Assembly (NCBI GenBank): GCA_937872315.1
Contig: CALMST010000347.1
Coordinates: 1-34,155 of the forward strand
Source: an uncultured Ignavibacteria bacterium
GTDB lineage: Bacteria; Bacteroidota; Ignavibacteria; Tepidaquicellales; Tepidaquicellaceae
DNA: 34,155 nt
Direction of reading: 5' to 3'
Position numbers and translations under genes: made by a program
In this document: piece after piece, positions 1-34,155 of the stretch
Position numbering within the stretch: position 1 is the first letter of the stretch
Layout of the letters: every line of letters starts with the position of its first letter
Notes under the pieces: model-generated
The model's input: the letters and a program-made list of their open reading frames with translations, nothing else
What the model was told of the DNA's origin: nothing
The model's database searches: none

Positions 1-56
1 ACTCAATACTCAATACTCAATACTCAATACTCAATACTCAATACTCAATACTATTT
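1..56. repeat. heptamer tandem array, unit ACTCAAT, ending in a stop codon
   Basis: Seven perfect copies of ACTCAAT fill positions 1-49. A decayed eighth unit, ACTATTT (50-56), contains the reverse-complemented stop codon (51-53) of the TPR gene. The array continues off the left edge, so its full length is unknown. The layout matches the arrays at 16667 and 24139. Confidence 0.95.
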
Positions 57-1193
57 ATAAGCTTCCTTCAAAAACTTCTCTGCTTCCGAATGTGAATTCT
101 GAAAATTAGGCATTTTAAGAACTTTATCATAATAATTCTCGGCAGATGCCCTGTTACCCTGAAAATCATTATACATTCCAGCGATAAGATATATGAATGC
201 CGAATATGCATATTCATTTTCCTTATCGAGTATTTTTGTTATTTCTTCGGCTACTTTTATATACTCCCCTGCCTCGCTGAATCTGTTGAGTCTCAGAAGA
301 CATAATGCGGCATAATAATTTGCTTCCCTTTTTAAATTCAGGGTTGTGTATCCGGTTGTATTGCTGTCTATTTTTGTTAAGATCTTTTTCCAGCCTGTAA
401 GCGCCATATCCCATTTTCCGAGACCATTATAACTGTTGTAAAGATATTTTTCAAAAATCGGATTTTCAGGAAATTCTTCGTTAAGCATCTTTGAATAAGT
501 CTCGGCTTCAGGATAATTTTTTTCATATACAAGATTCAAATATGCAAGCACGTATTTTGCTTCAGCTTTAGTGTATTTAGAATCCTGTGAACTTTCTTTG
601 ATCTGCATAAGACCTTTATTCTTATCTCCTTTAGGAAAAATAAGCATCAACGGTTTTACAACTGGATATTTATCCGGAACATATTCGGCAAAATAATTAT
701 ACATTCCGATACCAAAGATCACATCTTTATTTCCGGGATTTATTTCATATGCTTCCTGCAGAAGATTCAGAGCTTCTTTTCCCTGTTCTGCAGCTTTAAG
801 CCAGTTTTCCCGGAGACTGTTTACAAGTCCGCTGTATCCAAGAGCGCCGCCTTTATAAAACATTGCTTCATCATCCCTTTCATTTTTGTCCAACCTCTCA
901 TCTGTTATCTCAACAACTTTTTCCGCTTTCTTAAAGAAGATATTGTCCAGAGAATCATTTTCCTTATTCAGGTTGATCCTCCACCAGTCAACCATTGCCA
1001 GAAAAAAATAACCTGCCGGATCTCCGGGATCTGATGTAACAATTTCATTGAATAACATTTGTGCTGAGTCAAATTTAACATGATAAATATAATCAATCCC
1101 TTTTGATATCTTCTCTTCTTTAGTTTGAGGAAATATATCCCGGGAAGATAATATGATCAATGAGAATAATGTTAAAGAAAATATTCTGTACAT
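51..1193 (-). CDS. exported tetratricopeptide-repeat protein
   Basis: The 380-residue protein begins with a hydrophobic signal peptide (about residues 1-22, ending near FPQ). The rest is helical with TPR-like pairs: an N-terminal repeat around residues 30-70 (GIDYIYHVKFDSAQMLFNE), a segment with INPGNKDVIFGIGMYNYF near 150-170, and C-terminal repeats around 215-370. The GIGMYNYF and FPKGDKNKGL segments recall the Iml2/TPR39-type helical repeat arrangement, but this is only a motif impression. There is no T9SS sorting domain, so it is probably periplasmic or attached to the outer membrane and acts in protein-protein interaction. The gene has its own upstream gap with a possible promoter and follows the terminator of the next gene. 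The stop codon lies in a heptamer array. Confident as a gene and as TPR; the specific role is unknown. Confidence 0.85.
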   Translation of the reverse strand: MYRIFSLTLFSLIILSSRDIFPQTKEEKISKGIDYIYHVKFDSAQMLFNEIVTSDPGDPAGYFFLAMVDWWRINLNKENDSLDNIFFKKAEKVVEITDERLDKNERDDEAMFYKGGALGYSGLVNSLRENWLKAAEQGKEALNLLQEAYEINPGNKDVIFGIGMYNYFAEYVPDKYPVVKPLMLIFPKGDKNKGLMQIKESSQDSKYTKAEAKYVLAYLNLVYEKNYPEAETYSKMLNEEFPENPIFEKYLYNSYNGLGKWDMALTGWKKILTKIDSNTTGYTTLNLKREANYYAALCLLRLNRFSEAGEYIKVAEEITKILDKENEYAYSAFIYLIAGMYNDFQGNRASAENYYDKVLKMPNFQNSHSEAEKFLKEAYK

Positions 1194-1226
1194 TTACGTT
1201 AATATTAAATTAAATTTAACTGATAC

Positions 1227-1256
1227 CAAAATAGAAAAATTACCACACCGACTCAA
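1227..1256 (-). promoter_or_regulatory. candidate Bacteroidetes-type promoter for the TPR gene
   Basis: Read on the minus strand, TTG (1254-1256) is followed after 19 bases by CTATTTTG (1227-1234), 34 bases upstream of the ATG. Spacing fits the Bacteroidetes primary-sigma layout (TTTG, 19-21 bases, TAnnTTTG), but the -7 box is imperfect. It is supported mainly by the same layout at 8172, 13240 and 18914. Confidence 0.35.
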
Positions 1257-1325
1257 CTCACTTATAATACTCGTTAAATACATTAAAATCCACAAACTCT
1301 GAATATTCAATGCAAACCAAAATAA

Positions 1326-1355
1326 AAAAGACAGCTCTGTTCAGAACTGTCTTTT
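1326..1355 (-). terminator. intrinsic terminator after the dockerin-propeller pair
   Basis: AAAAGACAG (1326-1334) pairs with CTGTCTTTT (1347-1355), and an inner TCTG/CAGA extends the stem. The A-run on the plus strand gives a U-tract for minus-strand transcription. It lies 21 bases beyond the stop of the gene at 1376. Confidence 0.8.
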
Positions 1356-1375
1356 AAATTTAAATCAATTTCAAA

Positions 1376-4300
1376 TCATTTTGAATCAGCAGAGTTTGAA
1401 ATTTTTGAAAAATAATTCTTTAATTCATATCGGGATCTTTCCTTTGAAGCATCATTCTGTGAAGTCGCGGTTTCAGGGGTTATTTTGCTTACAAAGTCAG
1501 ATGCGTTATTATAAACGATCAGAAGATCTGTCAGATCTACCAGTCCGTCACCCGTAAGATCTGACAATACATATCCAAGAGCAAAATTAGCTCCGTCATT
1601 ATATATCTGTAAAAGATCAGAAAGTTCAATTAAACCGTCTTTATTTAAATCACCGGCGAAAAGACAGTATTTACCGTTAATCAGATTTAAGTTATTCCCG
1701 TAACCCTGCGATGCCGATGAAGTAAAATCATAATATCCCGTAACTCCCGCAGTGATGGATTCTCCTCCCGACTTACTCCAGGTCTCAAGAGAATTTCTGT
1801 GAGATACTTGTAAATAATATGTATCGGATATGACATTTTTGAATACCAGTCCAGCATTATTTGTTACCGAATCCATAACAGCAGATGCGGAATCCACTAC
1901 TGCAAAAGGACTTACATTTTTTCTCAGATAAACTTTAACAGTATCTGACATGTTTTGAGTAACTCCGTTATAGAACCCTTCCGGAGAAAGTTTTACATTA
2001 TATAAAGTATAAACTTTAAAAGTAGAAATATTGACGTTATCAATATATAAATTATTTCCGTAACCACTTCTTGCTCTGTACCTGATCTTGTTGGTTCCTT
2101 CAGGTAATGCAATTGACTTGGACAACCACTGATTTGCAAGAGTAGGAGTATAAAGATTTCCTGAAGGTTCTGTTGTCACCATTGAATTTAACTCTCCAAT
2201 TACATCTCCATTTTTTCCTCTGAATCTTGCAAGCTCATTAAATGTTGAACCCCCGTTAGTAGAATATTCTATTATAAGCGAGTCAACTGCATTTCCTGTG
2301 TATGGTGAATATGAATAATCATATTTTAAAGAATCACCCGAAACAGATGCTGGAAAATCAGGAGTGAGCAGCGATTGATTGGTTCCGTTTGTTGCATTCC
2401 AGAAATCAAATTTTGAACTGCCTGTTCCTATATTATAAGCACTGACACTACTGTATACCCATCGTATTGTACCTGTATAATTAAATGACCAGTTCTTTGG
2501 AGGATATGAACCGTCAAATTCCTGATTCACTCTGGTAATTCCTTCTCCAAGATAAGGTGTAAGTGTTCCGCTGATCACATCATTAGCCGGATTTATGTCA
2601 TCTGTAATATATACAGAATCTTTCACTGTATAGGCTAGTCCGGGAGTGAATGTCCATGGATCAAAAGTAACGGGAGATTCACCGTCTGAAACAAGATTGA
2701 CTACATTTTTAGTGCTGGTATAACCACCAGGTGTAATCGTTCTCGTGACATTGAATGTAGCGCTGGCAGCACCATTGTTATTTTTAACAGTTCCGGTTGG
2801 ATTAATTGTAACAGTATTATAGAACTGATCTCCAGTTCCGTTCAGAGATAATGCCTGAACATCAATAGACGCTACCACAGGATTATCAGTATAAGTAATA
2901 TTAAGTTTGTAAATATTACTTCCCTGCTGAGCTAAAATAAGACCTCTTTCAGCAATCAAAATACCGCCGCCATGTCCGCTTAAACCTGTATTAATGTTAG
3001 TCCAGTTTGTTCCGCCGTTTGTTGAGATTGTTGCCGCTGCACCCCAGCTTCCTGTGATCACAACTGTAGGATCTTCTCTGCAGACATCAGAGCCCCATCC
3101 GGAGAATCCGGTGCTTCTGTGAACAGAATAAGAGCTTCCCATATCTGTTGATTTATAAATATTACTGCCGCTCCATTCCGTACACCATATAATATTTTTA
3201 TCAAAAACAGTATTACACATCGAAGGTGTTTCACTTGATTGAGTAGAATCAATATTAACCCAGTTTACACCGCCATTAGTTGATTTGAACATTCTTGCAG
3301 AATTACTGCTGCTTGTTACACCGTCTCCCAGTATGATCACATCAGGAGTATCCCAAGTAACTAAAATTTCACATGGACTTCTGAATGGGTAATTACCGCT
3401 TATCTCAGTGAACGAAGCTCCACTATTAGTTGATTTCCAGAAACCACCGCCGTCCGGCGCAAAATAAAACACACTTGGATTATTCTGGTCTATTTCAAGA
3501 GGCTGGCCGTAATTACTGAAATTTTTAGTCAGAACTGTTGTCCATGTAGATCCATAGTTTGTTGTTCTTGCAATCAAATCAGTTGAACTTTGATTAGCAA
3601 CCAGCCAGATATTTGTGTCTAAAGGACTTACGAAAAATGAATGGGGTGTACCTGAGCCGGGATAACTGTTACCGACAGCTGTCCAGCTTTCACCTCTGTT
3701 TCTGCTGACATAGACATTATTACCAAAAGCGACAAAAAAAGTATTGTTTACATAAGGATGAGCGCAAAGATTATTTCCCAGAAAACTTCCGCTTGCGCCG
3801 GATTTTGCAACCCAGTTATATGCAACAGAAGAACCGTTAGGCATACTCCATGTAGCACCACCGTTTGTTGTATAAATGATTACCCTGTTAAGACTGCTTA
3901 CAGCCCATCCTTTATTATTGTCATAATAAAAAATATCTTTCAGATCGGCAAGCATCGGATTCATTTCAAAGTTGAAAAAGTTATTACTGCCGCTTTTATT
4001 GTTTCTGATAAATCCACCTCCTCCGCAAACGTGTACATCATTGATTGCAGTACCGGTCAGACCAGTAATATCTTTATTTGTTCTGCTTACTGCATCTGTC
4101 CAGCCGCTACCTGTGTTTTTTAAAATTACACCGTTTGCGCCTGTTATGATTCTGTCAGTTCCGAAGTATTTTATCTTTAAAAGATCTGTTCCCACTCCCG
4201 AACTTTCGACAGTCCAGGAAGTACCGGCATTAGTTGTAAAATATACAATTCCGCCTGCACCGACAACAGTACCGTTATTGCCATTAAAATCAATAGAGCT

Positions 4301-4756
4301 TAAATTTTCACCTGATATCCCGGTGTTACTGCTGGACCAGTTTACTCCGCCATTAACGGTTTTCAAAACAAGTCCGCCGTCTCCGCATACATAGCCTGTA
4401 TTTGCATCAGTGAATTTTACGGATTTAAGATCCGAACCGCTTCCTACATTGTATATATTTATTGGAGAAGACGTTATCATTGTTTTATAAACATTTCCTG
4501 AAGCACCTGCTATCCAGACATCAGCACCAAAAGAAGTTACAGAATAAAGATTTGGATTTCCTGCTACCGTTGTGCTGGAATATGATACTCCGCCGTTTCC
4601 TGATCTGTACATTCTTCCCGCATTTCCAACGGCTAAAATATTAATTCCGTCAGAGGATGTCACGCTGTTAAATCCCTGGGCAAATACAGCATCAGAGAAT
4701 ATTAGCAGTATTGACATCACCGTAAAGAGGGATTTTAAAAAGTTTTTAATTTTCAT
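1376..4756 (-). CDS. giant secreted beta-propeller protein with C-terminal dockerin module
   Basis: The 1126-residue protein has a signal peptide (1-26, cleavage near VFAQ). A long YCF48/BNR-like propeller region (about 28-620) follows, rich in motifs such as TNGGATW, VNGGVNW and GYVCGDGG. Next come a CARDB-like Ig domain (about 625-735) and a jelly-roll region resembling cleaved-adhesin domains (about 745-912, EFDGSYPPKNW). It ends with a shared module (about 915-1094) carrying HRNSLETW and a dockerin type I pair with loops DLNKDGLIELSD and DLTGDGLVDLTD. A basic tail of about 32 residues follows the dockerin. There is no NYPNPFNPST sorting domain. It is paralogous over its whole length to the next gene upstream, 39 bp away, so both are probably one transcript. 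The propeller is also shared with the genes at 11033 and 16710. Likely a surface-attached or adhesive protein; the ligand is unknown. Confidence 0.88.
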   Translation of the reverse strand: MKIKNFLKSLFTVMSILLIFSDAVFAQGFNSVTSSDGINILAVGNAGRMYRSGNGGVSYSSTTVAGNPNLYSVTSFGADVWIAGASGNVYKTMITSSPINIYNVGSGSDLKSVKFTDANTGYVCGDGGLVLKTVNGGVNWSSSNTGISGENLSSIDFNGNNGTVVGAGGIVYFTTNAGTSWTVESSGVGTDLLKIKYFGTDRIITGANGVILKNTGSGWTDAVSRTNKDITGLTGTAINDVHVCGGGGFIRNNKSGSNNFFNFEMNPMLADLKDIFYYDNNKGWAVSSLNRVIIYTTNGGATWSMPNGSSVAYNWVAKSGASGSFLGNNLCAHPYVNNTFFVAFGNNVYVSRNRGESWTAVGNSYPGSGTPHSFFVSPLDTNIWLVANQSSTDLIARTTNYGSTWTTVLTKNFSNYGQPLEIDQNNPSVFYFAPDGGGFWKSTNSGASFTEISGNYPFRSPCEILVTWDTPDVIILGDGVTSSSNSARMFKSTNGGVNWVNIDSTQSSETPSMCNTVFDKNIIWCTEWSGSNIYKSTDMGSSYSVHRSTGFSGWGSDVCREDPTVVITGSWGAAATISTNGGTNWTNINTGLSGHGGGILIAERGLILAQQGSNIYKLNITYTDNPVVASIDVQALSLNGTGDQFYNTVTINPTGTVKNNNGAASATFNVTRTITPGGYTSTKNVVNLVSDGESPVTFDPWTFTPGLAYTVKDSVYITDDINPANDVISGTLTPYLGEGITRVNQEFDGSYPPKNWSFNYTGTIRWVYSSVSAYNIGTGSSKFDFWNATNGTNQSLLTPDFPASVSGDSLKYDYSYSPYTGNAVDSLIIEYSTNGGSTFNELARFRGKNGDVIGELNSMVTTEPSGNLYTPTLANQWLSKSIALPEGTNKIRYRARSGYGNNLYIDNVNISTFKVYTLYNVKLSPEGFYNGVTQNMSDTVKVYLRKNVSPFAVVDSASAVMDSVTNNAGLVFKNVISDTYYLQVSHRNSLETWSKSGGESITAGVTGYYDFTSSASQGYGNNLNLINGKYCLFAGDLNKDGLIELSDLLQIYNDGANFALGYVLSDLTGDGLVDLTDLLIVYNNASDFVSKITPETATSQNDASKERSRYELKNYFSKISNSADSK

Positions 4757-4795
4757 TTAAATTAGAATAATTTTGTTAAAGAGTTTTAAAAAATT

Positions 4796-7700
4796 TTATT
4801 TTACTATAATGTTTTTATTGTATTCAATAAATTCTCTTTCAGAATTAATTTTTACATTCTGCAATTCCGAAGGAGAGGATGCAGGAGTAACCGCAGAAAC
4901 GAAATTTGCAGCATTATTGAATCCGAGAATCAGATCGGTCAGATCTGTTAATCCGTCTCCTGTCAGATCTGAAACTATATATCCGGTTGCAAATTCTGAT
5001 GATTTGTTATACAATTCCAGTACGTCCGCAAGATCAATAATACCATTTACTATAACATCTCCGCTGAAAAGACACCATATAGAATTTTTCAGTACAACAT
5101 TGTTTCCGAAAGCCTGAGTCTGAAGAGAAGTAAAATCATAATTTGATGTAATTCCCCTTGTAAAAGATTCGCCACCCGGTTTGCTCCAGGTTTCAAGAGC
5201 ATTCCTGTGTTTTATCTGAATGTAATAATTTCCAGAGCCGGCATTTTTGAAAACAAAAGGTGCAGTAAAATTCAAAGAATCGATCACGGCATATGAAGAA
5301 TCCACTAACGCGAACGGACTTGATGAATTTCTAAGATAAGCTTTAACAGTATCTTTTATATTCATTGTTGCGCCGTTATACAAACCTTCAGGTGTTAGCA
5401 TAATATTATACTGTGTGTACATGGTTCCACCTTTAATTTTTATGCTGTCCAGATAAAGGTTATCACCGAATCCGCTTACAGCTTTGAATCTGATCTTATT
5501 GGTTCCGGACGGAAGAGCCCATTTTCTGCTTAGCCACTGACCGGCTGAAGGAGTAAAATTTCCTCCTGATGTAACAGTGTTAAGGGCATAAATTCCGGCT
5601 GCTCCGGTATTTCCATAGAGTCTTACAAGAGTACTGAAAGAGCTTCCGTTGTTTGTTGAAGTTTCAATTATTAAAGAATCCGTAGTTCCATTGTAAGGCG
5701 CGTATGCATAATCGTATTCAAGAGAATCACCTGCCGCGGTTGATGGGAAATTAGAAGAAAGCATGGATTGCGTTGTGCCGTTTGATGCAGACCAGAAATT
5801 ATATTTAGCAGATCCGATCCCTACTCCATAACTGCTTACAGTATTATATTGCCAGTACATTGTACCTGATCCTTCAAGCGTCCATCCGGCAGGAGGATAT
5901 GTTCCGGTGAATCCTTCACTGATCCTGTTTGAAGGCTGACCAAGATACGGGGTAAGATTGCCTGAGATAACGTCATTACCGTTATCAGCATCATCTGATA
6001 TATAAACTGAATCTCTTATTGTATATAAAGTACCTGCATTAAATGTCCATGAATCAAAATTTACATTTGTACTGCTGCTGGCTGTAAGATTTGAGACAGT
6101 TTTTGTACTTACATAATTTCCGGGACTGATCCTCCTTGTAACTGTAAATGTTGCAGAAGCCGAAGCATTGTTATTCTTTACAACTCCATAAGGAATTATT
6201 ACAGGAGTTTCATAATAGGCAACACCTGATTCTCCGATTGACAGAGCCTGAACATCAATATTAATAAGAACGGGAGTATCAGTATAAACTATGTTCAGTT
6301 TATACAAAGTACTTGTCTGCATATTAAGCATAAGATCTCTTTCAGGAACCATTATTCCCGCACCGGCTCCAGATAAACCAGTATTAACATTGAAAAAGTT
6401 ACTACCGCCGTTTGTAGTAAGATATGCCTGTGAACCATAATTACCCGTCAAAACGACAGTAGGATCTTCACGACAAAGATCAGAACCCCAGCCGCTTCCT
6501 GAATTACTCGATATGATATTCCAGTTGTTTCCCGAATTGACTGTTTTGAATACCTGTGTACTTCCCCAGGTTGTCGCATAACAAATAGTGTTATCAAAAA
6601 CCGAATTGCACATTGACGGTACTTCTGAAGAAGAGTTTGGCTTTACCTGAACCCACGTTGCGGCTGCGTCTGTTGATTTGTAAATATCAGCTCCGTCATC
6701 ACCCATAAACAATACACTGGAATTATCCCATTGAATAATAAGATCACATGGCTGTCCTATATTTGAATTATTATAAGCCGCTACTAAGTTAAATGAAGCG
6801 CCATTATTTGTTGATTTATAAACTCCTTCTCCCGCACTGTTGGATGGTGCAAAATAAAAAACTGAAGGATTATTCTGATCCATCTCAAGTGGTTGTCCGT
6901 AAGTGCTGAAATCTTTTGCTATAATATTTGTCCATGTAGCACCGTAATTTGTTGATCTTACTATACAGTCTGTGGAGTTTTCCATAGCTGCTACCCATAT
7001 ATTAGTATCGACAGGGCTTACATAAAATGAATGCGCCCTTGAACCAATTCCGATGGTTCCTATCTGTATCCAGTTTTCCCCTCTGTCACCGCTTCTGTAG
7101 ACTTTATTACCATAAACTACAAACATAGCTTCCCTGACATTCGGGTGAAGACAAAGATTGTTTCCTATACCGCTTCCGCTTGGTGTTTTAGCTACCCAGT
7201 TGTAGGAAACTGAAGAACCTGCCGGCATTTCCCAGCTTGATCCGCCATCTGTTGTCCGGATTATTACACGGTTAAGAGGACTTACTGCCCAGCCATTATT
7301 TGCATCATAATAAAATATGTCTGTAAGATTAGCAAGCATTGGATTCTTTTCAAAATTAAAGAAGTTGCTGCTTCCGCTTTTATTATTTCTAATAAAACCG
7401 CCTCCGCCGCAGACATGTACATCAGCTGCTGACGTACCCGAAAGACCCCGGATGTCAGACTTAGTTCTTGTAATTACAGAAGACCATACACCTCCGTTAC
7501 CGGACAAAATAGTTCCGTATTCTCCTACAGCATAAAGACTGCTTCCGAAATATTGTACTTTCAATAAATTATAAGCTGTCCCTGAAGACTGCGCAGACCA
7601 GCTTGCTCCTGCATTAGCTGTAACGTAGATTGATCCGTTATCACCGACAACTGTTCCGTTAGTCAGATCAGTGAATGCAACAGACCTTAAATTAACAGAA

Positions 7701-8131
7701 GCTATTCCGCTATTGCTTGGAGTCCAGTTGACACCGCCATTAACGGTTTTAAATAAAACACCGCCGTCTCCGCAAACATATCCTGTATTCGAATTTAAAA
7801 AAATAATCGAATTTAAAGTATTGGAAGTTCCTGTGTTATAAGGTGTGTAAGGTGAAACCGTTTTTAATGTCTTATAAATATTGCCATTCTGCCCGCACAT
7901 CCAAACATCATTTCCGAAGGAAGTAACACATTTAAGATCCGGTAAACCGGAAACAGACGAGCTTGAATAAGTAACACCGCCGGAGGCAGATCTGTAAATT
8001 TTTCCTGAATTTCCGACTGCCACTAAGTTTACGCCATCGGGCGTAGTAATGCTGTTAAATCCCTGTGCCTGAATTTTTCCTGATACTGAAATCAGACAAA
8101 AGGATAATACAGAAAGTACAAATAATTTCAT
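4796..8131 (-). CDS. giant secreted beta-propeller protein with dockerin module, paralog of the downstream gene
   Basis: The 1111-residue protein has the same architecture as its neighbour: signal peptide (about 1-22), YCF48/BNR-like propeller with GSGWGSDLCREDPTVVLTG-type segments, CARDB-like domain, jelly-roll (EGFTGTYPPAGW), then the shared module with HRNALETW and a dockerin pair. The first dockerin loop is degenerate (DVIVNGIIDLAD: Ile in place of Asn/Asp at loop position 3, Asn in place of Asp at position 5). The second, DLTGDGLTDLTD, looks intact, so calcium binding may be asymmetric. A tail of about 28 residues follows. The propeller is closely similar to that of the gene at 11033, which ends in a T9SS domain instead. 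It is the first gene of a probable two-gene operon, with a candidate promoter at 8172-8201. Probably cell-surface; binding partner unknown. Confidence 0.88.
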   Translation of the reverse strand: MKLFVLSVLSFCLISVSGKIQAQGFNSITTPDGVNLVAVGNSGKIYRSASGGVTYSSSSVSGLPDLKCVTSFGNDVWMCGQNGNIYKTLKTVSPYTPYNTGTSNTLNSIIFLNSNTGYVCGDGGVLFKTVNGGVNWTPSNSGIASVNLRSVAFTDLTNGTVVGDNGSIYVTANAGASWSAQSSGTAYNLLKVQYFGSSLYAVGEYGTILSGNGGVWSSVITRTKSDIRGLSGTSAADVHVCGGGGFIRNNKSGSSNFFNFEKNPMLANLTDIFYYDANNGWAVSPLNRVIIRTTDGGSSWEMPAGSSVSYNWVAKTPSGSGIGNNLCLHPNVREAMFVVYGNKVYRSGDRGENWIQIGTIGIGSRAHSFYVSPVDTNIWVAAMENSTDCIVRSTNYGATWTNIIAKDFSTYGQPLEMDQNNPSVFYFAPSNSAGEGVYKSTNNGASFNLVAAYNNSNIGQPCDLIIQWDNSSVLFMGDDGADIYKSTDAAATWVQVKPNSSSEVPSMCNSVFDNTICYATTWGSTQVFKTVNSGNNWNIISSNSGSGWGSDLCREDPTVVLTGNYGSQAYLTTNGGSNFFNVNTGLSGAGAGIMVPERDLMLNMQTSTLYKLNIVYTDTPVLINIDVQALSIGESGVAYYETPVIIPYGVVKNNNASASATFTVTRRISPGNYVSTKTVSNLTASSSTNVNFDSWTFNAGTLYTIRDSVYISDDADNGNDVISGNLTPYLGQPSNRISEGFTGTYPPAGWTLEGSGTMYWQYNTVSSYGVGIGSAKYNFWSASNGTTQSMLSSNFPSTAAGDSLEYDYAYAPYNGTTDSLIIETSTNNGSSFSTLVRLYGNTGAAGIYALNTVTSGGNFTPSAGQWLSRKWALPSGTNKIRFKAVSGFGDNLYLDSIKIKGGTMYTQYNIMLTPEGLYNGATMNIKDTVKAYLRNSSSPFALVDSSYAVIDSLNFTAPFVFKNAGSGNYYIQIKHRNALETWSKPGGESFTRGITSNYDFTSLQTQAFGNNVVLKNSIWCLFSGDVIVNGIIDLADVLELYNKSSEFATGYIVSDLTGDGLTDLTDLILGFNNAANFVSAVTPASSPSELQNVKINSEREFIEYNKNIIVK

Positions 8132-8171
8132 TGTCTTTAATTATAATTTAAATTTTTTGGGAATGTGTATA

Positions 8172-8201
8172 CAAAATAAGCTTAATGTTTATCAGATTCA
8201 A
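8172..8201 (-). promoter_or_regulatory. candidate promoter for the dockerin-propeller operon
   Basis: On the minus strand, TTG (8199-8201), 19 bases, then TTATTTTG (8172-8179), about 41 bases before the ATG. The segment between this box and the start (CACATTCC followed by an A-run) is also found upstream of the paralog starting at 13195, which supports a conserved regulatory region. Confidence 0.45.
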
Positions 8202-8356
8202 TTAAAATTAAGGATTTACTGATTTTTTTTTATGGTAAGGATTTAACGGGATTTTGGATTAATTTTGATGCCCAAAAGTAAAAACTGAATAAACTGCGGG
8301 GTTTAATTACTTTTAAATTTGATATAATAATGTATTAATCAATGAATCAATTCACA

Positions 8357-8890
8357 TCATTTTTTAAAAAACCTTTTTTTGTCAATCTGATATATGTAAT
8401 TCTTACTTTCCTTCTCACCGTAGTAACTGATCTCCTTTTCATCAATCTTTACTGCTCCCGATTTTTCAATGGCTTTTTGTGATCTGATGTTTTCAGATCC
8501 AATGTGAAAATGAACTTTGTCAACAAATTGAAAGGCATATTCAAGCATCATCTTTTTTACCGCCTGATTATAAGTACTCCCCCAGTGATCCCTTGCGAAA
8601 AATGTATATCCAATAGCAATAGTATTCGATGTTTCAGCAGGATAATAAAACCTCGTGCTTCCTATCGCCTTTCCGGTTTTATTGTCATAAATCAGGAATG
8701 CGCCTTTGGATTCCATAGCGCCTTTAAAGAAATTTTTAAAGACCTCCCGTATATATCTGTCTTTGTTAGGATGTTGCTCCCAAACTAGCGGATCTGAAGA
8801 TACTTCAAAAAGAGTTTCGAAATCTTCTTCCTTTAGTGGAATGAGTTTTACAATTTCATTTTCAAGAATTGGTTGTAATTCGAATTTCAT
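8357..8890 (-). CDS. GNAT-family N-acetyltransferase (RimJ/RimL-like)
   Basis: The 177-residue protein has the order of a RimJ/RimL-type acetyltransferase (Acetyltransf_3 class). An N-terminal strand (LIPLKEEDFETLFEV) is followed by a central FLIYDNKTGKAIGSTRFY strand pair. Then comes the acetyl-CoA binding region IAIGYTFFARDHWGSTYNQAVKKMM (split as IAIGYTFFARDHWG and STYNQAVKKMM), and NIRSQKAIEKSGAVKIDE as the typical helix 4/strand 6 segment. No signal peptide, so cytosolic. Such enzymes acetylate N-terminal or small-molecule amines; the substrate cannot be told from sequence. It is the only obvious cytosolic enzyme in the window and stands alone, with no clear co-transcribed partner. A heptamer array lies 7 bases upstream of its ATG. 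Confidence 0.92.
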   Translation of the reverse strand: MKFELQPILENEIVKLIPLKEEDFETLFEVSSDPLVWEQHPNKDRYIREVFKNFFKGAMESKGAFLIYDNKTGKAIGSTRFYYPAETSNTIAIGYTFFARDHWGSTYNQAVKKMMLEYAFQFVDKVHFHIGSENIRSQKAIEKSGAVKIDEKEISYYGEKESKNYIYQIDKKRFFKK

Positions 8891-8897
8891 ATGTGCG

Positions 8898-8946
8898 GGT
8901 ATTAAGTGTTTTGTATTAGGTATTTGGTATTAAATATTAGGTATTC
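8898..8946. repeat. degenerate heptamer array, unit GGTATTA (inverse of ACCTAAT)
   Basis: Seven consecutive 7-base units can be read: GGTATTA, AGTGTTT, TGTATTA, GGTATTT, GGTATTA, AATATTA, GGTATTC. The unit is the reverse complement of the ACCTAAT array at 24139. It lies between the GNAT start and the terminator of the next gene, so it would be in the GNAT leader. Confidence 0.85.
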
Positions 8947-9020
8947 CGTAAATGGGACTTTTAAAATTCAAAATATGAATCATAATCTAATATTTCAGTA
9001 AGAAAATTAAGTGCACAAAA

Positions 9021-9050
9021 AAAAGCTGAAAGATCTGTCTTCCAGCTTTT
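9021..9050 (-). terminator. intrinsic terminator after the frameshifted T9SS cargo gene
   Basis: AAAAGCTG (9021-9028) pairs with CAGCTTTT (9043-9050), with an inner AAGA/TCTT pairing. The preceding plus-strand A-run gives a U-tract on the minus strand. Confidence 0.8.
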
Positions 9051-9077
9051 AGTGTTATATTAATATTACTCAAATAA

Positions 9078-10412
9078 TTACTTTAAAAGAATCATAGATT
9101 TAGTTTCCGAAAACTCCCCTGCCGTGAGCCTGTAATAATAAACACCACTTGGCAAACCTATTCCGTCAAATCCAAACTTATATTTTCCCGGACTTAACTT
9201 TTCATTAACCAAAGTTGCAACTTCCTTACCAACCAAATCATAGACTTTTAAAGAAACAAATCCAAATTCCGAAATTCCAAATTCCAAATTAGTTGAAGGG
9301 TTGAACGGGTTTGGATAATTTTGCTCCAAACTGTATTTTTCCGGAATTTCATTTGAGATATTATTCACGGCAAGAACTGTCTGAAAATTCTGATCATAAA
9401 TACTCTGAACATGATCCGATAAATTCCTTAGTTCAGATATACTGTTCAGATTGCTGCTTCCTCTTGCAATAACCTGAGCGACAATTATAGACTGAGTATC
9501 ATTCGCGCTCATATTGAATGGTCCAAAACTTTGCAGATATCTTCTGTCACTTCCTCCCGACATTATCCAACCAGTTCCCAATACAGGATCTCCCGAATAT
9601 GTTTTTTTTGTAGACTGCCCGTTGGTTGGATTGATCCATGATTCACCTGTATTCCATTTTCCTTCCAATACTCTGTAAGTCTCTGCATAATCCTGTGGAT
9701 CTGCAGGTAAAGGTAATCCGTTATTGTAAGTATTAAATACATTCATACCGGTAAACTTGTATCCGACTTTGACAATAAGATTCTTCGAACCGGGAGGATA
9801 ATAATACCTGGCAGTATCATTATTGTTTCCTGTAAAAATTGCCGGGCTTCTTAGAAGTTTTGTCCCGACAGCCGGAGGAGCCGCCCCGTACACTCCGTCA
9901 TTATCTGTATCATTATATGTAAAAGCTAAATTTCTTAAAGTATCACATCCAATCCTGTCATCTGTTGCAGTTCCCAGATCATCATCAGTCCATATGGCAA
10001 GATAAGTATTAACCCATTCAGTATTGCTTCTGTTAATAATTCTGAATTCTATAAATTGTACATTCTGTAATCCGCCATAATTATAACACCAGTTAGTCTG
10101 CAAAATCTGGGCTTTTAAAGAAGCCAGGCTTCCGTTATTGGATGTATGAGGATAGGCATCAGTGTAAGCATAAAACATTGTCTGTGTACCAAGCCAGTAA
10201 GGCTGACCAGATAAGTTTACATAAGCACCTTGATTTACCGGCCAGTTCTGATAATCAGGTTCTGTAGTATTCCCTATATTTATTTTATAGATCCTGTACA
10301 AAGGATCTGACTCCCCCTGAGGAACACCGTTTGCATCCACGTAGCCGTTCTTAAAATCATAGGAGTATTCAGCTACAGCTGCCAATGTATCATTTCCCGA
10401 TAAGCAACCCAT
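9078..10412 (-). CDS. T9SS cargo protein, main part of a frameshifted gene
   Basis: This 444-residue frame has no signal peptide and begins in the middle of a domain (MGCLSGNDTLAAVAEYSYDF). Reading upstream in the same frame gives SWYRTNGSFNRDPGTG, then NAGFEWPIGSGKTARYASG directly before this Met. I recognise this from memory as a conserved start of large exported Ignavibacteria proteins. The signal peptide lies in another frame at 10451-10690, so the real gene very probably spans 9078-10690 with one base missing near 10524-10526. The body is a beta-rich secreted domain of unknown function. The last 83 residues or so are a T9SS type A sorting domain (NYPNPFNPST, then NLEFGISEFGFVSLK, ending MILLK). 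The sorting domain contains a coding heptamer run at 9258-9290. Either a sequencing error or a true pseudogene. Confidence 0.85.
   Translation of the reverse strand: MGCLSGNDTLAAVAEYSYDFKNGYVDANGVPQGESDPLYRIYKINIGNTTEPDYQNWPVNQGAYVNLSGQPYWLGTQTMFYAYTDAYPHTSNNGSLASLKAQILQTNWCYNYGGLQNVQFIEFRIINRSNTEWVNTYLAIWTDDDLGTATDDRIGCDTLRNLAFTYNDTDNDGVYGAAPPAVGTKLLRSPAIFTGNNNDTARYYYPPGSKNLIVKVGYKFTGMNVFNTYNNGLPLPADPQDYAETYRVLEGKWNTGESWINPTNGQSTKKTYSGDPVLGTGWIMSGGSDRRYLQSFGPFNMSANDTQSIIVAQVIARGSSNLNSISELRNLSDHVQSIYDQNFQTVLAVNNISNEIPEKYSLEQNYPNPFNPSTNLEFGISEFGFVSLKVYDLVGKEVATLVNEKLSPGKYKFGFDGIGLPSGVYYYRLTAGEFSETKSMILLK
9258..9290. repeat. coding heptamer run inside a T9SS sorting domain
   Basis: Nearly 7-base periodic AAATCCA, AATTCCG, AAATTCC, AAATTCC, AAATT on the plus strand. 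On the minus strand it encodes the NLEFGISEFGF segment after NPST. Confidence 0.7.
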
Positions 10413-10450
10413 CCAGACGCCCGATGCATATCTGGCGGTTTTTCCTGAAC

Positions 10451-10690
10451 CTATCGGCCATTCAAAACCAGCATTACCGGTACCGGGATCCCGGTTGAAA
10501 GAACCGTTTGTTCTGTACCATGATTTATGTTATTGGCATTCAGCTGGCTGGAAGTAATAACCTTCAGATTATTAACATTGGCAGAGCCGTCACTCTGATG
10601 TGAACTTTTGGGTTCATCTTTCATCTTAGTAAAAGCAAAAAACAGAAAGCAGGATGTTGCGATGACAAGTAAGAAATTTGTCTTTTTCAT
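10451..10690 (-). pseudogene. N-terminal signal-peptide fragment of the frameshifted T9SS cargo gene
   Basis: The 79-residue frame starts with a good signal peptide or membrane segment (FLLVIATSCFLFFAF) and a hydrophilic linker, then runs into unrelated residues (GIPVPVMLVLNGR) and stops. Its N-terminal part continues naturally into the frame of the 9078-10412 gene if one A is added on the coding strand near 10524-10526. That restores NANNI followed by K-SWYRTNGSFNRDPGTG. A clear Shine-Dalgarno AAGGAG precedes the ATG by 7 bases, unlike most genes here. It should be read as the 5' end of one gene, not as a separate small protein. Confidence 0.8.
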
Positions 10691-11032
10691 GATAAGTCTC
10701 CTTTTAAGTTTATTATAGTTTTTTAGAGCATATTTTATTAAAAAAAATAAAATTTTTAATCTACAACTAACTAAAACTGAATTAGTTTGTTACTGAATAG
10801 TACACCTTAAAAACAGAACGGTGATAAAATTCCGTAATAATAAATTTTATATAATAAACGTGAAGAATAAATATTGGAAAGGAGTTGGTTGAATAGTTGA
10901 TTTTCCATATTGCTTCCTGATTTCGTTAAACTTAATACTTTAAAAATTTTTTTGCAAGTACATATAAAAAAAGCTGAAAGATCACTCCTTCAGCTTTTTT
11001 AAAATATTAATATTATCTATGTTTATGCTTTC
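10691..11032. other. 342-bp intergenic region
   Basis: It holds the Shine-Dalgarno of the downstream frameshifted gene (AAGGAG on the minus strand, about 10698-10703). An AT-rich short inverted repeat AACTAA/TTAGTT is at 10769-10774 and 10782-10787. The terminator of the upstream gene is at 10967-11000. No open frame or RNA gene is recognised. Confidence 0.6.
10967..11000 (-). terminator. intrinsic terminator after the propeller/T9SS gene
   Basis: AAAAAAGCTGAA (10967-10978) pairs perfectly with TTCAGCTTTTTT (10989-11000) around a 10-base loop, with A/T runs on both sides. The GCTGAA core resembles the terminator at 9021. Confidence 0.88.
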
Positions 11033-13195
11033 TTATTTGATGAGAGTCATTTTTTTAGTACTTACAAAATTATCCGTAGATAATTTATAAAAATAAATAC
11101 CTGATGATAATTGAGATGCATCAAAACTGATCTCGTATGTTCCGACATTTCTGTATCCGGAAACCAGATCCGCTACTTCTCTTCCGAGTCTGTCAAATAC
11201 TTTCAGAGATACATTACCCTGTTCGGGCATTGTAAATTTAATGGTAGTGGAAGGATTGAAAGGATTCGGGTAATTCTGTGACAGATCATATGAAGAAGGT
11301 ACAGAAGAAATTATATTTTCACTAGTAGAGGTAAGAATACTGTAGTTTATAACTAATTTGAACAAACTACCGGTCTGCATATTCAGCAAATAACCTCTTT
11401 CGGGAACCATAATTCCAGCTCCTGCGCCGCTAAGTCCCATACTTACAGTTGCAAAACTTACACCACCGTTGGTTGTTAACCAAGACTGTGAACCATAATT
11501 GCCAGTAAGAACAACTGTCGGATCTTCACGGCAAACATCAGAACCCCATCCGCTTCCTGAGTTGTTTGAAACTATACTCCAGTTGTCTCCGCTGTCAGTA
11601 GTCCTGAATACCTGTGGACTGCTCCATGTAGTCGCATAGCAGAATGTATTATCAAAAATTGAATTACACATCGATGGCACTTCTGAAGATGAACCCGGTT
11701 TTACGAGAGTCCAGGTAGCAGCTCCGTCAGTTGATTTCCAGATATCTGCTCCGTCATCACCCATATAGATCTCATTCGGATGATCCCATCTGATGATGAG
11801 ATCACAAGGTTGATTAATTCCGGAGTTGTTGTATGATGCAACTTTTGTAAAAGTAGCTCCAACGTCTGTTGATTTATAAACTCCTTCTCCTCCGCTGTTA
11901 GAAGGAGCAAAATAAAAATTATTCGGATCATTCTGATCCATTTCAAGAGGCTGTCCGTAAGTACTGAAATCTCTTGCCAGAATATTTGTCCATGTAGCTC
12001 CGTAATTTGTAGTTCTGACAATACAGTCAGGTGAATTTTCCATAGCAGCCAGCCAAATATTAGTATCGATCGGACTTACATAGAATGAATGAGCTCTCGA
12101 ACCGATACCGACAGTTGCAATTTGTGTCCATGTTTCAGCTTTGTCTCTGCTTACATATACTTTATTTCCATAGACTACAAAAGCTGAATTTCTGTCAGTA
12201 GGATGCATACACAGATTATTTCCTATACCGCTTCCGCTTGGAGATTTCTGAACCCAAGACATAGATGCAGAAGCGCCGGCTGTTAATTCCCAGCTCATGC
12301 CGCCGTTTGTAGTTCTGATAATTGCATTGTTGAGACTGCTGACCGCAAATCCCAGATCATCATTATAAAAATAAAGATCCACAAGATTAGCCATCATCGG
12401 ATTGATCTCAAAATTCAGGAACTCGCTGCTTCCGCTCATATTATTTCTTATAAAACCGCCTCCGCCTGCTACGTGCGCAGTTGTATATGAAGTACCGGAT
12501 ATTGCTCTTATATCAGAATTCGTTCTTGAATCTATTGAATTCCATAATCCGGTTGCATCACTTGTAATAAGCGTTCCATATTCGCCTGCTATGATAATTC
12601 CTCCTGTGAAATATTTTACATCAAGCAGATTTTTATCGGTAATAGTATTAAAAGGCATCCAGGTTACTCCACCGTCACTGGTAGTGTAGATAGTTCCGTT
12701 ATTACCGACTACAACGCCTTTTGTATTATCTACAAAACTTATTCCGTTCAGATCTTCATTCGGAATACCTGTCATTGAAGGGGTCCAGTCAGCTCCGCCG
12801 TTTGTGGATCTGTAAATGCTTCCTCCGCTTCCGCAGACATATCCTGTATTTGCATCAATAAAGTACACTGAATTCACCGTAAAAGATGAACCGACATTAT
12901 AGTTGGTTATAGCAGAATTTGATTTTCCGGTCTTATAAATATTTCCGTTTTCACCTGTAAACCAGACATCATTATCAACAGAATAAACTGATCTCAGATC
13001 TTCTGAATTGTATGAATAACTTGCCCAGGTATTGCCGCCATTGGAAGACCGGAATATCAGACCGTTGTCTCCAACTGCGATGACATAAACACCGTCAGGT
13101 GTATGAATACTGTTGAAGCCTACTGCATTACCATCATTTGCTGAGATCAAAAATGATAACAAAAATAGGCAAAAAACTGAAAATAAGTTTTTCAT
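11033..13195 (-). CDS. secreted YCF48/BNR-type beta-propeller with T9SS sorting domain
   Basis: The 720-residue protein has a signal peptide (about 1-24) and a propeller region (about 25-625) full of NGGxxW-type turns (SNGGNTW, TNGGADW, SDGGVTW, TNGGMSW). A T9SS type A sorting domain follows (about 636-720, DLSQNYPNPFNPST to MTLIK). The propeller closely matches that of the gene at 4796, with shared segments such as YGQPLEMDQN, FYFAPSNS and LSGAGAGIMVPER. It lacks the CARDB, jelly-roll and dockerin parts, so it is the same head with a different C-terminal module. This sorting domain has TIKFTMPEQGNVSLK where four other genes carry the heptamer-coded NLEFGIS form. Probably secreted by T9SS and attached to the surface. 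It has its own candidate promoter and terminator. Confidence 0.9.
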   Translation of the reverse strand: MKNLFSVFCLFLLSFLISANDGNAVGFNSIHTPDGVYVIAVGDNGLIFRSSNGGNTWASYSYNSEDLRSVYSVDNDVWFTGENGNIYKTGKSNSAITNYNVGSSFTVNSVYFIDANTGYVCGSGGSIYRSTNGGADWTPSMTGIPNEDLNGISFVDNTKGVVVGNNGTIYTTSDGGVTWMPFNTITDKNLLDVKYFTGGIIIAGEYGTLITSDATGLWNSIDSRTNSDIRAISGTSYTTAHVAGGGGFIRNNMSGSSEFLNFEINPMMANLVDLYFYNDDLGFAVSSLNNAIIRTTNGGMSWELTAGASASMSWVQKSPSGSGIGNNLCMHPTDRNSAFVVYGNKVYVSRDKAETWTQIATVGIGSRAHSFYVSPIDTNIWLAAMENSPDCIVRTTNYGATWTNILARDFSTYGQPLEMDQNDPNNFYFAPSNSGGEGVYKSTDVGATFTKVASYNNSGINQPCDLIIRWDHPNEIYMGDDGADIWKSTDGAATWTLVKPGSSSEVPSMCNSIFDNTFCYATTWSSPQVFRTTDSGDNWSIVSNNSGSGWGSDVCREDPTVVLTGNYGSQSWLTTNGGVSFATVSMGLSGAGAGIMVPERGYLLNMQTGSLFKLVINYSILTSTSENIISSVPSSYDLSQNYPNPFNPSTTIKFTMPEQGNVSLKVFDRLGREVADLVSGYRNVGTYEISFDASQLSSGIYFYKLSTDNFVSTKKMTLIK

Positions 13196-13239
13196 TTTTT
13201 TATTTCTTTAATTAGTAAATTTTTTTGGAATGTGAGTTA

Positions 13240-13269
13240 TAAAATAACCCGAAATGGTCTTATATGCAA
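13240..13269 (-). promoter_or_regulatory. candidate promoter for the propeller/T9SS gene
   Basis: On the minus strand, TTG (13267-13269), 19 bases, TTATTTTA (13240-13247), about 45 bases before the ATG. The -7 box is imperfect. The stretch from here to the start is similar to that upstream of the paralog starting at 8131. Confidence 0.35.
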
Positions 13270-13464
13270 TATAATTTTGTGAAATGCTTTAATTCTCTCA
13301 GAAATACTGTCAAATATATTTCCGGATAAATAAAATAGGTTTTGGTATTTATATTATTCCATCATTTATCAGATAGATTTATGAAACCGAATGTGATATA
13401 TAACTGAAAAAAAATCAGAGTAATGGAGTAATGGAGGAATGTAGAAAAATTCCAGTTTGAACAT

Positions 13465-13487
13465 GCCGGCAGCTCTTTTCTGACGGC
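13465..13487. other. imperfect GC-rich hairpin
   Basis: GCCGGCAG (13465-13472) and CTGACGGC (13480-13487) pair with one internal mismatch around a 7-base loop. Flanking ATGCC and GGCAT could extend it with a bulge. It stands out in a very AT-rich gap, and no proper U-tract follows on either strand. Confidence 0.5.
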
Positions 13488-13592
13488 AGGCATTATGTTT
13501 AAAAAAACTGAAACCTTCTGTTTGAAATTATATGATCAAATAATATCTTATTCCCCAAATCAGTTAATATAAAAATCACAATTAACCATTAC

Positions 13593-14687
13593 CTATTTCA
13601 ACAGGATCATCTGTTTTGTATCAACAGTCATTCCATCAACTTCCAATCTGTAAAAATAAACTCCGCCTGAAAGCTGAGAATTTATGGTTGAGAATTGATA
13701 TTTGTAATTTCCGGCGGGTATAGATTCATTCACCAATACCGCAACTTCTCTTCCAAGACCATCATAAATTTTTAAAGAAACAAATCCCGATTCCGAAATC
13801 CCAAATTCCAGATTCGTTGAAGGGTTGAACGGATTCGGATAGTTCTGTTTTAATATAAAAGATGAAGGTATTTCAGAATTTATCTGCGTGACGGATGTCG
13901 TATTATTCAGAAAATAAAATGTAACAGTACTGTTTCCCGCATTCGGCACGGCGAGAGTGTCAGAATTTTTATTAACATAAATATCAGCAGGATTACTTAA
14001 ACCACCTGTGACAATTACGGGAGCATTTGTAAAGTTAATATCGTATTTAACCACTGATTGTATTCCCCAGGTTGAAATATATACATTATCATTTCTGTCA
14101 AGAGAAATTCCGTCACAGTTAGAATATGGAGTAATGATAATATTAGATATGACTGAATCAGCAAAGTTGACCTGCTTTACAGGAGCGCTTCCTCCCCAGC
14201 AGCAGATCAGCAATCTGTTTCTTACCGCATCTACATAGACTCCGTTTGGCTGATTTGTTGTAAGCACATAAATCCAGTAATCTGAATTGTTTGTATTTAA
14301 TTTATAAATTCTTCTGTTGGTGAAATCCGAAACATATGCCATACCGGAATTATCAATTGCGATATCATTCAAGAATGAAGAGCCTGTCAATGTTACATTA
14401 AATTCTTCTGCAGCAGTAGTGAGATTATAACCTCTCACTTTGTTTCCGTTACAAACATAAGCTCTGCCGCTGAAAACAGTTATTCCGTGAATACCTCCGC
14501 CGACAGTTACAAAGTCTGTAACAACTCCCTGCAGGTCTCTCTGAACTATCTTCGAACTGCTTGTATTCGATATAAGATATCTGCTTCCTGTAGAATCATA
14601 TGTGACGCTTTCGGGACTGCTGTATTGTGAATAAATATTACCGGGTAGAAATGAGATTGTTATAAGGAGTAAAATAAGTTTTTTCAA
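13593..14687 (-). CDS. secreted NHL/SMP-30-like beta-propeller with T9SS sorting domain
   Basis: The 364-residue protein starts at TTG (14685-14687), giving a clean signal peptide (MKKLILLLITISFLPGNIYS). Residues about 22-270 form a compact propeller in the NHL/SMP-30 style, with repeats such as NDIAIDNSGMAYVSDF, PNGVYVDAVRNRLLIC, CDGISLDRNDNVYIST and PADIYVNKNSDTLAV. The end is a T9SS type A sorting domain (KQNYPNPFNPST, NLEFGISESGFVSLK, MILLK). It contains two heptamer-coded stretches, one of which makes the turn FSTINSQLSGG two residues longer than in its relatives. No lactonase catalytic residues can be asserted, so the role may be structural or ligand-binding. The DUF885 gene lies 82 bp upstream and may be co-transcribed. 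Confidence 0.87.
   Translation of the reverse strand: MKKLILLLITISFLPGNIYSQYSSPESVTYDSTGSRYLISNTSSSKIVQRDLQGVVTDFVTVGGGIHGITVFSGRAYVCNGNKVRGYNLTTAAEEFNVTLTGSSFLNDIAIDNSGMAYVSDFTNRRIYKLNTNNSDYWIYVLTTNQPNGVYVDAVRNRLLICCWGGSAPVKQVNFADSVISNIIITPYSNCDGISLDRNDNVYISTWGIQSVVKYDINFTNAPVIVTGGLSNPADIYVNKNSDTLAVPNAGNSTVTFYFLNNTTSVTQINSEIPSSFILKQNYPNPFNPSTNLEFGISESGFVSLKIYDGLGREVAVLVNESIPAGNYKYQFSTINSQLSGGVYFYRLEVDGMTVDTKQMILLK
13675..13702. repeat. coding heptamer run at the end of a sorting domain
   Basis: Units TGAGAAT, TTATGGT, TGAGAAT, TGATATT read in 7-base steps. On the minus strand they encode FSTINSQLS within the last part of the T9SS domain. Confidence 0.6.
13782..13816. repeat. coding heptamer run inside a T9SS sorting domain
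   Basis: Units AAATCCC, GATTCCG, AAATCCC, AAATTCC, AGATTCG. On the minus strand they encode NLEFGISESGF directly after NPST. Confidence 0.75.
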
Positions 14688-14712
14688 ATTTGCAGTTTTA
14701 AATTTATAAAAA

Positions 14713-14726
14713 GTATTGAGTATTAA
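14713..14726. repeat. two heptamers GTATTGA/GTATTAA (inverse of ACTCAAT)
   Basis: Two 7-base units, the first being the reverse complement of the ACTCAAT unit at the left edge. They are followed by a TCCGGTAAATGG flank resembling the flank of the array at 8898 (TTCCGTAAATGG). Confidence 0.55.
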
Positions 14727-14769
14727 CTATCCGGTAAATGGATATATAGAAATTTATACTATATAAATT

Positions 14770-16530
14770 CTATCCTGCCGACATTTTTTCAGCAATCCAT
14801 TGATTAACAATATCTTCAAGAATCGGAAGTGGTAAAGCTCCGTTCATTAAAATAACATCATGGAAATCCTTTATCTCAAATTTATCCCCAAGACTGACTT
14901 CGGCTTTTTTTCTCAGTTCTTTTATTTTAAGCTCGCCGATCTTGTAAGCCAGAGCCTGACCTGGCCATGAGATATATCTGTCAATTTCCGACTGAATATC
15001 CTGATCCGAATTAGGAGTATATTTTCTCATGAAATCATATGCCTGTTCTCGCGACCATTTTTTGTCATGAATGCCGGTATCCACTACAAGCCTGCATGCT
15101 CTCCATATTTCAAAAGTCAGCGCTCCGTAAAGCTGATAAAGATCTTCATACATACCTGTTTCATATCCGAGACTTTCAGAATAGAGTCCCCAGCCTTCTA
15201 CAAATGCAGTAACTCCGAGATCTCTTCTGAATTTGGGCAGGTCAGTCTGCTCCTGCGCAAGTGATATCTGAAGATGATGACCCGGAACAGCCTCATGCAT
15301 TGCAAGTGATGTCATTGTATATTTTGGTCTTGCAGACAGGTTGTAGGTATTTACATAAAAATATCCCGGTCTCGACCCGTCTTCCGGGGCTGAATAATAA
15401 TAAGCAGCCGGAGCCGAAGCGGCACGAAACTCCTCCATCTCTTTCAGATCATATTTCGCTTTTGGTAGTCTGCCGAACAATCCGGGTAGCGTTGTATCGA
15501 CCTTCGAAAGTATTTCCCTGAATCCATTAAGAAGATCTTCTTTATCTGTATAATAAAATTGTGGATCCGCTTTGATATACACATTAAACTCTTCGAGTGT
15601 GCCGTCAAAACCTATGCTGTCCTTGACACTTTCCATTAGAACAACTATTCTGTTTACTTCACTCAGCCCCAGTTCATGTATCTCATCAGCAGTATAATCT
15701 AAAGTCGTATAATCCTTAATATCTTTTTCATACCTCTCTTTACCATCGGGAAGCGCCCATATTCCGGCATCTTTTCTGCATTCAGGGATATACTCGTTCT
15801 TGACAAAATCATACAATTTCCTGTAACCCGGGATGATGTTATCTTCAATAATATTTTTCAGTTCGTCTGATACCTGGATTTTTTCTTCTGCAGACAATTT
15901 ATTATCATTATACATTGGCGAATAAAATTCTGATTTCTCAGTTTCAGTATTCATAACATTTTCCATCTGCGTAAGCGTTTGTTCCATTATAAATACCGGT
16001 GGTACAATTCCAGAGGCGATTCCCTTTTTCATGTTTGAGATAGTATTATCTATATTTTCCTCAAATCCTCTTAATCTTTTAAAATATTTCTGATACTCTT
16101 CATAAGTATCTGTTGGCTGAACAAAAGCAAGCTGCGGAAAATTTATATGTATTCCCCATTGCTGTCCCAAAGGCATAAAATAGCCTTTGAATTTTTCATC
16201 AGCCAGATTATCCTCAAGTGAAGATTTAAAAAGATCAAAGTTAAGTTTGTTTTCGGTACTCAGAGAAGTGTATTCAATTTTATTCAGTCGGTTCAGAAAA
16301 ACACTCAGCGTATCATAATATGCAAATACAGCTTCTTCGGAATTATCCGAAAGCTGATCGTCATATCTGTGATCACCTTCATAGGTTGCTCCTTCAGGAT
16401 AGGTGCGTTTATTGTATTCATCATAATCACTGAAAAGAGACAAAAGCTCTGAATCAGAATCACCTGAAAAGGATTGCTTAACGGATACTGTCATAATAAC
16501 CATTATTGTCAGAAAGAATAATTGTTTCAT
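14770..16530 (-). CDS. exported DUF885-family metallopeptidase-like protein
   Basis: The 586-residue protein has a signal peptide (about 1-22) and the full length usual for DUF885 proteins. The family signature HEAVPGHHLQ is at about 412-421, an HExxxGHH zinc-site variant, and a candidate further zinc ligand is in EGWGLYSE (about 445-452). Further family blocks include the FYVNTYNLSARPKYTM segment and, near the C-terminus, WPGQALAYKIGELKI. DUF885 proteins are thought to be zinc peptidases acting on peptides, with poorly known substrates. It has no T9SS sorting domain, so it is likely periplasmic, and it is the only recognised peptidase-like gene in the window. The NHL-like gene follows after 82 bp. 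Confident for the family, not for substrate. Confidence 0.93.
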   Translation of the reverse strand: MKQLFFLTIMVIMTVSVKQSFSGDSDSELLSLFSDYDEYNKRTYPEGATYEGDHRYDDQLSDNSEEAVFAYYDTLSVFLNRLNKIEYTSLSTENKLNFDLFKSSLEDNLADEKFKGYFMPLGQQWGIHINFPQLAFVQPTDTYEEYQKYFKRLRGFEENIDNTISNMKKGIASGIVPPVFIMEQTLTQMENVMNTETEKSEFYSPMYNDNKLSAEEKIQVSDELKNIIEDNIIPGYRKLYDFVKNEYIPECRKDAGIWALPDGKERYEKDIKDYTTLDYTADEIHELGLSEVNRIVVLMESVKDSIGFDGTLEEFNVYIKADPQFYYTDKEDLLNGFREILSKVDTTLPGLFGRLPKAKYDLKEMEEFRAASAPAAYYYSAPEDGSRPGYFYVNTYNLSARPKYTMTSLAMHEAVPGHHLQISLAQEQTDLPKFRRDLGVTAFVEGWGLYSESLGYETGMYEDLYQLYGALTFEIWRACRLVVDTGIHDKKWSREQAYDFMRKYTPNSDQDIQSEIDRYISWPGQALAYKIGELKIKELRKKAEVSLGDKFEIKDFHDVILMNGALPLPILEDIVNQWIAEKMSAG

Positions 16531-16603
16531 GTGTGTTTAATTAGATAATTTTAAACCCGGTTTATAATATTCTAAAAAAATTTTAACACCGGAAGGAATT
16601 ATA

Positions 16604-16629
16604 AAAAAGCCGGAGAATATCCGGCTTTT
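16604..16629 (-). terminator. intrinsic terminator after the propeller/T9SS gene at 16710
   Basis: AAAAAGCCGG (16604-16613) pairs with CCGGCTTTT (16621-16629) around a 7-base loop. The plus-strand A-run is the U-tract for minus-strand transcription. The heptamer array lies between this hairpin and the stop codon. Confidence 0.85.
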
Positions 16630-16666
16630 AAATATATAATTTGAATCTTTACGTTAATTTAATGCT

Positions 16667-16715
16667 ACCCAATACCCAATACCCAATACACAATACACAA
16701 TACCCAATACTATTT
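16667..16715. repeat. heptamer tandem array, unit ACCCAAT/ACACAAT, ending in a stop codon
   Basis: Units in order: ACCCAAT three times, ACACAAT twice, ACCCAAT, and a final ACTATTT (16709-16715). That last unit contains the reverse-complemented stop of the gene at 16710. The final unit is identical to the last unit of the array at 1-56. Confidence 0.93.
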
Positions 16716-18881
16716 TACAAGGATCATCTTTTTCGTAGCCGTAAAGTTATCTGTTTCCAGTCTGTAAAAATATATACCCGAACCAAAAGTCGAAGCGTCA
16801 AAAGTTATTTCATAAGTTCCCGCAGATTTATTTCCGTTCACTAAAATAGCAACTTCCTTACCAAGCTGATTATATACTTTTAAAGAGACATTTCCTGAAT
16901 TCGGCACTCCGAATTTTATATTAGTGGTCGGATTGAACGGATTCGGATAATTCTGATTTAGTTCATAAGTATCAGGAGCAATTGTCGATACTGTATTTTC
17001 ACTTACAGATGTTAATACACTATAAGTAATATTCAGTTTATATACTCCGCCACCGTGCTGGATAAGAAGATTTGCTTTATCAAGGAAACAGATACCTGCC
17101 GCAGGAGAGCTTCCGACATTTACATTAATAAAATTATCTCCGCCGTCTAAAGAAATATATGAATCACTTCCGTATTTATCATAGCAGACAGCAGTCGGAT
17201 CATCCTTAGCTATATCTGTAGCCCATAATGAACCAGACTGGTTAAGACTTGAGAAATTTGAACCGGCATTATCACTCTTCCAGAAACTTCCCGAGCTCCA
17301 TGTAGAATGATACATTAGTTCAGGAACAACATTAGTACTTGCTATCATGGGAATTTCTGAACCTGAAACAGTATTGATAAGAGTCCAGTTCATGCCGCCG
17401 TTAACCGATTTCCAGACTTTACCGGATCCGGAACCTGTAGTACCGTCACCAACGACAATTACATCTGAATTCTTATATTGCACGACTACATCGCAGGGAC
17501 TTCTGAATACTCCACCTGCTTCTCCTCCGCTAAGAGTTATCCATGTGTTACCAAAATCTGTGGATTTTCTCATCGGCGCATTATCCGGTGCCAGATAAAC
17601 CGTATTGGCATCATTTGGATCCTGCTCTAAAGGCATCCCGTAAGATGTCAGGTTTATAGGGTTGATCAGATCAAACCATGTTGCACCGTAATCAGTACTT
17701 TTTATTACTCTTCCACTGCCTGATCCTTTTGTTGCGATCATTATATTCGTATCGAGAGCGTTTACATAAAATGAGTGACATGAACTTCCCGGTACGCTTC
17801 CATTAATAAGAGTCCAGGTTTCGCCTTTATCAAGACTTCTGTATAAAGCAGATCCTGCTAAAATAAATACACCGTTTTTATTTTGCGGATGAAGGCAGAA
17901 GGGATTTCCAATGTTACCGGAACTGGAACGCTTTTGTGAATAATTGTAAGATACTGAAACACCTGCAGGGAACTGCCATGTAGTCCCGCCATTGGAAGTT
18001 CTTAAAATCGCATTGTTGGTGGAAGCTACTACCCAGCCTTTATCTGCATCAGAGAAATAAATATCCGAGACCATTGCCATCATTGGATTTTTCTGAAATG
18101 TGAATGTCACTCCGCCGTCGATTGATTTTCTTATAAAACCACCGCCGCCGCATGAATAGAAAGTATTTTCATCTATCATTTTTATTCCTGTAACTTCGGC
18201 TTTATTAACAATGTCATAATCAATCATAGACCATGTAGTTCCGTTATATTTTAAAATAAATGCATCAGCGCCGGTTGCAATAATAGTATTGCCTTTCATA
18301 TCTACTTTTAAAAGATCCTTTGTAGTGGAAGTTGTATATTGATTCCATGTAGAACCTCCGTCATTAGTATAAATTATAACTCCATTATCACCGCATGCAA
18401 CGCCGTTATCAGCGCTGGTAAATACAACAGAATTTAAATTCGAAGAAACATTAGAGGTCTGAGCTGTCCAGTCAATTCCGCCGTTTACTGACTTTCCGAC
18501 AGTACCGTTATCACCGACTACATAACCGATGTTCTCATCGGCAAAAATTATTGAATTCAGATTATCTGTTGAAAAATTATGATTGGTAAACGACTGAGCA
18601 CCGTCCTGACTAACCATGACAGTTCCGCCGCTTCCGGCTATCCAAGCTTTTGAATTTTTTGCATAAACAGAATTCAGATCTGAAGTACCTTTAGGATAAC
18701 TTCCGTAATTTAATCCTCCGTTAAGGGATTTTAAAAAATTTCCATTGTCCCCTACTGCTATTACAAGATTTCCGTCAGGTGAATAAACTGCGTTTAATCC
18801 CTGAGCAGATGAAAAATTTGTACTGAATGTAAGTAAGGAAAATAAGAAAATAGCTGTAGAAAAAATAAAGCCTTTTTTCAT
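16710..18881 (-). CDS. secreted YCF48/BNR-type beta-propeller with T9SS sorting domain
   Basis: The 723-residue protein has a signal peptide (about 1-26, ending FSSAQ). A propeller region (about 27-625) shows regular NGGxxW or DGGxxF turns (LNGGLNY, NDGGSTW, SNGGTTW, VNGGMNW). The C-terminal T9SS type A sorting domain is at about 639-723 (ELNQNYPNPFNPTT to MILVK). It is a paralog of the genes at 11033, 4796 and 1376, with shared landmarks CGGGGFIRKS, EKNPMM-like and HSFYVNALDTN, but is more diverged. The head-plus-sorting-domain layout is the same as at 11033. The TAG stop falls in the last unit of a heptamer array. A candidate promoter with an exact TAnnTTTG box is upstream. Probably surface-attached; ligand unknown. 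Confidence 0.9.
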   Translation of the reverse strand: MKKGFIFSTAIFLFSLLTFSTNFSSAQGLNAVYSPDGNLVIAVGDNGNFLKSLNGGLNYGSYPKGTSDLNSVYAKNSKAWIAGSGGTVMVSQDGAQSFTNHNFSTDNLNSIIFADENIGYVVGDNGTVGKSVNGGIDWTAQTSNVSSNLNSVVFTSADNGVACGDNGVIIYTNDGGSTWNQYTTSTTKDLLKVDMKGNTIIATGADAFILKYNGTTWSMIDYDIVNKAEVTGIKMIDENTFYSCGGGGFIRKSIDGGVTFTFQKNPMMAMVSDIYFSDADKGWVVASTNNAILRTSNGGTTWQFPAGVSVSYNYSQKRSSSGNIGNPFCLHPQNKNGVFILAGSALYRSLDKGETWTLINGSVPGSSCHSFYVNALDTNIMIATKGSGSGRVIKSTDYGATWFDLINPINLTSYGMPLEQDPNDANTVYLAPDNAPMRKSTDFGNTWITLSGGEAGGVFRSPCDVVVQYKNSDVIVVGDGTTGSGSGKVWKSVNGGMNWTLINTVSGSEIPMIASTNVVPELMYHSTWSSGSFWKSDNAGSNFSSLNQSGSLWATDIAKDDPTAVCYDKYGSDSYISLDGGDNFINVNVGSSPAAGICFLDKANLLIQHGGGVYKLNITYSVLTSVSENTVSTIAPDTYELNQNYPNPFNPTTNIKFGVPNSGNVSLKVYNQLGKEVAILVNGNKSAGTYEITFDASTFGSGIYFYRLETDNFTATKKMILVK

Positions 18882-19214
18882 TTTTTTTAGGTGTGTTTAA
18901 TTATTAATATTTTCAAAAGTAATGCAATGGAAAATGAATTACAATTTATATTTTTTCACCAGCAGATATCTTTTTGTAAAAGAAATTTTCACCGGATCAA
19001 AGATAATATGGATTGAGCTGATTTTTTTAAAAAAATAAAACAGATATGATTTTACAAAAAAAACAGAATTAGTCATTTTTAAAACATGATCTGCTATTAT
19101 CTGTAAAATCCGTTTCTTCAGTGTTCCTATTTTGCCCCTGCTAATATGAATAAGTCATTGAAAAAATTAAAATTCAAATTACAAACGCACTTACTTCTGA
19201 AACAATGTTACAAT
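18882..19214. other. 333-bp intergenic region
   Basis: It holds the candidate promoter and leader of the gene ending at 18881, and a 9-base inverted repeat (GATTTTACA at 19048, TGTAAAATC at 19102) too far apart to be a typical terminator. No clear terminator for the gene at 19215, open frame or RNA gene is seen. Confidence 0.55.
18914..18944 (-). promoter_or_regulatory. best candidate Bacteroidetes-type promoter in the window
   Basis: On the minus strand, TTG (18942-18944), 20 bases, then TACTTTTG (18914-18921), an exact match to TAnnTTTG at the spacing known for Bacteroidetes. It lies about 33 bases before the ATG of the gene at 16710-18881. Confidence 0.55.
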
Positions 19215-20516
19215 TCACTTTATTAAAACCATTTTCCTTGTTTTAACTGGTATCTTATCAATAAACAACGAATAATAATATATTCCGCTGGATAGTTGTT
19301 CTCCTGAAAAAGTAATCTTATAATTTCCTGCCGGTTTGTCTTCATTTATTATCGTCTCTTTTTCATTGCCAAGTACATCAAATATTTTCATCGTTACCAT
19401 GCCTTGTAAAGGCAAAGCAAATTCTATACTTGTAACAGGGTTGAAAGGGTTTGGATAATTTTGCCCGAGAGAATAAAATGCCGGCATTACGTTGACATTA
19501 TTATTAACAAATGTGAGTCCGCCCGTTGTAGTCTTAAGTATTATTCCGTTATCGCCAGCAGCCCAGCCTGTATATTCATTGAGGAACATTACTGAATTGA
19601 GACCATTTCCGGCATTATTTCTGAGATTAAACCAGTTCATTCCGCCATTGGTGGTTTTTATAATATTTGAAGAATCAGGATATCTGTATCCCACAGCCCA
19701 CCCTGTATTGTTGTCAATAAACCAGATTGAATTCATAATTCTCGGATTGATATAAAATTGTTTCGACCAGTTCTCTCCGTTATCGGAAGAGCGTAAAATT
19801 GAACTGTCACTACCCGAAACCCAGACATTACTTCCCTGCACAGAAATATCTCTGAAATGACCATAATAAAATTGCTCATTTCTCTCCGCGTATACAATAT
19901 CCCAGTTTTCCCCGGTGTCAGTAGTTCGGTAAACAAAATTTGTATCGTTACCTGTATCGTCCCAGTAATGACCTAATATATATCCTGTCACTTCATCCTT
20001 AAAAGCAATTGAACAGAATTCATGATTTGAAGGTATTATTGTCCAGTTACTTCCTCCGTTTGTAGTTTTTATTATGCTGCCTCCCGAAGAAAAATCTTGA
20101 GAATTATTTATAGCTGCAAATCCTGTAACACTGTTAATAAAATAAATACTTCTGGCATCTATAGTGGTAATTAAACTAAACCAGTCATTACCCCCATTGG
20201 TGGTTTTAAAAATACTTCCGCCGTGAAAGATATACCAGTAACTCCCTCCGGTCCAGCCTGTATTTTCGTCAATAAAAAATATTGTATATAATTGAGAGTA
20301 ATACGGAAGAGTCTGAACATTCCAGCTGTTTCCGCTGTCAGTTGTTTTCAGTACTTTAGAAGAATCGGAAACGGTCCAGCCGGTACCTGAATTAATAAAG
20401 AATACATCATTTAAATGTTTATTGAAATTGCTGTTCTGTGAGATCCAGCCTGTCTGTGATTTCAAATCTGCCGAAATCATATACAAAATCAGAAATGCGC
20501 TCATTATTGTTTTCAT
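19215..20516 (-). CDS. secreted YCF48-like beta-propeller with T9SS sorting domain
   Basis: The 433-residue protein has a signal peptide (about 1-20, ending LKSQ) and about seven repeats of roughly 45-50 residues. These carry FFINSGTGWTV and TTNGGxxWF-type motifs, the YCF48/photosystem-assembly-like propeller pattern. The last 85 residues or so are a T9SS type A sorting domain (SLGQNYPNPFNPVT to MVLIK). It is shorter and only distantly related to the propellers at 11033 and 16710. Such propellers are common as secreted or surface proteins in this lineage, with no known ligand. The ATG is preceded by AAGGGG, a possible Shine-Dalgarno about 8 bases upstream. No terminator was found behind it. 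Confidence 0.9.
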   Translation of the reverse strand: MKTIMSAFLILYMISADLKSQTGWISQNSNFNKHLNDVFFINSGTGWTVSDSSKVLKTTDSGNSWNVQTLPYYSQLYTIFFIDENTGWTGGSYWYIFHGGSIFKTTNGGNDWFSLITTIDARSIYFINSVTGFAAINNSQDFSSGGSIIKTTNGGSNWTIIPSNHEFCSIAFKDEVTGYILGHYWDDTGNDTNFVYRTTDTGENWDIVYAERNEQFYYGHFRDISVQGSNVWVSGSDSSILRSSDNGENWSKQFYINPRIMNSIWFIDNNTGWAVGYRYPDSSNIIKTTNGGMNWFNLRNNAGNGLNSVMFLNEYTGWAAGDNGIILKTTTGGLTFVNNNVNVMPAFYSLGQNYPNPFNPVTSIEFALPLQGMVTMKIFDVLGNEKETIINEDKPAGNYKITFSGEQLSSGIYYYSLFIDKIPVKTRKMVLIK

Positions 20517-20750
20517 ACAAAATCCCCTTTAAATTTTTCAGAACTTATTATATATGAACACTTCAATCAATGTTAAAAATATTTCCGTCCGCAGAATAGA
20601 TTAAAAAAGATTGTAGAGAAAAGAATTTTGCCAAACAACCTTCCACCGTGGCGGAAACCAATCAGCCATTTTCAATACTTATATGCACAAATTAATTTCT
20701 TTAAATAAAAGATAGAATTATGTAAGATTGCATTAATCAAAATACAAAAA

Positions 20751-21032
20751 ATGGCTTTCGAATCAGATAAAACAATGTTCGAGATTTACAGAGAAAAAGA
20801 GTTCAATAAGAAATTTAAAGTAGTGTATTATACCGAACTTACAGAGCACAATAAAGAAGCGGAGATCAATCACGCTATTGCGGGCGAAACAATTTACGAC
20901 GGTTATATAAAGGATAATACCAAGGAAAAGGGAAAGATTATCATAAAAGAATTGATCGATGAAATGAATTCAAAACAATCCCCAATTGATAAAGAGGAAA
21001 TTCTGAAAAGACTCGAAGATTGTCTTGCTTAA
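20751..21032 (+). CDS. small cytosolic protein of unknown function
   Basis: The 93-residue protein lacks a signal peptide and membrane segment. It is strongly charged, with a predicted N-terminal strand pair (NKKFKVVYYTEL), a central AGETIYDGYIKD segment, and a C-terminal helix rich in Lys, Glu and Leu (IDKEEILKRLEDCLA). No family is recognised. It is one of only two plus-strand genes. Its TAA stop shares the palindrome TTAA (21029-21032) with the TAA stop of the convergent phosphatase gene, a 3-4 base tail-to-tail overlap. A regular start (ATG after an A-rich stretch) and coherent composition support a real gene. Confidence 0.75.
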   Translation: MAFESDKTMFEIYREKEFNKKFKVVYYTELTEHNKEAEINHAIAGETIYDGYIKDNTKEKGKIIIKELIDEMNSKQSPIDKEEILKRLEDCLA

Positions 21033-22372
21033 GGTCTTAACTCTCTTACAAAATTTACACTGTTATTATAACTGATCAACACGTCCTGAAGATCAACAGA
21101 AGTATCGCCATTAATGTCTGCAAGAAGATAACCTGATAAGAAACCGGAAGCATCATTCTGAATCAGGACCAGATCGTTTAGATCTATAAAACCGTCCTTA
21201 TTTACATCACCGGAATAAATACAAAATTTACTTCCTTTTAAAACAAGATTATTTCCGTATGCCTGTGAAGTATTCAATGTAAAGTTTACATTCATTTCAT
21301 TTAAAATGAATTTCACAGGAAGCGCGCTCCATGTATTTATTGAATTCCTGTGAGCAATCTCCAAATAATAATCTGTTGAATTTGCAGCAACTTTAAAATT
21401 AAACTCACCCGATCCCGAAGAATCCACTGTCGATATTGCGGAATCTGCTTTAGCATAAGGCGGATAGGAATTTCTTATGTTAACAATTAGAGTATCCGGT
21501 ATCATAGCGTTTTGAGACGCATCGTACATTCCTTCGATCAGAACAGATAAATTTAATTTTTTAAAATGAGGAAGAATTTTAAAATTATCTCTGATCACAT
21601 TATTAATATCATAAAATTTCAGAACGAGACTGTCATCATCAGCACTGACAAACATTGCTCCATAATTTCCTCTGTATCTGACCTGACTTCCTGCAATTGT
21701 AAAACCAAAATAAGAACGAAGATTTCCGCCAAGACCATTCACAAAATAAGTTAACCCGTCTAAAGTGAGTCTCTCATATAAATGTTCGTGAGCAGCCAGA
21801 ACAGTAGTTGCCCCCCACCGCTTAAACGGCCATCGCATTATAGTTTCCGAACCATGGACAAGCCCGGAACAATATGGAGGATGATGAAAATATACTATAT
21901 TATATTTTGATGAAGAAGAAGCAAGACCTGCTTTAAGCCATTGCGCCTGAACTGAATTGCTGTCTCTGCCATCAACTTCACTGGTATCCGAATCAATAAC
22001 AAAAAAATGTACCGGACCTTTTACAAAATCATAATACCTTTCATTTCCGGGAAGAGTAAAATAAGCGAGATATGGCCAGGCACCGGTCGTTCCCCAGTCA
22101 TGATTGCCAAGTGAGGGGAAAAATCTGTTTACAGTATCACCGGGTCCGTATGTTCCGGCATAAGGATAAATATATTCGTGAAAATATTGGCCTATGTTAG
22201 CATCAATTGTTCCGATAGAACCAATGTCATAATTATTATCACCAAGTGTAATGATGAAATCGGGATTCCGGCTTTTCACAAGATTTGCAACTGCGAGTTC
22301 GTCAGCACCCGCATTTCCGTAATCACCTATGACCGCAAAGTTAATTTGCTGACTATAACAAATTTGCTGCAA
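21029..22372 (-). CDS. metallophosphoesterase with dockerin module; true N-terminus lies upstream
   Basis: From a TTG at 22372 the protein has 447 residues. The calcineurin-like (purple acid phosphatase-type) motifs are GDYG (16-19), GDNNY, GNHD, HHPPY and AHEH (about 194-197). The last replaces the usual GHxH with Ala. The C-terminal part is the shared module with HRNSINTW and a dockerin pair (DVNKDGFIDLND intact; DINGDTSVDLQD with Thr in place of Gly). The frame stays open upstream and encodes a typical signal-peptide core (KIAFYIILFLLLQQICYSQ), but no ATG, GTG or TTG opens it. Either ATT (22414 or 22411) is used, or one base was lost in the T4 run at 22402-22405 and the start is TTG at 22425. 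Predicted as a secreted phosphatase. Paralog of the next gene, 124 bp beyond the most upstream start. Confidence 0.85.
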   Translation of the reverse strand: MQQICYSQQINFAVIGDYGNAGADELAVANLVKSRNPDFIITLGDNNYDIGSIGTIDANIGQYFHEYIYPYAGTYGPGDTVNRFFPSLGNHDWGTTGAWPYLAYFTLPGNERYYDFVKGPVHFFVIDSDTSEVDGRDSNSVQAQWLKAGLASSSSKYNIVYFHHPPYCSGLVHGSETIMRWPFKRWGATTVLAAHEHLYERLTLDGLTYFVNGLGGNLRSYFGFTIAGSQVRYRGNYGAMFVSADDDSLVLKFYDINNVIRDNFKILPHFKKLNLSVLIEGMYDASQNAMIPDTLIVNIRNSYPPYAKADSAISTVDSSGSGEFNFKVAANSTDYYLEIAHRNSINTWSALPVKFILNEMNVNFTLNTSQAYGNNLVLKGSKFCIYSGDVNKDGFIDLNDLVLIQNDASGFLSGYLLADINGDTSVDLQDVLISYNNSVNFVRELRP

Positions 22373-22549
22373 GAGCAGAAATAATATAATGTAAAATGCT
22401 ATTTTGATAATAATATAATTTTCAACTATCCTGAGAAGTTGACTTTGATGAATTGTTTTAAAAAATTTTCGCCCGGCTGTATTTTAATTGATTTGAAATT
22501 AAAAAAATACAGATAATATTTTCAGAAAGATAATTGTAACACAACTGAT

Positions 22550-23932
22550 CTACGGTATAATTCTGATAACAAAGCCGGAAGTGTTATTATAAGCCAGAAG
22601 CTCATCAGATAACTCCACAATCCCATCACCATTCAGATCTGAATTAACATATCCCGACAGGAACGATCCCGCATCATTAGAGATATTTATCACATCATCG
22701 AGATCTATAACTCCGTCCTGATTCTGGTCACCCGAAAAGATGCAATACTCAGTTCCTCTATACACCATATTATTTCCATATGCCTTTGAAACAGAATTAG
22801 TAAAATCATAACTCATATTATTGATAAGAAATGAATTACCCGACGCGCTCCATGTCTCAATGGAATTTCTGTGTTTAACAACAATATAATAGGAAGTTGC
22901 ATTGGCGGCATTTGAGAATTCCAGAATTCCGTTTCCCGAAGTGTTCTGTTTGCTTTTCGCTGAATCAATAATATCATAAGGCGACGCAGAATTTCTTAAA
23001 TAAACAGATACAGTATCACTTATGGAAGATGCCGAAAGAGTATCATACATTCCTTCCACGAGTACGGTCAGATCAAGTATCTTTTTCTCAGGCTGAATTA
23101 TGAAATAATCTCTGACAGACGGTGTGACTGTTATGAATTTTATAACCAGACTGTCATGATAAGATCTGACCTGCATTGCGCCGTAATTGTTATTGTATCT
23201 TAAAACACTTTCCGGAATGGGAGTACCAAAAGCATAAATACTTTTCCCTCCGAGACCGTTTACAAGATAAATTAATCCGTCCTTTACCAGTCTTTCATAT
23301 GTGTGATCATGACCTGCCATAACAAGATTTGCACCCCAGTCTTTGAACGGCCATTGCATTATAACTTCGGATCCGTGCACTGAACTCGAACTGTAAGGCG
23401 GATGATGAAAATAAACAATGTTGTATCTCGATGCTGAAGCTGCAAGAGCTGCTTTCAGCCATTGCGCCTGAACGGAATTACTGTCTCTACCGTCCGGTTC
23501 GTGAGAATCACTGTCTATGCAAAAAAAGTGAATATTGCCTTTTATAAAATCATAATATCTTTCATTTCCCGGAAGTGTAAAATAATCCAGATATGGCTGG
23601 GCATTGGTTGTGACCCAGTCATGATTTCCGAGTGAAGGAAAAAATCTGTTAACAGAATCACCTGCACCATAACTTCCGGTGTACGGATATATGAATTCAT
23701 GATAATACTGTCCGATATTCAGATCTATGGTTGCAGCCTGTCCCGATTCATAATTATTGTCACCGAGAGTGATCACATATTCAGGATTCCAGCTTTTCAC
23801 CAGATTTGAAACATTTAATTCATTTGTTCCTGATTTACCATAATCACCTATAACCGCAAATTCAGTTACAGTCTGAGACCTCAATACTGAAAAAGAGAAC
23901 ATTATAAAAATAACAGAAATTACTTTTTTCAT
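22550..23932 (-). CDS. secreted metallophosphoesterase (purple acid phosphatase-like) with dockerin module
   Basis: The 460-residue protein has a signal peptide (about 1-20, ending VLRSQ). A full calcineurin-like metal site follows in order: GDYG (29-32), GDNNY (57-61), GNHD (102-105), HHPPY (176-180) and GHDH (207-210). This is the pattern of tartrate-resistant/purple acid phosphatase-like enzymes that hydrolyse phosphomonoesters with a two-metal centre. Residues about 288-460 are the shared module (SDTVSVYLRN, HRNSIETW, AYGNN) with a dockerin type I pair; both loops, DQNQDGVIDLDD and DLNGDGIVELSD, look intact. No T9SS sorting domain and no extra tail. Tandem paralog of the gene at 21029. 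Likely a surface or secreted enzyme for scavenging phosphate; this role is inferred. Confidence 0.92.
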   Translation of the reverse strand: MKKVISVIFIMFSFSVLRSQTVTEFAVIGDYGKSGTNELNVSNLVKSWNPEYVITLGDNNYESGQAATIDLNIGQYYHEFIYPYTGSYGAGDSVNRFFPSLGNHDWVTTNAQPYLDYFTLPGNERYYDFIKGNIHFFCIDSDSHEPDGRDSNSVQAQWLKAALAASASRYNIVYFHHPPYSSSSVHGSEVIMQWPFKDWGANLVMAGHDHTYERLVKDGLIYLVNGLGGKSIYAFGTPIPESVLRYNNNYGAMQVRSYHDSLVIKFITVTPSVRDYFIIQPEKKILDLTVLVEGMYDTLSASSISDTVSVYLRNSASPYDIIDSAKSKQNTSGNGILEFSNAANATSYYIVVKHRNSIETWSASGNSFLINNMSYDFTNSVSKAYGNNMVYRGTEYCIFSGDQNQDGVIDLDDVINISNDAGSFLSGYVNSDLNGDGIVELSDELLAYNNTSGFVIRIIP

Positions 23933-23977
23933 AAAGTATTATGTTTTTATTTTAAATAATAAATTACAATTGGATTT

Positions 23978-23989
23978 CCGGAATTCCGG
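23978..23989. other. perfect 12-bp palindrome CCGGAATTCCGG
   Basis: This GC-rich palindrome sits in the AT-rich gap upstream of the phosphatase gene, about 45 bases before its ATG. It could be an operator-like site. The rest of the gap has a loose repeat of AAGTTTGTG/AAGTTTATA at about 24035-24101. Confidence 0.4.
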
Positions 23990-24112
23990 GTTATTCAGAT
24001 TGGGGTTTGTGAAATATATAAAAACTAATGATAGTTATAAAGTTTATATTTCATGAAGTTTGTGAAGTTTATAAAATTTGCATAATTTTTAAAGTTTGTG
24101 TCACAACCAAAG

Positions 24113-24138
24113 AAAAAGGAGCCGCAAAGCTCCTTTTT
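24113..24138 (-). terminator. intrinsic terminator after the choice-of-anchor B gene at 24176
   Basis: AAAAAGGAGC (24113-24122) pairs perfectly with GCTCCTTTTT (24129-24138) around CGCAAA. It directly abuts the heptamer array that leads to the stop codon. Confidence 0.9.
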
Positions 24139-24180
24139 ACCTAATACCTAATACCTATTACCTAATACCTAATACTTATT
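24139..24180. repeat. heptamer tandem array, unit ACCTAAT, ending in a stop codon
   Basis: Units: ACCTAAT twice, ACCTATT, ACCTAAT twice, then ACTTATT (24174-24180). The last unit contains the reverse-complemented TAA stop (24176-24178) of the gene. The array starts exactly at the end of the terminator. Confidence 0.93.
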
Positions 24181-25579
24181 TAATCATCAACATTTTCTTT
24201 GTCTCACTAAATCCGTTTGCTTTAAAAGTATAATAATAAACTCCGCTTGAGAGGCCATATTTAGAAGCATCAAAATTAACTTCATAATTTCCCGCGTCTC
24301 TTCTGTCATTCAGCAATTCGGCTACCTGCTTTCCTGAAGTACTGTAGATATTCAGAGTAACATTTGAATTTGACGGCAGAGAAAAACTTATCTTTGTACT
24401 TGGATTAAATGGATTCGGAAAGTTCTGATCGAGAGAATATTTTTCAGGAACTATACTGCTTGTGTAACCGCCTGTTCCGGTGCCTGTAATTGTAAAATCT
24501 GTTTTAATCACATAAAGGCCGGAGTCAGTATCCGAACCGATGATCTTACCGGACGGAAACATGAATACACCCCAGCATCCCAGATAATCAGTCGTATTGT
24601 CTCTTTTATAAGTATCATACCAGGCGACTTCAACCGGAGCAACAGGGTTTGAAATATCAAGAACCCTGATTCCTGCAGTATAGTGAGCAACCACTGCATA
24701 GTTTCCGTAGATCTCAACATTATGAACAATGGTTGTTGTGAGTCCAGTAGGCTGCCACTGTCCGACGAAGCTAATGGAATTCAGATCCTGAACGTTCCAT
24801 ATAAAGAGCTGACCGGGAGGATTATCTATCTCATTGGTTGTATATAGATAATTTCTGTCCGTTGTGAGAGCGCAGTTGTGTGTCGAAATAGTTGAGATCG
24901 GATATGAATTAAAAGTTCTGATAGTAGAAAGACTGGTTTTATTGGTAGCGTTTATTATAGATGTTTTTCCGGTGTAAATATTTGAAGCCCATATTGTATC
25001 ATTTAATACTCTGCAGTCATGAACATAATCTGTTGTCCATTTTCCTCTGAGAACGGGATTTTCCGGATCAACTGAAAGATCCAGTATAGCTATTCCGCCG
25101 TTTCCTACAAAACTGCTGTTAGCTCCGTTTAAATATAGATAAGGTCCTGACTGTGAAATTGAATGGGTTCTTGAATGACTCGGCGCAGAAAATTTCTTAA
25201 CATAATGGACAGAGTCGGGAAGATACTGAAGGTCAACGATCTGAACTCCGCTGTTGCTGGCTTCGGATACTATATATGCGTAATGAGAATAAACTTTCAT
25301 CTCGCGCCATTCTGAAGTCGAACCGGCAACAAAGCCTACTTCCGTAATACCTGATGAATCCGTTATGTCAATAAAGGATGTACCCGGCTGACAGCCGATT
25401 ATTGCATACTCCCTCCCGTCAGGAGCTGTATATCCCCAGCATGCTGAATATTTATACTGAAATGAAGTCGGTCTCGGATTCAGATGTTTTATCAGATGTG
25501 TATTGAAATCTGCCAGTTGTGAAAATGAAATGTTTGCAAATAAAAAAGTTAAAACTAAAGCAGCTGAAATTTTTTTCAT
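24176..25579 (-). CDS. choice-of-anchor B family protein (LVIVD repeats) with T9SS sorting domain
   Basis: The 467-residue protein has a signal peptide (1-21, ending ISFSQ). It carries the pattern of the choice-of-anchor B family: WGYTAPDGREYAIIG, TSFIDITDSS, SNSGVQIVDLQYLPDSVH, YVHDCRVLNDTIW, VHNVEIYGNYAVVAHY, IRVLDISNPVAPVEVAWYDT and GCWGVFMFPSGKIIGSD. These are LVIVD-type propeller blades with conserved His, Asp and Cys whose function is unknown. A T9SS type A sorting domain (DQNFPNPFNPST to MLMIK) closes the protein. It is the last of three tandem paralogs. The upstream gene has its own terminator at 25630, which leaves only about 50 bp as a separate leader. Secreted or surface-attached. 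Confident for the family, not for function. Confidence 0.92.
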   Translation of the reverse strand: MKKISAALVLTFLFANISFSQLADFNTHLIKHLNPRPTSFQYKYSACWGYTAPDGREYAIIGCQPGTSFIDITDSSGITEVGFVAGSTSEWREMKVYSHYAYIVSEASNSGVQIVDLQYLPDSVHYVKKFSAPSHSRTHSISQSGPYLYLNGANSSFVGNGGIAILDLSVDPENPVLRGKWTTDYVHDCRVLNDTIWASNIYTGKTSIINATNKTSLSTIRTFNSYPISTISTHNCALTTDRNYLYTTNEIDNPPGQLFIWNVQDLNSISFVGQWQPTGLTTTIVHNVEIYGNYAVVAHYTAGIRVLDISNPVAPVEVAWYDTYKRDNTTDYLGCWGVFMFPSGKIIGSDTDSGLYVIKTDFTITGTGTGGYTSSIVPEKYSLDQNFPNPFNPSTKISFSLPSNSNVTLNIYSTSGKQVAELLNDRRDAGNYEVNFDASKYGLSSGVYYYTFKANGFSETKKMLMIK

Positions 25580-25629
25580 TAATGTTTAATGTTTATATTT
25601 TTTGGTGTTGTTTTATTTTTTACAAAAAA

Positions 25630-25649
25630 ATTCCCACCGGAGCGGGAAT
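25630..25649 (-). terminator. short intrinsic terminator between choice-of-anchor B paralogs
   Basis: ATTCCC (25630-25635) pairs with GGGAAT (25644-25649) around an 8-base loop, preceded by seven A on the plus strand (U-tract on the minus strand). The stem is short, so read-through into the gene at 24176 is possible. Confidence 0.65.
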
Positions 25650-25689
25650 AAAATTATATTTTAATTTATTTTCTTTATGAATGATTGAT

Positions 25690-27066
25690 TTATTTGATCA
25701 GCAACATTTTTTTTGTAGTATTGAACTCGCCTGCTTTGATACTGTAAAAATAAATTCCGCTGCTGAGTTTTGATCCGTCAAAATTGATCTCATAGGTTCC
25801 CGGGGTCTGATTTTCATTTACCAGATCTGCGACTTCTTTACCTGCTTCATTATAAACTTTAAGACTTACAAAGTCAGATGCGGGGATCTGATATTTTATA
25901 ACAGTTGACGGATTGAAAGGATTTGGAAAATTCTGCTCAAGTGTGTAATTCTCAGGCGCAATATTCGAAACTTCATTGGAAATTCCCGTAAGCGGAAAAT
26001 TAGTTTTCAGTACATACAAACCAGTCTGTCTGTCGGAAGCAATGATCTTACCTGAAGGAAGCATATACACTCCCCAGCAGCCGTTATAGCTTTCACTATT
26101 ATTTGAAGGATAAGTATCATACCAAGCAATTTCTGTAGGATTATCCGGATCAGCAATGTTAATGACCCTTACACCTGCGGAATAATGAGCTATCACGCCA
26201 TAGTTTCCGTATGTTTCAATATTATGGACAATTGACGAAGTAATGCCTGTAGGTTGCCAGCTTGTAACAAATACCGGATTTGATCTGTCAGTAATATTCC
26301 ATACTTTCAATAAATAAGGTGCATTTCCAATTTCATCGGTTACAAACAGTCTTTTTTTATCCTGTGACAAAGCAGTATTATGCGGACCTGCTCCGACAAG
26401 ATTATTGAATGTAGTAACAGTCGAAAGCGCGCTTTTATTAGTCGCATTTATTATTGAAACTTTTCCGTTATTGATATTCGCTGCATAGATCGTATCGTTG
26501 TCGACTCTGCAGTCATGAACATATAATGTAGTCCATGTACCGAGTTTCACGGGATTTTCAGGATCTGAAACATCAAGGATCTGAATACCACCGTTTGATG
26601 AAGCATTGCCGCCGTTTAAATAAAGATAATTACCTGCTTGAGAAATTGAATGTGTTCTGGTATATCCCGTATAGCCCCAGGTCTGAACAAGATGGACAGA
26701 ATCCGGCAGATACTGAAGATCGACGATCTGCAATTTACTGTTGGTAGCCTCGGAGACAATATAAGCGTAGTGTGAATAAGTTTTCATTTCTCTCCATGAC
26801 GAAGTCAGTCCGGGAAGATAATCAACTTCGTGAATATCTGCTGAGTCAGTTACATCTATAAACGCCGTACCTGTAGGACAACCAAGTATAGCATATTCCC
26901 TGCCGTCCGGTGCCGCATAGCCCCATATTGCCGAATATAATGTTGAAGTAAAATGCTCGTTCACATTTCTCAGAAGATACATATTCTGATTAGGAAGCTG
27001 AGCAAATGATCTGCCTGAAGTAATAATTACAATTAAAATAAAAGCTGATAAAAAGATTTTTTTCAT
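25690..27066 (-). CDS. choice-of-anchor B family protein (LVIVD repeats) with T9SS sorting domain
   Basis: The 458-residue protein has a signal peptide (about 1-22, ending SFAQ) and the same block order as its neighbours: WGYAAPDGREYAILG, TAFIDVTDSADIHEVDYL, LQIVDLQYLPDSVHLV, YVHDCRVDNDTIYAAN, VHNIETYGNYGVIAHY and GCWGVYMLPSGKIIASD. The sorting domain (EQNFPNPFNPST to MLLIK) has the form VIKYQIPASDFVSLK, without heptamer coding. Its ATG is only 16 bp after the stop of the gene at 27083, so the two are almost certainly co-transcribed. The closest visible relative is the 27083 product. No catalytic assignment is possible. Confidence 0.92.
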   Translation of the reverse strand: MKKIFLSAFILIVIITSGRSFAQLPNQNMYLLRNVNEHFTSTLYSAIWGYAAPDGREYAILGCPTGTAFIDVTDSADIHEVDYLPGLTSSWREMKTYSHYAYIVSEATNSKLQIVDLQYLPDSVHLVQTWGYTGYTRTHSISQAGNYLYLNGGNASSNGGIQILDVSDPENPVKLGTWTTLYVHDCRVDNDTIYAANINNGKVSIINATNKSALSTVTTFNNLVGAGPHNTALSQDKKRLFVTDEIGNAPYLLKVWNITDRSNPVFVTSWQPTGITSSIVHNIETYGNYGVIAHYSAGVRVINIADPDNPTEIAWYDTYPSNNSESYNGCWGVYMLPSGKIIASDRQTGLYVLKTNFPLTGISNEVSNIAPENYTLEQNFPNPFNPSTVIKYQIPASDFVSLKVYNEAGKEVADLVNENQTPGTYEINFDGSKLSSGIYFYSIKAGEFNTTKKMLLIK

Positions 27067-27082
27067 TTTGATTTTGGGGTAT

Positions 27083-28468
27083 TTATTTGATTAAAAACAT
27101 TTTTTTTGTCTGTGAATAATTTTGATTCTGATTTGAAATATTTATTGTATAAAAGTAAGTACCGCTGCTTAAGCTATACTCTGACGCATCAAAGACAACT
27201 TCATAATTACCGCCGTCCCTTGTGTCATTAATTAATTCCGCAATTTCCCGCCCTTCGGTATTAAATATCTTCAGTTTTACATCAGAGTTTTGCTTTAATG
27301 AAAAACTTATTTTTGTTGAAGGATTGAATGGATTAGGATAATTCTGATTCAGTGAATAATCAGCAGGCTGAACATTCAAAGAATTATTAGATGCACCTGT
27401 AAGAGGAAATGTTGTCTTGATAACAAAAAGTCCATTGCTGATATCCGAGCCTATTATCTTACCGGAAGGAAATTTATATACTCCCCAGCATCCGGAATAA
27501 CTTGCGCTGTTACTTGAAGGATAAGTATCGTACCAGGCTACTTCTACAGGATTTGAGGGAGTGCTGATATCCAGTATTCTTATGCCAGCCCTGTAGTGAG
27601 CTATCACAGCAATATTATCATAACATTCTATATTATGCACAATTGCCGTGGTAATGCCTGTGGGCTGCCATTCCCTGATAAAGGTAATATTATTAAGATC
27701 TTCAATATTCCATACATTCAGTTTGCCGTTTGGTGAACTTATTTCATTTGTCGTATATAAATATTTTCTGTCAGCAGAAAAATCAGAATTATGTGTTGAA
27801 ACTTCTGAAGTCGGATAAGAGCGCCAGGTTCTTACAATCCCAAGCGAGTTTTTATTTGTTGCGTCGATAATTGAAGTTTCACCTGTATAAATATTCGAAG
27901 CCCAGATGGTATCATTTAAGATCCTGCAGTCATGAACATACAGCGTAGTCCATTGTCCCTGTTTTACGGGATTTTCCGGATCACTAACATCCAAAACGGT
28001 TACTCCGCCGTTAGCTGCCGAATTACCGCCGTTAAGATAAATATAATGACCTGACTGCTGTATTGAATGAGTCTTTGTATATCCGGAATAGCTCCAGGTT
28101 TTAACAAGATGGACAGAATCAGGCAGATACTGAAGATCAACAATCTGAAGTCCGCTGTTTGTGGCTTCACTGACTATGTATGCATAGTGAGAATATGTTT
28201 TCATTTCTCTCCAGCTGCTGTTCAAACCTTTAACAGAATCCACTTCATGTATATTTGCCGAATCGGTAATATCGACAAATGAAGTTCCGACCTGTGTACC
28301 AAGTAAAGCATATTCCCTGCCGTCCGGAGCTGTATATCCCCAGAGTGCAGAATAGCTTGAATACTGATCTAGATTTCTCAGCAGGTATGTATTCTGATTA
28401 GGTAATTGTGAGTAGGTAAAACCGCAGGATATAGAAAATAAAGTAAGAACAAGAAAAAACTTTCTCAT
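27083..28468 (-). CDS. choice-of-anchor B family protein (LVIVD repeats) with T9SS sorting domain
   Basis: The 461-residue protein has a signal peptide (about 1-20, ending FTYSQ), LVIVD-type blades (WGYTAPDGREYALLG, SGLQIVDLQYLPDSVHLV, YVHDCRILNDTIWASNIYTG, IRILDISTPSNPVEVAWYDT) and a sorting domain (NQNYPNPFNPST to MFLIK). The sorting domain has a longer final loop (NISNQNQNYSQTKK) than its paralogs. It is the first gene of the tandem trio and follows a 306-bp AT-rich gap that it shares divergently with the plus-strand gene at 28775. The shared conserved His and Asp positions across the trio argue for a common ligand or metal site. Confidence 0.92.
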   Translation of the reverse strand: MRKFFLVLTLFSISCGFTYSQLPNQNTYLLRNLDQYSSYSALWGYTAPDGREYALLGTQVGTSFVDITDSANIHEVDSVKGLNSSWREMKTYSHYAYIVSEATNSGLQIVDLQYLPDSVHLVKTWSYSGYTKTHSIQQSGHYIYLNGGNSAANGGVTVLDVSDPENPVKQGQWTTLYVHDCRILNDTIWASNIYTGETSIIDATNKNSLGIVRTWRSYPTSEVSTHNSDFSADRKYLYTTNEISSPNGKLNVWNIEDLNNITFIREWQPTGITTAIVHNIECYDNIAVIAHYRAGIRILDISTPSNPVEVAWYDTYPSSNSASYSGCWGVYKFPSGKIIGSDISNGLFVIKTTFPLTGASNNSLNVQPADYSLNQNYPNPFNPSTKISFSLKQNSDVKLKIFNTEGREIAELINDTRDGGNYEVVFDASEYSLSSGTYFYTINISNQNQNYSQTKKMFLIK

Positions 28469-28774
28469 TTGCTTAGTTTAATTAAATTAGGGTGAAATAA
28501 TTGCCTGTAAAATAATGATTTTGAAATTTAAAAACTAATTACATAATATATTTAAAGTAATTAAAATTTCATTCTTAAAATTTCTAATTTAACAATTAAT
28601 CAAAAACATCAGATCATAAATTTCATATTTTGAAAAATTTAATTGTGTATTGGATTTTTAACTAACATTAATTTAAAAATATGCCGGACAGACCCGGGAT
28701 ATTTTATCATCAGAAAGCATATATATGTATTGAAATTTATAGCTCTAAAAATTATTTTTTTGAAAAAATAAAAT
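28469..28774. other. 306-bp divergent intergenic region
   Basis: A very AT-rich gap between divergent genes, which should hold both promoters. TTTAATTA (28478-28485) lies 10 bases from the minus-strand start. TTATTTTA can be read on the minus strand at 28508-28515, but without a matching TTG. A 60-codon minus frame starting at 28821 is not convincing. Nothing else is recognised. Confidence 0.5.
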
Positions 28775-29392
28775 ATGGCAAAAATTATAAAAACCCGAAA
28801 AACCCTTATCTCTAAAGGCAATGGAAATTCTATAGTAATATTGCATCAGGAAAAGGATTTTAAAAGGAATCTGGGAGACGGGATAGCTGATCTAAAACCA
28901 GGCATAAGTTTTGATACAGAAAGCGCTGTAAAAAGTAAGCTATTAAAATTTGCCGGAATTAAGGCAAAAAAAGTTGAACCATATCTTACCTTGTCTCCAA
29001 AAACTCCTTTCATAAAAGATAAAGGTTATTTTACGGCTACCCGTTGCAATTCATATTATCCCGGAAGCATTTCTTTCCTTAGTTATCCGATGGAAAACAT
29101 AGGACCGGGGAAATTGGAAATATGGCTTGAAGGTCTGACAAGTCATTCTAAAATGACCGTTGAGATTCGATTGAGCGGAGCTTCATATAATAACAAGACT
29201 GAATATTATGAAGTAAGAAGTTCGATGGCATCCGGTTTGTACGGATATTTTCCGGTTAAGCTGAACTCAAAGATCGATCTTTATTTTCCGGATGTTCATG
29301 ATTTTGAAGGGCAGGGTTTGATAACCATTGAGCCGAAGAGTCTTACAGGAAGCTGGTTGTTTTATGATGCAAAAGTCAGTTTTATAGACTGA
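28775..29392 (+). CDS. cytosolic beta-rich protein of unknown function
   Basis: The 205-residue protein has a basic N-terminus (MAKIIKTRKTLISKG) without a signal peptide. A mostly beta-strand body follows, with KLEIWLEGLTSHSKMTVEIR, NNKTEYYEVRSS, GYFPVKLNSKIDLYFPD and GLITIEPKSLTGSWLFYDAK. The alternating pattern suggests a beta-sandwich or jelly-roll fold. I do not recognise a family. It is a lone plus-strand gene between minus-strand secreted-protein genes, with its own strong terminator. Full-length frame, normal ATG and sensible composition support a real gene. Confidence 0.8.
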   Translation: MAKIIKTRKTLISKGNGNSIVILHQEKDFKRNLGDGIADLKPGISFDTESAVKSKLLKFAGIKAKKVEPYLTLSPKTPFIKDKGYFTATRCNSYYPGSISFLSYPMENIGPGKLEIWLEGLTSHSKMTVEIRLSGASYNNKTEYYEVRSSMASGLYGYFPVKLNSKIDLYFPDVHDFEGQGLITIEPKSLTGSWLFYDAKVSFID

Positions 29393-29415
29393 CCATTTCA
29401 TTCATGATTAAATTT

Positions 29416-29448
29416 AAAAAGCCGGGTAGAATTACTGCCCGGCTTTTT
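29416..29448. terminator. bidirectional intrinsic terminator between convergent genes
   Basis: AAAAAGCCGGG (29416-29426) pairs with CCCGGCTTTTT (29438-29448) around an 11-base loop. A and T runs flank both sides, so it can serve the plus gene at 28775 and the minus gene at 29503. Two GTTTAGT heptamers follow at 29449-29462. Confidence 0.92.
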
Positions 29449-29502
29449 GTTTAGTGTTTAGTATGATAAGATTGATTTCCATTCATACTCATAAACCCAT
29501 AT

Positions 29503-31185
29503 TTATTTTACGAGCAGCATCTTCCTGGTAATAGAAAAATTGTTTGCTTCCAAAGTATAGAAATAAATTCCGCTTGATAGATTCGCTCCGTCAAAGCTTA
29601 TGCTGTAATATCCCGCCGGTTTCACCTCATTGACAAGTATTGCGACTTCTTTACCTGAAGCATTAAATACTTTCAAAGAAACAAATCCCAAATCCGAAAT
29701 CCCAAATTCCAGATTCGTAGTGGGATTGAACGGATTGGGATAATTCTGTGACAATTCAAATTTCTCCGGAACGCCGATCAATATTTCGTTGCTTAAATTG
29801 AAATATTCGAAGTTGCCGTTGTAATCTATTTGTTTCAATCTGTATCTGTATTTTCCTGAAGTCAGGTTTCTGTCGGTAAAAGAATAACTATGACTAATCG
29901 GAGATGTACCATTGCCGCTAACATTTCCAATCATAATCCAGTTATCAATTGTCAATTGTCCATTATCAGCTGCTCTTTCTATATCAAATCCCGAGTTGTT
30001 TGTTTCGGTAGCTGTAGTCCAGTTTAAAGTAACACTTCTCTGCTCTGCAGATGAAGTGAAAGAATTAAGTTCAACAGGTAACGGCATGTCTTCAAATTTC
30101 ATAACAGATGTTTTATATTCATGTAACCAATCATAATCCATAAAAGCAATGTAAGGTGTCCCATTGTAAAAAGCCAGGCTGTTACTGTAAATTTCTCCAA
30201 AAGAAAAATCACCTTTACCAACATTTTCCCATCCGCTTCCATTAAATTTCATAATTGTAATCTGTCTATCATTTTCCTCAGAAGAAAAAGCAACATAAGG
30301 AATGTTATTATCAAAGACCAGGCATTGATAATATGTAAATCCCGGAGAAAATCCCTGATCGCCAACATACACCCAGTCAGATCCATTAAATTTCATTACA
30401 GTTGTTTTATTTTCCACAGTGTGATCCAGAAATGCAACAAAAGGGATACCTCCATTGACTGCTATGCTCTGGTAATCTGATTCTCCGGCCGAAAAACCCC
30501 TGATACCAACGTTTACCCAGGAAGTCCCGTTAAATTTCATTACAGTGGTTTTTTTCTCAATCAGCAAATCCTGAAAAGCTACATATGGAGTGTCTCCGCC
30601 AAATGCAAAACTGCAATATAATGATGGTCCTGCGGAAAATCCCGGGTCACCAACATTTATCCAGTTCGCACCATCATATTTTTTAACAGTAGTTTTACTT
30701 CCGTTTTCACCATCAGTAAAACTCACATATGGAATGTTTTCTTTAATTTTTAATACCGGAAATATTGATAAAGTATTTGGAAAACCGGGATTGCCGACGT
30801 TTTCCCAATTCACTCCATTAAACTTCACAACTTTGGTTACAATTGTATTAATGCCTACTTCACTAAAAGCCAGATATGGAATATCCTCTATGAAGTCTAA
30901 GCTAAAATAACCTGCTGTTTCATTGGAAAATCCCGGGTCACCAACATAAGACCATGTGTTATTATAAAATTTCATAACAGTGGCTTTTTCGTCATTTGCT
31001 CCGTCTCTGAAAGCTACATATGGCGTACTGCCATTAAATGCGATACTTTGATAATCGGAACTACTTTCAGTAAAACCCTGAGGACCAACATAAACCCACT
31101 GTGCCTGTGTGCTGATTGAAATGAATGTGATCAAAAATATAATAAGAGATTTGTATATGTAAATAACTGAAACAGATTTTTTCAT
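29503..31185 (-). CDS. secreted seven-repeat beta-propeller with FN3-like linker and T9SS sorting domain
   Basis: The 560-residue protein has a signal peptide (about 1-28, ending STQAQ). Seven repeats of about 50 residues then run to about residue 375, each with WxxVGxxGF, then IPYVAFxD and TTVMKFNG, most simply a seven-bladed propeller. An FN3-like domain (LPVELNSF, VTLNWTTATETNNSGFDIER) and a T9SS type A sorting domain (SQNYPNPFNPTT to MLLVK) follow. The FN3 loop contains heptamer-coded DNGQLTIDNW, and the sorting domain contains NLEFGISDLGFVSLK. The last 80 residues or so are almost identical to those of the next gene upstream, although the N-terminal parts are unrelated. It is the last of three closely spaced minus-strand genes (gaps of 46 and 40 bp). 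Confidence 0.9.
   Translation of the reverse strand: MKKSVSVIYIYKSLIIFLITFISISTQAQWVYVGPQGFTESSSDYQSIAFNGSTPYVAFRDGANDEKATVMKFYNNTWSYVGDPGFSNETAGYFSLDFIEDIPYLAFSEVGINTIVTKVVKFNGVNWENVGNPGFPNTLSIFPVLKIKENIPYVSFTDGENGSKTTVKKYDGANWINVGDPGFSAGPSLYCSFAFGGDTPYVAFQDLLIEKKTTVMKFNGTSWVNVGIRGFSAGESDYQSIAVNGGIPFVAFLDHTVENKTTVMKFNGSDWVYVGDQGFSPGFTYYQCLVFDNNIPYVAFSSEENDRQITIMKFNGSGWENVGKGDFSFGEIYSNSLAFYNGTPYIAFMDYDWLHEYKTSVMKFEDMPLPVELNSFTSSAEQRSVTLNWTTATETNNSGFDIERAADNGQLTIDNWIMIGNVSGNGTSPISHSYSFTDRNLTSGKYRYRLKQIDYNGNFEYFNLSNEILIGVPEKFELSQNYPNPFNPTTNLEFGISDLGFVSLKVFNASGKEVAILVNEVKPAGYYSISFDGANLSSGIYFYTLEANNFSITRKMLLVK
29683..29717. repeat. coding heptamer run inside a T9SS sorting domain
   Basis: Units AAATCCC, AAATCCG, AAATCCC, AAATTCC, AGATTCG. 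The minus strand reads NLEFGISDLGF. Identical to the run at 31412. Confidence 0.85.
29943..29970. repeat. coding heptamer run in an FN3-like loop
   Basis: Units TATCAAT, TGTCAAT, TGTCCAT, TATCAGC. On the minus strand they encode ADNGQLTIDN, at a loop where the paralog at 32688 has a shorter sequence (ANSSGNW). Confidence 0.75.
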
Positions 31186-31231
31186 ATTTTTTTTTAATTA
31201 ATCTTAATTGATAACTAGATATAACTAATAC

Positions 31232-32647
31232 CTATTTTACGAGCAGCATCTTCTTGGTAATAGAAAAATTGTTTGCTTCCAAAGTATAGAAATAAATTCC
31301 GCTTGATAAATTCGCTCCGTCAAAACTTATGCTGTAATATCCCGCCGGTTTAACCTCATTGACAAGTATTGCGACTTCTTTACCTGAAGCATTAAATACT
31401 TTCAAAGAAACAAATCCCAAATCCGAAATCCCAAATTCCAGATTCGTAGTGGGGTTGAAAGGATTAGGATAATTCTGGGATAATTCAAATTTTGAAGGAA
31501 CACCAATCACGACTTCACTGGTCAGATCGAAATATTCAAAGTTACCGTTGAAATCAACCTGCTTAAGTCTGTAGTTGTATTTTCCTGAAGATAAATTATA
31601 ATCTGTAAAAGAATAGTTGTTTGTTAATACCGATGTACCGTTACCTTCAACACTTCCGGCTTTATTCCACACATGTGGATTTCCGCCTGATTCAGCTGAA
31701 GATCTTTCAATTACAAATACCGCATTATTTTTCTCTTCAGAAGTTGTCCAGTTAAGCGTTACATTATTTTTATTTACGATTGAATTAAAAGAGGATAATT
31801 CCACCGGAAGCACAGGATCAGTATAACCAAATCCTTTGAGACCAATCGGAATAGTATCGTAAACTTCAGTAAATCCGGAAGAAGAAATAGATACAGCTCT
31901 GAAAACAGACCCGGGAAAAAGAGATTTATCAGCAGCTGCAAAAAGTCCGTTCCCGACATAAACCGCTCCTGTTACTCTATCGTAAGGAGATCCGGAGAGG
32001 GGTACTGGTGTTGCTACAAGAGTAGTAAGATTTATCTTTGTTAAATTCCTGTCGCCTCCTAAATCTTCTGAGCCTGACCAGTGATAGATCATTCCATCTG
32101 AATAATTATATGAAATCACATGAGAATCATCTGCACCGTAATTTCCGACAGGAGTTACAGCAGCAGTATTTATATTTACAATTCCAAGCTGCCTTTGCTG
32201 TCCAAAAGGAGCTTCTGAATTTGATATAGCATAGAGTTTACCCGCATCAGAGTCATATGTCAACGATTCATAACCGTCTCCCATGAGACCGATGTATTCG
32301 CACACGCCTGTGTACGGATCAACTCTGGCAAGATAAACCGGCGAAATTCCTATACCTCCCTGCAAATAAAGAATAACATAATAATTTATATCATCGGAAT
32401 TCCATGTAACCGAAGCTGCGCCTGAGACAGTATATGACGGCATCGTTAACTTTGAAATTGATAAAGGCTGAAAAGTTATATTATCTATTACATATATAGA
32501 ATCAGCATATACTGCTACAAATTCAGCTTGAGAATTTCCGGGTTGTACAGCTGTTAAAATCAGTAATACAAAAAATGCCATTATTATTTTAAATCCGGAA
32601 TTCATTTTCTTAATTTCAGGATCTTTTTTCGTAAATATATTTTTCAT
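31232..32647 (-). CDS. secreted propeller-like protein with FN3-like linker and T9SS sorting domain
   Basis: The 471-residue protein begins with a charged stretch before its hydrophobic signal core (IIMAFFVLLILTAVQPGNSQA, residues about 21-41 as read in two parts). If a later Met at residue 15 is used, the signal peptide is of normal length. The N-terminal domain (about 42-275) has TWNSDDINYYVILY, VDPYTGVCEYIG, ESLTYDSDAGKLYAIS and ISYNYSDGMIYHW blocks, a propeller-like fold shared with the gene at 32688; no named family is asserted. An FN3-like domain (LPVELSSF) and a sorting domain (SQNYPNPFNPTT to MLLVK) follow. The sorting domain is nearly identical in DNA to that of the gene at 29503. 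Middle gene of a probable three-gene transcript. Confidence 0.87.
   Translation of the reverse strand: MKNIFTKKDPEIKKMNSGFKIIMAFFVLLILTAVQPGNSQAEFVAVYADSIYVIDNITFQPLSISKLTMPSYTVSGAASVTWNSDDINYYVILYLQGGIGISPVYLARVDPYTGVCEYIGLMGDGYESLTYDSDAGKLYAISNSEAPFGQQRQLGIVNINTAAVTPVGNYGADDSHVISYNYSDGMIYHWSGSEDLGGDRNLTKINLTTLVATPVPLSGSPYDRVTGAVYVGNGLFAAADKSLFPGSVFRAVSISSSGFTEVYDTIPIGLKGFGYTDPVLPVELSSFNSIVNKNNVTLNWTTSEEKNNAVFVIERSSAESGGNPHVWNKAGSVEGNGTSVLTNNYSFTDYNLSSGKYNYRLKQVDFNGNFEYFDLTSEVVIGVPSKFELSQNYPNPFNPTTNLEFGISDLGFVSLKVFNASGKEVAILVNEVKPAGYYSISFDGANLSSGIYFYTLEANNFSITKKMLLVK
31412..31446. repeat. coding heptamer run inside a T9SS sorting domain
   Basis: Units AAATCCC, AAATCCG, AAATCCC, AAATTCC, AGATTCG, identical to the run at 29683. 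Together with its flanks it is part of the duplicated sorting-domain segment. Confidence 0.85.
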
Positions 32648-32687
32648 TTGTTTTATGAATTTAATTAAAGATTGTTTTTAAAATTTA

Positions 32688-34058
32688 TTATTTAACCAGT
32701 AACATTTTTTTTGTAATGCTCTTACTATCAGATGTTAATTTATAAAAATATACTCCGCTTGAAAGTGATGAACTTCCTGTAACAGAAAAATTAACAGAGT
32801 AATAGCCTGCAGTTTTGAATTCATTCACAAGAGTAACAACTTCCCTGCCGGAGTTGTCATAAACTGATAAATTCACGATCCCGTCTTCCGGTAACTGGAA
32901 TTCAATTTTTGTTGAGGGATTGAATGGATTAGGGTAATTCTGGGATAACTCAAAATTCTCAGGCACACCTATAACTACTTCACTGTTCAGATCGAAATAT
33001 TCAAAATTACCGTTGAAATCGATCTGTTTCAGTCTGTAGTTGTATTTTCCAGATGATAAATTCTTGTCTGTGTATTCATAATTTTGAGCGGAAGAGGTAG
33101 TTCCATGGCCTGATACATTACCTATATTTATCCAGTTACCTGAAGAGTTAGCTCTTTCAATGTTAAAGCCTGAATTATTGATCTCATAAGAAGTTGACCA
33201 ATTCAATGTTATGTTGTTTCCAGCGGCAAAATAATTGAAAGCAGATAATTCAACAGGAAGTAACGGATCCACATAGCCAAGTCCCCCGCTGACAAATGTT
33301 TGAGGATCAGCATAAAGAGAAGCAACTCCGCTTGTATTTATTGTATAAGCTCCCGGTGGAACTACCGGTATGGGAAAATATCCGGCAGAGACCGCTATAA
33401 AATTATTTCCACCTCTATATACAACCGCCCTGATGTAATCAAATGGATCTCCGGTGACAGGTATATTGGCAGATAAAAACGGGAACTGTGTACTGATCTT
33501 CTCCAATTGATGTGTAGTGGAACCGGTAGGATCAGAAGGAAATGAATAAACAAAGCCGTCACTGTAATTATATGCTATTATATCTGATGAAAAAGGTCCG
33601 CCGCCGAGATTTGTTACTGTACCGTCTGAAAGATTTACTATCCGAAGACTGTTTTTTATACAGTACATTTGCCCCAGATCAGAATTATATGTTAATGAAT
33701 AATATTGAGCATCCATAGGACCAATCTCCGTACAGATCCCCGTAGCAGGGTCAACTGTAACCAGACGGCAAGTATCATCAGCATCCGCCTGAACAGTAGC
33801 ATAATACAGAAGGTCATCAGAGTTCCAGGTTACGCAGTATCCCTGAACATTTGAATAACCGGACATTGTTAAAGGTAATTCGGTTGTTACCGGTAACCAT
33901 GTGGTTTCATTGAAAATCTGAATATAAAAACTATTCACAATTCCGACAACATCAGCTTTCAACTGAAACGGAAATATCAACATGATAAATATGACTGCTG
34001 ATATACCTGCATTAATAAAATTATTTTTGATTTTACTTTTGATAGAAAATTTATTCAT
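32688..34058 (-). CDS. secreted propeller-like protein with FN3-like linker and T9SS sorting domain
   Basis: The 456-residue protein has a signal peptide with a basic start (hydrophobic core about 17-33, cleavage near LKADV). An N-terminal domain paralogous to that at 31232 follows, with TWNSDDLLYYATVQAD, VDPATGICTEIGPMD, YSLTYNSDLGQMYCI and IIAYNYSDGFVYSF. Then come an FN3-like domain (LPVELSAF, ITLNWSTSYEINNSGFNIER) and a T9SS type A sorting domain (SQNYPNPFNPST to MLLVK). Its sorting domain has KIEFQLPEDGIVNLS, so it kept a non-heptamer form, unlike its two neighbours. First gene of the probable three-gene transcript; AT-rich leader to the right edge with no clear promoter. Confidence 0.88.
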   Translation of the reverse strand: MNKFSIKSKIKNNFINAGISAVIFIMLIFPFQLKADVVGIVNSFYIQIFNETTWLPVTTELPLTMSGYSNVQGYCVTWNSDDLLYYATVQADADDTCRLVTVDPATGICTEIGPMDAQYYSLTYNSDLGQMYCIKNSLRIVNLSDGTVTNLGGGPFSSDIIAYNYSDGFVYSFPSDPTGSTTHQLEKISTQFPFLSANIPVTGDPFDYIRAVVYRGGNNFIAVSAGYFPIPVVPPGAYTINTSGVASLYADPQTFVSGGLGYVDPLLPVELSAFNYFAAGNNITLNWSTSYEINNSGFNIERANSSGNWINIGNVSGHGTTSSAQNYEYTDKNLSSGKYNYRLKQIDFNGNFEYFDLNSEVVIGVPENFELSQNYPNPFNPSTKIEFQLPEDGIVNLSVYDNSGREVVTLVNEFKTAGYYSVNFSVTGSSSLSSGVYFYKLTSDSKSITKKMLLVK

Positions 34059-34155
34059 TTTGTATTTTATTATAATTAATTATAAAAAATTTTTAAATTA
34101 TTTATTTTTAGTTAGTATCATTTGATACCTAAAGCTTTTTTAATTATTTTTTTAA

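Follow-up and report, generated by a model that had tools for sequence, protein, structure and literature searches.

Heptamer repeats code for segments at three recurrent sites of an FN3-like and sorting-domain module in an Ignavibacteria genome

Results

A degenerate heptamer tract encodes a loop of an FN3-like domain

The DNA analyzed here (the window) is a 34,155-nt contig of an uncultured Ignavibacteria bacterium, and it carries a gene for a secreted protein with an FN3-like domain and a type IX sorting domain (Table 1; G and L numbers in the text are our own labels). The sorting domain matched PF18962 at 36 bits, above a cut-off of 27, and an AlphaFold2 model (67 relatives) reached a mean pLDDT of 92 for the FN3 plus sorting module. 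The modeled fold resembles tandem FNIII structures (E about 1e-5) and PorU, and the domain is thus predicted to have an FN3 beta-sandwich fold. A Pfam fn3 match was absent for it at E 0.001; hence, we call the domain FN3-like by fold only. Residues 43–52 of the model are a coil between strands 20–42 and 53–64, and they are its lowest-confidence stretch. Because a full-length ortholog was missing from 59 relatives, where only residues 363–560 found a good match, the domain family was used for comparisons.

The C-C' loop of this domain consists of 11 residues (AADNGQLTIDN) encoded by four degenerate TTGAYAA heptamers. As the original prediction had it, the units TATCAAT, TGTCAAT, TGTCCAT, and TATCAGC (29943–29970) code for ADNGQLTIDN; they are read on the minus strand, with 15 of 21 lag-7 matches. 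The paralogous domain at 32688 was also rightly said to be about five residues shorter at this point, its loop (ANSSGN) having 6 residues versus 11. We compared the lag-7 score of the focal loop with three null models, namely a shuffle of the loop's own codons (P = 0.00035), a whole-gene shuffle (P = 0.0035), and a resampling of synonymous codons (P = 0.05). The third result implies that the peptide already holds most of the focal periodicity. On its own, therefore, the focal site is suggestive, and the case rests on the genome.

Table 1. Features of the window
Feature	Position	Strand	Basis or remark
Secreted protein, 560 aa	29503..31185	-	Repeat region at the N terminus (unassigned), then FN3-like and type IX sorting domains
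FN3-like + Por_Secre_tail module	29506..30093	-	Basis of all comparisons; AlphaFold2 pLDDT 92; PDB/PorU FN3-type matches; PF18962
FN3 C-C' loop AADNGQLTIDN, degenerate TTGAYAA heptamers	29941..29973	-	Lag-7 score; coil 43–52 in AlphaFold2 model
Plain 6-residue loop ANSSGN	33135..33152	-	Paralogous gene 32688–34058; no heptamer
Site 2, NLEFGISDLGFVS, GGATTTG/GGATTTC heptamers, length-neutral	29677..29715	-	Sorting domain of gene 29503–31185
Site 2, heptamer-coded, identical to 29677..29715	31406..31444	-	Neighboring gene 31232–32647
Site 2, heptamer-coded, NLEFGISESGFVS	13776..13814	-	Gene 13593–14687
Site 2, heptamer-coded, NLEFGISEFGFVS	9252..9290	-	Gene 9078–10412
Site 3 STINSQLS, 8 residues instead of 6, decayed TCAATTA-type heptamers	13668..13691	-	Clean homologs L126, L128
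Intergenic perfect array ACTCAAT x7.4, contig end	1..52		Period-7 array
Intergenic array TACCCAA x6.4, adjoins stop codon	16666..16710		Period-7 array; degraded in G002
Intergenic array TACCTAA x5.4	24138..24175		Period-7 array

Heptamer tracts recur at three sites of the module

We scored 321 FN3 plus type IX sorting modules from the window's own genome and its relatives. Lag-7 tracts scoring at least 9 were present in 43 of them, against 0–3 domains at other lags, and period-7 tracts were virtually confined to three places, namely the C-C' loop, the strand-turn that comes first in the sorting domain (site 2), and the last loop of that domain (site 3). The C-C' loop has 5–7 residues in 100 of 151 domains and is longer in the remaining 51; long loops without heptamers also exist. 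At least six unit families fill this loop: TTGAYAA (the window, L002, L136, L144, and three genes of L133), TTCAATG (L113, L137, L004, and L120), GTCAGAC (L135, L147, and L132), and, at single loci, AGAAATC (L085), ACAGAAG (L013), and AGTCAAA (L060). Hence, at least about six separate fillings of the loop are required if families do not interconvert in place. About seven families occupy site 2 (AATTTGG, TCAATTA, GTCAATG, AAGTTCA, TTATCAG, AATATTC, and GTGAAAC). Heptamer and plain states switch at least 10 times on a module tree of 141 columns, which is weakly resolved, and independent origins are thus known only roughly. The coding tracts are related by descent, and their counts are not counts of independent events.

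Site 3 measures 6 residues in 188 of 212 domains. A coding TGAGAAT array at 13675–13702 had been credited with making the last turn of the sorting domain in gene 13593–14687 two residues longer. The loop is indeed longer (8 versus 6 residues), but only units 1 and 3 read TGAGAAT, and the stretch has 11 of 21 lag-7 matches and a score of 4. We rejected TGAGAAT as an independent heptamer and prefer a decayed array of the TCAATTA type because L126 and L128, which also have an 8-residue loop, are clean heptamer arrays.

Elsewhere in the window, the sorting domains of the neighboring genes 29503–31185 and 31232–32647 are near-identical and their site 2 DNA is identical, suggesting a recent gene conversion.

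Period-7 arrays are abundant in intergenic DNA, and their units are shared

Across 296 kb of the window's own genome, we found 48 periodic segments at lag 7, as opposed to 0–7 at the other lags from 4 to 13, and a Markov sequence control gave no lag-7 segment. Tandem 7-nt units thus exceed other periods, as in bacterial heptanucleotide simple sequence repeats. In sampled stretches of the same assembly, picked partly by FN3 or sorting-domain hits, arrays occurred at 0.24 per 10 kb inside long ORFs and 4.6 per 10 kb outside, i.e., they were ~19 times rarer inside. Intergenic arrays turn over, the same gap holding different units or none between species. Contigs of the assembly often start or finish in heptamer arrays (positions 1–52 of the window and the ends of L111, L113, L118, and L129); arrays therefore break the assembly, and the counts are too low.

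Unit families are shared between unrelated loci and across the phylum. The genic units TTGAYAA and TTCAATG match 10 and 13 intergenic arrays, respectively, versus a null mean of 0.76, while the coding units GTCAGAC and AGAAATC were not seen among the sampled intergenic arrays. A 20-nt stretch, GATAATGGACAATTGAYAAT, is shared without mismatch by an HsdR gene and the FN3 loop and includes a rare GG change. The pattern TCAATNNTCAATNNTCAAT occurs in 63 of 247 sampled Bacteroidota, with most hits (181) in the window's genome. In other Bacteroidota, TCAATTG arrays code for the hydrophobic cores of signal peptides in three proteins of other families (L245, L246, and L247; AIVNCQLSIAQ, SIVNCQLLIVNC, and VVNCQLSIVNF).

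These data bear on whether the periodicity merely reflects peptide composition, with alternating strand residues and Asn/Gln/Ile-rich loops, together with gene conversion between paralogs. Such a reading would agree with the synonymous resampling at the focal loop and with the AATTTGG tract of the sorting domain, which spread by kinship and gene conversion (29677–29715 equals 31406–31444). We nevertheless hold it to be very improbable given the 43 hits at lag 7 against 0–2 for other lags in the same sites, the many unit families, the abundance of intergenic arrays of the same kind, and the HsdR and signal-peptide cases outside the module family.

Strand and stop codons decide which arrays are found in genes

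Because a 7-nt unit yields an identical residue cycle in every frame, frame is irrelevant, and it is strand and stop codons that decide. The original prediction that heptamers are tolerated in all frames is therefore a truism for a 7-nt unit, and what matters is strand and stop content. Stop-free units make up 37 of 42 coding tracts; among non-coding arrays, the share is 91 of 270 strand readings (34%; P = 1.6e-11, with no correction for kinship). In a perfect TTGAYAA array, TGA comes into frame every 21 nt. Coding copies on the same strand (module loop and HsdR) carry GGA in place of TGA, and the TGA forms are either non-coding or read on the opposite strand as INYQLS. This association is partly forced because no open frame can contain the TGA form. 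A single GG copy in non-coding DNA (L235) shows that the GG variant need not have arisen within a gene. The arrays are thus mostly intergenic and stop-free in orientation within ORFs, as is characteristic of heptanucleotide repeats.

Heptamers expand one loop and replace other segments at constant length

Heptamer-coded C-C' loops comprise 10–18 residues versus the usual 5–7, so residues were added. TTGAYAA loops of 11 and 18 residues differ by a step of exactly 21 nt, or three heptamers, and L132 has a clean 24-nt addition relative to L114. We recognized no target duplications at the edges in L132/L114 or in the FN3 paralogs; the flanks are only ~73% alike. Site 2 behaves otherwise: the segment is exactly 21 residues long in 281 of 296 cases, with or without heptamers. 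In HsdR (L125), the heptamer-coded peptide VDNGQLIIDN lies between the HSDR_N domain (6–223) and the SWI2/SNF2 ATPase domain (320–543), where it stands in for a segment of equal length in three orthologs; a fourth ortholog has a net 6 residues more in the aligned stretch. A third case comes from an enzyme of another Bacteroidota family, putatively of the GH3 type by its sequence. Its signal peptide is built from TCAATTG units in two species and from degenerate heptamers in the same phase in a third (15 of 33 lag-7 matches; shuffle P = 0.005), and a sister clade lacks heptamers. All forms have 23 residues, and DNA identity between clades is 0.29–0.36 at the signal peptide versus 0.79–0.83 just downstream.

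The original prediction of heptamers inserting into surface loops hence describes only part of these observations. It fits the FN3 loop, which is expanded and filled by unrelated families, but heptamer-coded segments also include a beta-strand, a linker between domains, and the cores of signal peptides, and site 2, HsdR, and the signal peptide were replaced at constant length.

We considered two origins for such tracts. First, the arrays might be mobile elements of very small size; a dedicated activity would copy them into other arrays and into genes, a mode that has been proposed for TAACTGA repeats. The same units at unrelated loci and in unrelated genera, the single variant with its rare GG change common to HsdR and the FN3 loop, and the clean addition in L132 would all be explained. 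We still judge this origin quite unlikely: constant ends and target duplications were not found, length changes of 0, +2, +4, +5, +7, +8, and +12 residues indicate no fixed element, several sites are length-neutral, and neighboring units drift within one array. Second, each tract might have grown by local slippage from a resident seed of 7–9 nt, with shared families reflecting a shared preference for seeds. This would account for the 21-nt steps, for gradual forms such as L258, and for an intergenic unit that differs between species but keeps its phase (GAATTAA versus GAATTTG). It should change length, however, and it leaves unexplained the matches of genic TTGAYAA and TTCAATG to intergenic arrays far above the null mean and the occurrence of one and the same variant in both HsdR and the FN3 loop; we regard it as unlikely.

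Heptamer loops are conserved within the genus

The prediction had proposed comparing orthologs for presence or absence of the loop and had named as contrary evidence orthologs that all carry the same loop with no heptamer character in their DNA. We found the focal heptamer loop to be common to the genus, and the best matches outside the genus had plain loops, a pattern onto which that alternative does not map cleanly. Between species of the genus, plain C-C' loops are 43–83% identical versus 79–93% for their flanks (12 pairs). Heptamer loops showed 97 versus 91%, 100 versus 88%, and 95 versus 77% (loops of G000, G001, and G002, a small sample), and the pair that includes the window showed 91% in the loop versus 74% in the flank. 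Being more conserved than plain loops, heptamer loops may not be neutral now. This conservation may reflect selection on the peptide, homogenization of units, or later copying.

Judged from these identities, conservation would count against a hypervariable use of the loops. Arrays serving as a device to diversify surface loops, like contingency loci or diversity-generating retroelements, could explain why several families fill one site in the loops of secreted proteins. Heptamer loops are 95–100% identical against 77–91% in flanks, plain loops evolve faster than their flanks, and HsdR and signal peptides contain these tracts as well; such a device strikes us as scarcely credible.

Unrelated dispersed repeats occupy the same sites

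Genomes of the genus carry scattered copies of the palindrome TCCGCC-NNN-GGCGGA (3, 2, and 7; control 0), and 4 of the 12 copies lie at the three sites of the module: the C-C' loop in L132, site 2 in L113 and L137, and site 3 in L147. In other genomes (L056 and L044), the C-C' loop holds GCACAGATT-NNN-AATCTGTGC, which has 40 copies in its genome (≤2 mismatches; control 0), and a GGTCATCCTGAGC repeat found at 17 places (≤1 mismatch; control 0). Only particular dispersed palindromes concentrate at the three sites, whereas inverted repeats as a class do not. Since unrelated repeats enter the same sites, these sites are general sinks for small dispersed DNA, and it is protein tolerance, not heptamer targeting, that fixes the positions.

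Discussion

Probably, a genome-wide period-7 mutational process is at work and is filtered by protein tolerance. An active process would make and turn over short heptamer arrays, mostly in intergenic DNA, and arrays inside genes would be kept only if the coding strand is stop-free and the protein has room for an arbitrary peptide. In the FN3 plus sorting module, the C-C' loop, site 2, and site 3 would be such permissive places; DNA of the FN3 loop would have been expanded, and elsewhere DNA would mostly have been overwritten with little or no change in length. We infer that arrays are generated in a 7-nt register by template misalignment or slippage, with some short copying out of other arrays, and not by a transposase; the heptamer peptides would have been neutral at origin and would then have come under selection at the protein level. 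The shared families and the GATAATGGACAATTGAYAAT stretch common to HsdR and the FN3 loop are not predicted by purely local slippage, which counts against this explanation. More tentatively, length-neutral template copying in a 7-nt register may rewrite 20–40 nt of coding DNA in place across Bacteroidota, supplying loops, strands, and signal-peptide cores, some of which would then be kept by selection.

We regard the heptamer-coded peptides as a variant that extends known heptanucleotide repeats. TAACTGA repeats occur in Beggiatoaceae, cyanobacteria, and Bacteroidetes, in an orientation set by stop-codon logic, and those that are coding lie mostly at protein ends (PMC4679880); the G-rich heptamer GGGAATC is repeated in Xanthomonas and Nostoc (PMC4692102). 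The arrays described here are likewise 7-nt, dispersed, mainly intergenic, patchy, and stop-free in ORFs. They differ from those repeats (PMC4679880; PMC4692102) in that many AT-rich families coexist in one genome, one conserved domain is filled repeatedly at the same internal positions, and replacement is length-neutral with conservation between species. In the open-licence papers searched, neither heptamer-coded FN3 or sorting-domain segments nor repeated filling of the same site by many families nor length-neutral replacement was described.

In SSR contingency loci, too, tandem repeats lie within or close to surface-protein genes; the heptamer coding tracts, in contrast, are degenerate and conserved, and their length steps preserve the frame. 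Rickettsia palindromic elements are in-frame selfish DNA within proteins; as with heptamer tracts, unrelated proteins tolerate the small repeated DNA in frame where a site is permissive. Heptamer tracts are much shorter, and several unrelated families are found per site. They lack the palindrome and constant ends of the Rickettsia type, and the palindromes that do occur at the three sites are elements distinct from them.

Heptanucleotide repeats have so far been treated chiefly as intergenic curiosities; here, they give rise to protein sequence again and again, and at sites that can be predicted. With dozens of copies per genome and in many genomes, the domain makes the entry of repeats into genes directly countable. 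Moreover, the three module sites, HsdR, and the signal peptide provide presence/absence pairs to separate slippage, transposition, and template switching.

Two further observations concern the tracts themselves. Positions 1128–1226 of L113 form an unbroken period-7 tract with a drifting unit (AATTAAC, AATTAAG, ATGAGTT, AAGTTAC, and AATTACG), and an intergenic array of period 8, GAGTAATG x3, lies at 13418–13441 of the window.
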